Assembly (NCBI GenBank): GCA_001464455.1
Contig: LNEI01000004.1
Coordinates: 124,001 to 188,000, forward strand
Length of the DNA: 64,000 bases
Direction of reading: 5' to 3'
From: Acidobacteria bacterium Ga0077534
GTDB lineage: Bacteria; Acidobacteriota; Blastocatellia; Pyrinomonadales; Pyrinomonadaceae
In this document: positions 1-64,000 of the stretch, piece after piece
Numbering within the stretch: the first letter of the stretch is position 1
How the letters are laid out: each line of letters begins with the position of its first letter
Notes under the pieces: model-generated
Told to the model about the DNA's origin: nothing
Databases searched by the model: none
The model's input: the letters and a program-made list of their open reading frames with translations, nothing else
Position numbers and translations under genes: made by a program

Positions 1-105
1 TTGCTGAACAAATAAGATCACGGTCAGAAGGATCCACGAAAACAGGAAATAGGGGACCACCGACGTGATAAGGTACCGTGAAATTAACCAGCCAACCCGT
101 TTCAT
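1..105 (-). CDS. LptF/LptG-type permease, N-terminal fragment
   Basis: Only the first 35 codons are inside the window; the gene runs off the left edge. The peptide starts MKRVGWLISRYL and continues into one long hydrophobic helix (about residues 15-33). A short basic N-terminus with a R-Y-L-I motif before the first helix is typical of the YjgP/YjgQ (LptF/LptG) permeases, which pull lipopolysaccharide from the inner membrane with LptB. The ATG lies 6 bp after the recO stop on the same strand, so the two are probably cotranscribed. The family call rests on a short stretch and other polytopic membrane proteins are possible. Confidence 0.6.
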   Translation of the reverse strand, partial: MKRVGWLISRYLITSVVPYFLFSWILLTVILFVQQ

Positions 106-111
106 CTAAGC

Positions 112-864
112 TTAAATGCTGATCGCCAGCGACTTTTCGCCAGCTACTTCCCTGCCGATCGATATCGCTATCAGCCGCTTCATCGTTTCAGAAAGAAATC
201 GAAGACTTTCCTTGCGATCAACGGTAAGTTTAGCGAATTCGGCCGGTCCAAATTTGCGAGCATCTACCGCTGTAGCTCGGCACTCGGCCGTGATAACCGT
301 CGCCATCGCCGACCGGCGACAATCGATACACTTTAGATGCATATCCGGCTGTACTACGGCTGTCTCGTGGATCTCAAACACGCGACTGCAACCGTCACAT
401 CTGCTCCAATCCGGCAAAAATCCCGAGAGCCGTAGCAGCCATATTTCGAAATAGACGCCGGTCGCAAGCAGAGCGTCAGCGTCGTCGCATCCTACATCAA
501 TACAGGCCTTTACCATCCGATAGAGCGTCTCGTTAGGATCGTGCGGCGGCGAAAACGTTATGAGCAGATCGGCCAAATATGAAAATTTTTGAAGAAAATC
601 GGGATTACTTGCGGCCTCGAAACTAGACCTGATAAGGTCGACCTTCTGGATCGAAACCAGCTCGGACGATTCCTTCTCAAAATACTCGACCCGCACGGTC
701 GAGAACGGCTCGAGACCGCTTCCGAACTTGCTCTTAAGCCGTTTCGCCCCCTTCGCGACACCACGAACTACGCCGTGATCCCGAGTCAGCAAGACAACGA
801 TCTTGTCGGCTTCGGCAAGGTTATAGGTTTTGATGACGAGGCTCTCGGTTTCAACGAGCGGCAT
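112..864 (-). CDS. recO: DNA repair protein RecO
   Basis: A 250-residue protein of normal RecO length. RecO acts in the RecFOR pathway, loading RecA on SSB-coated single strands and annealing complementary strands. The N-terminal OB-fold region (about 1-80) begins with the family pattern of a short strand leading to ETESLVIKTYNLAEADKIV, followed by a central helical domain. A zinc-binding set is visible as CDGC (near residue 155) and CIDC (near 180), spaced as in zinc-containing RecO proteins. It sits in a minus-strand row after two small membrane-protein genes and directly before the permease gene. Identification is strong from the full-length pattern. Confidence 0.93.
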   Translation of the reverse strand: MPLVETESLVIKTYNLAEADKIVVLLTRDHGVVRGVAKGAKRLKSKFGSGLEPFSTVRVEYFEKESSELVSIQKVDLIRSSFEAASNPDFLQKFSYLADLLITFSPPHDPNETLYRMVKACIDVGCDDADALLATGVYFEIWLLRLSGFLPDWSRCDGCSRVFEIHETAVVQPDMHLKCIDCRRSAMATVITAECRATAVDARKFGPAEFAKLTVDRKESLRFLSETMKRLIAISIGREVAGEKSLAISI

Positions 865-889
865 TTAATGCGGTTCCCTTGCGGTGCGT

Positions 890-1060
890 TTACCACGGTA
901 TAAAATAAAGGATCCAGGCAAGCACTAAGCTGACGATGACAAACTGGGCAAAAGATTTCACTCCGTAAATAATTCGTTCTTTCGTGGTGCCGTTCGCAAA
1001 AACTCCAAACGCCACCGAAACAAAGAGTGCAAAACCAATAAGATAGAGGAAATGGATCAT
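890..1060 (-). CDS. small two-helix membrane protein, unknown
   Basis: A 56-residue open frame starting MIHFLYLIGFAL and ending WILYFIPW. It has two hydrophobic helices (about 3-20 and 36-53) separated by a short charged loop (NGTTKERIIYG). Its ATG overlaps the stop of the upstream gene in an ATGA arrangement at 1057-1060, which argues for translational coupling and that it is real. It ends 25 bp before recO begins. I do not recognise a named family. The frame shift relative to a longer antisense-like frame here was settled by the overlap and the membrane pattern. Confidence 0.6.
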   Translation of the reverse strand: MIHFLYLIGFALFVSVAFGVFANGTTKERIIYGVKSFAQFVIVSLVLAWILYFIPW

Positions 1061-1437
1061 TTCTTCCTCCCGAGCGAAATATCGACCGCATCCATGGCGG
1101 CAAGGTAGTTCAAGAGCCCAGCCACCTCAAGAAATCGGCCCCCATATTCAAACGTTGCTGCCGCAGCGACCTGCGGCGACGGAGTTCCGGCCATAATAAA
1201 GCTGACGAGGGCACCCAAGCCGTTTCCAAGCTTGGCTATGATATTGAGGAGGTAGAGCAACGAGCCATCCTTGAACTCAAAACCCGGATAATGAGCCCCG
1301 CCGCTCGCAATAGCGATAGCAAACATTATCCAAACAACGGCCGCGATCACCGCACCACGGATGGGCCGTTTCTGCAAAATGTGCCCGGCTCCCGGAACAA
1401 ACCAGGAAATGAGGCCAACTATGAAAGGATTATCCAT
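1057..1437 (-). CDS. small membrane protein, DUF6677-like (tentative)
   Basis: A 126-residue protein from ATG 1437. It opens MDNPFIVGLISWFVPGAGHILQKR, the pattern of a short membrane protein with a P-G-x-G-H turn seen in the acidobacterial DUF6677 family and in TM2-like proteins. Hydrophobic segments lie near residues 5-20, 28-48 and 70-90, with a Gly/Ala-rich middle. A TTG five codons upstream (1452) is an alternative start; neither start has a clear Shine-Dalgarno. The stop overlaps the next small membrane gene by 4 bp, so the two likely work together. Function unknown. Confidence 0.65.
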   Translation of the reverse strand: MDNPFIVGLISWFVPGAGHILQKRPIRGAVIAAVVWIMFAIAIASGGAHYPGFEFKDGSLLYLLNIIAKLGNGLGALVSFIMAGTPSPQVAAAATFEYGGRFLEVAGLLNYLAAMDAVDISLGRKK

Positions 1438-1576
1438 CGAGTAATTGTCCAAGACTGGACGTTAAAGTATTACTTTATATCAATGTAGTTAAACTACTTC
1501 CTACGCACGCTTAGCGTGAAATGCGTGCCAACCAATTGAAAGTTACGATCTGATACGCAGCGACCGTCAATTTAGT

Positions 1577-2308
1577 TCACTGCCCGCAACACCGCTCAAC
1601 AAAACTTCGAAATATCGCCTGAGACAGGTTGTCGCGACCAAAGGTGAGCTCCGGATGCCACTGGACACCGAGAACATATCGGTCAGGACGCGTGTCTTCG
1701 ACACATTCTATGACGCCGTCTGAAGTCCAAGCGGTCGCCTTTAAATTCTCACCTACCCGGTTTAGGGCCTGATGGTGCGAGCTATTCACCCGCACAGTCA
1801 TCGCGTTCCCTACCGATAACGCTAATCCAGCGAGAAGACTTTCTTGATCTATCTCGATCGAATGCGAATTCCGATCGTAGGGCATTCCCTGATCATGTTT
1901 CACAGCATTATCGGTCTGCGAGCCGATATCCTGTATCAAGCTGCCACCCCGCGAAACATTGAGGATCTGCATTCCAAAGCAAATCCCCAACAGTGGCAAC
2001 CCGCGCTTTTCAACCTCTTCCAAGACTAAACTATCCGTTTGATCTTTAACAGGTATCACCGTGCCCAGTTTCGGATGCGGTTCCTGACCGTAATACGCAG
2101 GATCCGTGTCCGTGTTGCTTCCGGGCAGCAAAACCCCGTCAAGACCTGCTACAGCTTCGGCAATGTACGCCGCCTTCGGGATCAACCCGATGTGAACCGG
2201 AACACCGCCGCAGGCTTCTACCGCTTCGCAATAATCGCGACCGAGGTAGAAACGGTTGGTGCCGATTTCCAGCCGCATGGTGATGCCGATCCTCGGCCGC
2301 CGTTCCAT
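1577..2308 (-). CDS. gamma-glutamyl-gamma-aminobutyrate hydrolase family protein (peptidase C26)
   Basis: A 243-residue class I glutamine-amidotransferase-like hydrolase. The family (PuuD-type) cleaves gamma-glutamyl amides such as gamma-Glu-GABA in putrescine breakdown. The triad is visible: Cys110 in the nucleophile elbow GICFGMQ, His218 and Glu220 in QWHPE. The N-terminus RRPRIGITMR and LPGSNTD fit the C26 family. It is cytoplasmic with no signal peptide. It is divergent from hslV with a 79-bp gap that must hold both promoters. No other putrescine genes are near, so the true substrate is open; some relatives in peptidoglycan or folate turnover look similar. Confidence 0.9.
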   Translation of the reverse strand: MERRPRIGITMRLEIGTNRFYLGRDYCEAVEACGGVPVHIGLIPKAAYIAEAVAGLDGVLLPGSNTDTDPAYYGQEPHPKLGTVIPVKDQTDSLVLEEVEKRGLPLLGICFGMQILNVSRGGSLIQDIGSQTDNAVKHDQGMPYDRNSHSIEIDQESLLAGLALSVGNAMTVRVNSSHHQALNRVGENLKATAWTSDGVIECVEDTRPDRYVLGVQWHPELTFGRDNLSQAIFRSFVERCCGQ

Positions 2309-2387
2309 AAACCCTTTTATGTTCAGATATATGGGCGGTTTATGTCAATTTGAGCATTTGAAATTAAACCCTTATGATTGAGTTTTT

Positions 2388-2939
2388 ATGGCGAATAACG
2401 AGTTAAGCCCAAAGATCAGGTCAACCACCGTGCTTCTGGTGCGCCGCGATGGACAAACGGCGATGGCAGGCGACGGACAGGTAACGCTGGGCGACACGGT
2501 AATAAAAGGCTCTGCCAGAAAGGTGCGTCGTCTCTCGAACGGCAATATCATAGCCGGTTTTGCGGGCTCGACAGCCGATGCTTTCTCACTTTTAGGACGT
2601 TTCGAAACAAAGCTCGAACAGTTCCAAGGCCAGCTCGAACGCGCCGCGATCGAGCTTAGTAAGGATTGGCGAACCGATAAATACTTACGAAACCTTGAAG
2701 CTCTCCTTATCGTCGCCGACAAGAATGATGCATTTCTGATCTCAGGCAAGGGCGATGTCATTTCGTCGGATGACGGGCTGCTTTCGGTTGGTTCTGGCAG
2801 TATGTACGCCCTCGCCGCCGCTCGCGGCCTTTTGCGGCACACAGATCTAACGGCAAGCGAGATCGCCAGCGAATCACTCAAGATCGCCGGAGAGATCTGT
2901 ATTTACACGAATTCCGACATCGTGATAGAGGAATTGTAG
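2388..2939 (+). CDS. hslV: ATP-dependent protease subunit HslV
   Basis: The 183-residue proteolytic subunit of the HslUV (ClpYQ) protease, an N-terminal threonine peptidase forming dodecamers capped by HslU. The mature active-site Thr is expected at Thr13 in [11 protein letters not shown], so this protein carries a 12-residue propeptide ([12 protein letters not shown]) that must be removed; E. coli HslV loses only Met. Family landmarks follow: [42 protein letters not shown] and CIYTN near the end. No strong ribosome-binding site precedes the ATG. hslU normally follows directly; here about 1 kb intervenes. Confidence 0.96.
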
Positions 2940-2945
2940 TTGCAA

Positions 2946-3212
2946 ATGGCCATCTACCTGTGTAGTTTGGCGCCTCTCAAAAAGAAACGCGGAAGCAAGT
3001 CACAAACGACTCACTTCCGCGATTTTGTTCCTGCTATTTACGTCGACTATTCTAAGCTCGAAAGAGAGGTCAAGAACTGGGTTCGCGCAGATGATAAGGG
3101 AAAAGAAAAGATTCAGACTCGAATGTTTAATATTATTCATGGCCCCGCAGCCGCCGAAGGCAGGGGACGGCCGAAGAAACGAACGAAAACTGAAGTCAGG
3201 ATAATGGACTAG
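2946..3212 (+). CDS. hypothetical protein in the hslV-hslU gap
   Basis: An 88-residue open frame whose first five residues, MAIYL, are the same as the start of HslU about 1 kb downstream; the two 15-nt starts differ only at three wobble positions. The rest is unrelated to HslU: a basic stretch KKKRGSK, then VDYSKLEREVKNW, and a C-terminus RGRPKKRTK resembling an AT-hook-like basic tail. It begins 6 bp after the hslV stop. I recognise no family. It may be a small real gene fused to a copied hslU start, or an accidental frame in inserted DNA. Confidence 0.4.
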   Translation: MAIYLCSLAPLKKKRGSKSQTTHFRDFVPAIYVDYSKLEREVKNWVRADDKGKEKIQTRMFNIIHGPAAAEGRGRPKKRTKTEVRIMD

Positions 3213-3218
3213 GAGTAA

Positions 3219-3632
3219 ATGCAACGAGTATCTATGAGATATCTACTAACTATGAGATATCTCCTAACAATAGCCTTTGTTCTAATTTACTCCCTAGGCT
3301 ACGTTTATTTGGCCCTCGAAAATGCCGGAAGCGGTCACGGAACCTTTATTTTTTTTGCACCGTTAATTACGTGGCCTTTTGTTCTTGTAGGCTTATTCTT
3401 AGGTCTTGTCCGGTGGGCCTGGAGAAGATTCTTATTCGTTGTTATGCTCGGATTCCACTACTTAGTTTTGCTTGTACTATGTGGTCAAACCGCACTGTCC
3501 CCGGATCCCGGCACTCTAATGGCGTTAGAGAACCATCCTTATTATTTCTTTGCGGCGATACTCTGGTATCTTATCGGACAGTTCATTATCTGGGCTATCG
3601 TTCTCAAAAGGTGGAAGGGTCTAATTGCATGA
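3219..3632 (+). CDS. four-helix membrane protein, unknown
   Basis: A 137-residue protein with four hydrophobic segments (about 12-30, 42-62, 68-90 and 108-130), Trp/Phe-rich, ending in KRWKG. AGGAG at 3211-3215 sits only 3 bp before the ATG; in-frame ATGs at 3234 and 3252 are alternatives. The start region holds a tandem 18-bp duplication (3234-3251 and 3252-3269) giving MRYLLT twice. AT content is higher than in hslV and hslU, consistent with acquired DNA. It lies inside the insert between hslV and hslU. No family recognised. Confidence 0.5.
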   Translation: MQRVSMRYLLTMRYLLTIAFVLIYSLGYVYLALENAGSGHGTFIFFAPLITWPFVLVGLFLGLVRWAWRRFLFVVMLGFHYLVLLVLCGQTALSPDPGTLMALENHPYYFFAAILWYLIGQFIIWAIVLKRWKGLIA

Positions 3633-3735
3633 CTGATGCTATGAAGTTGCTATTCCAACCCCTAGGAATGGGGTCGAGCCTGCGTTATTGCATTCTTTCT
3701 TGATAAACCGGTTGTATGTTTAAAATTCCGACTTG

Positions 3736-3978
3736 ATGGCGAGGAAGGCGCGGGTCGAGATCGAGGGTGGGTTGTACCATGTTATTACGCGTGGCAATGA
3801 CCGTCAGACTATTTTTCATTCTCAAGAGGATCATGCAAAGTTTCTGTCGCTTCTGGCCGGGTTGAAGGAGCGGCTACCGTTCTATTTGTATGCCTTTTGC
3901 CTGATGTCGAACCACGTTCATCTGCTGATAGGGCGTGACATTGGCGTTCTCCTGCCGGTTTCGTTTACCATTACCTAA
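3736..3978 (+). pseudogene. REP-associated tyrosine transposase (RAYT, IS200-like Y1 family), truncated
   Basis: About 80 residues of a Y1 transposase N-terminus: MARKARVEIEGGLYHVITRGNDRQ, then FCLMSNHVHLLI, which contains the HUH-type metal site (H-V-H). Intact RAYT proteins are roughly 200 residues or more and carry the catalytic Tyr downstream; here the frame leaves homology after the HVH motif and stops at 3976-3978, overlapping the hslU ATG (TAATG). The catalytic Tyr half is missing, so it cannot be active. Full-length relatives mobilise or maintain REP palindromes, and this window is full of REP-like hairpins. Confidence 0.85.
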
Positions 3979-5375
3979 TGGCGATTTATCTGGGCGGCGA
4001 AACTCCGCCTGCAAAAGCGAATCTTGACGACCTCACGCCGCGCCAGATAGTTGCGGAGTTGGATAAGTATGTCGTCGGGCAGAACGCAGCGAAAAAAGCG
4101 GTCGCGGTGGCCCTCCGCAATCGGATCAGGCGGCAAAAGCTGCCCGCGGAGATCGCCGAGGATGTTTTGCCGAAGAATATTCTGATGATCGGTACGACCG
4201 GTGTCGGTAAAACCGAGATAGCCCGCCGGCTCGCCCGGTTGGCGAATTCCCCGTTTATCAAGATCGAAGCCTCGAAGTTTACCGAAGTCGGCTATGTCGG
4301 CCGCGATGTTGAGAGCATGATCCGCGAACTGACCGATGTCGGCGTGGATATGGTGAAACAAGCGGCATTTGAAGACGTTCGCCCGCGGGCCGAGCAAAAT
4401 GTCGAGGAAAAGCTTCTCGACATCCTTCTGCCGCCGCCTTCGAACTACGGTTTCTCGCCAGATGACGAAGGAAGCGAAGAAAAGACCCGCTCCCATGAAC
4501 GAACCCGTGAAAAGCTTCGTGATCAGCTGAAACGTGGTGAGTTGGACGACCGGCTCGTAGATGTGGAAACACAGGATCGTTCGACCGCAACCATCGATTT
4601 TATAAGCGGCCAGGGCATGGAGGAAATGGGCGTAAACCTTCGCGATATGATGGGGAATATGTTCCCGTCCAAGACTGTCTCGCGAAAACTCACGATTGCA
4701 GAAGCCCGTAAATCCCTGCTTCGCGACGAACAGGAAGGCCTGATCGACATGGAGCAGATAACCCGCCGGGCGATAGAAAAGACTGAGAATTCAGGCATAA
4801 TCTTCCTCGATGAGATCGACAAGGTTGCCGGCCGAGAAGGAGCGTCGGGACCGGACGTTTCTCGCGAAGGCGTCCAGCGTGACCTGCTTCCGATCGTAGA
4901 AGGAACTAACGTCAACACTAAATACGGGATGGTCAGCACCGACCACATCCTGTTCATCGCTGCCGGGGCTTTTCACGTGTCAAAGCCTTCGGATCTGATA
5001 CCCGAACTCCAGGGGCGGTTTCCGATCCGCGTCGAGCTTGAGGCACTTACCATCGACGATCTAAAACGAATTCTGGTACAGCCAAAAAATTCGTTAATTA
5101 AGCAATATCAGGCGCTTCTGGAGACCGAGGGGATCCATCTTACGTTTACTGAGGACGCAATCGATAAGCTTGCCGAAATGACCGAAGAGATCAACAAATC
5201 GACCGAGAATATTGGGGCCCGGCGACTTCACACCTTGGTTGAGAAGTTACTTGAAGAGATCAGCTTCCTTGGCAGCGAACTTGAACAAAAACATCAGAAG
5301 ATAGATGCAAACTATGTAGAAGAACGGCTTACAGTGCTGGTCGAGGATCGCAATCTTCGTCAATATATACTTTAA
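3978..5375 (+). CDS. hslU: ATP-dependent protease ATPase subunit HslU
   Basis: The 465-residue AAA+ unfoldase of HslUV. Walker A is GTTGVGKT (residues 72-79); the usual Pro of GPTGVGKT is replaced by Thr. The pore-loop region GYVGRDVES follows, then the family-specific I domain (about 110-240) and Walker B GIIFLDEIDK (273-282). LQGRFPIRVEL carries sensor/arginine-finger residues and the C-terminus ends RQYIL, the tail that docks into HslV. The start MAIYL is chosen from the ATG overlapping the truncated transposase stop. Although separated from hslV, the gene looks intact and functional. Confidence 0.96.
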   Translation: MAIYLGGETPPAKANLDDLTPRQIVAELDKYVVGQNAAKKAVAVALRNRIRRQKLPAEIAEDVLPKNILMIGTTGVGKTEIARRLARLANSPFIKIEASKFTEVGYVGRDVESMIRELTDVGVDMVKQAAFEDVRPRAEQNVEEKLLDILLPPPSNYGFSPDDEGSEEKTRSHERTREKLRDQLKRGELDDRLVDVETQDRSTATIDFISGQGMEEMGVNLRDMMGNMFPSKTVSRKLTIAEARKSLLRDEQEGLIDMEQITRRAIEKTENSGIIFLDEIDKVAGREGASGPDVSREGVQRDLLPIVEGTNVNTKYGMVSTDHILFIAAGAFHVSKPSDLIPELQGRFPIRVELEALTIDDLKRILVQPKNSLIKQYQALLETEGIHLTFTEDAIDKLAEMTEEINKSTENIGARRLHTLVEKLLEEISFLGSELEQKHQKIDANYVEERLTVLVEDRNLRQYIL

Positions 5376-5377
5376 GT

Positions 5378-6490
5378 GTGACATATCAAGTTTTGAGCGG
5401 ATCATTTAGCCATTACCTAACCTATCTTATTAGCGTTGCTCTTCTGCTATCGCTCTCTTTTGGTTCCGCTGCGTGTGGAAAGCGCGGAGCTCCTGTGCCC
5501 CCTAGAGAAAGGGTCACCCAGATCGTGGAGATCGACGGTTTTCAGCGCGGAAATCAAGTGATCCTGTCATGGCAAATGCCTGCCAGAAACGCATCTAAAG
5601 GGAGCACGCTGAACATAAGTAGAGCAGATATTTACCGTCTCGCGGAACCCGCAACTGGCCCTCTTGAAATGTCAGAGGAGGAATTCGCCAACCGCAGTAC
5701 ATTGATCGCTGCGATGCCGATCACGGACGCTGATTTTGCTTTGAAGACCATTACTTACAAAGATCAGCTACAGTTTGCCGGACAGGCCGCTCGCCTAAGG
5801 TATGCCGTACGTTTCGTTAATGCTTCGGGCCAGAAAGCCGGGTTCTCGAATTCGCTTATAATCGAACCCACCTCAAAGATCGCAGCAAGCCCAACGGCAC
5901 TGTCGGCGGAAGCCACGCAGGAAGCAGTAAAGTTGACATGGGAGCCTCCGACAGCCAATGTCGATGGTTCCACGCCAGTAAGCATACTTGGGTATTACGT
6001 TTATCGGTCGAATTCCCAGACTGAGCCAGCGAAGCTGCTTAACAGATCTCCGATAACCGGGACTTCATTTGACGATGAATTCTTCGAGTTCGGCAAGGAA
6101 TATTTCTATTTTGTACGGGCAGTATCGATCGGAACGAAGGCCGAACCCGTCGAAAGTTCCGAATCGAACGTGGTCAAGTTTAGCCCTTTAGACAATTTCC
6201 CCCCTTCGGCTCCGACCGCTATAACGGTCGCCGCGTCACCGACGACGATCGCGATATTTTTTGCTGTAAATCCAGAGAAGGATATTGCAGGCTATAAGAT
6301 ATACCGCTCAACTGACAAAGATCTCGACAAACCAAAATGGCAGCTTCTCACGCCTGAACCATTGAAAACAAACACCTTCCAGGATACCCGGGTTGAGTCC
6401 GGAAAGACTTATTTCTACTACATCACTGCGATAGACATCAAAGGAAATGTCAGTATTGAGTCTGAAGTTGTTTCGGAGACGGTTCCCTGA
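5378..6490 (+). CDS. lipoprotein with fibronectin type III-like domains
   Basis: A 370-residue exported lipoprotein. A hydrophobic signal is followed by a lipobox ending at Cys33 (GSAACGKRGAPVPP). After it come two or three repeated beta-sandwich modules with fibronectin type III character: PTALSAEATQEAVKLTWEPP with GYYVYR (about 170-205), and PTAITVAASPTTIAIFF with GYKIYR (about 282-312), each ending in a YFYxxxAxD-type strand. Such domains mediate binding outside the cytoplasm. It starts with GTG 2 bp after the hslU stop, so it is probably cotranscribed. The ligand is unknown. Confidence 0.8.
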   Translation: MTYQVLSGSFSHYLTYLISVALLLSLSFGSAACGKRGAPVPPRERVTQIVEIDGFQRGNQVILSWQMPARNASKGSTLNISRADIYRLAEPATGPLEMSEEEFANRSTLIAAMPITDADFALKTITYKDQLQFAGQAARLRYAVRFVNASGQKAGFSNSLIIEPTSKIAASPTALSAEATQEAVKLTWEPPTANVDGSTPVSILGYYVYRSNSQTEPAKLLNRSPITGTSFDDEFFEFGKEYFYFVRAVSIGTKAEPVESSESNVVKFSPLDNFPPSAPTAITVAASPTTIAIFFAVNPEKDIAGYKIYRSTDKDLDKPKWQLLTPEPLKTNTFQDTRVESGKTYFYYITAIDIKGNVSIESEVVSETVP

Positions 6491-6615
6491 TCCTCTTTTT
6501 ATTCCTTCCCCGTAACAGCGAGTGTGCGATTAAGCACATACCGCAAAACCCCTTGTTCGCTAAGGTAGAGGCTTCGAATATTTGGGAACTCTGTCCGAAC
6601 AGAATAAGGGGATCA

Positions 6616-7539
6616 ATGAAAATGATGGTGCTGGCGGTATTGGTAATAGCTACCGCAAGTCTAGCTGTGTGTCCGCAACAGTTGAAGCCGCTGACGGCAG
6701 ATCCCGAAAAGGTCCTCTCGACGATCAGCGAAACGCAAGGGGAGCACGTAATGCCGCTTCCGGAGATTCCCGTTTTCAGAGCGAAGAATTACAACGTCAA
6801 CTTTAGCCTTCGATACGAAACATTGAAGCAAAGCTCCCCAAGGTTTGAACACCTCCCGAGCGCGGTCCCGAAAGAGCTTGAAGTCACAGATCCGCCGGCC
6901 GACAGATCATCGGACTCGCCAAACCCGGCCGCGAAGAGTTTCAACTGGAAAGAAGCCATGCAGCAATCTCTTGTCTTCTTGGCGATCCAGCATGGTTATG
7001 CAATCGGTGGACAATCAAAAACCAGAGAGTCTCTGAAAGGCCCATTTTTTCGTGACTACTTTAGATCAGTTAAGTCGCTCGGCGGTTGGGGCGATGGCGG
7101 TCGGTTTTTCACAAACTATATTGCACACCCGATGGAAGGCTCATTCCTCGGGTTTATCCAGGTACAGAATGACCCGGCGGGCAAGGGGTTGAAGATCAGC
7201 AACTTCACACCTTACTGGAAAAGCCGTGCAAAAGCTCTCGCCTGGTCTGCGGCATGGAGCACCCAATTTGAGATCGGTCCAATTAGTCAGGCTTCTATCG
7301 GAAATATTGGGCTCAAAGGCAAACAGACCTACGTAGACATCGTAGTCACGCCGACGATTGGGATACTAATGTTGGTGGCTGAGGACGCTCTCGATCAATA
7401 TCTCATTCGACGGCTGGAAAGCTGGACAAAGAACCGATACGTGCGGATATTTGGCAGGATGCTGCTCAACCCGACCCGGACGATGGCAAATGTAATCCGT
7501 TTCGAATTACCATGGCACCGCGACGCCGGGCTACGGTGA
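6616..7539 (+). CDS. secreted protein of unknown function
   Basis: A 307-residue protein from ATG 6616, chosen because AAGGGG lies just upstream; an earlier in-frame TTG at 6553 lacks such a site. The N-terminus is a signal peptide (MKMMVLAVLVIATASLAV). The mature part has a Pro-rich stretch, then an amphipathic helix region (NWKEAMQQSLVFLAIQHGYA), and a motif AHPMEGSFLGF that resembles the HPxxGS element of DUF3943-type envelope proteins; this link is tentative. The C-terminus NPTRTMANVIRFELPWHRD is distinctive. It follows the lipoprotein gene in the same direction with a 125-bp gap. Confidence 0.65.
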   Translation: MKMMVLAVLVIATASLAVCPQQLKPLTADPEKVLSTISETQGEHVMPLPEIPVFRAKNYNVNFSLRYETLKQSSPRFEHLPSAVPKELEVTDPPADRSSDSPNPAAKSFNWKEAMQQSLVFLAIQHGYAIGGQSKTRESLKGPFFRDYFRSVKSLGGWGDGGRFFTNYIAHPMEGSFLGFIQVQNDPAGKGLKISNFTPYWKSRAKALAWSAAWSTQFEIGPISQASIGNIGLKGKQTYVDIVVTPTIGILMLVAEDALDQYLIRRLESWTKNRYVRIFGRMLLNPTRTMANVIRFELPWHRDAGLR

Positions 7540-7651
7540 TCAGCTTTCATTAAGTCTTATGCTTTTCATCCGATGCTCGTGAAGACCGTGACAACCTGAT
7601 AAGATCTTTCTATATTTCTTCTGTCGAATCTTCGACAAAACGAGCCATCCT

Positions 7652-8281
7652 ATGAAGATCAAGATCGATAAAGATTTCGCACCATCAAAGATCGTGTGCG
7701 TTGGACGAAACTACGCCGATCATGCGGCAGAACTCGGAAACGAAGTTCCAAAAGATCCGCTGTTATTCCTCAAAGCTCCGTCGGCTATCATCTTTGACCA
7801 AGATGAGATCGTTAAACCATCACTTTCAGATCAGGTTGAACATGAAGGTGAGCTAGCAGTTGTTATCTCAAAGACCTGCAAGGATTTAGTGGACGATGCT
7901 AAGGTATCGGATTATATTCTCGGCTACACATGTCTGAACGATATCACCGCTCGTGATCTTCAACGCCGTGACGGCCAGTTCGCAAGAGCTAAATCTTTCG
8001 ACACCTTCTGCCCGATCGGCCCCTACATCGAGACAGAACTTGACACCGCCGACCTGAAGGTAACCGTTCGCGTCAATGGAGTCGAAAAGCAGTCAGGGCG
8101 AACATCGCAGATGGTTTTCCCGGTGGACTTTCTGGTACGATATATCTCAAACATGATGACCCTCAATCCCGGCGACATCATTGCAACCGGCACTCCGTCC
8201 GGAGTCTCGAAACTCAACTCAGGCGACGTCTGCGAAGTTGAGATCGAAGGCATAGGAATACTTACGAATCGCGTTAAATAA
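7652..8281 (+). CDS. fumarylacetoacetate hydrolase family protein
   Basis: A 209-residue single-domain FAH-fold enzyme. The family hydrolyses or decarboxylates 3-oxoacids or enol acids (acylpyruvases, oxaloacetate tautomerases, 2-hydroxyhepta-2,4-diene-1,7-dioate isomerases). Metal ligands are visible: Glu65 and Glu67 in HEGELAVVI and Asp97 in [21 protein letters not shown] and IATGTPSGV near the C-terminus complete the signature. It is the length of the short acylpyruvase-type members. It precedes the aldolase gene by 13 bp, so both are probably in one operon. The exact substrate cannot be read from the sequence. Confidence 0.92.
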
Positions 8282-8294
8282 CGCTCATAAAACA

Positions 8295-8945
8295 ATGAAA
8301 TTCTTTATAGATACAGCCAACTTGGACGAGATAAAAGAGGCGAACGAACTCGGCCTTATCGACGGCGTCACGACTAACCCATCACTCGTCGCCAAAGAAG
8401 GTGATGTTGACTTCAAAGAGCACATCGCCAAGATATGCTCGATCGTCAAAGGCGACGTTTCTGCCGAGGTTACATCGCTCGACACCGCCGGTATGCTCAG
8501 CGAAGGCCGTGAACTAGCCAAGATCGCCGATAACGTGGTCATTAAGGTACCTCTGACGCTCGACGGGCTTAAGGCTTGCCGCATATTCCGAGCTGAGGGG
8601 ACGAAGGTAAATGTGACCCTATGTTTCTCAGCGGCTCAGGCCCTTCTGGCAGCAAAAGCCGGAGCTTCCTACATATCCCCCTTCATCGGCCGCCTCGACG
8701 ACATCGCTCAGGACGGTATGCAGCTTATCCGCGACATCGTTCAGATCTATGACAATTACGCGTTCGAGACCGAGGTTCTTGCGGCGTCGATCCGGCATCC
8801 GGTGCATATTGTTGACTGTGCTCTTTCGGGAGCCGACGTGGCAACTATCCCTTTTAAGGTAATTCAACAGCTCGTAAAGCATCCGCTTACTGACAAGGGA
8901 CTTGAATCATTTCTGGCAGACTGGAAAAAGAGCGGACGGGGCTAA
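8295..8945 (+). CDS. transaldolase / fructose-6-phosphate aldolase family protein
   Basis: A 216-residue small (TalB/FSA-type) transaldolase. It makes or breaks C3 units by a Schiff base on Lys84 (VVIKVPLT). Other marks are [13 protein letters not shown] at the start, [27 protein letters not shown] and SPFIGRLDD. The short length fits the group that includes both fructose-6-phosphate aldolase and true transaldolases of many bacteria; the two activities are not told apart by eye. It ends the plus-strand run and is followed by a strong terminator. Confidence 0.92.
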
Positions 8946-8972
8946 AACACCACCTCATGTAAGTTCCAAAAA

Positions 8973-9000
8973 GCCGGACATCGATGTTCGGCCTTTTTTT
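8973..9000 (+). terminator. rho-independent terminator after the aldolase gene
   Basis: A near-perfect palindrome at 8973-8992 (GCCGGACATC/GATGTTCGGC, one G-T pair) followed by seven T residues at 8994-9000. It lies 27 bp after the aldolase stop and before a convergent gene. Confidence 0.9.
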
Positions 9001-9018
9001 CGTTATCGGACGCTGGGC

Positions 9019-9402
9019 CTAATTTTCGAGTACCAGCCCCTTGATCTCGGAATGCAAACTCGCCGCTTCCGAGTCGCTCTGGATGGAAAGCTGATACTTT
9101 GCGCGGAAATATTCATCGGGCTCGGTCATCATGACCAACTCACGAACCTTCTCTATGTTTGCCGTGAGCATACCCTCTTCAAAACCATCCTTCTGCGCAA
9201 ACATCTCGTCGATCTCGACGATAAGCATCGAAAATTTCCGCAACCAGGCAAAGTCTTCATCCTCGAGGAGCAGGGAGAGGAATTCCGTCGGCTTAAGCGG
9301 GCCGTTAAATGATTCGTAAAGTTCACGCTCGTTATCGAGCATTCTTTTGTGGAGCTTAAGCAGCAGATCCCTAGACGATTTCAGTGTTTCACGCTCATTC
9401 AT
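9019..9402 (-). CDS. conserved hypothetical protein
   Basis: A 127-residue soluble, helix-rich, acidic protein (MNERETLKSSRDLLLKLHKRMLDNEREL). The motif LKPTEFLSLLLEDEDFAWLRKFS is distinctive, and I believe related short proteins of unknown role occur across several phyla. ATG 9402 is preferred to a TTG two codons upstream. Its start lies only 11 bp from the first copy of the operator array at 9413-9579, so its promoter must overlap the array and it may share control with the divergent MarR-type gene. Confidence 0.7.
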   Translation of the reverse strand: MNERETLKSSRDLLLKLHKRMLDNERELYESFNGPLKPTEFLSLLLEDEDFAWLRKFSMLIVEIDEMFAQKDGFEEGMLTANIEKVRELVMMTEPDEYFRAKYQLSIQSDSEAASLHSEIKGLVLEN

Positions 9403-9412
9403 TCGCAATATC

Positions 9413-9579
9413 TTAGCCTACTTGTTATCAAAAACCTACCGTGCTAAGTTTATATCCTTAGCGTGCTAACCTTAGATAGTTAGCCTGCTATGCTTCTTTT
9501 ATTAGCGACCTAACTATATAAGATTAGCGCACTAAGCAATACTCTTTAGCCGCCTTTGTTTATTAAGTTTACAGGCTAA
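9413..9579. promoter_or_regulatory. phased array of SlyA-like operator sites
   Basis: Twelve-mers related to TTAGCnnGCTAA start at 9413, 9436, 9458, 9480, 9502, 9524, 9546 and 9568; the last seven are exactly 22 bp apart and the first is off by one base. The copy at 9458 is a perfect palindrome (TTAGCGTGCTAA). The 10-bp spacers are not conserved. The published SlyA site, TTAGCAAGCTAA, is nearly the same, and a MarR/SlyA-type gene follows. The array fills the gap between two divergent genes. Confidence 0.85.
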
Positions 9580-9594
9580 TTCCCTGCATAAATG

Positions 9595-9600
9595 TATAAT
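9595..9600 (+). promoter_or_regulatory. -10 box of the MarR-type gene
   Basis: TATAAT at 9595-9600. No good -35 lies at 17 bp; TTTACA at 9568-9573 is inside the last operator copy but 21 bp away. This places the last operator over the -35 region. Confidence 0.55.
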
Positions 9601-9619
9601 GATTTTAGAGGTGAACCAG

Positions 9620-10075
9620 GTGCGAGAACCGATCATTTTTGAGGATACGATAACCTATCAGTTGGCCAAGGTTGCAACCGCGTATCGCAATGCACTCGAG
9701 CGTCACCTCGGGGCGATCGGCCTGCATAGCGGACAGACGCTGTTGCTCATCGAGCTGTGGCGCGAGGATGGCCTGCGGCCCATCGACCTCGCTCATCGGC
9801 TGCACATCAAAGCCCCGACGGTCAGCAACATCCTCAGTGGCCTCGACGAGATCAACCTCATCCGCACAAAAAAAGACGGGAAAGATAAACGCTCGACCCG
9901 GGTCTTTTTGACGGAGAAAGGAAAAACGATCCGAAGTGAGGTTGAACAGCGTTGGGTAGACATGGAAGCGGAATGCGTATCGGGACTTCCGGAAACCGAA
10001 CGATATGTATTTAACGCAGTTCTCAAACGGCTCCGTGCGACCTACACGGGCGAGGCTTTCTCGGACGAAGAATAG
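9620..10075 (+). CDS. MarR/SlyA-family transcriptional regulator
   Basis: A 151-residue winged-helix repressor/activator. GTG 9620 is taken as start because GAGGTGA ends 5 bp upstream; the ATG at 9599 lies inside the -10 box. The helix-turn-helix is visible at PIDLAHRLHIKAPTVSNILSGLDEINLI, the wing at RTKKDGKDKRSTRVFLTEKGK, and flanking helices form the dimer. Members sense small phenolic or oxidative signals. The operator array just upstream matches the SlyA site, so autoregulation is likely. The next gene (DUF402) starts 8 bp after the stop. Confidence 0.92.
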   Translation: MREPIIFEDTITYQLAKVATAYRNALERHLGAIGLHSGQTLLLIELWREDGLRPIDLAHRLHIKAPTVSNILSGLDEINLIRTKKDGKDKRSTRVFLTEKGKTIRSEVEQRWVDMEAECVSGLPETERYVFNAVLKRLRATYTGEAFSDEE

Positions 10076-10082
10076 GGTTATC

Positions 10083-10565
10083 GTGGCACATCTCATAACG
10101 ATAAATTCACGTCGATACGATGGATCCATCCGCCGCTCGTGGCGATGCGAGCTTTTGCATCATCACGGCTCAGAACTTCTTTTCCATGGAATATTTGATC
10201 TCGATGTCCGCCACCGCGAGCTCGGCTGGATACACCGCGGTACGGCATCCTACGAATATTACTGGCTGGATCGTTGGTACAATGTTTTTGCATTCTTCGA
10301 ACCGGACGGCACATTTCGGAATTTTTATTGCAACATTAATTTGCCTCCGACGTTGAAAGACTCGGAACTTGATTATGTTGATCTTGACCTCGACGTCGTT
10401 GTTTGGCCAGATGGTTCCATCTTAACCCTCGACCGCGATGAGTATGAGCAAAATGCGGACTTGTACGCCTATCCATCGCATATCCGGCGCCAAGCTGAAT
10501 CGGCCCTCGAAGAAGTCTTGAGGCTGGCGAACGAACGATTGCTTCCCTTTCCGCATCGAACGTGA
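10083..10565 (+). CDS. DUF402 family protein
   Basis: A 160-residue protein of the DUF402 (FomD-like/YtqA) fold. The visible signature is WLDRWYNVFAFFEPDG, YCNINLPPT and then the acidic run DYVDLDLDVVVWPDGSILTLDRDEYE, whose Asp and Glu residues bind divalent metal in characterised members; some hydrolyse nucleoside tri- or diphosphates or nucleotidyl esters. GTG 10083 is taken as start because the longer frame overlaps the regulator. It is cotranscribed with the MarR-type gene. The substrate is unknown. Confidence 0.85.
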   Translation: MAHLITINSRRYDGSIRRSWRCELLHHHGSELLFHGIFDLDVRHRELGWIHRGTASYEYYWLDRWYNVFAFFEPDGTFRNFYCNINLPPTLKDSELDYVDLDLDVVVWPDGSILTLDRDEYEQNADLYAYPSHIRRQAESALEEVLRLANERLLPFPHRT

Positions 10566-10607
10566 TGAAGTCCTGACCAAAATCTAACGTCCAATCGGAG
10601 ATATGTG

Positions 10608-11216
10608 ATGAAAAAGCTATTTCTCATTTGCGTCTTTTCCCTTTTATTTGCGGTTTTCGCTAGTGCTCAGAGCAATCCTGGCTCCGTAAATCCTCCGGCT
10701 CCAACCTATTCATACGATCCATTGCAAAACATCTCGATGGAGCTTTCGGCGATCTCCAAATCCGTTCAATTGCTCAATCAGAGCATGAGATCATTTGTCG
10801 ACAAGTTCGAAAAGGTCGGCGGCACGAACTTTAGCGAGAAGCAGCAGAAGCTCGTGCTCGCGATGGAGTTTCTCGTCCGATCTGAGGAGAGATTGGCAAC
10901 CCTCCAACGTCACCAGATCGAACTTGTCGAGAAACAGGGCACAACCCGTGCTCGTCTGGCTCAGGTTGAACGCGATCTCTATCCGCAGAGCATTGATCGG
11001 AGCGTCGCGCTTGAAGGCACGACAAGGGCGGAAGAGATGCGGGAAAGCCGAAGGTCGACGCTGCAGGGTGAACGATCGAGTTTACAAGCCCTTCTCAGCC
11101 AGATCAACGCTAACCTCTCGGACACGACCGAGGCGGTTCGCGACGCGCAACTGCAGGTTCAGCGCTTACGAAAGATGTATCTGCCACAGATCGAGAAAGA
11201 GATCTTCGAACCGTAA
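10608..11216 (+). CDS. exported coiled-coil protein
   Basis: A 202-residue protein. ATG 10608 has GGAG 7 bp upstream (a GTG three bases earlier is too close). A signal peptide (MKKLFLICVFSLLFAVFASAQ) is followed by a Pro-rich linker and then nearly continuous heptad helix from about residue 45 to 195, rich in Gln, Arg and Glu, including repeated LxxQ patterns. It looks like a periplasmic coiled-coil rod. No family name can be given. It converges with the FHA gene, whose stop is 1 bp away. Confidence 0.7.
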   Translation: MKKLFLICVFSLLFAVFASAQSNPGSVNPPAPTYSYDPLQNISMELSAISKSVQLLNQSMRSFVDKFEKVGGTNFSEKQQKLVLAMEFLVRSEERLATLQRHQIELVEKQGTTRARLAQVERDLYPQSIDRSVALEGTTRAEEMRESRRSTLQGERSSLQALLSQINANLSDTTEAVRDAQLQVQRLRKMYLPQIEKEIFEP

Positions 11217-11217
11217 G

Positions 11218-12177
11218 CTAATGTGGCTGGATCCGCAGCATATAGCTGCAGATGTTTAGCGGAACGCCGACTTGAACCGCGATGCGTTGGCCGGCGGGCA
11301 GTTCATAATTATTGATCGCAGCCGGATTTTTACCCTCGTTAACAGCCCAAAAATTACCCGCTCCGTCGGTCGCAAGCGTTAGGTGCCGCCGACTTATTTC
11401 TACATCGCCCAGCAGAGGAATATCTACGGGCTTTGATTTTGATCCGCGCCCTATCGCGATCTCTTTGTTGTAGATCGGTACGACATTCTGCCGAACGCCG
11501 CCTCGCCAGATCTCAAGCTTGTATAGTTCGGACATCCGCGATTTGACCTCGGTCATCTGTTCGGCGTCGTCGCCGAGCGGTACGGCTTGCTGGATCGGCT
11601 GATCTTTGAAGGTGATCGGCGTTGCGACTCCTGTGGGCGGAATAAAATTAGGACTGGTCGGAACGGCAACGTTTCTGACTGGAGGTTGAAAGTTTACCGG
11701 AGCCTTTTGTTCGATGGGTGGAATCCCCTTCGGCCGAACAAGCACGCCGGTCTTATTTCCGGTCGAATCTTCCCAACTGTGCTGGACGCGAATTTCCCCT
11801 TTCTCAAGCGTCCCGTCGATCCGAAGTTCGATCACGAACGATCGGGTTTCGAGTTTCTTCTTGCCCGCGATCTCTTTGGCTCGCTCAGCGAGGATGTGGT
11901 AAAGCCCTTGTTCCAGGCCTTTACGCTTGGCTCCCTGCCATTCTTTGTCGTCTTCGCTTGAGAGAAAGATGGTGTATTCGCTCGGGATTATCGTGGTTCC
12001 TTGCGGCAGCGGAACCATCTCGTTCTGCATTACCGACTCGACGGCACGAGCGATCTTTACTATAAACTCCTCCGCCTTGCTGCGCGGTTTGATCTGGGCG
12101 TCGCGGGCAGCCTGTTCCAAAACAAGCTCCGCGGTTTCCCCGTCGATCCAACGTCTAACTTTGTCGAGAATACTCAA
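11218..12177 (-). CDS. FhaA-like protein: DUF3662 plus FHA domain
   Basis: A 319-residue cytoplasmic protein. The N-terminal 130 residues fit the DUF3662 domain of actinobacterial FhaA (MSILDKVRRWIDGETAELVLEQ start; NEMVPLPQGTTIIPSEYTIFLS). A Pro-rich linker (about 150-205) leads to a C-terminal forkhead-associated domain (about 215-319) with the phosphothreonine-binding residues IAIGRGSKS, ISRRHLTL and a late Asn. FHA domains read phosphothreonine, and the gene directly downstream of a Ser/Thr kinase gene (22 bp gap) suggests it reads that kinase. Role in signalling is inferred. Confidence 0.88.
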   Translation of the reverse strand: MSILDKVRRWIDGETAELVLEQAARDAQIKPRSKAEEFIVKIARAVESVMQNEMVPLPQGTTIIPSEYTIFLSSEDDKEWQGAKRKGLEQGLYHILAERAKEIAGKKKLETRSFVIELRIDGTLEKGEIRVQHSWEDSTGNKTGVLVRPKGIPPIEQKAPVNFQPPVRNVAVPTSPNFIPPTGVATPITFKDQPIQQAVPLGDDAEQMTEVKSRMSELYKLEIWRGGVRQNVVPIYNKEIAIGRGSKSKPVDIPLLGDVEISRRHLTLATDGAGNFWAVNEGKNPAAINNYELPAGQRIAVQVGVPLNICSYMLRIQPH

Positions 12178-12198
12178 ACTTTTTATGCCTCACATCAG

Positions 12199-13668
12199 CT
12201 AATTGTTGCTGAGATCCAGATACTTTCCGTTTAGCCAGCCGCGTTTCGCGTTTCCCGGCGAAGGAGCGTTGTCCCTGCCTTGCTGAACGACATCAACTTG
12301 ATACCAATTATTCTGCGAATTTACAATCTTCACCTTCGAGTTTTTTGTCACCAGGCCGATGGGATCGTTATCAGTATTCGGTGAAGGACGAAGATAAACA
12401 TCGGTGCTTGCGATACCCGTCGAAATCCTCGCCGACGTCGTCGTGCCAGGCAAGGCCATTCGGCTGCGGACAAACGATGCCGTTCCGTAGAGCAGTCCGG
12501 TAAACGCAAGTGTGAGAACCGCAAAACCGGCAAGGCGCCTGATCGCACTGCGCCTTTTCGGCCTTTTCCCGGTGTTTGTAACCGGAGCCTGCTCTAGGTT
12601 GTTCGCAGAAGCAACAATCGGCGGAGCCTGGGGCGGAACGTACACGGGCATTGGGCTCATCGTCGACGGCAATTCGGCGACCGCTTCAAAGCTCGGACGA
12701 TCCGGAGCGATCGGCGTGTAACCTCTCGAAACGTGAGGCTGAGGAGCGGTCATCGCGGAACGAAGGACCGTACTGAACTCACCGTCGGCTGCAAACTGAC
12801 GCACCGCCGCCAGATCGCCCCAAAACTCGTCTACCGACTGATGTCTCGCCGACGGATCGGCAAGCGTTGCACGCCCCAGAACGCGGACGAGATCAAGTGC
12901 CCAATCCTCGCCTTGAAACGCCTCAGGTACAGAATCTATCGATGCGTTGACAAAGCCCCGTGGCGACTCGCCTGTAATGATCGTATAGACAGTTTTGGCC
13001 AGCGAGTAAATGTCTGCGGCCGGAGTCAATCTCGCAGCATCGAGTCCGCCCGTCTTGCCAGCCATCAGAGGGCTGTGCTCTGGCGGTGCGTAGATGTTCG
13101 TACCGACGCGAGTTATGGGTGAATCGGAAACATTGACGCGGGCGACGCCGAAATCGGCGATCTTAACCGTCGAAAGGTCTGCATTCAGCAGCAGGTTCTG
13201 CGGCTTTATATCGCGGTGGATTATCGAGCTCCGATGAGCATGAGCGAGTCCTGCACAGACTTGCTCGATATAGCCGAGTGCACGCTGGATCGGCAGCTTT
13301 TCCTTACGGATCAGGCCCTGCATGTCGCCGCCCGACATATATTCAAGGACAAGATAATGAAAAACTGTTCCTCGCAGGTCACGGGCAGTTCCGTGACCGA
13401 TGCGGCTAATGATGTTTGGGTGTCGAACACGGTCGAGAGCGATCGCTTCGTTTTGAAAGTTCTCGACCAGGGTTCGTTCAAGATCCGCGTCAAGATCATC
13501 CTGCAAAAATACGTTTAGAGCCTTAATTACAACGGTGCTGTGGGCAGAATGGGTTGATGCCAAAATATCTCGAGCCAGAAAGATCTCAGCATAACTGCCG
13601 CGCCCCAACTGCTCGAGTACGTCGTAACGCTTGTCCAGCCTGCAGCTATTTAACGAAAGCTCTTTCAT
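12199..13668 (-). CDS. membrane Ser/Thr protein kinase with external SH3b domain
   Basis: A 489-residue PknB-like kinase. Kinase lobe: LGRGSYAEIF glycine loop, Lys49 in VVIKALN, HRDIKPQNLL (151-160), DFG (172-174) and APPEHSP near the activation segment. A Pro-rich juxtamembrane linker (about 305-370) precedes a single membrane helix near 380-400. The outer part (about 415-489) is a bacterial SH3 domain, with VYLRPSPNTDNDPIGLVTKNSKVKIV and a closing GWLNGKYLDL, where PknB homologues carry PASTA repeats. It likely senses cell-wall material and passes the signal to the FHA protein encoded next. Confidence 0.92.
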   Translation of the reverse strand: MKELSLNSCRLDKRYDVLEQLGRGSYAEIFLARDILASTHSAHSTVVIKALNVFLQDDLDADLERTLVENFQNEAIALDRVRHPNIISRIGHGTARDLRGTVFHYLVLEYMSGGDMQGLIRKEKLPIQRALGYIEQVCAGLAHAHRSSIIHRDIKPQNLLLNADLSTVKIADFGVARVNVSDSPITRVGTNIYAPPEHSPLMAGKTGGLDAARLTPAADIYSLAKTVYTIITGESPRGFVNASIDSVPEAFQGEDWALDLVRVLGRATLADPSARHQSVDEFWGDLAAVRQFAADGEFSTVLRSAMTAPQPHVSRGYTPIAPDRPSFEAVAELPSTMSPMPVYVPPQAPPIVASANNLEQAPVTNTGKRPKRRSAIRRLAGFAVLTLAFTGLLYGTASFVRSRMALPGTTTSARISTGIASTDVYLRPSPNTDNDPIGLVTKNSKVKIVNSQNNWYQVDVVQQGRDNAPSPGNAKRGWLNGKYLDLSNN

Positions 13669-13832
13669 CGCGAAAAGGACACGCCGGGGCGAGAGGCAAC
13701 TCTATCCTTAGACAACATTACGATAGCACACCGCCAATGTTCGCAAAACGATTGCGATCCCCGACCGAAAATTGGACAGCCGTCGATATTTCGCGATAAT
13801 ACTCTGACCACTCAAAACAACGGAGAACAATA

Positions 13833-14873
13833 ATGACGCCACCACAACCAGCTCAATTCGGTACTGCGATGCCACCCGAAGCGATGTTTATGCAGCTTTC
13901 GATGGGCTTTTTTATATCGCAGGCGATTTACGCCGCCACTGAATTGAATATCGCCGATCACCTTGCCAAGGGCCCGAAGCCGGTCTCTGAACTTGCCATT
14001 AGCTCCGGCAGCCACGAACGCTCGCTCTACCGCCTCCTGAGGACGCTCGCCAGTGTCGGAGTCTTCGCCGAACGCGAAGATCGCAGCTTCGAGAATACAC
14101 CGATGTCCGCAATGCTGATCTCCACGAATCCGAACAACTCGCGGGCTCTCGTCCAGTGGATGGTCGATCCCGAACACTGGAAAGTTTACAGCGGCCTGCT
14201 CGACAGCGTTCGCGAAGGGCGGACTGTTTGGGAAGACTATCATCGCGAACCGGTTTTCGATTATCTCTTCAAGACCAACACCCCGCTTGGTGACATCTTT
14301 AACCAGGCCATGACGAGCTTTTCGCAGGTTACGATACCTGCTATCTTGTCCAGCTACGACTTTTCGCGTGCTGGCGTAATTGCCGATATTGCAGGTGGTT
14401 ACGGGCATCTTCTTGGAGCGATACTTAAAGAAAATCCGAACGCCCGCGGCGTCCTTTTCGACCTGCCGCACGTGCTCGAAGGTGCTCCCGCGATGCTCGA
14501 ATCATACGGCGTGAAAGACCGCACCGAGATCGTCGGCGGCAGTTTTCTGGAGAGAATTCCGGTCTCGGCTGACATTTATGTCTTGAAGCACATCATTCAC
14601 GACTGGTACGACGATACGAACGAAATAATACTCGGCAATATCCGTTCTTCGATGCCCGACGACGCAAAGATCCTGATCATTGACTCCGTCATTCCTCCGG
14701 GCAACGATCCGCATCCGGGCAAGGTGCTCGACCTCGAGATGATGATCGCTCCCGGCGGCGTTGAACGTACCGAAGCCGAATTCGCGACACTGCTCGAAAA
14801 CTCGGGACTCAAATTATCAAAGATCATTCCGACGCCGTCACCGGTCGCTATCGTCGAGGCAGTAAAAGCCTAG
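13833..14873 (+). CDS. SAM-dependent O-methyltransferase (acetylserotonin/plant OMT-like)
   Basis: A 346-residue enzyme of the Methyltransf_2 type. The N-terminal helical dimerisation domain (about 18-105) contains AIYAATELNIADHLAKGPKPVSELA and ERSLYRLLRTLASVGVF, both typical. The SAM-binding loop is IADIAGGYGHLLG and the presumed general base lies in LKHIIHDWYDD. Relatives methylate small phenolic or polyketide hydroxyls. No biosynthetic cluster surrounds it, so the acceptor is unknown. It overlaps the convergent serine-hydrolase gene by 4 bp at the stops. Confidence 0.9.
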   Translation: MTPPQPAQFGTAMPPEAMFMQLSMGFFISQAIYAATELNIADHLAKGPKPVSELAISSGSHERSLYRLLRTLASVGVFAEREDRSFENTPMSAMLISTNPNNSRALVQWMVDPEHWKVYSGLLDSVREGRTVWEDYHREPVFDYLFKTNTPLGDIFNQAMTSFSQVTIPAILSSYDFSRAGVIADIAGGYGHLLGAILKENPNARGVLFDLPHVLEGAPAMLESYGVKDRTEIVGGSFLERIPVSADIYVLKHIIHDWYDDTNEIILGNIRSSMPDDAKILIIDSVIPPGNDPHPGKVLDLEMMIAPGGVERTEAEFATLLENSGLKLSKIIPTPSPVAIVEAVKA

Positions 14874-16147
14874 TCGACGATAGCACCATAAATTCCGGCA
14901 CGGAGCTTTGCGTAATCATCGACACCTCCGGTTGGGAGCAGCTGTGTCATGTAGACGACGACCAACTGCTCCTTCGGGTCGACCCAGTAGGTCGAGTGAT
15001 ATGCTCCGCCCCAGCCGTATTCGCCGATCGACGAAGGTGCTCCGTAGGCACCGACATCCTTAACCACCGAGAACCCGAGCCCGAAGCCCTGGCCTTCGCG
15101 GCCGAAATTGATACTGCGCATGTGATCGGTCGTCATCAGCTCGACCGACTTTCGGCTCAAGATCCGCTTGCCATCAAGTTGGCCGCCATTTAACAGCATT
15201 TGCAGGAATCGGGCATAATCACTGGCCGTCGAAAGCAGGCCCGCACCGCCGGAAAAGCTCTTTCGCGGGCCGTTCACGTAATGGCCCTGGCTCTGGATCG
15301 TACCCTCGTTCGGAGCACGCTCGATCTTGCCGTCTTTTGCAGAATAAACAGTCGCGAGCCGATCTAGCTTGTTCATCGGCAGGTAAAAGCTCGTGTCCTT
15401 CATTCCGAGCGGGTCAAATATTTTCTGTTGCAGAAACGCATTGAACGTCATGCCGCTCGCTCGCTCGACCACGCAGCCGAGAATGTCGGTCGAATAGCCA
15501 TAGATATACCGCTCGCCCGGATGAGCGTCCATCGGTAAACTTGCCATCCGTCTGATGGTCTCGCAGACCGGTTCGTCTTTATCCGAAAAATAGAAGCTGT
15601 TGACCTTTGCTTCCTGCCATTTATCGCGGGCCGGGCCGCCGCCGTAACTCGCCCCCGAGGTATGCGTGAGCAAGTCGCGAAGCGTGATCTGTCGCTTTGC
15701 TTTGACGATGTCATACCCACCGCCGTCTTTCGGCACCGCGACGGTCGAATTGGCAAATTCGGGTATGAACTTGCTGACCGGGTCCCCGATCGTCAACTTC
15801 CCTTCTTCCTGCAGCATCATGATCGCAACGCTCGTCAGGGCTTTGCTCTGGGAAGCTATCCGAAAGATCGCGTCCGGCTTCATCGCCGACTTCGATTCCC
15901 TATCGCGTTCGCCAAAAGCATGCAGATAAGCGACCTTCCCACGCCGCAAAACCAGCGCAACGCCGCCCGCGAGCCGCTCGTTCTTCACGTATCCGTCGAG
16001 CGTCGCTGAAAGCGTTTGCAACCGCGGGGAAGACATACCGACATCTTCGGGTTTTGCTTTCGGGATCTCCTGTGCGGTTACGGTCAGAGCAAGGGCAAGG
16101 ACTAAGAGAAGCGGTCGAAGGATCAGGTAAATATGATGGTTTTTCAT
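14870..16147 (-). CDS. exported serine hydrolase, class C beta-lactamase fold
   Basis: A 425-residue protein from ATG 16147 (MKNHHIYLIL); the longer frame to 16192 lacks a signal-like start. A signal peptide ends near TVTAQ. The catalytic Ser and Lys are in SQSK (FRIASQSKALTS), the Tyr in RYIYGYSTDILG, and a C-terminal GxGxG-like run GQGFGLGFSVV follows. This family includes esterases, D-aminopeptidases and lactamases; as no resistance context is visible, an esterase or peptidase role is more likely than beta-lactamase. Confidence 0.9.
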   Translation of the reverse strand: MKNHHIYLILRPLLLVLALALTVTAQEIPKAKPEDVGMSSPRLQTLSATLDGYVKNERLAGGVALVLRRGKVAYLHAFGERDRESKSAMKPDAIFRIASQSKALTSVAIMMLQEEGKLTIGDPVSKFIPEFANSTVAVPKDGGGYDIVKAKRQITLRDLLTHTSGASYGGGPARDKWQEAKVNSFYFSDKDEPVCETIRRMASLPMDAHPGERYIYGYSTDILGCVVERASGMTFNAFLQQKIFDPLGMKDTSFYLPMNKLDRLATVYSAKDGKIERAPNEGTIQSQGHYVNGPRKSFSGGAGLLSTASDYARFLQMLLNGGQLDGKRILSRKSVELMTTDHMRSINFGREGQGFGLGFSVVKDVGAYGAPSSIGEYGWGGAYHSTYWVDPKEQLVVVYMTQLLPTGGVDDYAKLRAGIYGAIVD

Positions 16148-16450
16148 GGCGTTGTAGTACCAAAGAATAACTTGGAATACGCTAGGGTTCAATTCCGAAG
16201 GCCCTGGGCAAGATCTTCGCTAGAGCACGTCGCAAAGAGTTTGAAATCTTTTGCGTATTCTTTGCGATCTTGGCCTCCTTTGCCTTGAAGCCTGTTGTCA
16301 CAAGTCAGAGTCGCACGAGATAGAAAAAACCTTTCGTCGCACTTGACATTACGTTGCACTGCTGATACACTTCCAAAGGCTGAAACAAGCGCCGCAAATA
16401 AGGCTAATAAGTATGTCAACTTTCTCCGGGACGACAGCTACTTTTACAAC

Positions 16451-16556
16451 CGTCTCACTTCTAGGCCCAATTTTTCGTACTGAGACAATTTTTCCCGCTA
16501 TGTATCATTTTTTACAACAATTAACCCGTCTCACTTTCAGCAATGAAGTGAGACGG
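16451..16556. repeat. GTCTCA-type hairpin pair
   Basis: First copy 16451-16486: GTCTCA at 16452 and TGAGAC at 16481. Second copy 16526-16556: an 11-bp perfect stem CCGTCTCACTT/AAGTGAGACGG with a 9-nt loop. Both are preceded by a TTTTACAAC-like string. Confidence 0.75.
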
Positions 16557-16561
16557 TTCTG

Positions 16562-16666
16562 CGTTCCACCTCGGGTGTTGAGATTTTCACGTGGAACGAT
16601 ATTTCGCCGTAAGATATTGAGTATATTTAACTTAGGCCGTTCCACTTTGAGCATCGAAGTGGAACG
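16562..16666. repeat. GTTCCA-type hairpin pair
   Basis: First copy 16562-16598: CGTTCCAC/GTGGAACG with a 21-nt loop. Second copy 16638-16666: CGTTCCACTT/AAGTGGAACG with a 9-nt loop. The second copy matches the second GTCTCA-type hairpin except for paired changes in the stem and some loop bases. Confidence 0.75.
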
Positions 16667-16771
16667 CTTTGTCGCCAGGTCAGTTTGTTGCTTCCACGGC
16701 CGTGACGCGACTGGGCAGTAATTCGATTTCTATGTTAAGCTTTCTGCGAATTCCAAAAAAACCTTATTTCT

Positions 16772-18322
16772 ATGAAAACAGCGCTACTTCTCTGTTCGAT
16801 CTTTGCTCTTTCCTTACTCACGCTCGCCCAGCCGCCGAATCGTCCGGGCGGCGGAGGAAATCCGCAGGCAACGCCACTGGCAGCAGGTTCCGGGCAAGCT
16901 GCGGCAACGCCGGTTCGTGACGAACCGCCGGTGGTGACCAAACATTCGATAACCGTTGGCGGGCGCAAGCTCGACTACACGGTGACGACCGGCTTTATGC
17001 CGCTAAAAAACGCTACGACCGGCGAGACCGAGGCTCGGATGTTTTATATGGCGTATACGCTGGACAATGCTCCGGCGGGGCGTCCGCTGATGTTTTCATT
17101 TAACGGCGGACCGGGTTCGGCGTCGGTATGGCTACATCTCGGGGCACTCGGGCCGAGGCGGATCAAGATGCTCGACGACGGAATGATGCCGCCGCCTCCG
17201 TATGAGATGGAGGACAATCAGCAGACGTGGTTCACTGAGACCGACCTCGTCTTCATCGACCCGATCGGTACCGGCTTCTCGCGTGCCGTCAGGCCGGAGC
17301 TCGCCGCACGATACTTTAGCGTACAGGGCGACATCGAATCAGTCGGCGACTTTATCCGTATGTACCTGAGCCGCAACGAACGCTGGATGTCGCCGCTCTA
17401 CGTTGTCGGTGAAAGCTACGGAACGACCCGTGCGGCGGGGCTTTCAGATCATCTATTCGGGCGCGGAATCGCTCTGAATGGAATTCTGCTTGTTTCGGCG
17501 GTCTTGAATTTTCAGACGATCCGCTTCGCGAACAACAACGACATGCCGCTGATGTTCATCCTGCCAAGCTACACGGCGACGGCTTGGTATCACAAAAAGC
17601 TTTCAAATTCGATGCAAAGCAAAACGCTCGAGCAGGTGACGCAAGAGGCGAGGCAGTTCGTGGCGAATGAATATGGGCCCGCTTTGTTGCGGATCGATTC
17701 GCTGACGGACCGTGAACGCGATGCCCTTGCGATCAAATTCAGCACGCTCACGGGTTTGAGCAAGACATTTATTGAAAATAACAACTTCCGCGTCGAGCTC
17801 GGCGAATTTAATAAGGAACTTCTCCGAAGCGAGCGCCGAAGCACCGGCCGCCTCGACAGTCGTTTCAAAGGCATCGACCGCGACGCCGGCGGCAGCAACA
17901 CGGATAGCGATCCGAGCATGAACGCCATTCGCCCACCGTACACAGCGGCGTTCAATCAGTACGTTCGAAACGAACTGGGCTTCAAAACCGACACCGAATA
18001 CTATATCCTTGGCGGCGGCATCACGGCCCCTTGGAACTACAACGTCACCAATCAGTACGCTGACACCAGCGTCTCGATGAAAGACGCGATGGCGAAAAAT
18101 CCGTACATGAAGGTCTGGCTAGCCCAAGGCTATTACGACATGGCAACGCCATTCTACGCCGCCGAATACACGATCTCGGCCTTAAACCTCGATCCGACGC
18201 TCAAGAAAAACATCTCGTGGACGTACTACGAGTCCGGCCATATGATGTACATCGAAACGCGTTCGCTGAAAAAGCTTAAGGACGACCTGGTCGTATTCAT
18301 GGCTGGGTCGCGGAAGAGGTGA
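16772..18322 (+). CDS. secreted S10 family serine carboxypeptidase
   Basis: A 516-residue peptidase with a signal peptide (MKTALLLCSIFALSLLTLAQ) and a Gly/Pro/Ala-rich linker. The alpha/beta-hydrolase core has the oxyanion motif FNGGPGSAS (110-118), nucleophile Ser215 in GESYGT, catalytic Asp in GYYDMATP and His in YESGHMMY close to the end. S10 enzymes remove C-terminal residues from peptides, usually at low pH in eukaryotes; bacterial members are periplasmic or secreted. Together with the S9, M14 and HExxH proteases of this window it points to a proteolytic lifestyle. Confidence 0.93.
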   Translation: MKTALLLCSIFALSLLTLAQPPNRPGGGGNPQATPLAAGSGQAAATPVRDEPPVVTKHSITVGGRKLDYTVTTGFMPLKNATTGETEARMFYMAYTLDNAPAGRPLMFSFNGGPGSASVWLHLGALGPRRIKMLDDGMMPPPPYEMEDNQQTWFTETDLVFIDPIGTGFSRAVRPELAARYFSVQGDIESVGDFIRMYLSRNERWMSPLYVVGESYGTTRAAGLSDHLFGRGIALNGILLVSAVLNFQTIRFANNNDMPLMFILPSYTATAWYHKKLSNSMQSKTLEQVTQEARQFVANEYGPALLRIDSLTDRERDALAIKFSTLTGLSKTFIENNNFRVELGEFNKELLRSERRSTGRLDSRFKGIDRDAGGSNTDSDPSMNAIRPPYTAAFNQYVRNELGFKTDTEYYILGGGITAPWNYNVTNQYADTSVSMKDAMAKNPYMKVWLAQGYYDMATPFYAAEYTISALNLDPTLKKNISWTYYESGHMMYIETRSLKKLKDDLVVFMAGSRKR

Positions 18323-18367
18323 TCAGGTGCAACTAGCTTTTAGCTAACGTACGAGTACAAGCTAATC

Positions 18368-18404
18368 AAGGCTTTAGCCGAACGTCAGTTTCGGCTAAAG
18401 CCTT
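18368..18404. terminator. bidirectional terminator hairpin
   Basis: A 15-bp perfect stem (AAGGCTTTAGCCGAA with its complement, 7-nt loop) between convergent genes, flanked by A/T. It resembles the dispersed GGCTAAAGCC palindromes; a similar string is at about 37130. Confidence 0.75.
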
Positions 18405-18425
18405 TATTCTTTAAGACTACATCCA

Positions 18426-18445
18426 CCACTAGCTGAAGCTAGTGG
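18426..18445. repeat. short perfect palindrome
   Basis: CCACTAGCT and its complement separated by GA. It sits beside the terminator in the same convergent gap and may be another REP-like unit. Confidence 0.6.
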
Positions 18446-18460
18446 CAACTCAATTTAGAA

Positions 18461-18940
18461 TTAATCGCACTTTACGCGAACCATCGGAAAATCCATCGCT
18501 GTTTCTTTGCCATTCATCGGCCCTTCGATCCTTGCGGCGAGTTTATCGGGAGCGGTCTGTTTGTACATGATCCGCTGCGGAAAATCGTGTTTCAGATTTT
18601 CAAAAACGACCTCATTCGCGGTTACAGTTTTCGCAGCGAATGTCGTGGGTTCTTTTGCGTTTGAAGGCTGAGCGACGTAGTTCAGCCCTTGACCGTTATT
18701 TACTATTCGGAGATATTCGAATGCCACGCTGCGTGTTCCGCGCACGGTTTGAGATGTACCGAGGAGTAAGTTTTCTGAAGCTTTACCCCATCGTTCCGTC
18801 GTGATGCGGCCGTTGTCGTTGAGTTCCCAGCAGCCTGAGATCCAGCTCAGGTCAGTTACTTTGGTCTTTGTAATATCCTGCGCACCAACAGCTAATGCAA
18901 AAAGAGCCAGGGCCAATATTGATCGTGAGATCGTCTTCAT
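18461..18940 (-). CDS. exported DUF6265 family protein
   Basis: A 159-residue protein with a signal peptide (cleavage near AVGAQ). The mature part fits DUF6265: LSWISGCWEL, TTERWGK, LLLGTSQTVRG, VAFEYLRI, then ENLKHDFPQRIMY and a final strand. The fold is expected to be a lipocalin-like beta barrel, by analogy to related families of this length. It is a single gene with its own gap on both sides. Ligand and role are unknown. Confidence 0.85.
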   Translation of the reverse strand: MKTISRSILALALFALAVGAQDITKTKVTDLSWISGCWELNDNGRITTERWGKASENLLLGTSQTVRGTRSVAFEYLRIVNNGQGLNYVAQPSNAKEPTTFAAKTVTANEVVFENLKHDFPQRIMYKQTAPDKLAARIEGPMNGKETAMDFPMVRVKCD

Positions 18941-19039
18941 AGGTTTTCCTTCCAGTTTATTTGATGTGACGGCGTACCCGCGTCAATGCCTCAAGCCTAG
19001 CGTGACTGAAGCTCGCCGTATTGGAAAAAACCGACAATA

Positions 19040-19858
19040 TCATTCGCCCGGAAGAAAGATGTCGGTCATCTGCCGCGATCTTTCCATAAAAGCCGAGGGG
19101 CTGGAACCGGAATATTGGTTGAAATCGTTGATCAAATGCGACTGGTCATAGTAGCCAAAGGCAAGGGCCGTATCGAGGATATCAGGCGAATCGATGCCTT
19201 CGATCTCGCGCAGAACTCGTTGAAACCGGACGATGCGGGAATATGCCTTGGGAGTCGTTCCGACGTAACGGTTGAAAAGCCGCTCAAGGCTTCTCTCGCT
19301 GATCCCGACCTCTCTTGTGATGTCGCGGATCGAGATTTTTCCCTGAGTAGAAGAAATGATAGCCAGCGCATGATCGATGTATGGGCTTGAGTTAATCGAA
19401 ACGGATCGCATCAGCCCGGCTAGATAGCTCTCGGCGATCGCGACGCGGCCGTGGAAATCGGTCTGGTGCAGTAGATGCTCTTCGATCAGCCTGACCGAGC
19501 TCCCAAGCACCGACTCGAGCGGATCGATCCGGCCGGCAATATCCTTCATGTCGAACCGCATAAAGCGAACCGCTCCGGCGGGATGAAATCTGATCCCGAA
19601 AAGATCGACATTTCCCGAAGGCCCGATCAACACGCTCGAATGCATCTGACCCGCGAGCAGGCTCGACGCCTGCGTTTCAACATCTCCATTCGAGTGGAAA
19701 CGCCGAAAACGGTCGGAAAGGTTAAAGATGATCTCGACACACCCGTCCGGGATCACTGGTTCGGGCTCTACTGGCTGAGCGTTCGGATACTCCAGTGTCC
19801 AGAAACACTTGACGTACGCCGCGAGCGGCCCTGAAGGTGGTTTTTCGAAATAGTTCAC
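19040..19858 (-). CDS. AraC-family transcriptional regulator with DUF6597-like N-terminus
   Basis: A 272-residue protein. The first about 150 residues resemble the DUF6597 sensor domain common in such regulators (PPSGPLAAYVKCFWTLEY, IPDGCVEIIFNLSD, FGIRFHPAGAVRFM). The C-terminal 100 residues hold two helix-turn-helix units: ISIRDITREVGISERSLERLFNRYVGTTPKAYSRIVRFQ and DTALAFGYYDQSHLINDFNQYSGSSPSAF. Its ATG is 5 bp after the stop of the beta-CASP gene, suggesting a shared transcript. Target genes unknown. Confidence 0.9.
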   Translation of the reverse strand: MNYFEKPPSGPLAAYVKCFWTLEYPNAQPVEPEPVIPDGCVEIIFNLSDRFRRFHSNGDVETQASSLLAGQMHSSVLIGPSGNVDLFGIRFHPAGAVRFMRFDMKDIAGRIDPLESVLGSSVRLIEEHLLHQTDFHGRVAIAESYLAGLMRSVSINSSPYIDHALAIISSTQGKISIRDITREVGISERSLERLFNRYVGTTPKAYSRIVRFQRVLREIEGIDSPDILDTALAFGYYDQSHLINDFNQYSGSSPSAFMERSRQMTDIFLPGE

Positions 19859-19863
19859 CGCGG

Positions 19864-21267
19864 CTAAGTTAATTCAACGCTGTCCTCGTACCCCGGAACC
19901 ATAACGTTCCAGCCAAAACGCTCGCGAATGTGTCCGGCCATTGCGGCGGCGGCTTCGGGTTCGCCGTGTGTGGTGAAAACAGTTTTCGGTGCCTGCCGCA
20001 GCGAACTTAGCCAACGTAGGACGGCTTTCCAATCGGCATGGGCCGAAAAACCCTCGACCTTTTCGACGTGGCAGCGAACCGGGACCCAATTTTTCATTAT
20101 CTTGACCTCGCGTTCGCCGTCCTGAATGCGGCGTCCGGTCGTTCCGGCGGCCTGGAAGCCGACAAAAACGACCGTGGCGTTCTCATCCGGCACGATGCGT
20201 ATCGCGTGATGAAGCACACGTCCGCCGGTCATCATTCCCGAAGCCGAAATGATGATCCGAGGTCCTCGCATTTCGTTCAATTGTTTAGACTCTTCTCTCG
20301 ACGAGGCGGTACTCATAGACGCGGTCCTGAGCGGATGGCGTTTTTGGGCGAGGATCGATGCGTACTCGCGATCGTGTTCCTCATGCCACTTGCCATAGAC
20401 CTGCGTGGCTTGAGCGGCCATTGGAGAATCGACAACCACCGGCAGGACCGGAATGCGTTTCTGCTCCTCGAGTTCGCGGATCATGTAAAGGACTTCCTGC
20501 GTACGCCCGACAGCAAAAGCCGGTATAAGTATCGGGCCACCGCGTTTTGCGGCATCGTTAATGATGCGGGCCATTTGCGTTTCGGAATCTACATCGCCGT
20601 GAAGCCGATCGCCGTATGTCGATTCGCACATTAGATAATCACAGTCCGGCGGCGGAGCCGGATCCTTCACTATCGGCTGATCATAATGGCCGAGGTCGCC
20701 CGAAAACAGGAAGCGGATCGAGCTTCCGTCATCGCGAGCGTTTTCCATCTCAACGAGTACGAGACTCGCACCCATTATGTGGCCCGCGACCAGGAAACTC
20801 GCCTTGATTCCCGGACATATCTCGCGCGGCTGACCGTCATTGGGCACCGGGCTCATGAGTTCAAGAGCCGCTTTTGCGTCGCGCTCGTCATAGAGCGGCA
20901 GAGCGGGTGTGTGGCTGGTCAAGGCGTGCCGATTACGATAATCTGCTTCTTCTTCCTGAAGCCGTCCCGAATCCGGCAGCAGTATCTTCAAAAGGTCGGC
21001 GGTCGCTCGCGATGTCGTAACTCGGCCGTTGAAACCGAGCTTTACAAGCCTTGGAAGCCAACCCGTGTGATCGATGTGAGCGTGTGTGATGATAACGGCA
21101 TCGATCTCGTGCGGCAAGAACGCCGGGTCCTGCCAGTTTCTCTCCCGAAGGTCTTTCAAACCCTGAAACAGCCCGCAGTCAACCAGGATCTTCTTTCCGT
21201 TATGTTCTAGTAGATATTTTGAACCGGTTACCGTTCCAACGCCGCCGTAGAAAGTGATCTTTGCCAT
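19864..21267 (-). CDS. metallo-beta-lactamase/beta-CASP RNase-type protein
   Basis: A 467-residue CPSF73/YSH1-like nuclease. Zinc site motif 2 is HAHIDH (62-67); motif 1 is the Asp of VDCGLFQG; further metal residues are GHIMGAS and FSGDLGHYD. The beta-CASP insertion follows (PAFAVGRTQE, DSPMAAQAT) and the closing motifs are SASGMMTGGR, GFSAHAD and THGE. Archaeal and bacterial homologues process RNA ends; no KH domain is present at the N-terminus. The reaction on RNA is inferred from the family. Confidence 0.9.
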   Translation of the reverse strand: MAKITFYGGVGTVTGSKYLLEHNGKKILVDCGLFQGLKDLRERNWQDPAFLPHEIDAVIITHAHIDHTGWLPRLVKLGFNGRVTTSRATADLLKILLPDSGRLQEEEADYRNRHALTSHTPALPLYDERDAKAALELMSPVPNDGQPREICPGIKASFLVAGHIMGASLVLVEMENARDDGSSIRFLFSGDLGHYDQPIVKDPAPPPDCDYLMCESTYGDRLHGDVDSETQMARIINDAAKRGGPILIPAFAVGRTQEVLYMIRELEEQKRIPVLPVVVDSPMAAQATQVYGKWHEEHDREYASILAQKRHPLRTASMSTASSREESKQLNEMRGPRIIISASGMMTGGRVLHHAIRIVPDENATVVFVGFQAAGTTGRRIQDGEREVKIMKNWVPVRCHVEKVEGFSAHADWKAVLRWLSSLRQAPKTVFTTHGEPEAAAAMAGHIRERFGWNVMVPGYEDSVELT

Positions 21268-21316
21268 TGCCCAAATATACAGGGCGATCGGCCATTCTCA
21301 AAACAAATTCGTTTGG

Positions 21317-22591
21317 TCATCGGAGCGATGAACGCGTTTCCTGAGGAAACCACAGAACGTTGCTCGGGCCCATGGATTTCATCTGTTCCTTTCTGAGTTG
21401 CGCGAGGCTCAATAGTTGCCCAGGCGTCTCACCGTCACTTCCGAAAGCGGACCAGCCGACATGCAATTCGACCTCGATCATCTGCGTGTCGTTGATCGCG
21501 AGTTTTCGTTCCGTAATACTCGTCTGTATTCGCCCGATTATTTCTTGCCCTTTGTCTTTATCCGCGGTAGGCAAGATAACTAAGAACTCGTCATTAAGTG
21601 CTCGAGCGACAAAATCCATTTGCCTAAGGTTATCCTTGATCACCTGAGCGACGAAATTCAGCACACGATCGCCCGCTGCGTGTCCGAAGGTGCAGTTGAT
21701 CTCATCAAAGCCCCTAATATCCATCGCAAGTATCGTCAGCGGATACTTGGCTCGGTCATTTTGGGCTGCGGCAACCTGATCCTCGAGCACTAAATAGAAC
21801 GCTCGTTCGTTTGGCAAGTCGGTCTTGACGTCGGTCAGGGCATTTGCCTGCGTTCGTTCGTACGCTATTGAGCCTAGCATTAGCGGCGCGACGCGTGTGC
21901 CGATCGATTCGAATAGATCGTTTTGGCTCGGGTCTAACTCGAAGTAGTCGTCAAAAAATAGCTGGATAATACCAAAGACATTTTCACCGTGCCGAAGCGG
22001 GATCGCGACCGACGAGCCGAACTCCTGCTCGTCGTCGAGTACCATATAGTTGTCTATCTCGACCTGTCGTGTCGTGTAGGATTGACCGGCCAGCCCTTCG
22101 TAAAACTCTTGTTCGAGCCCTTTGTGGCTCGCGGAGCGCTCGCCGTCGGCATGAACGGCGACGAGTTTCGTTCTGGAATCGTTTAGGAGATAAAGAACGA
22201 TGGTCCGAAAAGGGACAACGTCCCGTACCTTATTAGATACCAGTCGCAGAGCGTCATCGGATCGAAGCGATCCGGAGAAGAATCCTGACGCCTCATCCAA
22301 CTCTAGCAGCGTTCGATCCACCGCTGTGTCGCTCAAAAGGACACCCTTGTCTCCTTTGTCAGAGCGTCTGCTCTTCCTGCTCTGGCTGAAATACAGCAGT
22401 ACGCATACTGACAAATAGACGGCAATTATTGCGGAAAAGCCCTGAGTTTTCGCGGCAACGTCAATTTCAGCGGCCGAGAGAAAAAAGGCTCCGCCGATCG
22501 CCATTAGCGATAAAAGGACAGTGACAAGCTGATATACCGGGAACATGCGTTTGCCGGCAAGCGGAGACTCGATTGCGTTCTGGTCGATCAT
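21317..22591 (-). CDS. membrane GAF protein with degenerate GGDEF domain
   Basis: A 424-residue protein: two membrane helices (about 18-38 and 50-68), a GAF-like sensor (about 95-245; VVPFRTIVLYLLND, SVAIPLRHGENVFGIIQLFF) and a GGDEF-fold domain (about 255-415). The fold marks are DVKTDLPNERAF, DIRGFDEINCTFGHAAGD, but the active loop reads ALNDEF in place of GGDEF, so diguanylate cyclase activity is unlikely. It may act as a c-di-GMP or GTP-binding sensor. The gene stands alone, upstream of the Ala/Asn lipoprotein pair on the other strand. Confidence 0.88.
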   Translation of the reverse strand: MIDQNAIESPLAGKRMFPVYQLVTVLLSLMAIGGAFFLSAAEIDVAAKTQGFSAIIAVYLSVCVLLYFSQSRKSRRSDKGDKGVLLSDTAVDRTLLELDEASGFFSGSLRSDDALRLVSNKVRDVVPFRTIVLYLLNDSRTKLVAVHADGERSASHKGLEQEFYEGLAGQSYTTRQVEIDNYMVLDDEQEFGSSVAIPLRHGENVFGIIQLFFDDYFELDPSQNDLFESIGTRVAPLMLGSIAYERTQANALTDVKTDLPNERAFYLVLEDQVAAAQNDRAKYPLTILAMDIRGFDEINCTFGHAAGDRVLNFVAQVIKDNLRQMDFVARALNDEFLVILPTADKDKGQEIIGRIQTSITERKLAINDTQMIEVELHVGWSAFGSDGETPGQLLSLAQLRKEQMKSMGPSNVLWFPQETRSSLR

Positions 22592-22931
22592 TTAAGCGGG
22601 TTCGGAAAACCGAAAGCGGGCAAGGAATGGCGGGAAAGCCCTCTTTTAGAGGATAACTTTATGACGAAATATTCGTCAACAAAATAATTATGATGTTGAT
22701 ATTTGCTGGGTATTTGAACAATCGGGTGAAAAACTGGGAAAACTTGAAAAAAATAATATTCAAAAAGGCATTTTTTTTACGTTTTTTAGTTGACTTAATG
22801 GCTCTTGGTTTCTATATTATCGTTTGCTTTGAGAAAGAAAGAGCTCAAGGCGAAATGGCTGTGTCACGATCAGCCCGTGCCTGGAAACAGGTATTTATTA
22901 ATTTGAGTAAGATTTAGGAGTCTTAAATAAA
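22592..22931. other. AT-rich 340-bp gap with a promoter
   Basis: Apart from the promoter at 22790-22818 I see no gene. A 75-codon plus frame at 22690-22917 reads through the promoter and has no support. Confidence 0.6.
22790..22818 (+). promoter_or_regulatory. sigma70-like promoter of first Ala/Asn lipoprotein
   Basis: TTGACT (22790-22795), 17-bp spacer, TATATT (22813-22818). The second lipoprotein gene has the same pair of boxes and spacing. Confidence 0.75.
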
Positions 22932-23207
22932 ATGAAAAAGGTTATACTTTCGACAGTTCTTGGATTGAGTGCACTTGGAATGGCTTGCGGCGGTGCTGCT
23001 AACAACGCTCCGGCTAACAACGCAAACGCGAACAAACCGGCTGCTACCCCGGCTTCGACGCCTGCTTCGACCCCGGCAACCGTTGCTTCGCCTGCTGCTA
23101 ACGCTACTAACAGCATGTCGAACTCGGCTAACGCTAACGCTGCTAAGCCAGCTAACGCTGCAACCCCTGCTGCTAACGCAAACGCGAACAAGCCAGCTAA
23201 TAAATAG
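22932..23207 (+). CDS. Ala/Asn/Pro-rich small lipoprotein
   Basis: A 91-residue lipoprotein: signal MKKVILSTVLGLSALGMAC with the lipid Cys at 19, then only low-complexity sequence of Ala, Asn, Pro, Thr and Ser, ending NANANKPANK. AGGAG lies 11 bp before the ATG. The tail looks disordered, so it may be an envelope spacer or surface coat. It is a paralogue of the next gene: same signal, same C-terminal KPANK. Each has its own promoter and terminator, unusual for such small genes and a sign of high, separate expression. Confidence 0.85.
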   Translation: MKKVILSTVLGLSALGMACGGAANNAPANNANANKPAATPASTPASTPATVASPAANATNSMSNSANANAAKPANAATPAANANANKPANK

Positions 23208-23237
23208 TTAGACACGTCGAATATTGTTGTTGATTTA

Positions 23238-23275
23238 GAAAGCACTTCGCTTACTTGCGAGGTGCTTTCTTTTTC
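23238..23275 (+). terminator. rho-independent terminator
   Basis: A 13-bp stem starting GAAAGCACTTCGC (one G-T pair), 6-nt loop, then a T-rich tail. It closes the first lipoprotein gene. Confidence 0.88.
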
Positions 23276-23344
23276 TGCTATCCTGCGGAAGTTCGAAAAC
23301 TTGTGTTTTTTGAATAAAAAGTTGCATATTTTAGTGTTTTGGGG

Positions 23345-23373
23345 TTGACTTGATAGCCAACGAACACTATATT
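23345..23373 (+). promoter_or_regulatory. sigma70-like promoter of second Ala/Asn lipoprotein
   Basis: TTGACT (23345-23350), 17-bp spacer, TATATT (23368-23373). Leader of about 110 nt before the ATG. Confidence 0.75.
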
Positions 23374-23487
23374 GTGCAATGTTCCTAAAAATTTAAGAAA
23401 GACACGGGACAAGGGTCGACGTATATGCGGTCCTCGATTTAAATAATTTAGATCTAATCTTTGAAGAAGACAGGAGAATCTTTTGTT

Positions 23488-23787
23488 ATGAAAAAAGTAA
23501 TTGCCCTTTCAGCTGTTCTCGCTATGGGTGCTCTGGGAATGGCGTGTGGCGAAGCTGCTAACACGAACACGGCTGCTAACAAAGCCGCTAATGCTGCTAA
23601 CACCGCTGCTAACGCAATGGCAAACGCTGCTAACCAAATGGCGACCGCAGCTAACACTGCTGCTAACTCGATGGCTAACGCCGCTAACTCGATGGCAAAC
23701 GCCGCAAACGCAATGGCAAACAAACCGGCTGCTAACGCACCGGCTTCGAATGCTAATGCCAACGCTAACAAGCCAGCTAACAAATAG
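23488..23787 (+). CDS. Ala/Asn heptad-repeat small lipoprotein
   Basis: A 99-residue lipoprotein from ATG 23488 with AGGAG about 11 bp upstream; an upstream in-frame TTG at 23461 is rejected. The signal ends LGMAC with lipid Cys at 20. The mature chain is built from AAN-x-MAN heptads (for example AANSMAN twice, AANQMAT), giving Ala at two or three positions per turn like an alanine zipper, then a Pro-rich tail ending KPANK. By analogy to Lpp this could form a trimeric helix anchored to the outer membrane; that is inference. Confidence 0.85.
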   Translation: MKKVIALSAVLAMGALGMACGEAANTNTAANKAANAANTAANAMANAANQMATAANTAANSMANAANSMANAANAMANKPAANAPASNANANANKPANK

Positions 23788-23806
23788 TTAGTTTTACAAC
23801 CTTACT

Positions 23807-23843
23807 GAAAAGGCCCGCACGCTATAAGCGTTTGGGCCTTTTC
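23807..23843 (+). terminator. rho-independent terminator
   Basis: GAAAAGGCCC/GGGCCTTTTC stem with an inner ACGCT/AGCGT helix. Works for both strands, as the next gene is convergent. Confidence 0.85.
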
Positions 23844-23865
23844 ATTTACAGCTCCCTCGCAAATT

Positions 23866-25884
23866 CTAATTGAGCACTTTTTGAAGTTCGTCTAAACTCG
23901 TCACCGGCCGCTCACAGACAAAATTCTCGCAAACGTAGACCGTCGTGAGCCCGTCGACCGCTTCGCGCCCATCAAGCAGCGGGATACGAGCAGATCCTGA
24001 CTGATCGGCTTTTGTTACTACCAGAGCGTCTGGCAAGTAAGTGGAAAATATCTCACGGGCCATCTCGCTTTCGGGCTCGCCTACGATCACGATCTCTTTT
24101 GTGGCCGAAAGATGAAACTCCAGGGTCGAGAGAGCCCTGCCAAACCCTTGCGGATGGCGCCGGATCTGCGACGCAGCGAGACGCAGCACCGCTACACCGA
24201 ACCGCTCATATTTCTCATCGCCGAACAGCTTGGCGAGTCGAAGCAGAACATCTGCCGCGACCGAGTTGCCTGAAGGCGTCGCATTGTCATAAAAATCCTT
24301 GTTCCTGACGATCAACTCTTCGTGATCGTTTGAGGTAAAGAAAAAGCCCCCGCGTTCCTGGTCCCAGAATTCGAGTATCATGTCGTCTGCAAGGCGCTTT
24401 GCTTCGTCAAGAAACTTGGCGTCGCCGCAGGTCTGGAAAAGAATCAAGAGGCCATCGATGACATTCGCGTAGTCTTCAACGTAGGCGTTGAGTTTCGCAG
24501 CACCTTCTTTCCAAGTCCTCAGCAGCCTTCCGTCCCGAGTCATTTCCCGTGCAATGAAATCTGCATTTCTTTTTGCAACCTCAAGATACTCGGAATCCCC
24601 GAGAACCGCCGCCGCGTCGGCAAACGCCGCCAACATCAGCCCGTTCCAGGCGGTCAGCACCTTTTCATCGCGTCCCGGCTTTATCCGTTTCTCTCGCTCG
24701 GCAAACAACTTCGCACGTTCCGTGTCGTAATCAGCCAGACGGCCGTTAGGGAGTGTTCCTGAGGCATTGAGATTCGGGATATTATGTCCCTCGAAATTTC
24801 CCGACGGAGTCACGTCGTATTCGCGACAGAATGAAGGAGCCGCCTCACCCAATACAGACTCCACCTCCTCTGGAGTCCAGACAAAAAACTTACCTTCCTC
24901 ACCCTCGCTGTCCGCATCCTGCGTAGAATAAAACCCACCTGAGGCGTCGAGCATTTCGCGACGGACGTATTCCAGCGTTTCAACAGCAATGAGCTTGAAA
25001 AACTCGTTTCCCGTCACCTGAAACGCGTGCAGATAGACTCGAACGAGTTGAGCATTGTCGTACAACATCTTTTCAAAATGCGGCACGAGCCAGATCGCAT
25101 CTACGGTGTACCGGTGAAAGCCTCCGCCGAGCTGATCATAGATGCCGCCGCGGGCCATTCTGGTAAGTGTGTGTTCGACGATTGCCAGTGCCCGGTCATC
25201 GCCGGTTCGCTTGTGATAACGCAGCAGAAATTCAAGCGACATCGCCGGCGGAAATTTCGGTGCTCCGCCAAATCCGCCATTAACCGAATCAAAATTTCGC
25301 GAAAAACTTAAAAAGGCCGCATCAAGCAGGTCGGTATTCAATGCTGCGTCGACCGGTTCGACGACGCTCATTCGCCTGAGTTCGGTTACGATATCCGCTG
25401 TCGAACGTTCGATATCGTCCCGACGTTCACGATATGCCTCGGCGATGCTGGCAAGTATCTGCGGCCATGAAGCCATGCCGTAGCGCGGAGCGGGCGGAAA
25501 ATAGGTGCCGCCGAAGAAAGGCCTTTTATCAGGCATCAAAAAGACATTCATCGGCCAACCGCCTCGGCCGGTCGTGAGTTGGACGAAGTTCATGTAGATC
25601 TGATCGACATCGGGCCTCTCTTCCATGTCGACTTTGATATTGATGAAATGCTCGTTCATGATCGCTGCCGTTTTCTCATCCTCAAACGACTCGTGCTCCA
25701 TTACGTGACACCAGTGACACGCTGAGTAGCCAATGCTGACCAGCACAGGCTTGTCCTCAGCCTTCGCCCGCTCAAACGCCTCTTCGCCCCACGGATACCA
25801 ATCGACCGGGTTGTGGGCGTGCTGGAGCAAGTACGGGCTTGTTTCGCTTATTAACCGATTTGTGTGTTTTGGTTCTGCCTGCAT
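23866..25884 (-). CDS. DUF255 thioredoxin-domain protein (YyaL/SPATA20 family)
   Basis: A 672-residue protein. The N-terminal thioredoxin-like domain (about 1-170) has [24 protein letters not shown] and Cys56/Cys59 in [14 protein letters not shown]. The rest is an alpha/alpha toroid like glycosyl-hydrolase or epimerase domains, with [47 protein letters not shown] and [10 protein letters not shown], all family motifs. The reaction of this very widespread family is not established. It is a single gene. Confidence 0.93.
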
Positions 25885-26097
25885 GACCTTATTGTTTCAT
25901 CTGATGCGTTATTTTTGAAACCGAAAGCAGGTTCTGATATATTTAGGCAGTTCAATCAAGCTATGACACCGCGCTCGATCTCCAAACTTCGTCCAATGAA
26001 GCAGCGTGCGAACCTTTTCGCGGGCGACTAATTTCTCCATTCGAAACGTTTAGCGTCGGGCTCGCCCGACATCGACCGGCGGCCAGGAGAAATTATC

Positions 26098-27462
26098 ATG
26101 ACACCAACCACCGAACTACAGCGTCCGTCGATAAAAACCGCGCTTCCCGGCCCGAGATCGCTCGAGATCATCAACGCCGACCATCAATACGTAACGCCGA
26201 GCTACCCGCGACCGGACTACAAACTCGTCGCCGACCACGCAAAGGGCGTTTGGATCACTGACCCTGACGGGAATGTCTTTCTCGACTGCAACGCCGGCGT
26301 AGCCGTCTGCTCGACCGGGCATTGCCATCCGGAAGTCGTCGCGGCGATCCAGCAGCAGGTCAGTGAACTGATCCACCTTTGCGGCACCGATTTTTACTAC
26401 CGCCACATGCCGGAACTCGGCAAAAAGCTTAACGAGATCGTGCCGATCGATGGCCCAACCAAAACGCACTTTGCAAACAGCGGAGCTGAGGCCATCGAGA
26501 CCGCCCTCAAGCTCGCGATGTATCACACAAAGCGGCAGAAGTTCATATCGTTCTTCGGCTCATTCCATGGCCGAACGCTTGGAGCTTTGGCACTGACGTC
26601 TTCGAAAAAGGCTCAGCGTCTCGGTTTTGCCCGTCAGGTGCTCGATGTCGTCCACGTTCCGTATCCGAACTGCTTCCGGTGTCCGTTTAATCTGGGCAAG
26701 TGCGATGACGGCTCGTGCTGTATGGGCACTACGGACTGGATCGCAAAGACTCTCTTCAACACAACGACGCCTCCGGAAGAGGTCGCCGGGATCATTCTGG
26801 AAGTCGTTCAAGGCGAAGGCGGTTATGTTCCGGCTCCAACAGAGGTCGTGAAGGAAATCCGACGCCTGTGTGATGAACACGGAATCATGCTGATCGTAGA
26901 CGAAGTGCAGTCAGGAATGGGCCGCACGGGCAAGATGTTTGCCCTCGACCATCACGAAGGCGTCAAGGCCGACATCGTCTGCATGGCAAAAGGCCTCGGT
27001 TCCGGAATGCCAATCGGAGCCTGCACCGCCCGTGCCGACATCATGGACTGGCACAAAGGTGCCCACGCTTCAACATTCGGCGGCAACCCAGTAGCTCTAA
27101 CGGCTGCCCTTAAAACTATCGAACTGCTTCAGGGCGGCCTTGTCGATAACAGCCGTGACGTCGGTGCCTATCTCGAAGCCGGCTTAAATAGGCTAAAAGA
27201 AAAATACGACTGCATCGGCGACGTCCGCGGCTTCGGAATGATGCTCGGCGTCGAATTTGTCCAGCCTTCAGTAAATGATTCGGTCGGAGCCCCCGATCCC
27301 GAACTCCGCGACCGTATCGAAATGGCCTGCTTCAACAAGGGACTCATCATCCTAGGCTGCGGAGCCAACTCCATCCGCTGGTCCCCACCGCTCATCCTCG
27401 CCAAAGAGAACGTTGATGTAGCGTTAGAGATATTCGATGAAGCAATCGCTGATTCAATATAG
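26098..27462 (+). CDS. class III PLP aminotransferase (GABA/acetylornithine aminotransferase type)
   Basis: A 454-residue enzyme with AGGAGA just upstream of the ATG. PLP contacts: NSGAEAIETALKLA, GSFHGRT, IVDEVQSGMGRTG with Asp268, and Schiff-base Lys298 in MAKGLGSG. A Cys-rich segment (Cys192, 195, 202, 207, 208) follows VHVPYPN, as in a group of archaeal/bacterial omega-aminotransferases. Likely donors are GABA, ornithine or other omega-amines. It stands alone between a divergent gene and a terminator. The C26 hydrolase at 1.6 kb could feed it GABA, but the link is speculative. Confidence 0.92.
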   Translation: MTPTTELQRPSIKTALPGPRSLEIINADHQYVTPSYPRPDYKLVADHAKGVWITDPDGNVFLDCNAGVAVCSTGHCHPEVVAAIQQQVSELIHLCGTDFYYRHMPELGKKLNEIVPIDGPTKTHFANSGAEAIETALKLAMYHTKRQKFISFFGSFHGRTLGALALTSSKKAQRLGFARQVLDVVHVPYPNCFRCPFNLGKCDDGSCCMGTTDWIAKTLFNTTTPPEEVAGIILEVVQGEGGYVPAPTEVVKEIRRLCDEHGIMLIVDEVQSGMGRTGKMFALDHHEGVKADIVCMAKGLGSGMPIGACTARADIMDWHKGAHASTFGGNPVALTAALKTIELLQGGLVDNSRDVGAYLEAGLNRLKEKYDCIGDVRGFGMMLGVEFVQPSVNDSVGAPDPELRDRIEMACFNKGLIILGCGANSIRWSPPLILAKENVDVALEIFDEAIADSI

Positions 27463-27469
27463 CTGGTTC

Positions 27470-27502
27470 GAAACGGGAGCGTTGCTCCCGTTTCGTCATT
27501 TT
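27470..27502 (+). terminator. rho-independent terminator
   Basis: An 11-bp perfect stem GAAACGGGAGC/GCTCCCGTTTC with GTT loop followed by a T-rich stretch. Confidence 0.85.
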
Positions 27503-27539
27503 GTACGAAAATGAGCTATTATTTCCTCGGAGGTAGATG

Positions 27540-28658
27540 ATGAAATATTTGATCCTTTTCGTGTTTTCGCTTTTCGTCGCAATGCCGTGTTCGGGCCAGG
27601 ACGTTCCAAGCCGTGAGGCTTTGAACCTACTCGCCAAAGGTGACTTGCGTGCAGCCATTAGGGTTCTGGACCTGGAAGTAAAGGATAGTAGGAATCTCTT
27701 CGAAAATTTAAGGCTACGTGCTGATGTCAAGAGGATGACCGGCGATTTTCAAGGTGCGTTCGAAGACGTCACTAAGGCGTTGTCCTTCAAGACTACTGGC
27801 GAACTATATCGAAGCCGCGCCGAGCTTGCTTCGATCTTGCGTCACGATCCCGCGTCGATACTTCGCGACCTTGATTCCGCAATTTCGGCTGGCATGAAGC
27901 ATGAACGCGTCTACAGTAGCCGGGGAACCATAAAGATGCACAGCGGCGATATGACAGGAGCGATAGAGGATTTAAAGATTGCGGTCGGAATGAATCCGGA
28001 TTTTGCTCAAGCCTATATTGGTCTGTCGTCCGCTTATCGGATGAACAAAGACAAGCAAAAGTCCATCGAAGTGCTCGAAGGCTATCTTCGACGATACGAA
28101 GAGGGTTTGCAAAAAGTCGACTCCGTTAAAGGCAAATCAAAAGTGGTTTCCTCAATCGAGTTACCGGTTCAACCGTCAAAAGGGGTGGTCGTCGGCCAGG
28201 AAACTACCGTCATTATGAGCGGACGCATGGCTGGGCCTCCCTCACCAGAAGAGATAGCTCAAATGAACGAACGATTTGAAAGGTCCAAGAATACTTCACT
28301 AGCATACGCGAACCTCGCTCAAATGTACGAAGAATCAGAGCTTTATGAACAAGCTCTCGCGACTGTCGAGAAGGCAATGGCGATAGATTCGACCGACTTC
28401 TTTGCTTACTCCGCTCGGGCAAATGCAAGAATCGGCCTCAGGGACTACGAAGGAGCTTTGGCTGACATCAATCTGGCGATCAAAAAGAATCCTAGCGTTC
28501 CAATTTTCTATCGCACCCGAGGACTCGCAAACTTGATGTTAAACCGAACCAGTGAAGCCGACACGGACTTTTCAACATTCCTCGAAAAGTTCCCGAATGG
28601 CAAGGAAGAGCTTGAACGACGTAAAGCTCTTGCCCTTAAGATTAGGGATACAAAATAA
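27540..28658 (+). CDS. exported tetratricopeptide-repeat protein
   Basis: A 372-residue protein with a signal peptide (MKYLILFVFSLFVAMPCSGQ). The second of two adjacent ATGs is chosen since GGAGGT then lies 5 bp away. TPR-like helices recur: AIRVLDLEVKD, GAFEDVTKALSF, GAIEDLKIAVGMNPDFAQAYIGLSSAYR, QALATVEKAMAIDSTDFFAYSARANARI and GALADINLAIKKNPSVPIFYRTRGLANL. A 50-residue non-TPR insert (about 180-235) splits the array. It is likely a periplasmic scaffold. It is bounded by terminators on both sides, so monocistronic. Confidence 0.85.
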   Translation: MKYLILFVFSLFVAMPCSGQDVPSREALNLLAKGDLRAAIRVLDLEVKDSRNLFENLRLRADVKRMTGDFQGAFEDVTKALSFKTTGELYRSRAELASILRHDPASILRDLDSAISAGMKHERVYSSRGTIKMHSGDMTGAIEDLKIAVGMNPDFAQAYIGLSSAYRMNKDKQKSIEVLEGYLRRYEEGLQKVDSVKGKSKVVSSIELPVQPSKGVVVGQETTVIMSGRMAGPPSPEEIAQMNERFERSKNTSLAYANLAQMYEESELYEQALATVEKAMAIDSTDFFAYSARANARIGLRDYEGALADINLAIKKNPSVPIFYRTRGLANLMLNRTSEADTDFSTFLEKFPNGKEELERRKALALKIRDTK

Positions 28659-28671
28659 CTTTTAGAATTGC

Positions 28672-28700
28672 GCACGCGGTCGAATACCGCGTGCTATTTT
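28672..28700 (+). terminator. rho-independent terminator
   Basis: GCACGCGGT/ACCGCGTGC stem (9 bp, 5-nt loop) followed by TATTTTAT. Confidence 0.75.
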
Positions 28701-28719
28701 ATGCATTACTATTTGCGTC

Positions 28720-28748
28720 TTGACTTAATTAAGCAATAACTTTATTAT
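28720..28748 (+). promoter_or_regulatory. promoter of the ArsR-type gene
   Basis: TTGACT (28720-28725), 17-bp spacer, TATTAT (28743-28748). Only 6 bp separate the -10 box from the ATG, so the transcript is predicted to be leaderless. Confidence 0.75.
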
Positions 28749-28754
28749 CAAATC

Positions 28755-29099
28755 ATGGACACATTCACCGCCCTTGCAGAACCGACCAGGCGAATCATTC
28801 TTGAGCGGCTATCAGCTAATGGGAAAATGTCCGCGACGGATATCTATCGCGGTTTCAAGGCGAGTCCGCCGGCGATATCTCAGCATTTGAAGGTGCTGCG
28901 TGAGGCTAAGCTGGTCCGAGTTGAAAAGCGGGCCCAGCAGCGGATCTACTATATAAATCCGGAACCTATGAAAAAGCTTGAGAAATGGCTCAAACAATTC
29001 TCGGCGGTTAAGGAGCAGGAGTTTCAGCGTCTCGACAAATTGCTGGAGACTTTGAAAAAAGAACAGAACGCACCGATGCTGCCGTTTGCTGAGGAATAG
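28755..29099 (+). CDS. ArsR-family transcriptional regulator
   Basis: A 114-residue winged-helix repressor. The domain reads FTALAEPTRRIILERLSANGKMSATDIYRGFKASPPAISQHLKVLREAKLVRVEKRAQQRIYYINPE; none of the Cys residues used by metal-sensing ArsR/SmtB proteins is present. This type usually sits beside SRPBCC (AHSA1) genes, and here one follows 195 bp downstream. The acidic C-terminus extends by about 35 helical residues. Control by a signal other than metal is likely. Confidence 0.92.
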   Translation: MDTFTALAEPTRRIILERLSANGKMSATDIYRGFKASPPAISQHLKVLREAKLVRVEKRAQQRIYYINPEPMKKLEKWLKQFSAVKEQEFQRLDKLLETLKKEQNAPMLPFAEE

Positions 29100-29115
29100 A
29101 CTAAGCCCCAAGGGG

Positions 29116-29254
29116 GCGAAATGTTTATAGAAATAGCGAACCGCTCCGACAATAAGCTCCATCGGAGCGGTACCCGTGAATCATCAACACGACCTATGCC
29201 GCCCATATTGGGCATAGATCGTCTTAAAGACTTTCAAGGCTATAAACATTTCGC
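29116..29254. repeat. MITE-like element with 15-bp inverted ends
   Basis: GCGAAATGTTTATAG at 29116-29130 is repeated inverted at 29240-29254. Inside are two further hairpins: ACCGCTCCGA/TCGGAGCGGT and CTATGCC/GGGCATAG. No open frame. It separates the ArsR gene from the SRPBCC gene. Confidence 0.75.
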
Positions 29255-29294
29255 TCCTACGGAGCTGATGAGTTAACAACCAGAGGACCAACCT

Positions 29295-29795
29295 ATGCCA
29301 AACAAAACGACAGTCACCGCCGAACCCGGCAAGCAGGAACTTTTTATCATCCGCGAATTCAACGCGCCCCGCGAGCTGGTATTCAAAGCCTACACCGACC
29401 CCGATCTTTACGTTCAATGGGCAGGTCCCAATGATCTGACAATGACGATCGACAAATGGGACTGCCGCGAAGGCGGTTCGTACCGTTTTACGCATGAGCG
29501 GGACGGGCACAAATATGCTTTTTTCGGCGTCAATCACGAGGTTCTCGCCCCGGAACGCCTTATTGGCACATTCGAGTTCGATGGATTGCCGGAACGCGGT
29601 CACGTTATTCTCGGCACCACCAAATTCGAAGACCTCGGCGGAGGCCGGAGCCGTCTGGTGCATCAATCTGTCTTTCAGTCGGTTGCGGATCGCGACGGCA
29701 TGGTGCAGTCGGGCATGGAACGCGGCGTAACGGAGGGATACGAAAAACTCGACTCGTTGCTCGAGTCGTTGAACTCAAATTCGCAAACTGCATAA
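29295..29795 (+). CDS. SRPBCC (AHSA1-like) protein
   Basis: A 166-residue START/Bet v1-fold protein: FIIREFNAPRELVFKAYTDPDLYVQWAGPN at the N-terminus, DCREGGSYRF, EVLAPERLIGTFEFDG and a C-terminal helix MERGVTEGYEKLDSLLESL, all typical of Activator-of-Hsp90-ATPase-like proteins. The fold binds hydrophobic ligands. With the ArsR gene upstream and the DUF1801 gene 1 bp downstream it forms a common gene group of unknown job. The ATG follows the MITE-like element, with an AGAGGACC string upstream. Confidence 0.9.
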   Translation: MPNKTTVTAEPGKQELFIIREFNAPRELVFKAYTDPDLYVQWAGPNDLTMTIDKWDCREGGSYRFTHERDGHKYAFFGVNHEVLAPERLIGTFEFDGLPERGHVILGTTKFEDLGGGRSRLVHQSVFQSVADRDGMVQSGMERGVTEGYEKLDSLLESLNSNSQTA

Positions 29796-29796
29796 G

Positions 29797-30159
29797 ATGA
29801 GAGAAAAAGTCGAGAACGTCGATGCCTATATTGCCGACTTCCCGCCGGAGGTTCGGGAAAAGCTTATTGAGATGCGGACAGCGATCAAAAACGCTGAGCC
29901 GATGGCCGCCGAGACAATTAGCTACGCTATTCCTGCTTATAAATTTAACGGTCCGCTGGTTTACTTCGCCGGAGATGCAAAACACATCGGCCTCTATCCC
30001 GGCGCCGGGGCGATCGAGACGTTTGCGGACGAACTGGTCGATTACAAAATCTCGAAGGGCACCGTCCAGTTCCCTCTCGACCGTCCGCTGCCGCTCGATC
30101 TGGTAACAAAGATCGTGGGATATCGCGTAAAGCAAAATTTGGAGAAAACTAAGAAATGA
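29797..30159 (+). CDS. DUF1801 protein (YdhG-like)
   Basis: A 120-residue protein with the DUF1801 pattern: YIADFPPEVREKLIEMRTAIKNAEPMAAETISYAIPAYKFNGPLVYFAGDAKHIGLYPG and a basic C-terminal helix. Bacillus YdhG was described as a frataxin-like iron chaperone; whether this applies here is unknown. It follows the SRPBCC gene by 1 bp and overlaps the next gene by 4 bp (ATGA), so the three are translated together. Confidence 0.9.
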   Translation: MREKVENVDAYIADFPPEVREKLIEMRTAIKNAEPMAAETISYAIPAYKFNGPLVYFAGDAKHIGLYPGAGAIETFADELVDYKISKGTVQFPLDRPLPLDLVTKIVGYRVKQNLEKTKK

Positions 30160-30617
30160 GCCAGAAAATAACCACATTCCTAATGTTTAACGACCAAGCC
30201 GGAGAGGCTATGGAATTTTATATATCGATCTTCGAGAATTCACGTATCACCTCGACGTTTCCTGCATCTGATGGCAAGGTCGCGGGCGGAACATTCGAAC
30301 TCGACGGTCAGAAATACCATTGCTACAGCGCGGGTCCGCACCCCAATTTCATTTTCTCACAGGGCATTTCGCTGATGATCTCGGCGGAAACGCAGGACGA
30401 GATCGATCATTTTTACGATAAATTGAGCGAAGGCGGCGAACAGTTGCCCTGCGGCTGGCTGACCGATAAATTCGGTGTCTCGTGGCAGGTAACTCCGACG
30501 ATCCTGATGAATATGCTCAGCGACCCCGACCGCGAAAAGGCCGGACGAGTAACCGAAGCGATGTTCAAGATGTCAAAGATCATCATCGCCGACCTCGAAG
30601 CCGCGGGCGCAGGTTGA
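30156..30617 (+). CDS. VOC-fold protein (PhnB / 3-demethylubiquinone methyltransferase-like)
   Basis: A 153-residue protein of the PhnB-type glyoxalase superfamily: TTFLMFNDQAGEAMEFYISIFENSRI, GGTFELDGQKYHCYSAGPHPNFIFSQGISLMI, and CGWLTDKFGVSWQVTPTILMNML. Despite the database name, no methyltransferase motif is present. Members bind metals or small ligands; the function is unproven. Overlaps the DUF1801 stop by 4 bp. Confidence 0.9.
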   Translation: MSQKITTFLMFNDQAGEAMEFYISIFENSRITSTFPASDGKVAGGTFELDGQKYHCYSAGPHPNFIFSQGISLMISAETQDEIDHFYDKLSEGGEQLPCGWLTDKFGVSWQVTPTILMNMLSDPDREKAGRVTEAMFKMSKIIIADLEAAGAG

Positions 30618-30726
30618 TCAACGGAAGTTTAGACCACAGATGGACACCGTCCTTGATCGTCGCGATCCGTTTTTGTCTGTGTCCACCTTGTCAATTTCTC
30701 TCGAATCCAAACGTCTGACTATCAAT

Positions 30727-31128
30727 ATGCCCTTGAAACGCAACGGCCCCGAACAGGTGGCTGCCTTCTTCGACGAACTCGATCATCCTCTAAAAGAGGC
30801 GATGCTCAGCGTCCGTGCCATAATTCTCGCCTCGGACGATTCGATTACCGAGCACGTCAAATGGAAAGCCCCGAGTTTCATGCACGGCGGCGACGACCGT
30901 ATCACATTTAATCTGCATCGCGACGGACGTATTCTCTTGATCTTTCATCGCGGTGCGAAAGTTAAGGATTCAAACGGCACCGGTCGGTTGTTCGACGATA
31001 CTACCGGAATGCTCGACTGGTTGGCGGATGACCGGGCGTCGGTAGCATTTGGCAGTGTTGAGGAAGTCCTCGCAAAACAGGATGACCTGCGAAAGATCGT
31101 AAAGATGTGGATCACAGCCGCCCGATAG
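30727..31128 (+). CDS. second DUF1801 protein
   Basis: A 133-residue protein from ATG 30727; the longer frame from 30640 runs through a non-coding inverted repeat. It has PEQVAAFFDELDHPLKEAMLSVRAIILASDDSITEHVKWKAPSF and FNLHRDGRILLIFHRG, a divergent DUF1801 pattern. It is thus distantly related to the product at 29797. A 109-bp gap before it contains an imperfect palindrome (ACCACAGATGGACAC and its inverted match). Confidence 0.82.
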   Translation: MPLKRNGPEQVAAFFDELDHPLKEAMLSVRAIILASDDSITEHVKWKAPSFMHGGDDRITFNLHRDGRILLIFHRGAKVKDSNGTGRLFDDTTGMLDWLADDRASVAFGSVEEVLAKQDDLRKIVKMWITAAR

Positions 31129-31150
31129 ACGTCTGGTTTATACTCTTTTG

Positions 31151-31729
31151 GTGAAAGAGATTTTTGCAGCAATTGCGGCTGTGCTGGCGATAGTCGGCAA
31201 CGTTCCCTATATCCTCGATATTTTCCGCGGTAGGGTTCAGCCGCACGCTTACACGTGGTTCGTTTGGACGGTTGTGACGGCGATCGTTTTCTTTGGACAG
31301 GTCGCCAAAGGTGCGGGAGTCGGGGCGATACCGACGGCGGCTTCGGGATTTTTCACACTGCTGATCTTTCTACTGTCGTTGAGAAACGGCTTTAAGAACA
31401 TCGCCCGCATCGATACTATTTTTCTAATTTTCGCGTTGGCGGGGATCGTGCCGTGGATACTTACCAGCGACCCAACGATCTCAGTGGTCATCGCTGTCAG
31501 TATCGACCTGATTGCTTTCATGCCTACGCTACGGAAGACGTGGCGCCAACCATCTACTGAAACGCCGCTGCTTTACGGTATGAACGTCTTGAGACACATA
31601 CTTGCACTTCTTTCAATGCAGACGTACAACATCGCAACGACCTTGCACTCGATCGCGATGCTCGTCACCAATTCGGCGATGACCGGACTTTTATTGATCC
31701 CCAGAAAACAGCAGGAGAGCGACGAATAG
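31151..31729 (+). CDS. multi-helix membrane protein, PQ-loop-like (tentative)
   Basis: A 192-residue protein with six or seven hydrophobic segments. The N-terminal part IAAVLAIVGNVPYILDIFRGRVQPHAYTWFVWTVV resembles a PQ-loop/SemiSWEET helix pair (P-Y in place of P-Q), and a second similar set occurs around IAVSIDLIAFMPTLRKTWRQP. GTG 31151 or the TTG just before it is the start; no ribosome-binding site is visible. It ends 1 bp before alkD-type gene. A transporter of small solutes is possible but not shown. Confidence 0.65.
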   Translation: MKEIFAAIAAVLAIVGNVPYILDIFRGRVQPHAYTWFVWTVVTAIVFFGQVAKGAGVGAIPTAASGFFTLLIFLLSLRNGFKNIARIDTIFLIFALAGIVPWILTSDPTISVVIAVSIDLIAFMPTLRKTWRQPSTETPLLYGMNVLRHILALLSMQTYNIATTLHSIAMLVTNSAMTGLLLIPRKQQESDE

Positions 31730-31730
31730 A

Positions 31731-32447
31731 ATGGCAGACCTCACCGCAGCCGCCGTCGAAGCAAGGTTATTCGCCTTGCAGTCTGACGAAGAGCTCAGAA
31801 AGCATCGCCGTTATTTCAAGTTTGATATTGATGATCAGCCCGACGACAACTACTTCATCGGCGTTCGGATAGGTGAGATATTTAAGCTCGGCAAAGAGTA
31901 TTCGCAGATGCCTGTCGGTGAGATCGAGAAGCTCATGGAAAGCCCGATCCACGAGGTGCGCGTCGCGGCAATGAGCATCATGGGCCAGTGCGCAAAGGGC
32001 AACAAATGTACGCCCGAGCGCCTCGCCGAGCTTTACGAGCTATACATCCGCCGCCACGATCGCATAAATAACTGGGACCTCGTCGACCTCGCCGCCTACT
32101 ACGTCGTCGGCCAATATCTGGCGGACAAACCTCGCGATATTCTCTACAAACTCGCCCGCTCAGAAAACATGTGTGAACGCCGCACCGCGATTGTCGCGAC
32201 CGCTCATTTCATCCTCAAGCTCAAGCAAACCGACGACACCTTCAAGATCGCCGAAATGCTGCTAAACGATCCCGAAGATCTTGTCCACAAAGGGACCGGC
32301 TGGATGCTGCGAGCCGCAGGCGATGTTGATAGAGAGAAATTACTGGATTTTCTCAACAAACATTCGCCGCAAATGCCAAGAGTCTTACTGCGTTACTCGA
32401 TAGAAAAGCTCGCGCCGGACGAAAGAAAACACTTCCTCTCTCGCTAG
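31731..32447 (+). CDS. DNA alkylation repair protein, AlkD-like
   Basis: A 238-residue HEAT-repeat glycosylase family member. The motifs HEVRVAAMSIMGQ, RRHDRINNWDLVDLAAYYVVGQYL and ARSENMCERRTAIVATAHFI match AlkD, which removes N3- and N7-alkylated bases without flipping them. The Trp and Asp of NNWDLVD are the expected active-site residues. It follows the membrane-protein gene by 1 bp and ends 48 bp before the 21-bp minisatellite. Confidence 0.92.
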   Translation: MADLTAAAVEARLFALQSDEELRKHRRYFKFDIDDQPDDNYFIGVRIGEIFKLGKEYSQMPVGEIEKLMESPIHEVRVAAMSIMGQCAKGNKCTPERLAELYELYIRRHDRINNWDLVDLAAYYVVGQYLADKPRDILYKLARSENMCERRTAIVATAHFILKLKQTDDTFKIAEMLLNDPEDLVHKGTGWMLRAAGDVDREKLLDFLNKHSPQMPRVLLRYSIEKLAPDERKHFLSR

Positions 32448-32494
32448 CCGAACAACGTTTGGAATGTTCGGTCAAAGTTCTTAATCTCCAGCCA

Positions 32495-32809
32495 CGGAAT
32501 GATCATTCCTTTCCGCAGAATTAGGATTTCTCCCCGCAGAATGAACATTTCTGTGAGCAAAACGAGCATTTCTCCGAGCAGAATGGGCATTTCTCTCAGC
32601 AGAATGGGCATTTCTGTCAGCAGAATGAGGATTTCTCGCAGCAGAATGCGCATTTCTCTCAGCAAAATGCTCATTCCTCTCAGCAAAATGGACGTTTCTC
32701 TCAGCAAAATGGCCATTTCTCCGGGCAAAATAACCACTTCGCTGCGCAAAATGACCATTTTGCTCCGCAGGATCGCCATCGTTTTTAGCAGAATCGGCGT
32801 TTTTGCTGG
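32495..32809. repeat. 15 x 21-bp minisatellite
   Basis: Fifteen 21-bp units run from 32495 to 32809 without a single insertion or deletion. Core of a unit: CAGAATGGGCATTTCTCTCAG-like, with an AATGnnCATT palindrome whose middle bases vary. Both minus-strand frames and one plus-strand frame stay open as heptad repeats; the plus frame reading Q-N-G-H-F-S-Q is broken by TAG at 32522. Coding status unresolved. Confidence 0.9.
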
Positions 32810-32812
32810 CGA

Positions 32813-32998
32813 TCAGGCGATCTCTGGCTTTTGCGGGGCTGAAAACCAGCATCGAGTGCATATCCACAGCCGTTCTTTTCGGGTGATCTTCGCCGACAGC
32901 CGCTCAAAGATGTCCTTTTCTCGATCGTCGAGCTCGCTCCACGGCCTAAAACCGGCGGAATCGCATCGCGGGCAGATTTTTTCTGATCGATGAATCAT
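32813..32998 (-). CDS. small zinc-ribbon protein
   Basis: A 61-residue protein with two CxxC pairs: KICPRCDSAGF (about residues 9-12) and WICTRCWFSA (about 47-50), separated by a charged helix (DDREKDIFERLSAKITRKER). This is a complete zinc-ribbon frame, so the small gene is probably real. It starts 60 bp from the divergent M14 peptidase gene and stops 4 bp from the minisatellite. Possible roles are nucleic-acid or protein binding; unknown. Confidence 0.65.
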   Translation of the reverse strand: MIHRSEKICPRCDSAGFRPWSELDDREKDIFERLSAKITRKERLWICTRCWFSAPQKPEIA

Positions 32999-33057
32999 TT
33001 GCTATACTTTTTGCGTACCAATTACAGTCCAAATTTTACCAAAATCCTTAAATTCTG

Positions 33058-35871
33058 ATGAGAACAAGATTCTTGACCGTCGCTTTTTGCCTTCTTTGCA
33101 CTGCATTTTCGTCCTTTGCTCAGCAGCAGCTCGAACCGAAGTTCGATTTCTACGCTCGTGGCCCCTATAACGAACGAGTGCCTAGGCCGCAATCGATACT
33201 GCGGTACGATGTCGGCGATCATCACACGACATACGGCCAGATGGAGCAGGTAATAGAAGCAATCGCGAAAGCGGCTCCCGACCGCGTCAAGATATTTGAG
33301 ATCGGCACGACCAACGAACATCGAATGCAGCGTATCGTTGCGATCTCGTCGCCCGAGAATATGGCTCGGCTTGATGAGATCAAGGCTCAGAACGCCCGGC
33401 TCGTCGATCCTCGCAGGACTTCCGCAGCCGATGCAAACACGATCGCGCAGAACAACCCGTCGATCGCCTGGATGGCGTACACGATCCACGGGAATGAATC
33501 GTCATCGTTCGAGACGTTCATGCAGGTTATCTATCAGCTTGCCGCCTCGAGCGAACCGGCAACGCTCGATATACTGAAGAACAACGTCGTTCTCGTCGTC
33601 ACCGGCGAAAATCCTGATGGACACGAGCGATTTGCGACTTGGTACAACTCGGTTGCCGTCGGCAGCCCCGACCGCAACGCGATCGAAAAACGCGAACCAT
33701 GGGCGATCTGGGGCCGCGTCAATCATTACCGCTTCAATCTGAACCGTGACACGCTGGCTTTCACGCAAAAGGAATCTCGCAACATGCAAAAGGCCTTTCG
33801 CGAATGGAATCCGCAGCTCGCGGTCGATCACCACGGCCAGACCCCGCAGTATTTCTTCCCGCCCGCCAGCCTGCCCGTAAACCCAAACCTGCCGCAGCCC
33901 GTTACCGGCAAGTGGGAAGACCGTTACGGCCGGGCCAACGCCGCTGCTTTCGACGCGAACAAGTGGGACTACTATGTGAGGGATGTTTTTGATGCGTTCT
34001 ATCCTGGATATTGGGACATGTATCCGAGCCTAAATGGTGCGACCGGAATGACCTATGAAACAGACGGCGGCGGGCCCCTGGGACTCAATTGGACCCGCGA
34101 TGATGGGACGATCGTAACGTTTCGTTCGTCGATAGCGAAACATTACGTTGCGTCGCTGACGACGCTCGCGACCAACGCGAAGAACAAGGTCGAGCGGATA
34201 AAGGATTTTTATGATTTTCGGGCCAAGGGCATGGCGGAACATACTCGGGCAAAGATGAAGCGCGTCGTGATCGACCCGACGAGCGACCGCGTCAAGGCCG
34301 CAGAGATGGTCGAGGTGCTGAGGCTTTCGAATATCGAGGTAAAGGTCGCTTCGTCGCCGTTCACCTCGCCGACCGCGCATACTTATATGGAGAAGAATTC
34401 GCGTGCCGTCTCCAAAACCTTCCCTGCCGGCTCCTACATCGTCGATCTCGACCAGCCGCAACGCATTTATATCAAAGCAATCCTCGAACAGGACACGCCG
34501 CAGACCAAAGCCTTTATCGACGACAACATGGCGCGGTTCAAACGCAACCAAATGCGTGGAAAAGGCCAGCCGAAGGAGCAGTACGGATTTTACGATATCA
34601 CGGCATGGTCGATGCCGCTCTCGTTTGGCGTCGACGCGTGGTGGACCGAAGAATCGACAAACGTCCCGGGCACGATGGTCGACGCTGAATACCTCGAAAA
34701 TGCAAAACGAGGCAGCGTCACGGGCCGGGCGTCGATCTCGTACATCATCCCGTACGAGAACGATGCAACGAGCGCGATGGTAATGCGGCTTCTGCAGGGT
34801 GGCTTCAAAGTCGCGGTCGCCACGCGACAGCTAAACGCCGGCGGCCGCAACTGGAAACCCGGCACATTCGTCGTCCGCGTTTCGCGAAATCCCGACACGA
34901 TCCACGACACTATCGCCCGATTCTCACGCGAAATGGGCGTAAACGTCACCGCGATCGGCTCCGGTTACGCTGACGAAGGCGACACCGGCGTCGGCGGCGA
35001 AAACGTCATCAGCCTGCGTGCTCCGAAGATCGTCGTCGTCGCGGACGAAGGCGTGCGGCAGGAATCGTACGGGTCGATCTGGTGGACCTTCGACAAATAC
35101 GGCATCAAATTCACCCCAATGCCATTTTCGGCCATCCGAGCTAGCGTCCTCAAAGATTACAACGTCCTGATCCTGCCCGACGGTGCGGCCGGAAGGTACA
35201 TGGGGCAGTTTGGAGCAGGTGGAGTTTCGGCTCTGAAGCAGTTCGCGTCCGGCGGCGGCAACATCGTCACCATCGGCGGCGGTTCGGTTTTCGCCGCCCT
35301 AAAAGACGTCGGCCTGACCTCGGCCAAGCTGGTAGGAAGTGACGATTCAGAGCCCACTGCGTCAGCGGGCAAGCAGCCGGGGCCGAGCCCAACACCGGGG
35401 CAAACCTCACCAGCCGCGACGCCCACGGGGGATCAGCCGACCGACCAAACCGAGACGACAATGGTTCCGCTGCCGCCGATCGCCTCGCCTTCGGCCGACG
35501 CAAACAAGGTGCCCGAAGCCCTGCCCGGCTCGTTCATGCGAGCCACGGTCGACCGTACAACGTACCTGAACTACGGCGTCGAAAAAAATGAGATCCCAGT
35601 CCTGCTGACCGGCGGATCGTTCTTCCGCTATTCAAAAGAAGGCACGAACGCCCTGGTTTTCGACGCGAATCCCAGATCGCCGCTCACCATCTCCGGCTTC
35701 GTCTGGCCCGGCAACACCGAACGCCTCCTCAGCGGAACATCGTACCTAATAGACGAATCCCAAGGCTCCGGCCGCGTCATCCTCTTCGCCGAAGACCCAT
35801 TCTTCCGCGGCATGACAAGAGGGGTGACGAGACAGTTCTTTAACTCGATCGCGTTTAATGGAATCTTTTGA
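33058..35871 (+). CDS. secreted M14 family zinc carboxypeptidase, large form
   Basis: A 937-residue exported protein (signal MRTRFLTVAFCLLCTAFSSFAQ). The M14 catalytic domain is within about 50-390: zinc ligands His144 and Glu147 in HGNE, a third His in DHHGQ (258-259) and the probable catalytic Glu in YETDGG. The C-terminal about 500 residues hold an alpha/beta domain typical of large bacterial M14 proteins (ILPDGAAGRYM, GGGNIVTIGGG). A Pro/Thr-rich insert (about 765-820) breaks that domain and includes a 14-nt core also found in the cysteine desulfurase gene. Likely scavenges peptides. Confidence 0.9.
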   Translation: MRTRFLTVAFCLLCTAFSSFAQQQLEPKFDFYARGPYNERVPRPQSILRYDVGDHHTTYGQMEQVIEAIAKAAPDRVKIFEIGTTNEHRMQRIVAISSPENMARLDEIKAQNARLVDPRRTSAADANTIAQNNPSIAWMAYTIHGNESSSFETFMQVIYQLAASSEPATLDILKNNVVLVVTGENPDGHERFATWYNSVAVGSPDRNAIEKREPWAIWGRVNHYRFNLNRDTLAFTQKESRNMQKAFREWNPQLAVDHHGQTPQYFFPPASLPVNPNLPQPVTGKWEDRYGRANAAAFDANKWDYYVRDVFDAFYPGYWDMYPSLNGATGMTYETDGGGPLGLNWTRDDGTIVTFRSSIAKHYVASLTTLATNAKNKVERIKDFYDFRAKGMAEHTRAKMKRVVIDPTSDRVKAAEMVEVLRLSNIEVKVASSPFTSPTAHTYMEKNSRAVSKTFPAGSYIVDLDQPQRIYIKAILEQDTPQTKAFIDDNMARFKRNQMRGKGQPKEQYGFYDITAWSMPLSFGVDAWWTEESTNVPGTMVDAEYLENAKRGSVTGRASISYIIPYENDATSAMVMRLLQGGFKVAVATRQLNAGGRNWKPGTFVVRVSRNPDTIHDTIARFSREMGVNVTAIGSGYADEGDTGVGGENVISLRAPKIVVVADEGVRQESYGSIWWTFDKYGIKFTPMPFSAIRASVLKDYNVLILPDGAAGRYMGQFGAGGVSALKQFASGGGNIVTIGGGSVFAALKDVGLTSAKLVGSDDSEPTASAGKQPGPSPTPGQTSPAATPTGDQPTDQTETTMVPLPPIASPSADANKVPEALPGSFMRATVDRTTYLNYGVEKNEIPVLLTGGSFFRYSKEGTNALVFDANPRSPLTISGFVWPGNTERLLSGTSYLIDESQGSGRVILFAEDPFFRGMTRGVTRQFFNSIAFNGIF
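35357..35370 (+). repeat. CTGCGTCAGCGGGC core inside M14 gene
   Basis: The 14-nt string is identical to 53260-53273 in the cysteine desulfurase gene and is read in the same frame (ASAG). Confidence 0.75.
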
Positions 35872-35917
35872 AGTTGGGGAAGTTAAGGAGGTTTAGGAAG
35901 TTTAGGAAGTATGGAAG
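35871..35917. repeat. left 9-bp AGGAAGTTT-type array
   Basis: Direct repeats of a unit close to AGGAAGTTT, ending just before the four-helix-bundle ATG. The same array occurs inverted at 36279-36325 after the gene. Confidence 0.8.
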
Positions 35918-36286
35918 ATGAGTACGTTTAAGCGATTCGAGGACATCCAGGCCTGGCAGAAAGCTCGTGTTTTGGTCAGGGATATCTATTTGCTTAGTGG
36001 CGCCGGCGGGTTCGGGCGGGACTTTGATCTTCGAAGTCAGCTAAGGCGTTCCTCGATTTCGATAATGGCAAATATCGCTGAAGGCCAAGGTCGTCGCACG
36101 AACAAAGATTTTGCGAATTTTCTAAACATCAGCCTCGGATCAATAGCCGAAACCAAGTCGCATCTCTTTTTGGCCTTAGACATTGGTTACGTATCACAAG
36201 CAAAATTCGACGAAGTGTACGAAAAGCTGGACGAGGTCGGCAGAATGGTCTTCTCCCTAAGCCAACACCTCCGAAGCTCTTCCTAA
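35918..36286 (+). CDS. four helix bundle protein (23S rRNA intervening-sequence protein family)
   Basis: A 122-residue protein: FEDIQAWQKARVLVRDIYLL, FDLRSQLRRSSISIMANIAEGQGRRTNKDFANFLNISLGSIAETKSHL and DEVYEKLDEVGRMVFSL. This is the S23/IVP family (also the fold of Avd proteins of diversity-generating retroelements). The role of free-standing members is unknown; the basic face (QLRRSS, GRRTNK) suggests nucleic-acid binding. The gene sits exactly between inverted 9-bp arrays, with the ribosome-binding AGGAAG-like string inside the left array. No reverse transcriptase or 23S rRNA is near. Confidence 0.9.
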   Translation: MSTFKRFEDIQAWQKARVLVRDIYLLSGAGGFGRDFDLRSQLRRSSISIMANIAEGQGRRTNKDFANFLNISLGSIAETKSHLFLALDIGYVSQAKFDEVYEKLDEVGRMVFSLSQHLRSSS

Positions 36287-36325
36287 CCTTCCCGAACTTC
36301 CTAAACTTCCTAAACTTCCTAAACT
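36279..36325. repeat. right AACTTCCTA-type array (inverted copy)
   Basis: At least three direct AAACTTCCT units plus degenerate ones, the inverse of the 35871-35917 array. It overlaps the end of the four-helix-bundle gene and ends just before the next ATG. Confidence 0.8.
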
Positions 36326-36331
36326 AAAACG

Positions 36332-36817
36332 ATGTTCACCGTAAAAGCCTCTATCCAAGACCATTTCGAGTTCGCCGCTCCGCTTGAAGCGGTTCGGGAC
36401 TTCTTCGCCGATATCGCCAACTTCGCTGAGCTGATGCCCGGTGTGAAGCAGGCTCATACGGACGCTAAGGGCGTGGCGCGTCTTACTATCGAGGCTGATA
36501 TTCCGGTTGTTGGCACGATGACGCAGACCTTCGCTGTCGAGCTGACCGACGACTCCGAAGACCACATCGAATGGACGCCCGCTCGCGGCGAGACGCAGAA
36601 TTTCTTACGCTACACCGCCGATTTCCTCGAAAAACCCGATGGTTCAACACAGGTCCAGTTCTCCCAAACCGCCGAACTCCGCCGCGAAAAAGCCCGCGAC
36701 TTCCACTTCCTGGCCGGAATGGCCGGCGAATCCCTCATCAGCACCGAAATGACAAAAAGATTCGCCGAAAGGGTAAAGGTCTTCATAGAACGAGCGAAAG
36801 ATCGGCTAGCAACATAA
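36332..36817 (+). CDS. SRPBCC / CoxG-like protein
   Basis: A 161-residue Bet v1-fold protein: FEFAAPLEAVRDFFADIANFAELMPGVKQAHTDAKGVARLTIEADIPVVG and FLEKPDGSTQVQFSQTAELRRE, ending in a long helix (AGESLISTEMTKRFAERVKVFIERAKDRL). The LMPG motif is shared with CoxG and polyketide-cyclase relatives that bind hydrophobic ligands. No coxG partners are present. Followed by the large REP region. Confidence 0.82.
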   Translation: MFTVKASIQDHFEFAAPLEAVRDFFADIANFAELMPGVKQAHTDAKGVARLTIEADIPVVGTMTQTFAVELTDDSEDHIEWTPARGETQNFLRYTADFLEKPDGSTQVQFSQTAELRREKARDFHFLAGMAGESLISTEMTKRFAERVKVFIERAKDRLAT

Positions 36818-36874
36818 AAAGGCCAGTCGTCCCGCGTGCTATCGGGGGCGGTCTGGAAAGTCAATTTCTTATGC

Positions 36875-36917
36875 GGCGGAGCCGCCAAAAGAAACTAGCC
36901 AGAGGTGAAACCTCTGG
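36875..36917 (+). repeat. REP doublet, copy 1
   Basis: Hairpin GGCGGAGCCGCC (36875-36886), linker containing AAGAAACTAGCC, then hairpin CCAGAGGTGAAACCTCTGG (36899-36917). Confidence 0.85.
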
Positions 36918-37013
36918 ACAAGTTTTGCCCGCATGTCGCCCTGAAGGGGCGAAGGACCGGCGTTCACCGGCGGTCTGCCGCACCTCCAGTGCGGACGATT
37001 CTAGCTTTCTTTT

Positions 37014-37059
37014 CCAGACGTTTCACGTCTGGCTAGATTCTTAAGGCCGCTCCACGGCC
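37014..37059 (-). repeat. REP doublet, copy 2 (inverted)
   Basis: Same order as copy 1 on the other strand: GGCCGTGGAGCGGCC, linker with AAGAATCTAGCC, hairpin with CCAGACG/CGTCTGG arms. Stem bases differ from copy 1 in compensating pairs. Confidence 0.85.
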
Positions 37060-37723
37060 AAGAGCCGAGTTTCAAACGGTCTCATTGAAGGTTCGCACGA
37101 CAGCCGCTAGGGGCCTTATCGAAATCCCTAACCGTCGGCTAAAGCCAACGGCAATACAAATGCTCAATATTTAAGCCGATCTTGCCGAGATCGCAATAAT
37201 GCGGTGTGTCAAAACCGCCAAAACGGCCATTTTCTGTGTCATTCTGACATTTTCCGACCGCATCTTTACTAGGCCTCTGCATCTTTTACGCGTCCGATTT
37301 GTTTTAGGCGATGAGCCGGCCCCGCGTTTCATCGGGTAGCGAAGTATGTTTCGTTTCCATCGCGTAGCGATGCCATGAATGTAGCCGTGGGTGACAACCC
37401 ACGGAAAGAATCAACAAATGATCGTTGTCGCGTCAGCGACAATTGAAAAACACGCCGCTCCGGTCAATCGTCGCTATGCGACGGGTATCTTTTTCCCGAC
37501 ATACCGTGGGTTTTCACCCACGGCTACGATCAGCCGTCGCTCTGCGACAAAGAAGGCGGGCCAGAAGAATGGAACCACGAAAAGGCACGAAACAGCACAA
37601 ATAAGATCGTTCTATTTAGTGCATTTTCGTGCTAGTTAGTGGTTACTTCCCTCGCCCGGGGCAGAAGCGTGTCCCCAAAGGGGACAAACATTAAAGCCTG
37701 GGGTGCAGCGAGTCTTCGAGCGA

Positions 37724-37839
37724 AACCCTAGGTTACGCGGTAGTGTCAAATCCGTCCCTGTAGGGGACGGATAATGATGTCGCATCCTGATATTGCTCAC
37801 CTTCAGCGAGCGAACGTGGGGCAATTGTAACCTAGGGTT
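37724..37839. repeat. MITE-like element with 13-bp inverted ends
   Basis: AACCCTAGGTTAC at 37724-37736 and its exact complement at 37827-37839. The inside holds a CGTCCC/GGGACG hairpin and no open frame. Confidence 0.75.
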
Positions 37840-37981
37840 CCGCCAAAAAACGGCTGAGATGTCGCCGTGCCGCCCCTCCTTTTTAGGCTGCTCATTTGTA
37901 ACAAAATACTTCTTGAAATTAGGGAGACAGCTTTGCGATGATTAAGAAGCGTTCGCGGTTCCGTTCCGCTCGTCCCGCCTT

Positions 37982-38575
37982 ATGAAATGTCCAAAATGCT
38001 CTTACATTCGCTCGGACACAGATAGCATGGTTCCAGAATGGCAATGCCCAAGGTGTGGCATTGTATACGCGAAGTATAGAAACCCAAGCGACCTAGCCGT
38101 ATCAGTATCCTTGTCGTCGGGCCAAAGTTTCGACTTCACCGAACTCAAACTTTACGACTCAAACAAACTAGCCCGATTATCACAGTTGTATTCAGCAATC
38201 GATAGGAATTATCGCGGCTTTTCAACGGGGATCGGATTTATTGGTGACATTGAAGATGTCGCTGCGGGATCCATCGTTAAAGGTGTCGTGGAAGGAGCCG
38301 TGTCGGGAGCCATGGCGAATACGGCTGCAAAGCAGGCTGAAGAGGCTGAAAAACTTTATCGGAATATTAGAAGTACTGGGTTCGTGGTACCAGTAGCAAT
38401 CGTCGAAAACATCGACTTACCTCAACCTGAACTTTGGAAAGTTCCCCATTTCAAATCGGATGCGAAAGTAGAGCTATCTCATATTCCCGGCAAGTTTATT
38501 ACAATCCGCAAAGATGGCAGAGACCTAGCGATATTCTGGGATAAAGTCGAGTCATATAGCCTATCTTCTGGGTAG
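37982..38575 (+). CDS. zinc-ribbon protein of unknown function
   Basis: A 197-residue protein with an N-terminal zinc ribbon (MKCPKCSYIRSD and WQCPRCGIVYAKY, Cys at about 3, 6, 22, 25) of the type that heads many uncharacterised membrane-linked proteins. A Gly/Ala-rich segment (about 80-115; GIGFIGDIEDVAAGSIVKGVVEGAVSGAMANTAA) may insert in or touch the membrane. The rest shows mixed strands without a known motif. Base composition is more AT-rich than the core genes, so it may be acquired. It follows the REP region. Confidence 0.7.
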   Translation: MKCPKCSYIRSDTDSMVPEWQCPRCGIVYAKYRNPSDLAVSVSLSSGQSFDFTELKLYDSNKLARLSQLYSAIDRNYRGFSTGIGFIGDIEDVAAGSIVKGVVEGAVSGAMANTAAKQAEEAEKLYRNIRSTGFVVPVAIVENIDLPQPELWKVPHFKSDAKVELSHIPGKFITIRKDGRDLAIFWDKVESYSLSSG

Positions 38576-38703
38576 CCTCCGAACGCGAAACCGGTTTTGA
38601 ATTCGCTGGTGCGGCCCCCACACTTTTGATTTACAGAAATTCTAGCGGCTCCGCCGCCATTCTTCCCTTTAGAATCGCGACCTTACAAGACTTCCTGGAC
38701 TTT

Positions 38704-40104
38704 TCAAGAATCAACCTCGTGAATCCTCATCTCGTCTAATAGTTCATTCCTTAGATCGTTGGCTAATCGAGCTAAGTATTTTAGGTCATTGCGATCTTTT
38801 GCAGCTTCCAAGAATAGTTCGAAATGGTGTAGGGCCTCAGGAAGATTTCCATTTTTTCGATGTTGCATTATTGCCACGATGAAAAGTGACGGAATAAACC
38901 CTTTTTCGGCTTGGCGGAGGTTGAAATCAATTACCTGTTGGACTGTTTCTTCCTCACCGGGATAGGTCTTCGAAAAGATCGTCCCGTAGGTTTTCCATGC
39001 CGATTTATGGGTACCTGCGTGCATTTCAAGAAATGCAATGTTGTATCTCCAAATACCGACGTTCCCGGCTACCGGCTTAAGTCGATGGGTCGTCTTTAAC
39101 GCGGCAGCTGAGTCATTATCGTGTTCAAACTGTATGCGCGCAAGAATGACAAGTGAATCATGATCATTTGGTCGGACAGTTTGAGCTCGATCAAGGTACG
39201 ACTTTGCGAGGACGGCATCGTTCTGTCCGAAATAAGCAACTTGAGCAAGAGTCGTACATTCTGCTGCTATCATTCGTCGTACATGTTTCTGAATGGCTGC
39301 TCGGGGTGGGGTACTCGGTAACTTGACGATGTGTCCGAGAAGTTTGTTATGGAGTTCGAGGGCAATTTGGACATTCCCGACCATCGCGGCTGCGGTGCCA
39401 ATAACTAGGTCTGACGCCAGGACAAGTTCATCTGCAGAGAACTGTAGTCCTTGATATTCAGCGTTCTTATCAATCTTTATTTCTTTAAGCCAGCGGAATT
39501 GTTCAGCCAATTGCTTTCTTCTGAACGGAGCAATCTCCGAATGCAATACCATAGCATCCGATTTCAGAATAAGGACGCGATTGCCTCCGAACTCGGCGTC
39601 TTGCCGTTCTGAGAGAGTTCCCCAGATGAAAAAATGGCAGTTTGTTCGCTTTTGAAAGCTTCTAAACCGTCTTAAGTCGGCTTTTGATTGTGGGGGTATT
39701 GAGTCTAGGTGGCTCATATGCTTGGTCAGTAGCGGTTTGAATTTTACTGCCTGCTGGTTGGTGGCCAGCACGATCTCGAAAGCATGTTTGAGACCCAAAA
39801 TCTCAATGGTCTCAGTCATTCGAACAAACAAATCATTCTCAACGCGTGAGCGCCCCTCGTCGGTCTCGGTCGTAATGAAAACGCCAATACCAAACTTTCC
39901 AGTGCGATTTCTAGGAGGGGGATTTCGAAATGAATGCCAAAAAAAAGTCCAACCGGCTCCGATGACTAGAATCAAGCAAATCGCTAGTATCCAGTTGGGC
40001 TGACCGAAGATTTCGGCAATTGCTCCACCCCCGGTAACAATAGCTAAATAGCCACCGATCAATGTCGCGACACTTTGGACCCATTCTGGTGCCTCTTTCA
40101 TCAT
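38704..40104 (-). CDS. membrane protein with TPR-like C-terminus, unknown
   Basis: About 466 residues from ATG 40104 (the next codon is also ATG). Two membrane helices lie near the N-terminus (ATLIGGYLAIVTGGG and WILAICLILVIGAGWTFFW). A middle domain (about 75-200; GIGVFITTETDEGRSRVENDLFVRMTETIEIL and CHFFIWGTLSE) resembles the CsgG-like/TolB-like segments of stress sensors with TPRs. The remaining part is helical repeats (ALELHNKLLGHI, AVLAKSYLDRAQTVRPNDHDSLVILARIQFEHDND, EALHHFELFLEAA). A terminator-like hairpin with U-tract stands right before the start. Family unknown. Confidence 0.7.
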   Translation of the reverse strand: MMKEAPEWVQSVATLIGGYLAIVTGGGAIAEIFGQPNWILAICLILVIGAGWTFFWHSFRNPPPRNRTGKFGIGVFITTETDEGRSRVENDLFVRMTETIEILGLKHAFEIVLATNQQAVKFKPLLTKHMSHLDSIPPQSKADLRRFRSFQKRTNCHFFIWGTLSERQDAEFGGNRVLILKSDAMVLHSEIAPFRRKQLAEQFRWLKEIKIDKNAEYQGLQFSADELVLASDLVIGTAAAMVGNVQIALELHNKLLGHIVKLPSTPPRAAIQKHVRRMIAAECTTLAQVAYFGQNDAVLAKSYLDRAQTVRPNDHDSLVILARIQFEHDNDSAAALKTTHRLKPVAGNVGIWRYNIAFLEMHAGTHKSAWKTYGTIFSKTYPGEEETVQQVIDFNLRQAEKGFIPSLFIVAIMQHRKNGNLPEALHHFELFLEAAKDRNDLKYLARLANDLRNELLDEMRIHEVDS

Positions 40105-40111
40105 CCTCACA

Positions 40112-40144
40112 CAAAAAGGCTTCGCCCGTTGCCGGACGAAGCCT
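40112..40144 (-). terminator. hairpin with U-tract just upstream of a start codon
   Basis: On the minus strand AGGCTTCG/CGAAGCCT closes a 28-nt hairpin followed by TTTTTG, 8-10 bp before the ATG at 40104. It could end transcription from the right, or act as an attenuator of the following gene. Confidence 0.65.
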
Positions 40145-40346
40145 CTCAATTCACATGCAATAAACGGGTTTGCAAGCGAGTTGGGATTGCTCGCCCTAGT
40201 TGTTAGGAAGCGGCAAGCAGAGATGCCTGACGCTCCAATCTTCTATTCCAATATCCATACCGCCAATCCCGAGGTTGCCGCCTTTTTTTCTTGGACGTCT
40301 CCAATCGCGGCTTAAATTACTGTATCGGAATATTAGCATTAGTCTC

Positions 40347-40577
40347 TCAAATTTCGAAAAGTATCTTCGGGTCTTTTTTTGCGATCGACAGGAGTTTTAG
40401 GCTGGCACCGCTGGGTTTGCCGAGACCTTGTTCCCAGGATTGGACTGTGCGGGGGGAGATGTTGAGATAACGTGCGAAGACGGCGGGCGTGGTCACGAGT
40501 GAGAGAACCACCCCGTCACCGAAGCGGTGCCACCCCTTCTTCGTAAGGAGGGGAGTCTTTTGGCGGCTCCACCGCAC
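40347..40577 (-). pseudogene. Xre/HTH antitoxin-type regulator, truncated
   Basis: The last about 50 residues read TTPAVFARYLNISPRTVQSWEQGLGKPSGASLKLLSIAKKDP, the C-terminal half of a NadS/HigA-type helix-turn-helix antitoxin. The normal N-terminal part (about 40-50 residues) is replaced by sequence from a hairpin-rich repeat (CCCCTTCTTCGTAAGGAGGGG-like at 40530-40555), so the frame is an artificial fusion. No toxin gene remains beside it. It is probably a broken toxin-antitoxin remnant. Confidence 0.7.
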
Positions 40578-40597
40578 GAATATTTGTCCACAACCGA

Positions 40598-40642
40598 CCA
40601 GAAGCTCCGCATCTGGCTATTTTCTTATAGCCGCTTCACGGC
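40598..40642 (-). repeat. REP doublet, copy 3
   Basis: GCCGTGAAGCGGC hairpin, linker with AAGAAAATAGCC, then CCAGA/TCTGG hairpin; same order and spacing as copies at 36875 and 37014. Confidence 0.8.
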
Positions 40643-40684
40643 GTCAGAATTTCAAACTAGAGCTCTGCCACAAGCGTTTCATGC

Positions 40685-40713
40685 TTGACACGTGTTCCTA
40701 TCTACTATATACT
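40685..40713 (+). promoter_or_regulatory. strong sigma70-like promoter
   Basis: TTGACA (40685-40690), 17-bp spacer, TATACT (40708-40713). The ATG is 9 bp after the -10 box, so the mRNA should start at or a few bases before it. Confidence 0.82.
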
Positions 40714-40722
40714 GTGCAATCT

Positions 40723-41163
40723 ATGAGAAAAGACAAACCGTGGGATTGGCTTGAGTTTCGGCAGCCGGGGTTTCGGCGGGATGGGGATGAGTTTTTTATT
40801 CGGTTGGCTCCGACGCATGGGGAGATCTACATGAACCTGCGGACTTGGGAGAAGATCGGGTCGCCGGAGGGGTTTGTTTTGTTTTGGAATCCGAAGACAG
40901 AGACGATCGGGCTGCTGCCGGCTTCGCGTGAGGTGGAGAACGCGGTGATCGTGCGGGATATGGCGGACAAGAGTTACAAGGTGATCCGCATCCGGCCGTT
41001 TTTGCACGAGCACAAGATATATTTTGACCGCACGCTGCAGTTTCCAAAGGCACACGTCAACGAAGACGGCTTGATCTGCCTGGGCATGCGAGACCGCGTC
41101 GCCGTGAGCCGGCCGGTGAGGAAGCCATTTATGGGAGTTCCGCCGACGCGGGCAGGAAGGTGA
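40723..41163 (+). CDS. hypothetical protein
   Basis: A 146-residue soluble protein from ATG 40723; the longer frame to 40489 runs through repeats and the promoter. It starts MRKDKPWDWLEFRQPGFRRDGDEFFIRLAPTHGEIYMNLRTWEKIGSPEGFVLFWNPKTETIGLLPAS. A predicted mostly-beta fold with many aromatic residues resembles the short AbrB-like or phage-type proteins that many mobile regions carry, but I cannot place it. The strong leaderless-type promoter supports expression. Ends 51 bp before the convergent ftcD. Confidence 0.6.
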   Translation: MRKDKPWDWLEFRQPGFRRDGDEFFIRLAPTHGEIYMNLRTWEKIGSPEGFVLFWNPKTETIGLLPASREVENAVIVRDMADKSYKVIRIRPFLHEHKIYFDRTLQFPKAHVNEDGLICLGMRDRVAVSRPVRKPFMGVPPTRAGR

Positions 41164-41183
41164 TCGTAGGATCAGGAATTTTT

Positions 41184-41209
41184 AACGCAAAGACGCGGAG
41201 GCCGCAAAG
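41184..41209. repeat. dispersed AACGCAAAGACGCGGAG repeat
   Basis: The string is also found, inverted and degenerate, at 62938-63047. It resembles a short dispersed repeat seen in many bacterial genomes. Confidence 0.65.
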
Positions 41210-41214
41210 TTTTT

Positions 41215-42909
41215 CTAGATCTTTGAATTTACGATGGCGAGGATCTCGGCTTCGAGGCGGATGGCTTCGGTTTGGATCTGCTCGCCTTCGGCGATCATTT
41301 TGGCGGCGAAGTCTTTGTCTTTTAGGCCAGCGGCGTTGATCTTGACGTTTAGGAAGGCTCCCATGACGGCCGATCGTGCACAGAGGGCGCCGACTCCGGC
41401 GTCGGTGACGGAATTCGGGTTGCCCTGCTCGGCCATCGCCCGGATGACCGCAAACGACTGAAGAGCACACTCCATCGTGCGAAACGGCACCTCGGTCGCG
41501 TAACGCGTTGCATCCTGTATCGCCGCCGTGCGAGCGGCCTTTTCCTCATCGCTCCCTTTCGGCAGGCCGAAGGCGTCCATTACCCTGTTAAACGAATTCG
41601 TATCCTCGTCGACGAGGAAAAGCATCTCGTTTTTCAGCTCCTGAGCTTTGATCGCGTGCTCTGAAAACTCTTCCCAGCGGTCGTCCCAACCGGCTTTGTG
41701 GGCAGAGAGATTTGCGACCATCGCCGCGAGCGAGGCCCCGAGCGCCCCGATGTACGCCGCGATCGAGCCGCCGCCGGGAGCGGGAGATTCGGACGCCGTT
41801 TCCTCGGCAAAACCGAAGACCGTGCGGTCGATCAGGCGGTTTGTGACATTTTCCTTTTCCAAGACGTATTCGATGATCTTTTCGTTGGGAACAAAGGGTT
41901 TAAGGTCGTCGAGGCCCATCGATTTGATGGCGATCTTCACGATCTCTTCCTCCGCGACGCCCAGCGAACGGCCCTGTTTTGCGAGGTAATGCTTCCCTGC
42001 CGCGATGATCGACGCCTTTGGCACCAGGCCGACGATCTCGAGCCCCGTCACGCGAACTCCACGCTGCCATGCCTTTTCACTCACCTCATCAAAAGCCACG
42101 TGCAGCGGCGTCTGCGACAGGTTCGTGATATTCATCGAGACCTGCGCGATGCCGTATTCGTCGATAAACCAGCCAATCGCTTTGGTACCTTTGAGCGTCC
42201 CGGGGATCATCACCGGCTCGCCGTTCTCGTCAAAAACCGGTTTCCCGACGATAGGGTTTCCCTCTCGTTTTTGTCGCCCTTTTTCACGAACGTCAAATGC
42301 TATCGCGTTCGCCCGGCGGGTCGAAGTAGTATTGAGATTGAAGTTGACAGCGATCAGGAAATCGCGTGCCCCGACTGCTACCGCACCTGAGCGAGCGACG
42401 CTTTCGTTGAATTCCGTGGGGCCGAAATCGGGCTTCCATTCTTCGCTTGCGATCTTGTCTTTCAGGCCTTCGTATTCACCTTCGCGGCAATTGGCCAGAT
42501 TTCGCCGCTTTTCCTCCGAAGCGGCGTTCTCGTAAAGATAAACCGGGATGCCAAGCTCTTCGCCGATGCGTTGGCCGAGTTGGCGAGCAAAGTCCGCAGC
42601 CTCTTCCATAGTCACGCCCGCGACGGGCACGAGCGGGCAAACGTCAGTTGCTCCGAAGCGCGGATGATCGCCTTTGTGGTGCCGCATGTCGATCGTTTCC
42701 TGGGCTTTTTTTACGGCTTGAAACGCCGCTTCGACTACTGCTTCAGGTTCGCCAACAAAGGTCACGACCGTCCGATTAGTCGTCACACCGGGATCGACGT
42801 CGAGCAGTTTAACACCCTCAACGCGCTCGACCGCATCCGTGATCTGCTTGATCACGGACATATCACGCCCTTCGCTAAAGTTTGGGACGCATTCGATAAG
42901 CCTATTCAT
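41215..42909 (-). CDS. ftcD: bifunctional glutamate formimidoyltransferase / formimidoyl-THF cyclodeaminase
   Basis: A 564-residue fusion used in histidine breakdown: it moves the formimino group from N-formimino-glutamate to tetrahydrofolate and then releases ammonia. The N-terminal transferase (about 1-335) has LIECVPNFSEGRD, HHKGDHPRFGATDVCPLVPV, GARDFLIAVNFNL and NITN. The C-terminal cyclodeaminase (about 345-560) has SPAPGGGSIAAYIGALGASLAAMVANLS and ITDAGVGA-like NSVTDAGVGALCARSAV. Both halves look intact. No hut genes lie nearby; the SDR gene upstream is 42 bp away on the same strand. Confidence 0.95.
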   Translation of the reverse strand: MNRLIECVPNFSEGRDMSVIKQITDAVERVEGVKLLDVDPGVTTNRTVVTFVGEPEAVVEAAFQAVKKAQETIDMRHHKGDHPRFGATDVCPLVPVAGVTMEEAADFARQLGQRIGEELGIPVYLYENAASEEKRRNLANCREGEYEGLKDKIASEEWKPDFGPTEFNESVARSGAVAVGARDFLIAVNFNLNTTSTRRANAIAFDVREKGRQKREGNPIVGKPVFDENGEPVMIPGTLKGTKAIGWFIDEYGIAQVSMNITNLSQTPLHVAFDEVSEKAWQRGVRVTGLEIVGLVPKASIIAAGKHYLAKQGRSLGVAEEEIVKIAIKSMGLDDLKPFVPNEKIIEYVLEKENVTNRLIDRTVFGFAEETASESPAPGGGSIAAYIGALGASLAAMVANLSAHKAGWDDRWEEFSEHAIKAQELKNEMLFLVDEDTNSFNRVMDAFGLPKGSDEEKAARTAAIQDATRYATEVPFRTMECALQSFAVIRAMAEQGNPNSVTDAGVGALCARSAVMGAFLNVKINAAGLKDKDFAAKMIAEGEQIQTEAIRLEAEILAIVNSKI

Positions 42910-42951
42910 CTGAGTTGCTTATGGGCCTTATATTAAGGTAGAACTTGAATC

Positions 42952-43701
42952 CTAGGTGATAGCTCCGCCATCGACAATTACGACTTCGCCGCTCATAAAG
43001 CTGTTGCGGTCTGAGCACATAAACGCTGCGAACTCGGCTAGCTCACTCGGCTGCCCTTGGCGGCCTTTGGCTACCCAGTGATCGTGAATGGCGAGCAGGC
43101 GTTCGGGCAGGGTTGCCCCTAGGTCGGTGTCAAAAATCCCGGCGGCGATCGCATTGACCGAAACGCCGAAGCTCGCGGCTTCTCGTGACAGGCATTTGGT
43201 AAAGCCGATCATTGCTGCTTTCGAGGTCGCGTAGTGAACCGATGTTGGCAGGCTGCGAATGGCCCCGACTGAGGTTATATTGACGATCGAACCCTGACGC
43301 TCGCGGATCATTTGCTTGTAGAATGGCTTCGTTACCGCAAACAGGCTTCCAACGTTGGTATCGACGACCCAATCCCAGCTTTTGTCCGTCGTAGTGGCAA
43401 AATTATCGCCTTTGTTGACGGCTGCATTATTGACCAAAACGTTAACAGGCCCCCACGCGTCCTTGATCTCGCGGGCGATGTGCTTCATTCCATAGCGGTC
43501 GGTGACTGAGACCTTGTAGCTAAGAGCACGGCGGCCATGGGCCTCGATCTTTGCGCGGACCGCATCCGCCAGATCGTCGCTGGAATGATAGTTGAACGCC
43601 ACATCGGCGCCCTCGCGAGCGAAGACCTCGCAAATCGCAGCGCCGATCCCACGGGTTCCGCCCGATACAAAAGCGCGTTTTCCTTCAAGTAAAAGGCTCA
43701 A
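42952..43701 (-). CDS. short-chain dehydrogenase/reductase (FabG-like)
   Basis: A 249-residue classical SDR. Cofactor motif GGTRGIG (14-20), NNAA (91-94), catalytic Ser144, Tyr157 and Lys161 (YATSK), and the C-terminal VDGG. The charged residues after the second strand suggest NADP(H) preference, uncertain. The fold fits 3-oxoacyl reductases but also sugar or steroid dehydrogenases. It lies 42 bp upstream of ftcD. Substrate unknown. Confidence 0.92.
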   Translation of the reverse strand: MSLLLEGKRAFVSGGTRGIGAAICEVFAREGADVAFNYHSSDDLADAVRAKIEAHGRRALSYKVSVTDRYGMKHIAREIKDAWGPVNVLVNNAAVNKGDNFATTTDKSWDWVVDTNVGSLFAVTKPFYKQMIRERQGSIVNITSVGAIRSLPTSVHYATSKAAMIGFTKCLSREAASFGVSVNAIAAGIFDTDLGATLPERLLAIHDHWVAKGRQGQPSELAEFAAFMCSDRNSFMSGEVVIVDGGAIT

Positions 43702-43798
43702 TGGACTATCTCTCCGTTGCTAAAGAATACAATTGAAAAGGTTAATGAAATCGACGGAAAGTAACAAGCGCGGAAACGTAAAACCGATGGTCAAGTGC

Positions 43799-44977
43799 TC
43801 ACGCGGCGGCTTTTTCCTGGGTGAATGGATACGGAAGCATGGCGTTTATCTCGCGAATGATCTGCTCGGTAGAATCAGGCATCGTCATTCCGCCGGTTGC
43901 CGCACGCATGCGCGAATAACGAGCTCTATCATCGAGCAGGCCACGGATGGTCGGCACGATGTCGGACGAGTTTTTGAGCAGGATCCCAGCACCTTTTCGC
44001 TCGATCAGCTCGACGGTTCCGGCTTCCTGCGGCATCGGGGGCGTTGTAGCGTCGGCGATGATGGGAAGACGGCAGGCGAGAGCTTCGAACGTGGTCAGGC
44101 CGCCGAGCTTTGAGACCATCACGTTGGCCGAATGCATCAGCTTTTCGATCTCTTCCGAGTAGCCGATGACCTTGACCGGAAATTTCGCGTGCTTCGCGAT
44201 CTCTTCAGCTTCGAGCCGAAGCTCCTCGTTCTTACCCGCTAGAAAGATGGCCTGGACATCCAGTTCTCCGCGCACGAGTTCCTTAAATATTTGTGGAATA
44301 TTCCCGCCGCCGATCCATCCTGCATTTACAAAAACCGTGAATTTATCCGGGTCGAGGCCGTAGAATCGCCGGGCATCCTGGGCGTCTTTCTCGTTCGCTT
44401 CACGAAATTTTGGATTTACCGGCATACCAGAGATCTTTATCTTCTCGGGAGAGACGCCGTAATCGATGAGTTGGTCTCTCGCGTCTTCGTTAGCCACGAG
44501 ATAAAGCGAAACATCATCACATGCCCACCCCTTCCAAAAGCCGTAACATGGATCAGTGACAACAGTTACAAGCGGAACCTGATCCGTTAGATTAAGTTCG
44601 CGAAGAATGCGTCCAAAGATGTGCTGTGTGAGCGGATGAACACTGACGACGACGTGCGGGCACCATTTCTCGAACTGATCGCGACAAAAACCGATGCAGC
44701 GTCTCATGAAAAACTCGCGAGTCTCAGGCCTGATCTTGTTAACGGCCCAATAGAGATATTTCATCCAATGCTGCTTGTTTCGGAGGGTCCAATTGTAAAG
44801 ATTTACAAGCTTATCAGTCACATGATGCGACTCTTCGACCCCCTTGATCGTCTTAACCACCGCCGATTCGCTTTTCCAAAACCGCTCAAACCCATCCGAG
44901 ATCGCCTGCGCAGCAGAACGATGCCCGCCGCCGGTATCGGACGAGATGATCAGTATCTTTGGTGTGGTTTGTGACAT
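43799..44977 (-). CDS. MGDG-synthase-like glycosyltransferase
   Basis: A 392-residue GT28/MurG-fold enzyme. The N-terminal MGDG-synthase domain starts KILIISSDTGGGHRSAAQAISDGF; the C-terminal nucleotide-sugar site is around NAGWIGGGNIPQI and SKLGGLTTFEALACRLPII. The family puts hexoses on diacylglycerol (as in YpfP/UgtP and MGDG synthases). It is last in an operon with hicA, hicB and a radical SAM gene, with TAAATG joining hicA to its start. Glycolipid formation at the membrane is the most likely role. Confidence 0.9.
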   Translation of the reverse strand: MSQTTPKILIISSDTGGGHRSAAQAISDGFERFWKSESAVVKTIKGVEESHHVTDKLVNLYNWTLRNKQHWMKYLYWAVNKIRPETREFFMRRCIGFCRDQFEKWCPHVVVSVHPLTQHIFGRILRELNLTDQVPLVTVVTDPCYGFWKGWACDDVSLYLVANEDARDQLIDYGVSPEKIKISGMPVNPKFREANEKDAQDARRFYGLDPDKFTVFVNAGWIGGGNIPQIFKELVRGELDVQAIFLAGKNEELRLEAEEIAKHAKFPVKVIGYSEEIEKLMHSANVMVSKLGGLTTFEALACRLPIIADATTPPMPQEAGTVELIERKGAGILLKNSSDIVPTIRGLLDDRARYSRMRAATGGMTMPDSTEQIIREINAMLPYPFTQEKAAA

Positions 44978-45163
44978 TTACGGAAGTGGTATCTCGAGCT
45001 GACGGCATATCTTGATTGCCGTGTATTCCACAATCTCATTGTGGCGAGGTACTGAAGTTCGCTTCTTCGTATCTACCTTTTCCCAAATCGTATGGCTTGC
45101 ACATTCTCTCAGCAATCGGCAATTATTCGCCTCAAGATGCCGAATTAGATCACGCCGCTTCAT
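44978..45163 (-). CDS. hicA: HicA-type mRNA interferase toxin
   Basis: A 61-residue HicA: MKRRDLIRHLEANNCRLLRECASHTIWEK with catalytic His24, then VPRHNEIVEYTAIKICRQLEIP. HicA folds as a double-stranded-RNA-binding-like domain and cleaves mRNA. It overlaps hicB by 14 bp, and its stop touches the ATG of the glycosyltransferase gene. The order hicB-hicA is the reverse of the more common hicA-hicB. All key residues seem present, so it should be active if free of HicB. Confidence 0.88.
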   Translation of the reverse strand: MKRRDLIRHLEANNCRLLRECASHTIWEKVDTKKRTSVPRHNEIVEYTAIKICRQLEIPLP

Positions 45164-45440
45164 ACACTAGCTTTGGCACAACCTTGACCCGCGACGATGC
45201 ATTTAGGATCAAATGGATCGGCTCGTCAATATCGGATTCGTGGTCCGAAAGCACCCCGTTAGGAACCGGAAGCGACTCGCCAAGGAGCAAGTTCGTTTCG
45301 GCCATATCAACGAGAGCCTCTGCTAGTAGCGACCGAGCCTCGTCGAGGTTTTTGCCGCAGGTTAAAACCCCGGGGAAATCAATGACTTCCCCGTGAACCC
45401 CGTCGTCCAGATATTTGTAGACGGCCTTGTACGTCAACAT
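45150..45440 (-). CDS. hicB: HicB-type antitoxin
   Basis: A 96-residue protein with the HicB partial RNase H fold: YKAVYKYLDDGVHGEVIDFPGVLTCGKNLDEARSLLAEALVDMAETNLLLGESLP. A C-terminal DNA-binding helix-turn-helix or ribbon is not evident; the tail is ILNASSRVKVVPKLVYEAA, so autoregulation may be weak or absent. It begins 1 bp after the stop of the radical SAM gene, which implies that it relies on the upstream promoter. Confidence 0.88.
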   Translation of the reverse strand: MLTYKAVYKYLDDGVHGEVIDFPGVLTCGKNLDEARSLLAEALVDMAETNLLLGESLPVPNGVLSDHESDIDEPIHLILNASSRVKVVPKLVYEAA

Positions 45441-45441
45441 A

Positions 45442-46623
45442 CTATGCCTTCAACGCAACCTCTCTCGCGGTCGCAAAACCAGCCGATTTTGCGGCTTTTT
45501 TCATCTGTTTCTCAAGCTTCTTGATCTTGATGAGATGACTGGCGTTGAATGGCAGCGATGGGTAGAAACAGTTTGATTCGTGCGTGCAATAGCAGCCGGC
45601 CCCGGCCTCTTTGCGACGTTCGTCCATCATGTCGGTTCGCCATGCAGATTGAAAATTCCAGTCGTAATCGCGAAGATTCAGCACGTCAGCCTTATTTTCA
45701 CATGAAGAAAGAGCCCCGTTGTCGTAGATCACCGCACCGGCACTGCCGGCATAACATTTTAGCTGGGCCTTCTCTTCTTCTTTGGTCTTAGCAATAACAT
45801 CGTGCATGTAGATGTCGACCGCGGCTTTGAAGAAACCACCGTCGCCGCCATAGTTGTTCTTCAGCGCCGCGCTTTTGGTGTCATCAAGGATCATCTGCGA
45901 GAGCTGCTGATAGCGGCGGTGATCGAACTCAAGCTCGATCGGGTCAGCCGACGGAGGTCTAATATAGTTGATATTTACCTTGTCCGGCTTCAGGTCATGC
46001 TTTAAGAAATCATACCAGTCAAAAATCGTGTCCTCGTTCGAATGCATCACACACGTGCAGGTCTGAATATCGAGCTTAGGGTACTGCTCTTTCTTCATCT
46101 GCTGGAGTGTTCGCGCGGTATGGATAGCCTTATCCCAACTTCCCTCTTTGCGGCGGATCTTCTCGTGGGCGTCCTTCATTCCGTCAATGCCGAGAGCGAC
46201 CGAAACGTTCAGGTTCGGGCATTCGTCCATAATGCGAGCGACATCGGGGAATATCCGCGGGTGTATCTGGCCGTTCGACATCAGGTAAACACTGTCGAGC
46301 TTGTTATTTTCGTAAAAGGCACGTACGATCTCCGGCAGGTCTTTACGGGTGAACGGTTCGCCGCCTGCGAGCACCAAAACGCCGAGGTTTCCGCCAAGGG
46401 TTTCAGAGATGCGGGCGATCTCGTCCGTTTTCATCTGCAGCTTTTTGCGCGGGCGATCGTCGAGCTCCTCCGTAAAGAAGCAGTGCGTACATCGCATGTC
46501 GCAAACGCTTGTTACCAGAATATTTAAAAATACCGGCGATATCGGCTTACCAACCAATATGCTTGCCCAGCGTTTAAAGATCTCTTTTGTCGCAAAATCC
46601 ATTATCTTCACCTTCTCTGCCAA
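45442..46623 (-). CDS. radical SAM protein with SPASM-like C-terminus
   Basis: A 393-residue radical SAM enzyme. The 4Fe-4S motif is Cys41, Cys45, Cys48 (CDMRCTHCFF); GGEPFTRKDLPEIV follows. A Cys-rich C-terminal region (KCYAGSAG, SSCE, GCYCTHESNC) may hold an auxiliary cluster as in SPASM/twitch proteins. The first gene of the operon with hicB, hicA and the glycolipid-type glycosyltransferase. Its substrate is unknown; lipid or peptide modification are both possible. No precursor-peptide gene is visible next to it. Confidence 0.9.
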   Translation of the reverse strand: MAEKVKIMDFATKEIFKRWASILVGKPISPVFLNILVTSVCDMRCTHCFFTEELDDRPRKKLQMKTDEIARISETLGGNLGVLVLAGGEPFTRKDLPEIVRAFYENNKLDSVYLMSNGQIHPRIFPDVARIMDECPNLNVSVALGIDGMKDAHEKIRRKEGSWDKAIHTARTLQQMKKEQYPKLDIQTCTCVMHSNEDTIFDWYDFLKHDLKPDKVNINYIRPPSADPIELEFDHRRYQQLSQMILDDTKSAALKNNYGGDGGFFKAAVDIYMHDVIAKTKEEEKAQLKCYAGSAGAVIYDNGALSSCENKADVLNLRDYDWNFQSAWRTDMMDERRKEAGAGCYCTHESNCFYPSLPFNASHLIKIKKLEKQMKKAAKSAGFATAREVALKA

Positions 46624-46864
46624 TCGGCACCCAACTTAGATGCGGCCATACCTCTCCAAGTTACAATTTACTTTATTTACAGGCGTTTGGGAAACGTCTA
46701 TGCCTTAGAACTCGCAGTATTTTGATTCAAAAGAAATGCTCCACGACGACTATTTTTTCGCGTTCCGCAGCGGCAATAGATTTGTACCGCGTGCGACATT
46801 TTAGTTTCGGATGTTTAGATGTATATTTACCGTGCTGGATCGATCAGCTTTCAAACCTCAAAAT

Positions 46865-48235
46865 ATGTCCAAAATAAACCGCCGCGATCTGCTCAAGACG
46901 CTTTCTTTATCGCTTGCATCAGGGCTTGCAGTGCCAGGCACCCTGCTTTCTGAACGTAGCCTGACGGAAGAGACCGAGCAGTTCTTTCGCTCGGACCTTC
47001 AGCTCGACAAACCTGTCACGGCGATAACGCTCGGTGCCGGGGCGAGGGGCAATGTCTATGGGAACTATGCGGTAAGTTATCCCAAGAATCTAGATATTGT
47101 CGGTGTTGCCGAACCAATCAAGGTGCGCAACGAAAGATATACGCAGAAGCACGATATCGCCGAAGCAAATCGATTTGATACCTGGGAAAGGGTCTTTGAG
47201 CGGCCAAAGTTTGCCGACGCGATCATTATCTCGACTCCCGACAACCTTCATTACGCTCCTTGTATGAAAGCCCTCGAGATGGGTTACGACATTCTTCTTG
47301 AAAAGCCGATATCACCGAGCGAGAAAGAGTGCCGCGACATCCTGAAGCTCGCGAAGAAGAAAGGCCGCATCGTCGCGGTTTGCCATGTGCTGCGTTACGC
47401 CCCGTATTTCATCAAATTGCGTGAGCTGATCCAGAGCGGCGTGATGGGAAAAGTCGTTTCAATTCAACATTTTGAGCCGATCGGACATATTCACATGAGC
47501 CACTCGTATGTTCGCGGAAACTGGCACAATAGCAAGGCAACTACGCCGATCATTCTGGCAAAGTCGTGCCACGACCTCGACATTCTCCGCTGGATGCTCG
47601 GGAAACCATGCAAGAGTATTCAGGCATTCGGAGAACTGAGTTGGTTTAGAAAAGAAAATGCCCCTGAGGGGAGTACCGCGAGATGCACCGACGGCTGCAA
47701 GGTAGAGAGTTCGTGTCCATATTCGGCATTAAAGACATATTACCGGAACCGAGGCTGGACTTACGTATTCGACCTTCCCGAAAATAAGGAAGAACAGGGC
47801 GACTACATTCTAAACAAATTAAAAACAACCAATTACGGCCGATGCGTCTATAGGATGGAGAACGATCAACCCGACCACTACACGACCAATATCCTCTTCG
47901 AGGACAACGTCACCGCGTCTTTCTCGATGGAGGCCTTCACCTCCTACAGCGGCCGGCGAACACGCGTCATGGGAACGCTCGGCGACGTTGTTGGCGATAT
48001 GACATCGATGGTCCACACTGATTTCCTGACAGGCAAAAAGACCGAATGGAAACAGCAGTCCGACGGCCACGGCGGCGGCGACTGGCGTCTCGTTAACGAT
48101 TGGCTCCTCGCCATCTCGAAAAAAGACCCGTCGCTCCTGACCTCCACGATCGATCAATCCATCGAAAGCCACATCATGGGCTTCATGGCAGAAAAAAGCC
48201 GCAAGAACAAACAGGTTATCGATGTGAGGATGTGA
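46865..48235 (+). CDS. Tat-exported Gfo/Idh/MocA family oxidoreductase
   Basis: About 456 residues from ATG 46865 (MSKINRRDLLKTLSLSLASG), where RRD plus a hydrophobic stretch forms a Tat signal. The Rossmann part has ITLGAGARGNVYGNYA, PDNLHYAPCMKALEMGYDILLEKPIS and the EKP motif of the family; the second domain has a Cys-rich insert CTDGCKVESSCPYS. These enzymes oxidise or epimerise sugars and cyclitols with NAD(P), which is usually bound before Tat export. It is divergent from the radical SAM operon with a 241-bp gap. Confidence 0.9.
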   Translation: MSKINRRDLLKTLSLSLASGLAVPGTLLSERSLTEETEQFFRSDLQLDKPVTAITLGAGARGNVYGNYAVSYPKNLDIVGVAEPIKVRNERYTQKHDIAEANRFDTWERVFERPKFADAIIISTPDNLHYAPCMKALEMGYDILLEKPISPSEKECRDILKLAKKKGRIVAVCHVLRYAPYFIKLRELIQSGVMGKVVSIQHFEPIGHIHMSHSYVRGNWHNSKATTPIILAKSCHDLDILRWMLGKPCKSIQAFGELSWFRKENAPEGSTARCTDGCKVESSCPYSALKTYYRNRGWTYVFDLPENKEEQGDYILNKLKTTNYGRCVYRMENDQPDHYTTNILFEDNVTASFSMEAFTSYSGRRTRVMGTLGDVVGDMTSMVHTDFLTGKKTEWKQQSDGHGGGDWRLVNDWLLAISKKDPSLLTSTIDQSIESHIMGFMAEKSRKNKQVIDVRM

Positions 48236-48553
48236 TAATGGGCCGCCGCCGAACCGACGATCGTCTGGTGCGATCGTCAAGAACCAATTCTTAGGAAAGT
48301 TCTGCAAGAGACCCTCCGATCACTTAAAACAACCAAATCACAGACGTTGCCGATACCATCTCGATCGGAGTCGTCTTGGTTTGGGTTTGGATCGCTCGCC
48401 TCTTGTGTGCCCCTCCAGATCTTTAGGAAATTTAGTGGGTCCTGCCAGATTTGCTTCAGCGATTTTTTTGCGGGGCGATGATGGCTTTTCAGACTTTTTG
48501 ACGCATTCATTGACGGCCGCCGAAAAACGGCCGAATTCTGAAGGAGAAAAGTA
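48236..48553. other. 318-bp gap with a gene relic
   Basis: Aside from the relic at 48337-48393 the stretch shows no gene. Fragments of hairpins (for example GATCG repeats at 48260-48280) occur. Confidence 0.55.
48337..48393 (-). pseudogene. thrombospondin type 3 repeat remnant
   Basis: The minus strand reads DPNPNQDDSDRDGIGNVCD, a calcium-binding TSP3 repeat. It is embedded in a frame (48277-48570) with no signal peptide and no further repeats. Most likely the remains of a larger exported protein that has been lost. Confidence 0.6.
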
Positions 48554-49102
48554 ATGAAGAACATTTTCACAGCATTAATTTTGGGGCTCGTTATTACGGG
48601 AGTTTCATTGGCACAGGCTCCGGCGAGATATCAAGGGGTAAAGACCGCAGTTGTCGAATTCACTCCGGGTGCAAACGCTTCTGCGATGAATGACATGGCT
48701 AAACGTCAGTTGCAGACCACCCTCTCGGCGTCGCTCAACCACACCCGCAAGTTTGACGTCTACGACACCCGCCATACACGAAACGCAACGCAGGCAAATC
48801 TGACGAACATCAACAGCAGCAGTTCGACAGCCGCCGCAGTTAAAGTCGGCAAGCAACTGGGAGTTGCATATGTGGTGACGGGCAATGTACGGGAATATAT
48901 TCCAAAGGCAACTGACGGACACGGCAGCGCGGCGGTCACCGTTAGGATGGTCGAGGTAGCAACCGGCAAGGTCAAATATTCGGGTGAGGTCACAGTGCGA
49001 AGTGGAAAGCCTATGCGTACCGGCGGCGTTCCCGAAATGCACGCAGAAGTTATGCGGCACGTAGTCGACCAATTCACCGATCTACTCGCCGGCCGCCTTT
49101 AA
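48554..49102 (+). CDS. exported CsgG/LpoB-like protein
   Basis: A 182-residue protein with GAAGGAGA before the ATG and a signal peptide (MKNIFTALILGLVITGVSLAQ). The mature chain has the alpha/beta pattern of the CsgG-like nucleotide-less fold: VKTAVVEFTPGANASAMNDMAKRQLQTTLSASL, FDVYDTRHT, KVGKQLGVAYVVTGNVREYI and VTVRMVEVATGKVKYSGEV. Such proteins bind other envelope proteins, as LpoB does with PBP1b. No lipobox Cys is present. Partner unknown. Confidence 0.78.
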   Translation: MKNIFTALILGLVITGVSLAQAPARYQGVKTAVVEFTPGANASAMNDMAKRQLQTTLSASLNHTRKFDVYDTRHTRNATQANLTNINSSSSTAAAVKVGKQLGVAYVVTGNVREYIPKATDGHGSAAVTVRMVEVATGKVKYSGEVTVRSGKPMRTGGVPEMHAEVMRHVVDQFTDLLAGRL

Positions 49103-49123
49103 CTCAAGTAGACGCTCTGTAAA

Positions 49124-49161
49124 CAAAAAATGACGGAAGGAACTTCGAATCCTTCCGTCAT
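49124..49161 (-). terminator. rho-independent terminator (minus strand)
   Basis: A 12-bp perfect stem ATGACGGAAGGA/TCCTTCCGTCAT at 49130-49161, with an A-run on its left (49124-49130) that is a U-tract for minus-strand transcripts. It ends the small membrane gene 25 bp to the right. Confidence 0.85.
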
Positions 49162-49186
49162 GCCTGAAACTTCGATCAGGGATACA

Positions 49187-49339
49187 CTAGACTGGTCGGC
49201 GGCCCGTAATTAGCTGCACGAGCAGCACTACGACCGCTACCACCAGCAGTACGTGGATAAGGTTACCAACGGCCGCACCCGCAAACCCGAATCCTAATGC
49301 CCAAAGTACTAAAAGTATTAAAATGATTGTCCAAAGCAT
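49187..49339 (-). CDS. lmo0937-like small membrane protein
   Basis: A 50-residue protein: MLWTIILILLVLWALGFGF, then AAVGNLIHVLLVVAVVVLLVQLITGRRP. This is the very widespread lmo0937/DUF5670-type two-helix protein with the conserved NLIHVLLV pattern and a basic end. GGAGGAGA lies just before the ATG and a terminator follows, which supports an independent expressed gene. The family has been linked to stress in other bacteria; its role is not known. Confidence 0.82.
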   Translation of the reverse strand: MLWTIILILLVLWALGFGFAGAAVGNLIHVLLVVAVVVLLVQLITGRRPV

Positions 49340-49426
49340 ATTCTCTCCTCCCAAAAAAATGAATAATACCCTTTGATTATCGATGATCGACCGAGCCTCT
49401 GCCCATCGGGATTATCCGTAAAAAGG

Positions 49427-49639
49427 CTAGGGATTTTCCCTTATCCGGGTTTCCCCGTCCTCGATCTCGCCGAGCGAGTCAGGTTTTGGGTTCCCAATGT
49501 TCCTGCTTTTGGATCCTGCACCTTCTGAGGAGTTACTCTCGCTAGAGCAGTCGGAGACTTTGTTTTGAAGTCGCGCCGCATCGTGATCATTATGAGCTTT
49601 TAAGACAGCATTAATCAGTGTTTTGGCTTCATCGTGCAT
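49427..49639 (-). CDS. small acidic hypothetical protein
   Basis: A 70-residue frame: MHDEAKTLINAVLKAHNDHDAARLQNKV, then a Ser/Glu-rich disordered tail. The first 28 residues look like an amphipathic helix; the rest has no motif. No ribosome-binding site was seen. It may be real but short and unsupported; the ATG at 49637-49639 is the only start. Confidence 0.35.
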   Translation of the reverse strand: MHDEAKTLINAVLKAHNDHDAARLQNKVSDCSSESNSSEGAGSKSRNIGNPKPDSLGEIEDGETRIRENP

Positions 49640-49796
49640 GTCTAAATGCTAATAGCCGTAACCAATAAGTTCAGCATTGAAGCAGACATTCGATGCAAAA
49701 TACCGAGAATCAGGTCGATGTTCGCGAGTTTTGACTAATCGCTTCTACGCTCCGGAAGTGGAGATCGGTGGCCAGGAAAGCTATGGAGCACGTGGG

Positions 49797-50810
49797 CTAC
49801 TTATCCGGAAGGTTTGGAGTTGCGTAATACCCTTCTCTGGAGCGGACCGAGAGGCGAGGCATGCCGCGAGGTGGGGCGACTTTGACTTTTAGACGACGCC
49901 ATTTCCCGTCGGGTTGAAAGTTCTGCGGGACGTAACCGATCGAATACTGATGGCGGAGTTCAAGCGCGATACGCTCAAAGATCTCATCGAGGTGGCCATC
50001 CTTTGCCAGATACGCTTTGCCGCCGGTGGCCTCTGCGAGTTGCTTTAGCGTCGGGTGTCCTTCGAATTCATTGGCATAGATGCCGACACCGTAGATGATT
50101 ACGTCCGACTCCTTTAGGAGACGCTTCATTTCATTGAAGTTGTAACGGGAACTGTTGTCCATGCCATCGCTCATTATGAGCAAGGCCTTTTTCTTGTGTG
50201 CTCCCCGCATAACTCGGTCGATGCCCAGATAAACCCCGTCATACAGAGCCGTGTTGCCGCCGGCCTTCGCCATCGAAAGGCTATTCAAAACTACCTGAGG
50301 ATCGCGTGTCCGGTCGGCAAGCAGCCGCACTTTATCATTGAAAGCAATAACCGAATAGTCATCCGACGGGTGGCTGGTTGCCATAAACCGCTGTAAAGCT
50401 CTCCAGGACATTTGCATCTGTCCTGACCCCATCGAACCGGATACGTCGTAGACAATACCCACCGAAGCCGGTGAATCGATGTCGGAGAAGAAAACGATCT
50501 CCTGCTCAACATTGTCCTCAAAGACAGAGAAATGCTTCTTCGAGAGATTTGTTACAAAACGGTTCCATTTATCGTGCACCGTCACGCTCAGCGTCACTAG
50601 ATCCGTTTGTATTTTCAGCGGTCCGTCGTCATTTGGGTCTACAAAAATGGATGGCGTCGGGGTAGGCGTGGGCGTGGGTAAGATCTTTTCCTGTGCCCGC
50701 GTTGGATGAGCGGTGAAGACAAGGAAAATGGCAATCGTCGTAAGGAAACAAACGGCCAGCGGAAAATGCCGTAAAGAGGAAACCAATTCGAATTTGCCCC
50801 GCAGTTCCAT
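49797..50810 (-). CDS. exported VWFA-related protein (Acidobacteria type)
   Basis: A 337-residue protein from ATG 50810. A hydrophobic segment (FPLAVCFLTTIAIFLVFTAHPTRAQ) serves as signal; a (PT)n spacer follows. The VWA fold begins at LVTLSVTVHDKWNRFVTNLSKKHFSVFEDNVEQEI, a stretch typical of the acidobacterial VWFA-related domain, with the metal-binding MIDAS motif DVSGSMGSG, a Thr of GGNTALYDGV and an Asp of IMSDGMDN. It likely binds other envelope proteins or ligands through Mg. Its family abundance supports the acidobacterial origin. Confidence 0.9.
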   Translation of the reverse strand: MELRGKFELVSSLRHFPLAVCFLTTIAIFLVFTAHPTRAQEKILPTPTPTPTPSIFVDPNDDGPLKIQTDLVTLSVTVHDKWNRFVTNLSKKHFSVFEDNVEQEIVFFSDIDSPASVGIVYDVSGSMGSGQMQMSWRALQRFMATSHPSDDYSVIAFNDKVRLLADRTRDPQVVLNSLSMAKAGGNTALYDGVYLGIDRVMRGAHKKKALLIMSDGMDNSSRYNFNEMKRLLKESDVIIYGVGIYANEFEGHPTLKQLAEATGGKAYLAKDGHLDEIFERIALELRHQYSIGYVPQNFQPDGKWRRLKVKVAPPRGMPRLSVRSREGYYATPNLPDK

Positions 50811-51126
50811 GTGGCAAAAGTAGATCATCGAACGACGTCAAACGTGACGAAAGGATACCATATCTCGGATTTGTTTTGAGCATCAATATCATCGAGGGAC
50901 CCTGCCTTAGGCTTTCGTACCCCAATTTCTGCCTAAAAACCGTTCATTTATGCCTCGTGACTATTTGTTCGTGCCCAATAACTATTTATTTGCTTGATAA
51001 ACATTTTTTATCGTGATATAACTCACAGCGTTAAAATTCCTTTTCAAAATGACAGGCAAGGTTCCATCCGGTCGTTTTCGGATTTTGGCAAACTAGTTTA
51101 AACATCAAAACAAGAGGAGTAAGCGT
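50811..51126. other. 316-bp gap with promoter
   Basis: Contains the promoter at 50994-51022 and otherwise no gene; AT-rich after 50950. Confidence 0.6.
50994..51022 (+). promoter_or_regulatory. sigma70-like promoter of the HExxH protease gene
   Basis: TTGATA (50994-50999), 17-bp spacer, TATAAC (51017-51022), about 100 nt before the ATG, which has AGGAGT upstream. Confidence 0.7.
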
Positions 51127-52116
51127 ATGAAGATCAAGGTTCTACTATCGCTGTCAGTTGTTCTATTGCTGGCCGCAGCGGGGTTTGGGGTTTTCTATAG
51201 CACGGGTTCGGTCGAGGCCCAGTCATCGAAGGGAGACGATATACAGTCGATCCAGAAGGACGACCAACCGTTCATTTTTAACGGCCACGCGTTCGCGAGC
51301 AAGGACGATTTCCTGGAAAACGCGCGATGCCTGACCGAGAAACTTAGCGAGTTTCAGGTCGCCGAGATCGAACGTGAGGTCGATGTCGCCCGTACCAACC
51401 GCAGGGCAGCGAGCGGCGGTTTTGAAATGAATGCGACTGGCGGCGTCATACCGGTCTACTGGCATGTCATCAATCGCGGTACGGGCATCGCGAACGGTGA
51501 CATTCCTTCGTCACAGATCACTGCGCAGATGAATGTACTTAATAACGCATTTGCGAGCACGGGCTGGTCGTTCAATCTGGTCGCGACGACCCGTACGACC
51601 AACGCCACTTGGTATACAGCCGGCCCGGGAACCAGCGCTGAAGCACAGATGAAGAATGCTCTCCGACAGGGCAGCGCCGACGACCTTAATATCTATTCGA
51701 GTAACCCGGGTGGCGGGCTCCTCGGATGGGCGACCTTCCCGTCAAGCTATGCCAGCCGACCGAAGGATGATGGCGTCGTGATCCTATACTCGTCAGTGCC
51801 GGGCGGCGCGGCGGCACCTTACAATCTCGGTGACACCGGAACGCATGAAGTTGGCCACTGGATGGGCCTATATCACACTTTCCAGGGTGGCTGCGCCAGG
51901 CAGTCAAGCGGCGGCGACGGTGTAGGTGACACGCCTGCAGAGAAATCACCTGCTTACGGATGCCCCGTCGGGCGTGACAGCTGCCGCAATATCGCAGGCC
52001 TCGACCCGATTACGAACTTCATGGACTACAGCGACGACTCTTGTATGGACAGATTCTCAGCGGGGCAGGACACCCGTATGGACTCGCTCTTTACGACTTA
52101 TCGATTCGGCAAGTAG
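51127..52116 (+). CDS. secreted zinc metalloprotease (M43/pappalysin type)
   Basis: A 329-residue protein with signal [21 protein letters not shown]. The extended zinc motif [13 protein letters not shown] gives ligands His240, His244, His250 and base Glu241; the Met-turn is in [16 protein letters not shown]. The region before it, [27 protein letters not shown] and [16 protein letters not shown], matches M43 enzymes, which may be autoactivated by removing the N-terminal about 100 residues. Two Cys pairs ([15 protein letters not shown]) may be bridged. Substrates are secreted or dead-cell proteins. Confidence 0.93.
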
Positions 52117-52217
52117 CCGTGCAGACATGGATCTAAGGCGACGGGCTGCTTCGGCGGCCCGTTTCTAATTTCACGTTTCTCAGATCGTGAGACGATAGTG
52201 GATAATTAAAGGACGAT

Positions 52218-53414
52218 ATGCAACGTGTTTATCTCGATAACAGTGCCACTACACCCGTCGCTCCCGAGGTGATCGAGGCGATGATGCCTTATTTGACCGG
52301 AAAGTTCGGCAATCCGTCGAGCATTCACTTCTTTGGACAGGAGGCACGCGGGGCGGTCGATAAGGCACGGCATCAGGTGGCGGCTTTGATAAACGCCCGG
52401 CCGAACGAGATCGTTTTCACTTCGGGCGGTACCGAGGCGAATAATCTGGCGATCCGAGGGCTTTGCGAGGCGAATAATAAGCACGGGCGGCATATCATCA
52501 CCTCGGCGATCGAGCATTCGGCTGTGAAGAATGTTTGCGAGGATCTTGAAAAACAGGATTACTGGGTCACGTACTTACCGGTTTACGAGGACGGTATCGT
52601 GCGGATCGAGGATGTTGAGGCGGCGATGACGGCGGAGACCATTCTCATTTCTGTGATGACCGCCAATAACGAGATCGGCACGATCCAGCCGGTTAGTGAG
52701 ATCGGGCGTATGGTTCGCGGCCTGCGTGAAAAAGGGCGCAAGATCTGGTTTCACACCGACGCGGTTCAGGCAGTTGGCAAAATACCGGTCGATGTCGAGG
52801 AGATCGGCTGCGACCTGCTTTCGATCTCGGCGCACAAGATCTACGCACCGAAAGGCGTCGGTGCCCTTTACACACGTCGCGGGGTTCGCCTTCACCCGCA
52901 GAACATCGGCGGTCATCAGGAACGCGAACGACGCGGCGGCACCGAATCGGTACCAAACATCGTCGCCTTCGGCAGAGCTTGCGAACTCGCCGCAGAGGAG
53001 ATGACGATCTCGGCCGATTATCTCCGCTCGCTCCGCGACAAACTCGAAAACAAGATCGGTGAAACGATCCCGGACGTAACCTTTAACGGCCACCGCGAGA
53101 ACCGCCTGCCAAACATCTCAAACATCTCCTTCAGCCGCATCGAAGGCGAAGCTCTCCTCATCAACCTAGACATGCAAGGCATCGCCGTCTCTACCGGCTC
53201 CGCCTGCTCCAGCGGCACCCTCGAACCATCTCCTGTTATACGAGCCTTGGCAGTGCCGCCTGCGTCAGCGGGCGGCCAGTCCGAGGAGGACAGATCTCGC
53301 GGAGCGATACGTTTCAGCTTTGGGCGGTTCAATGAAAAAGAAGATATCGACAAAACCATAGACGCCCTGCCGAAAGCTGTTGAAAATCTCCGTCGATTGT
53401 CCGCGAACGGCTAA
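52218..53414 (+). CDS. cysteine desulfurase (IscS/NifS family)
   Basis: A 398-residue PLP enzyme that takes sulfur from Cys for Fe-S clusters and thio-cofactors. PLP Lys207 in SAHKIYAPKG, His100 in AIEHSAV, TGG-like SGGTEANNLAI, and active Cys330 in STGSACSSGTLEPSPVIRAL. Immediately after RAL, a segment of about ten residues (AVPPASAGGQ) is inserted before SEEDRSRGAIRFS, where relatives read directly on; the DNA there is a palindrome. The rest is normal, so activity is likely. No iscU/sufU partners are near. Confidence 0.94.
   Translation: MQRVYLDNSATTPVAPEVIEAMMPYLTGKFGNPSSIHFFGQEARGAVDKARHQVAALINARPNEIVFTSGGTEANNLAIRGLCEANNKHGRHIITSAIEHSAVKNVCEDLEKQDYWVTYLPVYEDGIVRIEDVEAAMTAETILISVMTANNEIGTIQPVSEIGRMVRGLREKGRKIWFHTDAVQAVGKIPVDVEEIGCDLLSISAHKIYAPKGVGALYTRRGVRLHPQNIGGHQERERRGGTESVPNIVAFGRACELAAEEMTISADYLRSLRDKLENKIGETIPDVTFNGHRENRLPNISNISFSRIEGEALLINLDMQGIAVSTGSACSSGTLEPSPVIRALAVPPASAGGQSEEDRSRGAIRFSFGRFNEKEDIDKTIDALPKAVENLRRLSANG
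53255..53276 (+). repeat. palindrome inserted in cysteine desulfurase gene
   Basis: GCCGCC and GGCGGC arms with inner TGC/GCG pairing (9-bp stem, loop GTCA). The core shares 14 nt with 35357-35370 in the M14 gene. Confidence 0.8.
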
Positions 53415-53446
53415 CGGCGGGTGTGATCGAATTTCAACAGTGGCAA

Positions 53447-54205
53447 CTATTTTGAAGGCCAAGGCACCATGAAGACGAAGGTGACGTCCGCTACGTTCAT
53501 TGAGTAGACGACGAACTCGGCGATGTCGACGCGGCGAAAATAGACCAGGCCTTTGACACTGTCACCGGCTCGAACGTATTTTGCAGTAAGGGCGTTATCT
53601 CGCAGGTCTCTTTGCTCGCGTCCGCTGATCTCTGTCCGGTTTTTGCCGACCCTTTCTTCGGTAACGGCGGCATTTTTGTCGGGTACGATCACGGTGGTCC
53701 TGTACTTCGTGCCGTCAGAGCGGCGTATTTCCCGGGTTTCGCCTTCGACATGCATATCGCTCATAAAATCCCCGAGCGAATTCTCAAGCCTTGTGCCCGA
53801 TGCCATTCTTCTAACAAGGTCGCGGCTCGGGATAGAGGTCTCGGCGAGCAGCGGCTTTTCGCGTTTTGCAAAATTCTCTCGCGATGCAAAATGTGCGGCT
53901 CCCCAGCGATCAGAATCAAACCCTATAACCCCATCTGTATCGTTTTTGATATGTACTCCGGCTACGAAACGGTCTTCCTCCTTTAGAAACGCCGCCGCAA
54001 GGGTGACTCCGTCGTAGGTGATAATGCTTACCGGCCCGCGATCGGTGGGGATCGTACCGCAGCGAATGGTATCCAGCTTATCAAGAGACCTTGATTTGAA
54101 GCCGCATCCGGGATCGCCGCTCCAAACGATCGCTCTTCTAGCTCCCTGCGCCAAAGCTGCAGCCGAACCTAGTACGATGATCAACCCCGAAAGGAATATT
54201 CTCAT
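53447..54205 (-). CDS. exported protein of unknown function
   Basis: A 252-residue protein with a signal peptide (MRIFLSGLIIVLGSAAALAQ). The mature part is rich in beta-strand patterns (GPVSIITYDGVTLAAAFLKEEDRFVAGVHIKNDTDGVIGFDSDRWGAAHF) and ends with a C-terminal hydrophobic stretch (FVVYSMNVADVTFVFMVPWPSK). It resembles no family I can name. It converges with the cysteine desulfurase gene 33 bp away. The FNDTDG-like KNDTDGVIGFD is a possible immunoglobulin-like strand pair. Confidence 0.68.
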   Translation of the reverse strand: MRIFLSGLIIVLGSAAALAQGARRAIVWSGDPGCGFKSRSLDKLDTIRCGTIPTDRGPVSIITYDGVTLAAAFLKEEDRFVAGVHIKNDTDGVIGFDSDRWGAAHFASRENFAKREKPLLAETSIPSRDLVRRMASGTRLENSLGDFMSDMHVEGETREIRRSDGTKYRTTVIVPDKNAAVTEERVGKNRTEISGREQRDLRDNALTAKYVRAGDSVKGLVYFRRVDIAEFVVYSMNVADVTFVFMVPWPSK

Positions 54206-54401
54206 GGCTGAAAACGCGAGAAATACCGTCTTTATACGCCGAAACCGAAATGGAAATCAACACTGGTCGCAGCCGCTAACGGATCTTCGTCGACCACACC
54301 TGACCGTTTCCCTCATGAATAAAGACGAAAAAGCGGCCATGCCGGTTGCCCGACATGACCGCTTTCGTTTCCCCCCGGTTGGAAATTGGTTATGTCAGGA
54401 G

Positions 54402-54701
54402 CTAGTCGCTGACGATGATTCCGGTGCGGTCGCCGATGATGATGCCTTCACGGTCGCCAATGATGATGCCTTCTTTGTCGACACAGGGAGCTTCCTCTTT
54501 CGAGTCACCGATGATGATACCCGTGATCGCTTCGAAGACATCGCCTACGAGGCTTCGATCACCGATGATAATGCCGTAGGTTTCCTTAGCGTCGCAGCTC
54601 TTGTCTGCTCGGTCGCCGATGATGATCCCGTCTGCCATTGCGATGGTCGTACTGAAACTAAGAACCAGTGCGAGTGTCAATGCTTTGATCGTGTTTTTCA
54701 T
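54402..54701 (-). CDS. secreted GIIIGDR-repeat protein
   Basis: A 99-residue protein from ATG 54701 (GGAG 9 bp upstream); the longer frame to 54788 is rejected. Signal peptide ends near residue 23 (AMA-DG). The mature chain of about 76 residues holds six copies of G-I-I-I/V-(G/S)-D-(R/S) at about residues 25, 43, 61, 78, 86 and 94; the first three are 18 residues apart, the last three 8. Two Cys (36, 73) may pair. No enzyme motif. A small beta-solenoid or amyloid-like secreted protein is possible; no family recognised. Confidence 0.75.
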   Translation of the reverse strand: MKNTIKALTLALVLSFSTTIAMADGIIIGDRADKSCDAKETYGIIIGDRSLVGDVFEAITGIIIGDSKEEAPCVDKEGIIIGDREGIIIGDRTGIIVSD

Positions 54702-55133
54702 TTTGCTTTTCTCCAATAAATTAAAATTCAGTTTGATGAACCCTTCAGTTCCCTTTTCTGCACTTCCGTATCTCAATAGTCGTGCCAAAGGGGCCCATTA
54801 ACGCGGCTAACTCTGTAAGATATTGAACAGCTTATGTTTAGCGGGTCCCTCGTGATGGCTGATAAGTTTTCCGCGAAATGATCATATTTGGATACTGTGT
54901 ATTCACTCGCCCCGTTCAGAGCGGCTAAATGCAGTAAATAGAACACTTGTGGCTTTGTATACTTTTTATACAATTCCGTGCTGTATAATTTGTATACACC
55001 CCTGTATAAGGTGTCGATTTTTACTAGCTTTTACGCGTTAAACGTGTTAAACTAGCCATGTTTCGATTGGGGTTTGCCCCTTCGCGACTTTTTACCGTAC
55101 AGATCCTGTTCGCAAAAAACGCCTCCCAGCCTT
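54702..55133. other. 432-bp gap, possible operator cluster
   Basis: Five TGTATA(A/C) strings lie at 54956, 54966 (inverted), 54982, 54991 and 55003. A 66-codon minus frame at 54773-54973 starts with TTG and has no ribosome-binding site; I regard it as doubtful. Confidence 0.5.
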
Positions 55134-57368
55134 ATGAACAGAGAAACCCTTTCTAACATCGTTAAAGGGATAGTTATCTTCGCTGCGGCTGTATGTTTCG
55201 GGCTCGCCATCGCCGAACTGCCCAAGACAAGCTTCAGTCCGGGATTCCTCGCCATCCTAGCCTTCGCGACCATTGTGGCACCGCGGACGAGCCTTGCTCT
55301 GCCTCGATCGAGGTTCGCGATAAGTTTTTCAGATGCTGCGGTATTTCTGACATTCTTGCTGTACGGCGGACCTGCTGCCATCGTCGTCGCCGCTCTTGAA
55401 TCAGCGTCAAATTGCTTCTACCTGCGCAAAAAGGGATTTTACTTCGGGAAATGGATGATCCCGACCAATGTATCTATAAACACCGTATCGATAGCGGTCA
55501 CGTATTTGGTCTGGCTTCGCGTTGCTCCTCTTATAGGCGAGGCGAACACGAGTACTCAATACATAGTCGCGGCGGTCGGGACAATAGCCGGCGTCCAATT
55601 TCTGGTCTCGTCGGTACTCGTGGTAATTCTCGCGTGGGCCAGAAAAGGCTCGCCGCCATTTCAAACATGGAAGCAGGACTGCTTTGCGAGTTCGATGACC
55701 CAGATCGTGGGTGCCGGGCTGGCGGGCTTGGCTCTGAAGATCGTGAATTACGACGTCGTCACGATCATAATAGCCTCGGTCGCGATCGTGATCGCCTATT
55801 TAAGCTATCGCCAATCTATAAGTGAAGTAAACGATGCGATGCTCACGGCCGAAGCGGCAGAACGGGCGAAGGCCGAGATCGAACGCGAACGCCGACGCGA
55901 AGCTGAGAAACACGCTGAACAGTTGACCGCAACGCTTCAGAAGGAAGAACTGGCGAACGAGGCTCTGAGAAAGAGCGAAAAGGACCTGCAGCACTCTGCT
56001 CTGCACGATTCGCTAACAAATCTGCCGAACAGAAAGCACTTTCACGAGCGGCTTCGTCAAATGATCGACGCGTACAAGGCCGACCCGCGAAAGACTTTTC
56101 ACGTGTTATTCCTCGATCTGCGCAAGTTCAAGAACATAAACGACAGTCTCGGCCACGCTCTCGGCGATAAAGTGTTGATGATCGCAGCTAAGCGATTTGT
56201 GCGGATGCTGAATGCTACCGACATGGTGGCCAGGATCGGCGGGGATGAGTTTGCGGTTATCTTAAATGATGTAAACGGCGTAGGAAAGGCTCAGAAGATC
56301 GCTCGACGGCTGCTAGACAACATCTCGCATCCATTCTCGCTCAGCGGAAACAACGTTTCTATAAGCGTCAACATCGGTATCGCTCCGTGCGACACGGAAT
56401 ACAACACGCCCGAGGAAGTTCTGCGCGATGCCGATATCGCGATGCACTACGCCAAGGAATGGAACAGCGGTGTGGCCGTATTTACAAAAGAACTGAGAGA
56501 GCGTTTCCTTGAGCGCATCCGCTATGAGAACGACTTGAGAAATGCCATAGCTCGTAACGAGCTGTCGATGAGTTATCAGCCCTTGATCGATATTCAAGAT
56601 GGTACATTGCTCGGCTTCGAGGCACTTCTTCGTTGGAATCATAGCGAGATAGGCAACATTCCGCCCAACAAATTTATCCCCATCGCCGAGGAATCGGGGC
56701 TGATCATTCCTATTACGGTGTGGATACTCGAGCAGACGACAACCCAGCTAGCGTCGTGGCAGAAGATCAGCCCTGAATATCGCGACCTGATCGTAAGCGT
56801 AAATATCTCGGGCAAGCACCTGTCGAACGACGATCTGATCACCGATGTCCAAAATGCTCTTGCTATATCGAAGATCGATCCGCGATCGCTAAAACTCGAG
56901 ATCACAGAAAGCACCGCGATGGAAGATGCGGAGCACACCATCGACATGCTCAACCGGCTGAAACTGCTCGGCATTCAGCTCAGCATCGATGATTTCGGAA
57001 CGGGATATTCGAGCCTCAGCTGTCTGCACCGTCTACCATTTGACACGCTCAAGATCGACCGCTCGTTCGTTTACAGCGTCGGCGAGAACGGCGAGAATTC
57101 CGAGATCCTCCAGACCATAATTTCACTCGCCAAGAACCTCAAGAAAAAGGTCATCGCCGAAGGCATCGAGACCGAATCTCAGCTCCACCTGCTCCAAAAC
57201 CTCGGTTGCGATTACGGTCAGGGCTACCTCCTGGCTCGCCCGCAGACGCGAGAAAAAGCCGAACAGTCCCTGTACGAACGAAAATCCTGGCTGCCGGAGA
57301 AGGTCGTCGAGATAGAAGATAGCGTAGAAGAAACCGTTAACATCGACGAATCGCTACCGGTTTTCTAG
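55134..57368 (+). CDS. membrane GGDEF-EAL protein (c-di-GMP turnover)
   Basis: A 744-residue protein from ATG 55134. Six or seven membrane helices form an N-terminal MASE-like sensor (about 5-215), a coiled coil follows (AERAKAEIERERRREAEKH), then an intact GGDEF domain (ARIGGDEFAVIL) and an intact EAL domain (GFEALLRW, IDDFGTGYSS, KIDRSFV, AEGIETE, GQGYLLARP). Both active sites look complete, so the protein could make or break c-di-GMP; one may regulate the other. In the same window the protein at 21317-22591 has a broken GGDEF. Confidence 0.94.
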   Translation: MNRETLSNIVKGIVIFAAAVCFGLAIAELPKTSFSPGFLAILAFATIVAPRTSLALPRSRFAISFSDAAVFLTFLLYGGPAAIVVAALESASNCFYLRKKGFYFGKWMIPTNVSINTVSIAVTYLVWLRVAPLIGEANTSTQYIVAAVGTIAGVQFLVSSVLVVILAWARKGSPPFQTWKQDCFASSMTQIVGAGLAGLALKIVNYDVVTIIIASVAIVIAYLSYRQSISEVNDAMLTAEAAERAKAEIERERRREAEKHAEQLTATLQKEELANEALRKSEKDLQHSALHDSLTNLPNRKHFHERLRQMIDAYKADPRKTFHVLFLDLRKFKNINDSLGHALGDKVLMIAAKRFVRMLNATDMVARIGGDEFAVILNDVNGVGKAQKIARRLLDNISHPFSLSGNNVSISVNIGIAPCDTEYNTPEEVLRDADIAMHYAKEWNSGVAVFTKELRERFLERIRYENDLRNAIARNELSMSYQPLIDIQDGTLLGFEALLRWNHSEIGNIPPNKFIPIAEESGLIIPITVWILEQTTTQLASWQKISPEYRDLIVSVNISGKHLSNDDLITDVQNALAISKIDPRSLKLEITESTAMEDAEHTIDMLNRLKLLGIQLSIDDFGTGYSSLSCLHRLPFDTLKIDRSFVYSVGENGENSEILQTIISLAKNLKKKVIAEGIETESQLHLLQNLGCDYGQGYLLARPQTREKAEQSLYERKSWLPEKVVEIEDSVEETVNIDESLPVF

Positions 57369-57397
57369 TCCAAACGCCCCAGCCGACCACTACACAA

Positions 57398-57426
57398 TTG
57401 TTTTCCGCATTACAGCGTTCTATACT
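57398..57426 (+). promoter_or_regulatory. promoter of the prolyl oligopeptidase gene
   Basis: TTGTTT (57398-57403), 17-bp spacer, TATACT (57421-57426). AGGAG at 57446-57450 precedes the ATG by 13 bp. Confidence 0.65.
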
Positions 57427-57463
57427 TACTGAAATTCTTTAGATCAGGAGTATTGAACGCATT

Positions 57464-59581
57464 ATGTTTAGAAGATCGATCGCAGTTTTGGTCGTCGCGG
57501 CGTTTTTGGGCGCGAGTGTGCCTGCGCAGAAGAAGTTTGACTACCCGAAGGCCCGCAAAGCCGATCAGGTGGATACGTTTCACGGTGTGGCTGTCGCCGA
57601 CCCTTATCGCTGGATGGAGGACACAAAATCTGACGAAATGCGGACGTGGATAGACGAGCAGAATAGGCTTACAGACAGCTATCTAGCGACGATCCCTCAG
57701 CGGGAGAGCATAAAAAATCGTTTGACCGAGATCTGGAACTACGAACGCCTCTCGGCTCCGTCGAAGGTCACGGATAACTTCTATATCTATTCAAAAAACG
57801 ACGGGTTGCAAAATCAGAGCGTACTTTACAAAACGACGTCGATAAATGATCCGGGCACAGTTTTCTTCGATCCGAACAAACTCTCGACCGACGGAACGGC
57901 GGCTCTTGGCGGCTCATCATTTACGAATGACGGTAAGCTTTGGGCTTACAGCGTTTCGATCGCTGGCAGCGACCGGTCTGAGTGGCGTGTCATGGATGTC
58001 GCGACCGGTAAAATGCTTCCGGACACTCTTGCCCCGAACCGATACGGCAGCTTTTCGTGGATGAAGGATAACTCAGGCTTTTTCTATAGCGGCTACGAGC
58101 CGGTTCAGAAGGGCGAAGAACTAAAGGCGAACACGTTTTTCCAAAAGCTCTATTTCCACAAACTTGGCACGCCGCAGTCGGAAGATTACGTCGTTTACGA
58201 GCGTCCTGATAACAAAGAGTACTTCGTCGGCGGCAATGTCTCCGAAGATGGAAACTGGCTGCTCATCAGCGTCGGCAAAGGAACCGAGAGGATGAACATG
58301 GTCTATTTCAAAAACTTGACCATGGAAAAATCTCCGATCTTGCCGATCATCGATAATCTGCAGAATAGCTGGAGTTTTATCGGCAACGATGGCTCGACCT
58401 TCTATTTCCGTACGGATAAGGACGCTGCTCGCGGTCGCGTTGTAAAGATAGACGCACTCGCGCAGAACAAGGGATGGACCGAGGTCATTCCGGAATCAGC
58501 GGATACGCTGAACGGCGTTCAGTTCATCAACAACCAGTTCGTGCTGAACTACATGAACGATGCATCGACCAAGATCAAGATCTACGAAACGACCGGAAAA
58601 TGGGTTCGTGATGTCGAACTTCCGGGTATCGGTTCGGCCGGCGGATTTGGCGGTCGTCGTAACTACACTGAGACCTTTTACAGCTACTCAAGCTACAACG
58701 CTCCTCCGACGATCTATCGTTACGACATGAAAACGGGTAAGAGCACTATGTACCGGCAGTCGAAGGTCAAATTCGACCCGAACGACTTCGAAGTAAAGCG
58801 TGTTTTTTACACCAGCAAGGACGGCACGCGCGTCCCGATGTTCATTACTCACAAAAAAGGCCTCAAGCTCGACGGCACAAACCCCACTATCCTTTACGGT
58901 TACGGCGGATTTAATATCGCTTCGACGCCGGGATTTTCGATCTCACGCATCGGCTGGATGGAAATGGGCGGCGTATATGCGGTCGCATGTATTCGCGGCG
59001 GCAGCGAGTACGGAAAAGATTGGTGGAAAGGTGGTTCGCGTCTTCAGAAACAGAACACGTTCGACGATTTCGCGTGGGCCGGTAAATGGCTGATCGAGAA
59101 CAAATACACCTCGACACCAAAGCTGGCCATTCAGGGCGGCTCGAACGGCGGTTTACTCGTCGGAGCCGTACTTAATCAGAATCCCGGCCTTTTCGGTGCG
59201 GCTCTGCCTGCTGTCGGCGTGATGGACATGATCAGGTTCGACAAATTTACTATCGGCTGGGCATGGAGAAGCGATTACGGTGATCCGACGAACGCTGACG
59301 ATTTCAAGGTAATGTACGCATATTCGCCGTATCACAATGCGAAAGCGGGCACAAAATACCCTGCCACACTCGTCACGACTGCCGACCATGACGACCGCGT
59401 GTTCCCTGCTCACAGCTTCAAGTATACGGCTGCGATGCAGGCTGCTCAGGCTGGCGACGCCCCTGTTTTGATCCGCATCGAGACAAAAGCTGGCCATGGT
59501 GCGGGAAAGCCGACCAGCAAACAGATCGAGGAAACCGCAGATATCTATGGCTTCCTGGTCAAGAGTTTGGGGATGAAATAA
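57464..59581 (+). CDS. secreted prolyl oligopeptidase (S9A)
   Basis: A 705-residue enzyme with signal MFRRSIAVLVVAAFLGASVPAQ. A beta-propeller (about 75-420) covers an alpha/beta hydrolase: PYRWMEDTKSDEMRTWIDEQN at the start, GGSNGGLLVGAVLNQNP with the nucleophile Ser, DHDDRVFPAHSFKY with Asp and AGHGAGKPTSK with His. It cleaves short peptides after Pro. Part of the secreted peptidase set of this window. Confidence 0.95.
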   Translation: MFRRSIAVLVVAAFLGASVPAQKKFDYPKARKADQVDTFHGVAVADPYRWMEDTKSDEMRTWIDEQNRLTDSYLATIPQRESIKNRLTEIWNYERLSAPSKVTDNFYIYSKNDGLQNQSVLYKTTSINDPGTVFFDPNKLSTDGTAALGGSSFTNDGKLWAYSVSIAGSDRSEWRVMDVATGKMLPDTLAPNRYGSFSWMKDNSGFFYSGYEPVQKGEELKANTFFQKLYFHKLGTPQSEDYVVYERPDNKEYFVGGNVSEDGNWLLISVGKGTERMNMVYFKNLTMEKSPILPIIDNLQNSWSFIGNDGSTFYFRTDKDAARGRVVKIDALAQNKGWTEVIPESADTLNGVQFINNQFVLNYMNDASTKIKIYETTGKWVRDVELPGIGSAGGFGGRRNYTETFYSYSSYNAPPTIYRYDMKTGKSTMYRQSKVKFDPNDFEVKRVFYTSKDGTRVPMFITHKKGLKLDGTNPTILYGYGGFNIASTPGFSISRIGWMEMGGVYAVACIRGGSEYGKDWWKGGSRLQKQNTFDDFAWAGKWLIENKYTSTPKLAIQGGSNGGLLVGAVLNQNPGLFGAALPAVGVMDMIRFDKFTIGWAWRSDYGDPTNADDFKVMYAYSPYHNAKAGTKYPATLVTTADHDDRVFPAHSFKYTAAMQAAQAGDAPVLIRIETKAGHGAGKPTSKQIEETADIYGFLVKSLGMK

Positions 59582-59649
59582 GCCCTAAGCGTCAGAAGGC
59601 TTTTCGGGCCAGTCGGCATCCGGTCTTTCCGGTTCCGGCTGGCTCGAAG

Positions 59650-60093
59650 TCATGTTGGCGGTCGATATTCTGGCGAAGATAAATTCTCAGGAGCGACTGG
59701 TCGACTATGCAGTCGACGGAGCATCGCTAATTGTCCGGCATGCGTCATCGCATCGGCAAACGGCCCGTGGAGCATCTGTTCCTCTGTAATTCCGGTTAGT
59801 CCTTCGTTCCCGGCTAGCCGCTGATTCAGATCGTCGAGCATTTCGTGAAACGCCTCGATGTCGTCCTGATAATCAGTCGGCACGGGCCGATCGTAAACTC
59901 CACCTATAATGAATGTGCGGGCATAGCCCACCACGCTCCGCATGTGGCAGATAAGTTCGTGGGGCGTTCGCACGCCGTGGCCCGCGTCAAACGTGCCAAA
60001 ATCCGCCGGAGCTCCACGCAAAGCTTTTTGCGTTCGATACGCTAAAGCCGCGAGGAAATGTCGGAGCATCTCGCGTTTAATTCTCGATTCCAT
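59650..60093 (-). CDS. DinB-like four-helix protein
   Basis: A 147-residue helical protein: FLAALAYRTQKALRG, THxxx-type His in RTPHELICHMRSVVGYARTFI and MTHAGQLAMLRRLHSRPV. The spacing of His residues fits DinB/YfiT metal sites. Function is unknown in this branch. It precedes PriA-direction genes on the minus strand and follows the next gene by 10 bp, so the two may be cotranscribed. Confidence 0.72.
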   Translation of the reverse strand: MESRIKREMLRHFLAALAYRTQKALRGAPADFGTFDAGHGVRTPHELICHMRSVVGYARTFIIGGVYDRPVPTDYQDDIEAFHEMLDDLNQRLAGNEGLTGITEEQMLHGPFADAMTHAGQLAMLRRLHSRPVAPENLSSPEYRPPT

Positions 60094-60103
60094 GCAAAGT
60101 CAG

Positions 60104-60535
60104 TTAGCGTATCTCGTCTGTCGATAGCAGCCCAAAATATGTAACTCTCTCATCAGTGTGTCGATGGAGTATTTCGGCGGCGGTTGCTTTTTGTTCTTTG
60201 TTCGCGACCTTCACCGAGATGATGCAGTCGCCGTCCTGCAGGTGCTTCTCGTAGCGTTCTAGATAAGTTCGAGACGGGCCGACATGGCTTGCGGCGTGAA
60301 TAAAATTGTCCCAAATGCCGTGTGTGGTGTCAGGATAGGTCTTCTCACCCGCACCCTGCCAACCGCAGTAGGCTTCGATATCATCGCTCGCAAAACCGCT
60401 CGCCCGCAACTCATCGATCGCCGGAATGACTTCCATCTTTTCCGTAAAGACACTCACCACCTTGTAGAGCGGATATTTCAAAAAATCATCCGCCGCTTCG
60501 GCGATACCGTCCGTGATGCCTAGTTCTGTGCTCAT
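60104..60535 (-). CDS. stress-type hypothetical protein
   Basis: A 143-residue cytoplasmic protein: YKVVSVFTEKMEVIPAIDELRASGFASDDIEAYCGWQG, ERYEKHLQDGDCIISVKV and AAEILHRHTDERVTYFG. The alternating strand-helix pattern is similar to general stress proteins of the YflT/DUF1269 type, but the match is only structural. Upstream partner of the DinB-like gene. No motif assigned. Confidence 0.62.
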   Translation of the reverse strand: MSTELGITDGIAEAADDFLKYPLYKVVSVFTEKMEVIPAIDELRASGFASDDIEAYCGWQGAGEKTYPDTTHGIWDNFIHAASHVGPSRTYLERYEKHLQDGDCIISVKVANKEQKATAAEILHRHTDERVTYFGLLSTDEIR

Positions 60536-60616
60536 ATTTTTTCCCCTTTTAGTTCATGTCTAATTCCTAATGATACAACTTCGGCCGGTGAATATTCCGC
60601 TATCACACCAATTTTG

Positions 60617-62875
60617 TCACATCAGATTCACCGGATCGATCTCTACAAATATCGTTTTCAGGTCGCAGCCGTGATGCTCGGCGTCAGCGAGAGCGATGTC
60701 GATCGTCTCGCGCAGAGCCCGGCGGTTTATACCTTTTAGAATTATCTGGAGGCGATATTCATTCTTTAGACGCGCGATCGATGCCGGTGCCGGGCCGAGG
60801 ACGCGAACGTTTTTGGCCGGATTCGCGGCGTCAAGCGAGCGTCGAAGGAGATTTGCCATCTTCGCGGCTTGTTGGCGGTCGCGGTGCTTTATCAGGATCG
60901 AAGCAAGTACGAAGAACGGCGGATAGTTTAGTCTCTGGCGGTATTTGATCTCCTCGGCGTAAAATCCTGCGTAATTTTGGTCTTTGGCAAACCGAAGCGC
61001 ATAGTGATCAGGATAATACGTCTGGATCAGCACGCGGCCAGCTTTTTTGCCACGTCCGGCGCGGCCCGCGACCTGAGTTATTAGCTGAAATGTCCGTTCG
61101 GCCGAACGCAGATCCGGCAGACCGAGACCGATATCGACCGAGATAACGCCGACCAGCGTGACGTTCGGGAAATCGTGTCCTTTCGCGATCATCTGCGTAC
61201 CTACGAGCATATCAAGACCGCCGGCGGCGAACTTGAGCAGGACCTCGTCGATCTCTCCTTTCGTAGACATCGTGTCGCGGTCGACGCGGGCGATCCGCAT
61301 ATCCGGAAATCTTTTGGCGAGCGTCGCGGCGATATTCTCAGTCCCTTCGCCAACAAAATAGAGATATTCGCTCTCGCATTTTGGACACACTTTTGGAACA
61401 CTCTCACGATAATTGCAATAGTGACAAAGCAGCCTGTTGTCGCCGCGATGGAAGGTCAGCGTGATATCGCAATTCTTGCATTTCATCGTCTCTCCGCAGC
61501 TTCGACACAGAACGAACTGCGAAAAACCGCGTCGATTGAGAAGAATTATCACCTGTTCGCCGCGTTTGTGCGTCTCGACTATCGCATCAAGTAATTCGGG
61601 CGAAAGCGGCACATCCTTGCCAAATCGCTTGAAAACATCGCGCATATCGACGAGTTCGGCCGTCGCGAGACCACGTCCGCCGATGCGTTCGGGAAGTTTA
61701 AGATATTCATACTTCCCTGTCTGGGCGTTGTAAAAGGACTCCATCGCCGGCGTTGCAGAGCCGAGGACAGCGACCGCTCCGATCATGTGGGCACGCATTA
61801 CGGCGACATCGCGGGCGTTGTAAAAGGGCGACTCGTGCTGGCGATACGACGGGTCATGTTCTTCGTCAACGATGACCAATCCAAGATTTTCGAGCGGCGC
61901 AAAGACCGCAGAACGCGTTCCGATCGCAATGCGTGCGTCGCCGCGACGTATTCGCCGCCATTCATCAAAACGCTCGCCCTGTGAGAGATTCGAATGCAGG
62001 ATCGCTACCTCCGATCCGAATACAGCCCGCAAACGTCGCGAAAAAACCGGCGTCAAGGCGATCTCGGGTACCAGCATAAGAGCCGAGCGGCCGGTTTCGA
62101 GCGTGTGCTTCATCGCCCGGATGTAGACCTCGGTCTTCCCGCTCCCGGTCACGCCATGAAGCAGAAACGACCTGAATTGCGACGTCGAAACCGCTTCATC
62201 AATAGACGCGAGGGCCGCCGACTGCTCTTCGGTAAGCGTAAAATCGTCTTTGGCCGGAATGATCGCGTTGCGAAGCGGGTCGCGATCGACCTCTTTGACA
62301 AAAACTTCGACAAAACCACGCTTCGCTAGGGTATTCAGCGGAGACGGCGTGATCCCCGGCTGTTCGAGCAGTTCGGTGAACAGCATTTCACCGCCGTTTC
62401 CCGACAATATTTCAAGGATCTCGAGCTGGGTCTCAGTCAAGGCTTTCCCTTCGTTCGCATCGGCCCCGGCGATCAGCCGAACTGATTTTCGCCGTCTCGG
62501 CCTTACCTTTTCAGAGTTTATTCCTGCGGGAAGCGAGGCCTTGAGCATCTCGCCCCAGAATGACGCGTAATAGTCGGCCGTCCACTGCGTCAGCTTTAAT
62601 ATCTCGGGCGTGATGAGCGGCTCATCGTCGGAAAGTTCGATGACATCGCGTATTTTCGACTCGTCAACCTCAACATCGGCGGGCAGTTCTGTGTGAAGTT
62701 CGACCGCGTAGCCCGTCATGCTCCGCCGACCAAAGGGCAGCTTTAACCTCGCCCCGATCTGTATCGAACCGCTAATTTCCGCCGGAACTCGATAGGTAAA
62801 TACACGCCGCAGCGGCACCGGAAGTGCGGCCTCAACGTATTTCGGCGGATTTTCTGATAAGTCCGTGGTGGTCAT
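60617..62875 (-). CDS. priA: primosomal protein N' (PriA helicase)
   Basis: A 752-residue SF2 helicase that restarts stalled replication forks. N-terminal DNA-binding part (YVEAALPVPLRRVFTYRVP), Walker A HGVTGSGKTEVY, DEEH box (IVDEEHDPSYRQ), a zinc region with Cys pairs CRSCGETMKCKNC and LCHYCNYRESVPKVCPKC, and motif VI QVAGRAGRGKKAGRV. All parts are present. It stands 80 bp from the minus-strand hypothetical gene and before a repeat region. Confidence 0.96.
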   Translation of the reverse strand: MTTTDLSENPPKYVEAALPVPLRRVFTYRVPAEISGSIQIGARLKLPFGRRSMTGYAVELHTELPADVEVDESKIRDVIELSDDEPLITPEILKLTQWTADYYASFWGEMLKASLPAGINSEKVRPRRRKSVRLIAGADANEGKALTETQLEILEILSGNGGEMLFTELLEQPGITPSPLNTLAKRGFVEVFVKEVDRDPLRNAIIPAKDDFTLTEEQSAALASIDEAVSTSQFRSFLLHGVTGSGKTEVYIRAMKHTLETGRSALMLVPEIALTPVFSRRLRAVFGSEVAILHSNLSQGERFDEWRRIRRGDARIAIGTRSAVFAPLENLGLVIVDEEHDPSYRQHESPFYNARDVAVMRAHMIGAVAVLGSATPAMESFYNAQTGKYEYLKLPERIGGRGLATAELVDMRDVFKRFGKDVPLSPELLDAIVETHKRGEQVIILLNRRGFSQFVLCRSCGETMKCKNCDITLTFHRGDNRLLCHYCNYRESVPKVCPKCESEYLYFVGEGTENIAATLAKRFPDMRIARVDRDTMSTKGEIDEVLLKFAAGGLDMLVGTQMIAKGHDFPNVTLVGVISVDIGLGLPDLRSAERTFQLITQVAGRAGRGKKAGRVLIQTYYPDHYALRFAKDQNYAGFYAEEIKYRQRLNYPPFFVLASILIKHRDRQQAAKMANLLRRSLDAANPAKNVRVLGPAPASIARLKNEYRLQIILKGINRRALRETIDIALADAEHHGCDLKTIFVEIDPVNLM

Positions 62876-62937
62876 TGACTGTATTAATGATAACTCGATT
62901 CGGTTGCGACCACGAGGGAGTCTGAAGAGAACGTTTC

Positions 62938-63047
62938 AACGCAAGGATACGCAGGGGCACGGACGCGAAACGCGTCTGACCGAAGAGTGATGGGTCGTAC
63001 GTTTCCGTACCTTTGCCTCTTTGCCCCCTCGCGTCTTTGCGTTAAAA
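62938..63047. repeat. inverted pair of AACGCAAAGACGC-type repeats
   Basis: Degenerate left copy (62938-62959) and a clear inverted copy at 63011-63047 (CTTTGCC...GCGTCTTTGCGTT). Same family as 41184-41209. Confidence 0.65.
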
Positions 63048-63104
63048 TCCCACGACGGTGGACTCAACGTGCCAGGAATCGCCCAAGTGAGTTAAAATGC
63101 CGTA

Positions 63105-63611
63105 ATGGAAGATTTTCTCAGGCCGGAGAAGAAACGCGGCGTTAACAAGGTATTTCTGGTAGGGATTCTGGTCGGCATTCTCGCCCTCGGTGCAGCGATC
63201 GGTGTGCTTTTGATGCGTCCTTCGATGGAAGAACAGACGTCTGCGATCCTCGCTGAATCGCTACGTGAGGGCTCACCCGGTTTCGACGAACTCAACAAAG
63301 ACATCATAATCTCGACGGGCGAAAACACGGTTCAGTCGCCGACCGGCCTCGGCACGATATCGATGTTCATCAACGGCAGGATCCGCAACAAAGGTACAAA
63401 GACCATCACGGCTCTAGAGGTTAATGTGGCGGTCGTCACCCAGTTCAACGTGGTCCTTAAAGAACGACGCATCCTCGTCGTCCCTGTCCAGCAAACATCG
63501 CTCGGCCCCGACCAAACCATCCCGATCACACTCACCCTCGACGGCTTCACGCGCGAAGACGACCGTGCGAATATTCGCTGGAAAGTGACAGCGATAAAGT
63601 CGGCTGATTAG
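63105..63611 (+). CDS. single-pass membrane protein, unknown
   Basis: A 168-residue protein: a basic N-terminus (MEDFLRPEKKRGVNK), one membrane helix (about 16-38), and an outer beta-rich domain (TISMFINGRIRNKGTKTITALEVNVAVVTQFNVVLKERRILVVPVQQTSLGPDQTIPITLTLDGF) resembling the FxLYD/LEA-2 style of small Ig-like folds. No strong Shine-Dalgarno. Convergent with the sulfatase-type gene, sharing 4 bp at the stops. Confidence 0.7.
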   Translation: MEDFLRPEKKRGVNKVFLVGILVGILALGAAIGVLLMRPSMEEQTSAILAESLREGSPGFDELNKDIIISTGENTVQSPTGLGTISMFINGRIRNKGTKTITALEVNVAVVTQFNVVLKERRILVVPVQQTSLGPDQTIPITLTLDGFTREDDRANIRWKVTAIKSAD

Positions 63612-64000
63612 TCAAAAGGCACTTTTGTTCCAAGATCCGGGTTGAAAAAACGCTGTTTCGAATCCGTCCTTTTCGCTCTCAACAGCGAAGGAGATCGAGT
63701 CACCTCTCGCTTATCCGGTGGATAGCCGATCAGATCGAGCACAGTCGGAAAGATATTGCCATGCGATGCACGATAACTCGTATCCACCGACGTTTCGAGC
63801 TCACCGATGATGAGTAGAGGAACCGACGCCTCGGCCTTTGTATTCCCGCCGTGAGAGGAGCGTCCATTGGCGAAGAGTGTCTGTCCGTGATCGCCCGTGT
63901 AGATGACAACTGTTTTGTTTGGGATCGCGGAGTAGTCGGTGATCAAGTTCTGAAAGAACGAGTTAACGTTGTGCCTGATCGAGTTGTCGTAGGCGTTAAC
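63608..64000 (-). CDS. sulfatase-family protein, C-terminal fragment
   Basis: The C-terminal 130 residues of an alkaline-phosphatase-fold enzyme; the gene runs off the right edge. Visible: YDNSIRHNVNSFFQNLITDY, VVIYTGDHGQTL (metal-binding Asp-His) and SSHGGNTKAEASVPLLIIG. This fits EptA-type phosphoethanolamine transferases or sulfatases, membrane or periplasmic. The catalytic nucleophile is outside the window. Confidence 0.85.
   Translation of the reverse strand, partial: VNAYDNSIRHNVNSFFQNLITDYSAIPNKTVVIYTGDHGQTLFANGRSSHGGNTKAEASVPLLIIGELETSVDTSYRASHGNIFPTVLDLIGYPPDKREVTRSPSLLRAKRTDSKQRFFNPDLGTKVPFD

Follow-up and report, generated by a model that had tools for sequence, protein, structure and literature searches.

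Double hairpins as predicted ends of small mobile DNA elements in Acidobacteriota

What kind of element do the paired hairpins of an Acidobacteria bacterium represent, and which enzyme could have spread them? The window examined here, i.e., a stretch of 64,000 nt of contig LNEI01000004.1 (positions 124,001 to 188,000; assembly GCA_001464455.1) of Acidobacteria bacterium Ga0077534, contains three such doublets, which an earlier note had read as the make-up of a BIME, possibly still used by an active RAYT. Our analysis suggests that they are the ends of small mobile elements that lost their enzyme gene, that relatives carry the same ends around a compact Y1 transposase, and that one catalogued RNA of unknown function appears to be such an end.

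Architecture of the doublets

What the earlier note had described was confirmed, as all three copies are present to within 1–2 nt and copies 2 and 3 are inverted relative to copy 1. The core AAGAAnnTAGCCAGA occurs without mismatch at exactly these three places in the window; with three mismatches allowed the count of 13 is no more than the 14.7 expected, so only the exact hits are informative. The note's claim of paired stem changes also held: on 18 doublets of this genome 97.6% of stem cells pair and 16 cells have double changes, against 6.9 in shuffles, and on 100 distinct doublets 97.0% pair and 145 cells have double changes, against 40.3, although this second alignment is fitted to the model. 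The 195-nt stretch folds far better than shuffled sequences (z –8.2, 0 of 200).

Not recognized before was that copies 1 and 2 are the two halves of one quasi-palindromic element (~36847–37083). Its left arm on the plus strand comprises a degenerate outer terminal repeat (36847–36862, GGCGGTCTGGAAAGTC), read by eye against the outer repeat GAGGTTGTCTGAAAAGTC of near-identical copies in a same-genus genome (G060), followed by hairpin A (36873–36885), a linker ending CTAG, the nTAG tag at the foot of B (36886–36898), hairpin B (36899–36917) and hairpin C (36936–36952, TCGCCCTGAAGGGGCGA). The right arm on the minus strand follows with hairpin D (36978–36994), hairpin B' (37014–37032), a linker (37033–37044, CTAGATTCTTAA), hairpin A' (37045–37059) and a degenerate right outer repeat (37067–37083), also assigned by eye. 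A covariance model (R1) scored the left arm with 66.8 bits (contig C4, 160872–160917) and the right arm with 71.7 bits (161014–161059), the best in the genome, both being training sequences. The third copy at 40598–40642 (minus strand) is a lone arm with B' at 40598–40616, linker at 40617–40629 and A' at 40630–40642 (57.6 bits at 164598–164643, likewise a training sequence), and a C/D-type hairpin of this half element lies at 40562–40575 (minus strand; weak model hit of 18.6 bits). A second six-hairpin element of the same layout but with other stems, also missed before, is located at 37358–37548 (A 37358–37372, GTAG-B 37385–37404, C 37425–37442, D 37469–37483, B' 37504–37523, A' 37536–37548).

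The absence of further doublets and of a full RAYT had been named in advance as grounds for giving up the BIME reading. Here, the covariance model found 27 doublets at E<1e-5 in this 4.2 Mb genome, nine inverted pairs among them, and a profile search gave 10 Y1_Tnp matches, the window fragment included, so this condition is not fulfilled. Across the family, doublets occur in 45 of 119 genomes, own included. Two inverted palindromes forming a dispersed non-autonomous unit, as described for REPINs and BIMEs, are hence present both here and in G060. Own copies L009 and L016 sit where the repeat of the type found at gene L033 has another hairpin, a sign of nested repeats that was not pursued.

A Y1 transposase between the arms in relatives

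Which enzyme could serve these arms? The interpretation of the earlier note was only partly supported: a BIME/REPIN-like, transposase-linked repeat is backed by the data, whereas the link to the RAYT remnant at 3736–3978 (plus strand) is not. This Y1 fragment is real (Pfam Y1_Tnp, E=2.6e-8, residues 15–67 of 81), and its match ends before the catalytic Tyr part. It hits only the NCBIfam class 2 RAYT model REP_Tyr_transpos (NF047646) with 33 bits at a cut-off of 80, which for a truncated fragment leaves its membership in that class undecided. In contrast, three enzymes found inside the doublets score 51.8–57.2 bits with the IS200 model (cut-off 55) and 15.9–17.7 bits with the RAYT model; service by a class 2 RAYT is thus not borne out for these genes. 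Although class 2 genes (L037, L040) exist in the genome, they are flanked by other palindromes and no R1 match lies near them. Mobilization by a class 2 RAYT of the window type, as proposed in the earlier note, is therefore considered very unlikely.

Widely spaced inverted doublets were seen in seven relatives. In the five with ~600 nt between the arms (G103, G031, G023, G049, G030) the space holds an ORF for a Y1 transposase of 147–148 aa, in G118 (~400 nt) a broken ORF was read by eye, and G001:C97 (~960 nt) was not opened; gene L125, found by protein, has doublets on both sides. In the autonomous copies read, hairpins matching C and D lie shortly before the tnpA start codon and after the stop codon, respectively, and the window element is that layout minus the gene. 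Doublets of at least 40 bits lie within about 200 nt of 10 of the 11 distinct genes of one tree clade (support 88/80, bootstrap not settled; five of the 10 had been found through the doublet, the other five by protein) and beside 0 of 28 scanned rows outside it. Among genes gathered mostly by protein similarity, inverted arms were present in 54 of 83 (49 of 78 without the five seeds) against 2 of 149 control spans, and hairpin-spacer-TAGC, resembling the hairpin, about 10 nt and TAGC of the window arm, in 50 of 83 against 8 of 149. However, 29 of the 83 genes had no inverted arms at the score used, and in a second set arms were found in 14 of 20 and lacking in 6.

The proteins carry the motifs of the Y1 subclass 1.2 (Quentin 2018, PMC6006769), for which REPs and typical IS ends are described as lacking. 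DH[VI]H, WQ and Y---Q--HH at about 148 aa are found in all five proteins of one set (A3), and Y---Q--HH in 82 and WQ in 83 of the 83 genes, which had been pre-selected for Y...Q..H; the subclass's own profile was not applied. The HUH motif is conserved as well, and IS608 and other solved TnpA are relatives. The published absence of REP-like or IS-like ends does not hold for most such genes examined here, as hairpin arms flank them and gene-less copies are dispersed.

In the window's own genome no cognate enzyme was found, and the suggestion that an active RAYT may still use this doublet is not supported by the assembly. Four of its five matches to the cognate profile (L031–L034) were placed in the tree and lie outside the clade whose genes carry this doublet, though the branch of L034 is long and its place unsure; the fifth match was not placed. 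The best own score with that profile is 165.6 bits. L031 and L034 are flanked by doublets of the same layout with other stems. With no cognate enzyme found and own copies 68–88% alike, activity here is not shown.

Dispersal and the likely mode of movement

Evidence for recent spread comes from G060, which holds at least 63 doublets. A strict pattern found 15 pairs in 20 fetched loci, 11 of them with both outer repeats; these 11 are 93.6–98.7% alike (~97%), with sharp ends. A target-site duplication was sought and not found (mean 2.8 nt against 3.2 for mismatched flanks, 11 copies). Of the 15 pairs, one lacks the outer repeat on one side, two on both and one (L114) is of another type, so the true ends of the mobile unit are not settled; no empty site was compared, since only one genome per species was included, and mobilization in vivo was not measured. 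Loci L100 and L101 suggested insertion into pre-existing palindromes. The two flanks match each other inversely somewhat more than chance (mean 5.1 against 4.3 for mismatched pairs, sd 0.9; 1 of 11 at score 8 or more against 0 of 110), which is suggestive, yet unexplained.

The outer repeat could alternatively be the end used by an unrelated (DDE) transposase, with the hairpins as passengers of a MITE, since 11 of 15 G060 pairs share it on both sides. A DDE gene flanked by this repeat was not sought. Nevertheless, the lack of target duplication, the two pairs keeping the inner unit without outer repeats, and the Y1 gene between R1 arms in the five relatives opened render this option unlikely.

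With high confidence, we consider the doublets as arms of non-autonomous, REPIN/MITE-like elements, whose parent is A – linker-nTAG – B – C – tnpA – D – B' – CTAn-linker – A', where tnpA is a 147–148 aa single-domain HUH/Y1 transposase with the motifs of subclass 1.2. By analogy to IS200/IS605 and TnpA-REP, the enzyme would bind a B hairpin on single-stranded DNA, the nTAG at its foot would act as guide, cleavage would fall outside A, and the excised strand would be joined into new sites without target duplication, in cis for autonomous and in trans for gene-less copies. The layout, the gene inside the arms in relatives, the matching of hairpin type to transposase clade, the dispersed near-identical copies and the lack of target duplication rest directly on our data, while the single-strand pathway, the hairpin bound, the cleavage points and mobilization in trans are inferred.

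Several known systems are comparable. In REPINs and BIMEs mobilized by RAYTs (Bertels and Rainey 2011, PMC3116915; Nunvar 2010, PMC2817692), inverted palindromes likewise form the replicating unit, a Y1 gene sits between two of them, enzyme and palindrome coevolve and a tetranucleotide marks the hairpin foot. The present arms differ in having three hairpins rather than one and an enzyme with subclass 1.2 (IS200-like) rather than class 2 RAYT motifs. Regarding the GTAG/GTGG tag, GTAG was observed in G060, in the arms of genes L085 and L078 and in several relatives, but mostly CTAG or ATAG in this genome, which does not decide the point either way. IS608 and ISDra2 (IS200/IS605) share the HUH/Y1 TnpA and subterminal hairpins with tetranucleotide guides (PMC6006769; PMC8266576), while the arms here are inverted and three hairpins long, and no tnpB was found among the ORFs between the arms in the five loci opened. 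TIRYTs and TIRtrons (Di Nocera 2013, PMC3733652) are tyrosine transposases with long, some "double palindromic," terminal repeats, Acidobacteria among them, and REP joined to a second stem-loop in Pseudomonas; likeness of the repeats was not compared. All 26 TIRYTs were placed in subclasses 2.1, 2.2 and 2.5, none in 1.2 (PMC6006769). The cognates are 147–148 aa with Y---Q--HH, Pfam shows only Y1_Tnp at 6–118 of 148 for L085, and a subclass 2.1-type protein with C-terminal HTH is thus not what we observe.

Acido-Lenti-1 as a putative transposon end

The Rfam family Acido-Lenti-1 RNA (RF01687) is the same two-hairpin unit read from the other strand, as B'-CUA-linker-A'. It hits the second window element at 37504–37549 (37.3 bits, gathering score 37) and reaches this score at arms beside genes L145, L173, L160, L137, L265 and L266. 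The three doublets themselves are no hits at E<0.01; other R1-type sites that match score 24–30 bits, except two weak R1 matches on contig C9 (31.6 and 32.9 bits with R1) that reach 40 bits with RF01687. Of 37 loci with a gene, 11 had RF01687 at E<0.01 and 4 reached the cut-off, and beside an independent set of 20 top-scoring genes from outside the family it was found at 4 of 20 (one further gene, G369:C26, was left out for lack of flank), so the family covers only some stem types. In 247 Acidobacteriota genomes, gene and motif co-occur (46 both, 15 and 12 alone).

Could the doublet primarily be a structured non-coding RNA, acting as sRNA or 3'-end/terminator element? RF01687 is classed "Gene; sRNA," Weinberg 2010 (PMC2864571, Table 1) gives "probably" RNA, stems covary, and RF01687 lies beside only 4 of the 20 independent genes and occurs without a gene match in 15 of 61 genomes. 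However, arms occur as inverted pairs around a transposase gene or around no gene, disperse as near-identical copies and track a transposase across genomes, and covariation is expected of a single-strand DNA hairpin, too. In the R1 doublets, G.T cells exceed A.C cells (22 against 4) on the strand opposite to Rfam's model, although these cells are not independent and the model itself favors G.T. We therefore regard a primary RNA role as unlikely, while a transcribed role in addition is not excluded. No link to a transposase was found in the published description, apart from its additional files, which were not covered, and among open-licence PMC articles two other papers mention Acido-Lenti-1 as annotation only, in Tannerella (PMC13298647) and Vibrio anguillarum (PMC10059132), sites that were not examined here.

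It is thus probable, but not proven, that Acido-Lenti-1 is not an RNA gene but the terminal double hairpin, i.e., the single-strand DNA substrate, of a widespread transposon class run by subclass 1.2 Y1 enzymes in Acidobacteriota, Planctomycetota, Bacteroidota and Lentisphaerota. This would provide a likely substrate to a HUH enzyme subclass reported to have none and re-read as transposon ends an Rfam family whose function is still called little known in 2026 (PMC13298647). Moreover, the recent burst in G060, the gene-bearing elements of G103, G031 and others, and the apparently enzyme-less genome studied here supply a natural contrast for studying how REP-like repeats arise and decay.

Composite elements in the window and in the genome

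The observation of the earlier note held, as all three doublets were found in place, and the core AAGAAnnTAGCCAGA matches exactly at those three sites and nowhere else in the window. However, copies 1 and 2 are not separate but represent the two arms of one quasi-palindromic element with two more hairpins (C and D) between them, and this stretch folds on itself far better than shuffled sequence (-58.3 against -30.8 kcal/mol, z -8.2). Copy 3 is a lone right arm with one inner hairpin left. A second six-hairpin element of the same plan, featuring other stems and GTAG tags, lies at 37358-37548.

The window is part of a genome of 4.2 Mb in 32 contigs, and loci at other places show the same composite, i.e., A, linker ending nTAG, B, C, D, B', linker and A', although one of them (L004) lacks C and D. 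The absence of further doublets and of a full RAYT had been named beforehand as an outcome that would speak against the earlier note, but a covariance model (R1) built from 18 doublets found at least 27 of them in the genome at E<1e-5, 18 of which are the training set; only 150 of 2329 first-look candidates were scored in this search, so the count may be low. Nine inverted pairs with starts 61-146 nt apart account for 18 of the 27. On 100 distinct doublets from 65 loci, 97.0% of stem cells pair and 145 cells carry double changes against 40.3 in shuffles, while slid controls pair at 31-50%, with the reservation that this alignment is fitted to the model, which leans towards the structure. The copies of this genome are 68-88% alike. 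Two of them (L016, 1352-1726, and L009, 1440-1720) sit at the place where the repeat type of locus L033 has another hairpin, with flanks swapped between the two, pointing to nested or exchanged repeat modules, and L033 itself features a direct repeat of about 548 nt (1-544 and 775-1319, 93% alike) upstream of a Y1 gene.

Apart from the doublets, further repeats were observed in the window. Inverted 38-nt repeats of the TTTAGGAAGT type at 35872-35909 and 36288-36325 (84%; an overlapping 30-nt pair 93%) flank the ORF 35918-36286, which encodes a 23S rRNA intervening-sequence protein (PF05635, E=3.5e-35). Moreover, 21-nt tandem repeats at 32476-32790 overlap the ORF 32499-32993, for which no Pfam match was found, and GCTAAC-rich degenerate repeats in several registers occur at 23010-23791.

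The transposase between the arms

R1 hits occur in 45 of 119 genomes of the family, own included, and at least seven relatives have inverted doublets too far apart for the short form. In five of these (genomes G103, G031, G023, G049 and G030; about 600 nt) the arms enclose an ORF of 147-148 aa (at locus L089 the listed ORF starts upstream, at 167 aa), with a C hairpin shortly before its start and a D hairpin just after its stop. In G118, a version of ~400 nt holds a broken ORF, as read by eye, whereas the pair on contig C97 of G001 was not opened. The proteins are Y1_Tnp (Pfam, protein of locus L085), their profile hits IS608 TnpA and other solved Y1 transposases, and three of them score 51.8-57.2 bits with the NCBIfam IS200 model (cut-off 55, reached by one) against 15.9-17.7 bits with the RAYT model (cut-off 80). 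Their motifs (DHVH, WQ, Y---NQ--HH) are those given for subclass 1.2 (Quentin et al., 2018, PMC6006769, Table 1 and section 18), which is listed there as having no REPs and generally no IS200-type ends. The Y1 fragment of the window, in contrast, hits only the RAYT model.

The type of doublet was further compared with the phylogeny of the transposases. Of 42 loci scanned with R1, matches of 40 bits or more lie beside the genes L120-L126, L136/L158, L151, L157 (a copy of L124) and L198. In a tree of 42 proteins, whose bootstrap had not settled, these fall in one clade of 12 rows (support 88/80), where they represent 10 of its 11 distinct genes, the exception being L129 with 18.5 bits. Five of the ten (L120-L124) had been found through the doublet, while L125, L126, L136/L158, L151 and L198 came in by protein. 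Among the 28 scanned rows outside the clade, 0 reach 40 bits (best 33.3 bits, L160); L141 (39.5 bits) is not in the tree and two rows of the tree were not scanned. The own-genome genes L031-L034 lie outside the clade, although L034 is on a long branch and its place is unsure; L031 (G000:C18:293725-294165, G000 being the own genome) is flanked by GTAG doublets similar to those of the second element of the window. The own genome has five matches to the cognate profile A3, of which the fifth was not placed, and the best reaches 165.6 bits, against 286-298 bits for the five seeds, which score high by construction, and 256-279 bits for L125 and L126. So no cognate enzyme was found in this genome (assembly 97.9% complete). 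The interpretation of the earlier note, which saw a BIME make-up and suggested that the genome may still have an active RAYT using the doublet, is supported only in part, as the system is REPIN-like but the cognate genes found in relatives are not of the RAYT type of the window fragment.

Dispersal and generality of the arms

The same-genus genome G060 has at least 63 doublets (150 of 1527 candidates scored). In 20 fetched loci a strict pattern found 15 pairs, of which 11 have both copies of an outer repeat GAGGTTGTCTGAAAAGTC, one has it on one side, two have none, and one is another type. The 11 are 93.6-98.7% alike (median 96.6%) with flanks that do not align, and no target duplication was found in a comparison of 11 copies, one of them different from the former set. 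That is the mark of recent dispersal by an enzyme that does not duplicate its target, as is the case for Y1 enzymes.

To see how general this architecture is, genes were gathered by protein similarity, giving 110 loci, 90 usable and 83 distinct, including the five (L120-L124) found through their doublets. The upstream and downstream 200 nt match as inverted arms (score 20 or more) in 54 of 83 against 2 of 149 displaced spans, and a hairpin followed 5-14 nt later by TAGC occurs in 50 of 83 (24 of 27 Acidobacteriota loci and 26 of 56 of other phyla) against 8 of 149, with the spacer peaking at 10 nt. Arms beat all 60 shuffles in 25 of 26 genes of the family, 1 of 1 further acidobacterial locus and 35 of 56 of other phyla. 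In a second set, comprising the 20 best genes outside the family with room for flanks, arms reach the score in 14 of 20 and hairpin-spacer-TAG occurs in 15 of 20, against 163 of 2000 random window spans for the latter. The planctomycete locus L173 shows the plan plainly, whereas the Bacteroidota locus L199 shows hairpin-linker-hairpin with another tag.

Acido-Lenti-1, strand and inferred mechanism

Rfam RF01687 (Acido-Lenti-1) hits the window at 37504-37549, the right arm of the second element, at 37.3 bits (gathering 37), and its consensus reads CC-stem hairpin, CUA, linker and short hairpin, i.e., B'-CUA-linker-A'. Of 37 loci with a subclass 1.2-like gene, 11 have it at E<0.01 (L137, L132, L131, L138, L127, L173, L145, L160, L141, L140 and Lentisphaera L228), four of them over the cut-off (L137, L173, L145 and L160), and L145 and L173 have it on both sides of the gene. 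The same applies to L265 and L266, which were, however, picked because gene and motif lie side by side. The own genome has 17 hits at E<0.01, 6 of them over the cut-off. Of 35 genomes of other phyla that carry such a gene, 20 have RF01687 at E<0.001 and 9 over the cut-off. G150, the planctomycete genome of locus L223, has at least 100 hits, several of them in inverted pairs about 140-190 nt apart.

In 247 Acidobacteriota genomes chosen at 90% completeness or more, RF01687 (E<1e-4) is in 61, the gene (profile A4, E<1e-20) in 58, both in 46 and neither in 174 (Fisher p about 1e-25). By family, 18 have both, 4 RF01687 only and 1 the gene only; relatedness is not corrected for beyond this. RF01687 has been listed as a probable RNA (Weinberg, 2010, PMC2864571), and a recent paper still states that little is known and suggests gene regulation (PMC13298647, 2026). 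On the opposing side, RF01687 lies beside only 4 of 20 independent genes, 15 genomes have it without the gene and 12 have the gene without it, and the three doublets of the earlier note are no RF01687 hits. So RF01687 is one subset of stem types of a wider architecture.

In 100 doublets, G.T stem cells outnumber A.C cells 22 to 4 on the A-to-B strand. This fits a strand-specific hairpin, on the strand opposite to Rfam's model, but the cells are not independent and the model favours G.T. By analogy with TnpA-REP and IS608, where cleavage at CT near the hairpin and GTAG as guide are described (PMC8266576), the nTAG at the foot of B is the likely guide, which is GTAG in G060. Which hairpin is bound, what A and C do, and where cleavage falls is not shown. 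Two G060 pairs that keep only the inner unit begin at TCTT before A, a possible end containing CT. While the anatomy of the elements and their association with the transposase are strongly backed by the sequence data, their function was not tested and the mechanism is inferred. In our judgement, this is a REPIN-like system with a new pairing of substrate, the double-hairpin arms, and enzyme, a transposase of subclass 1.2, together with a re-reading of an Rfam family.
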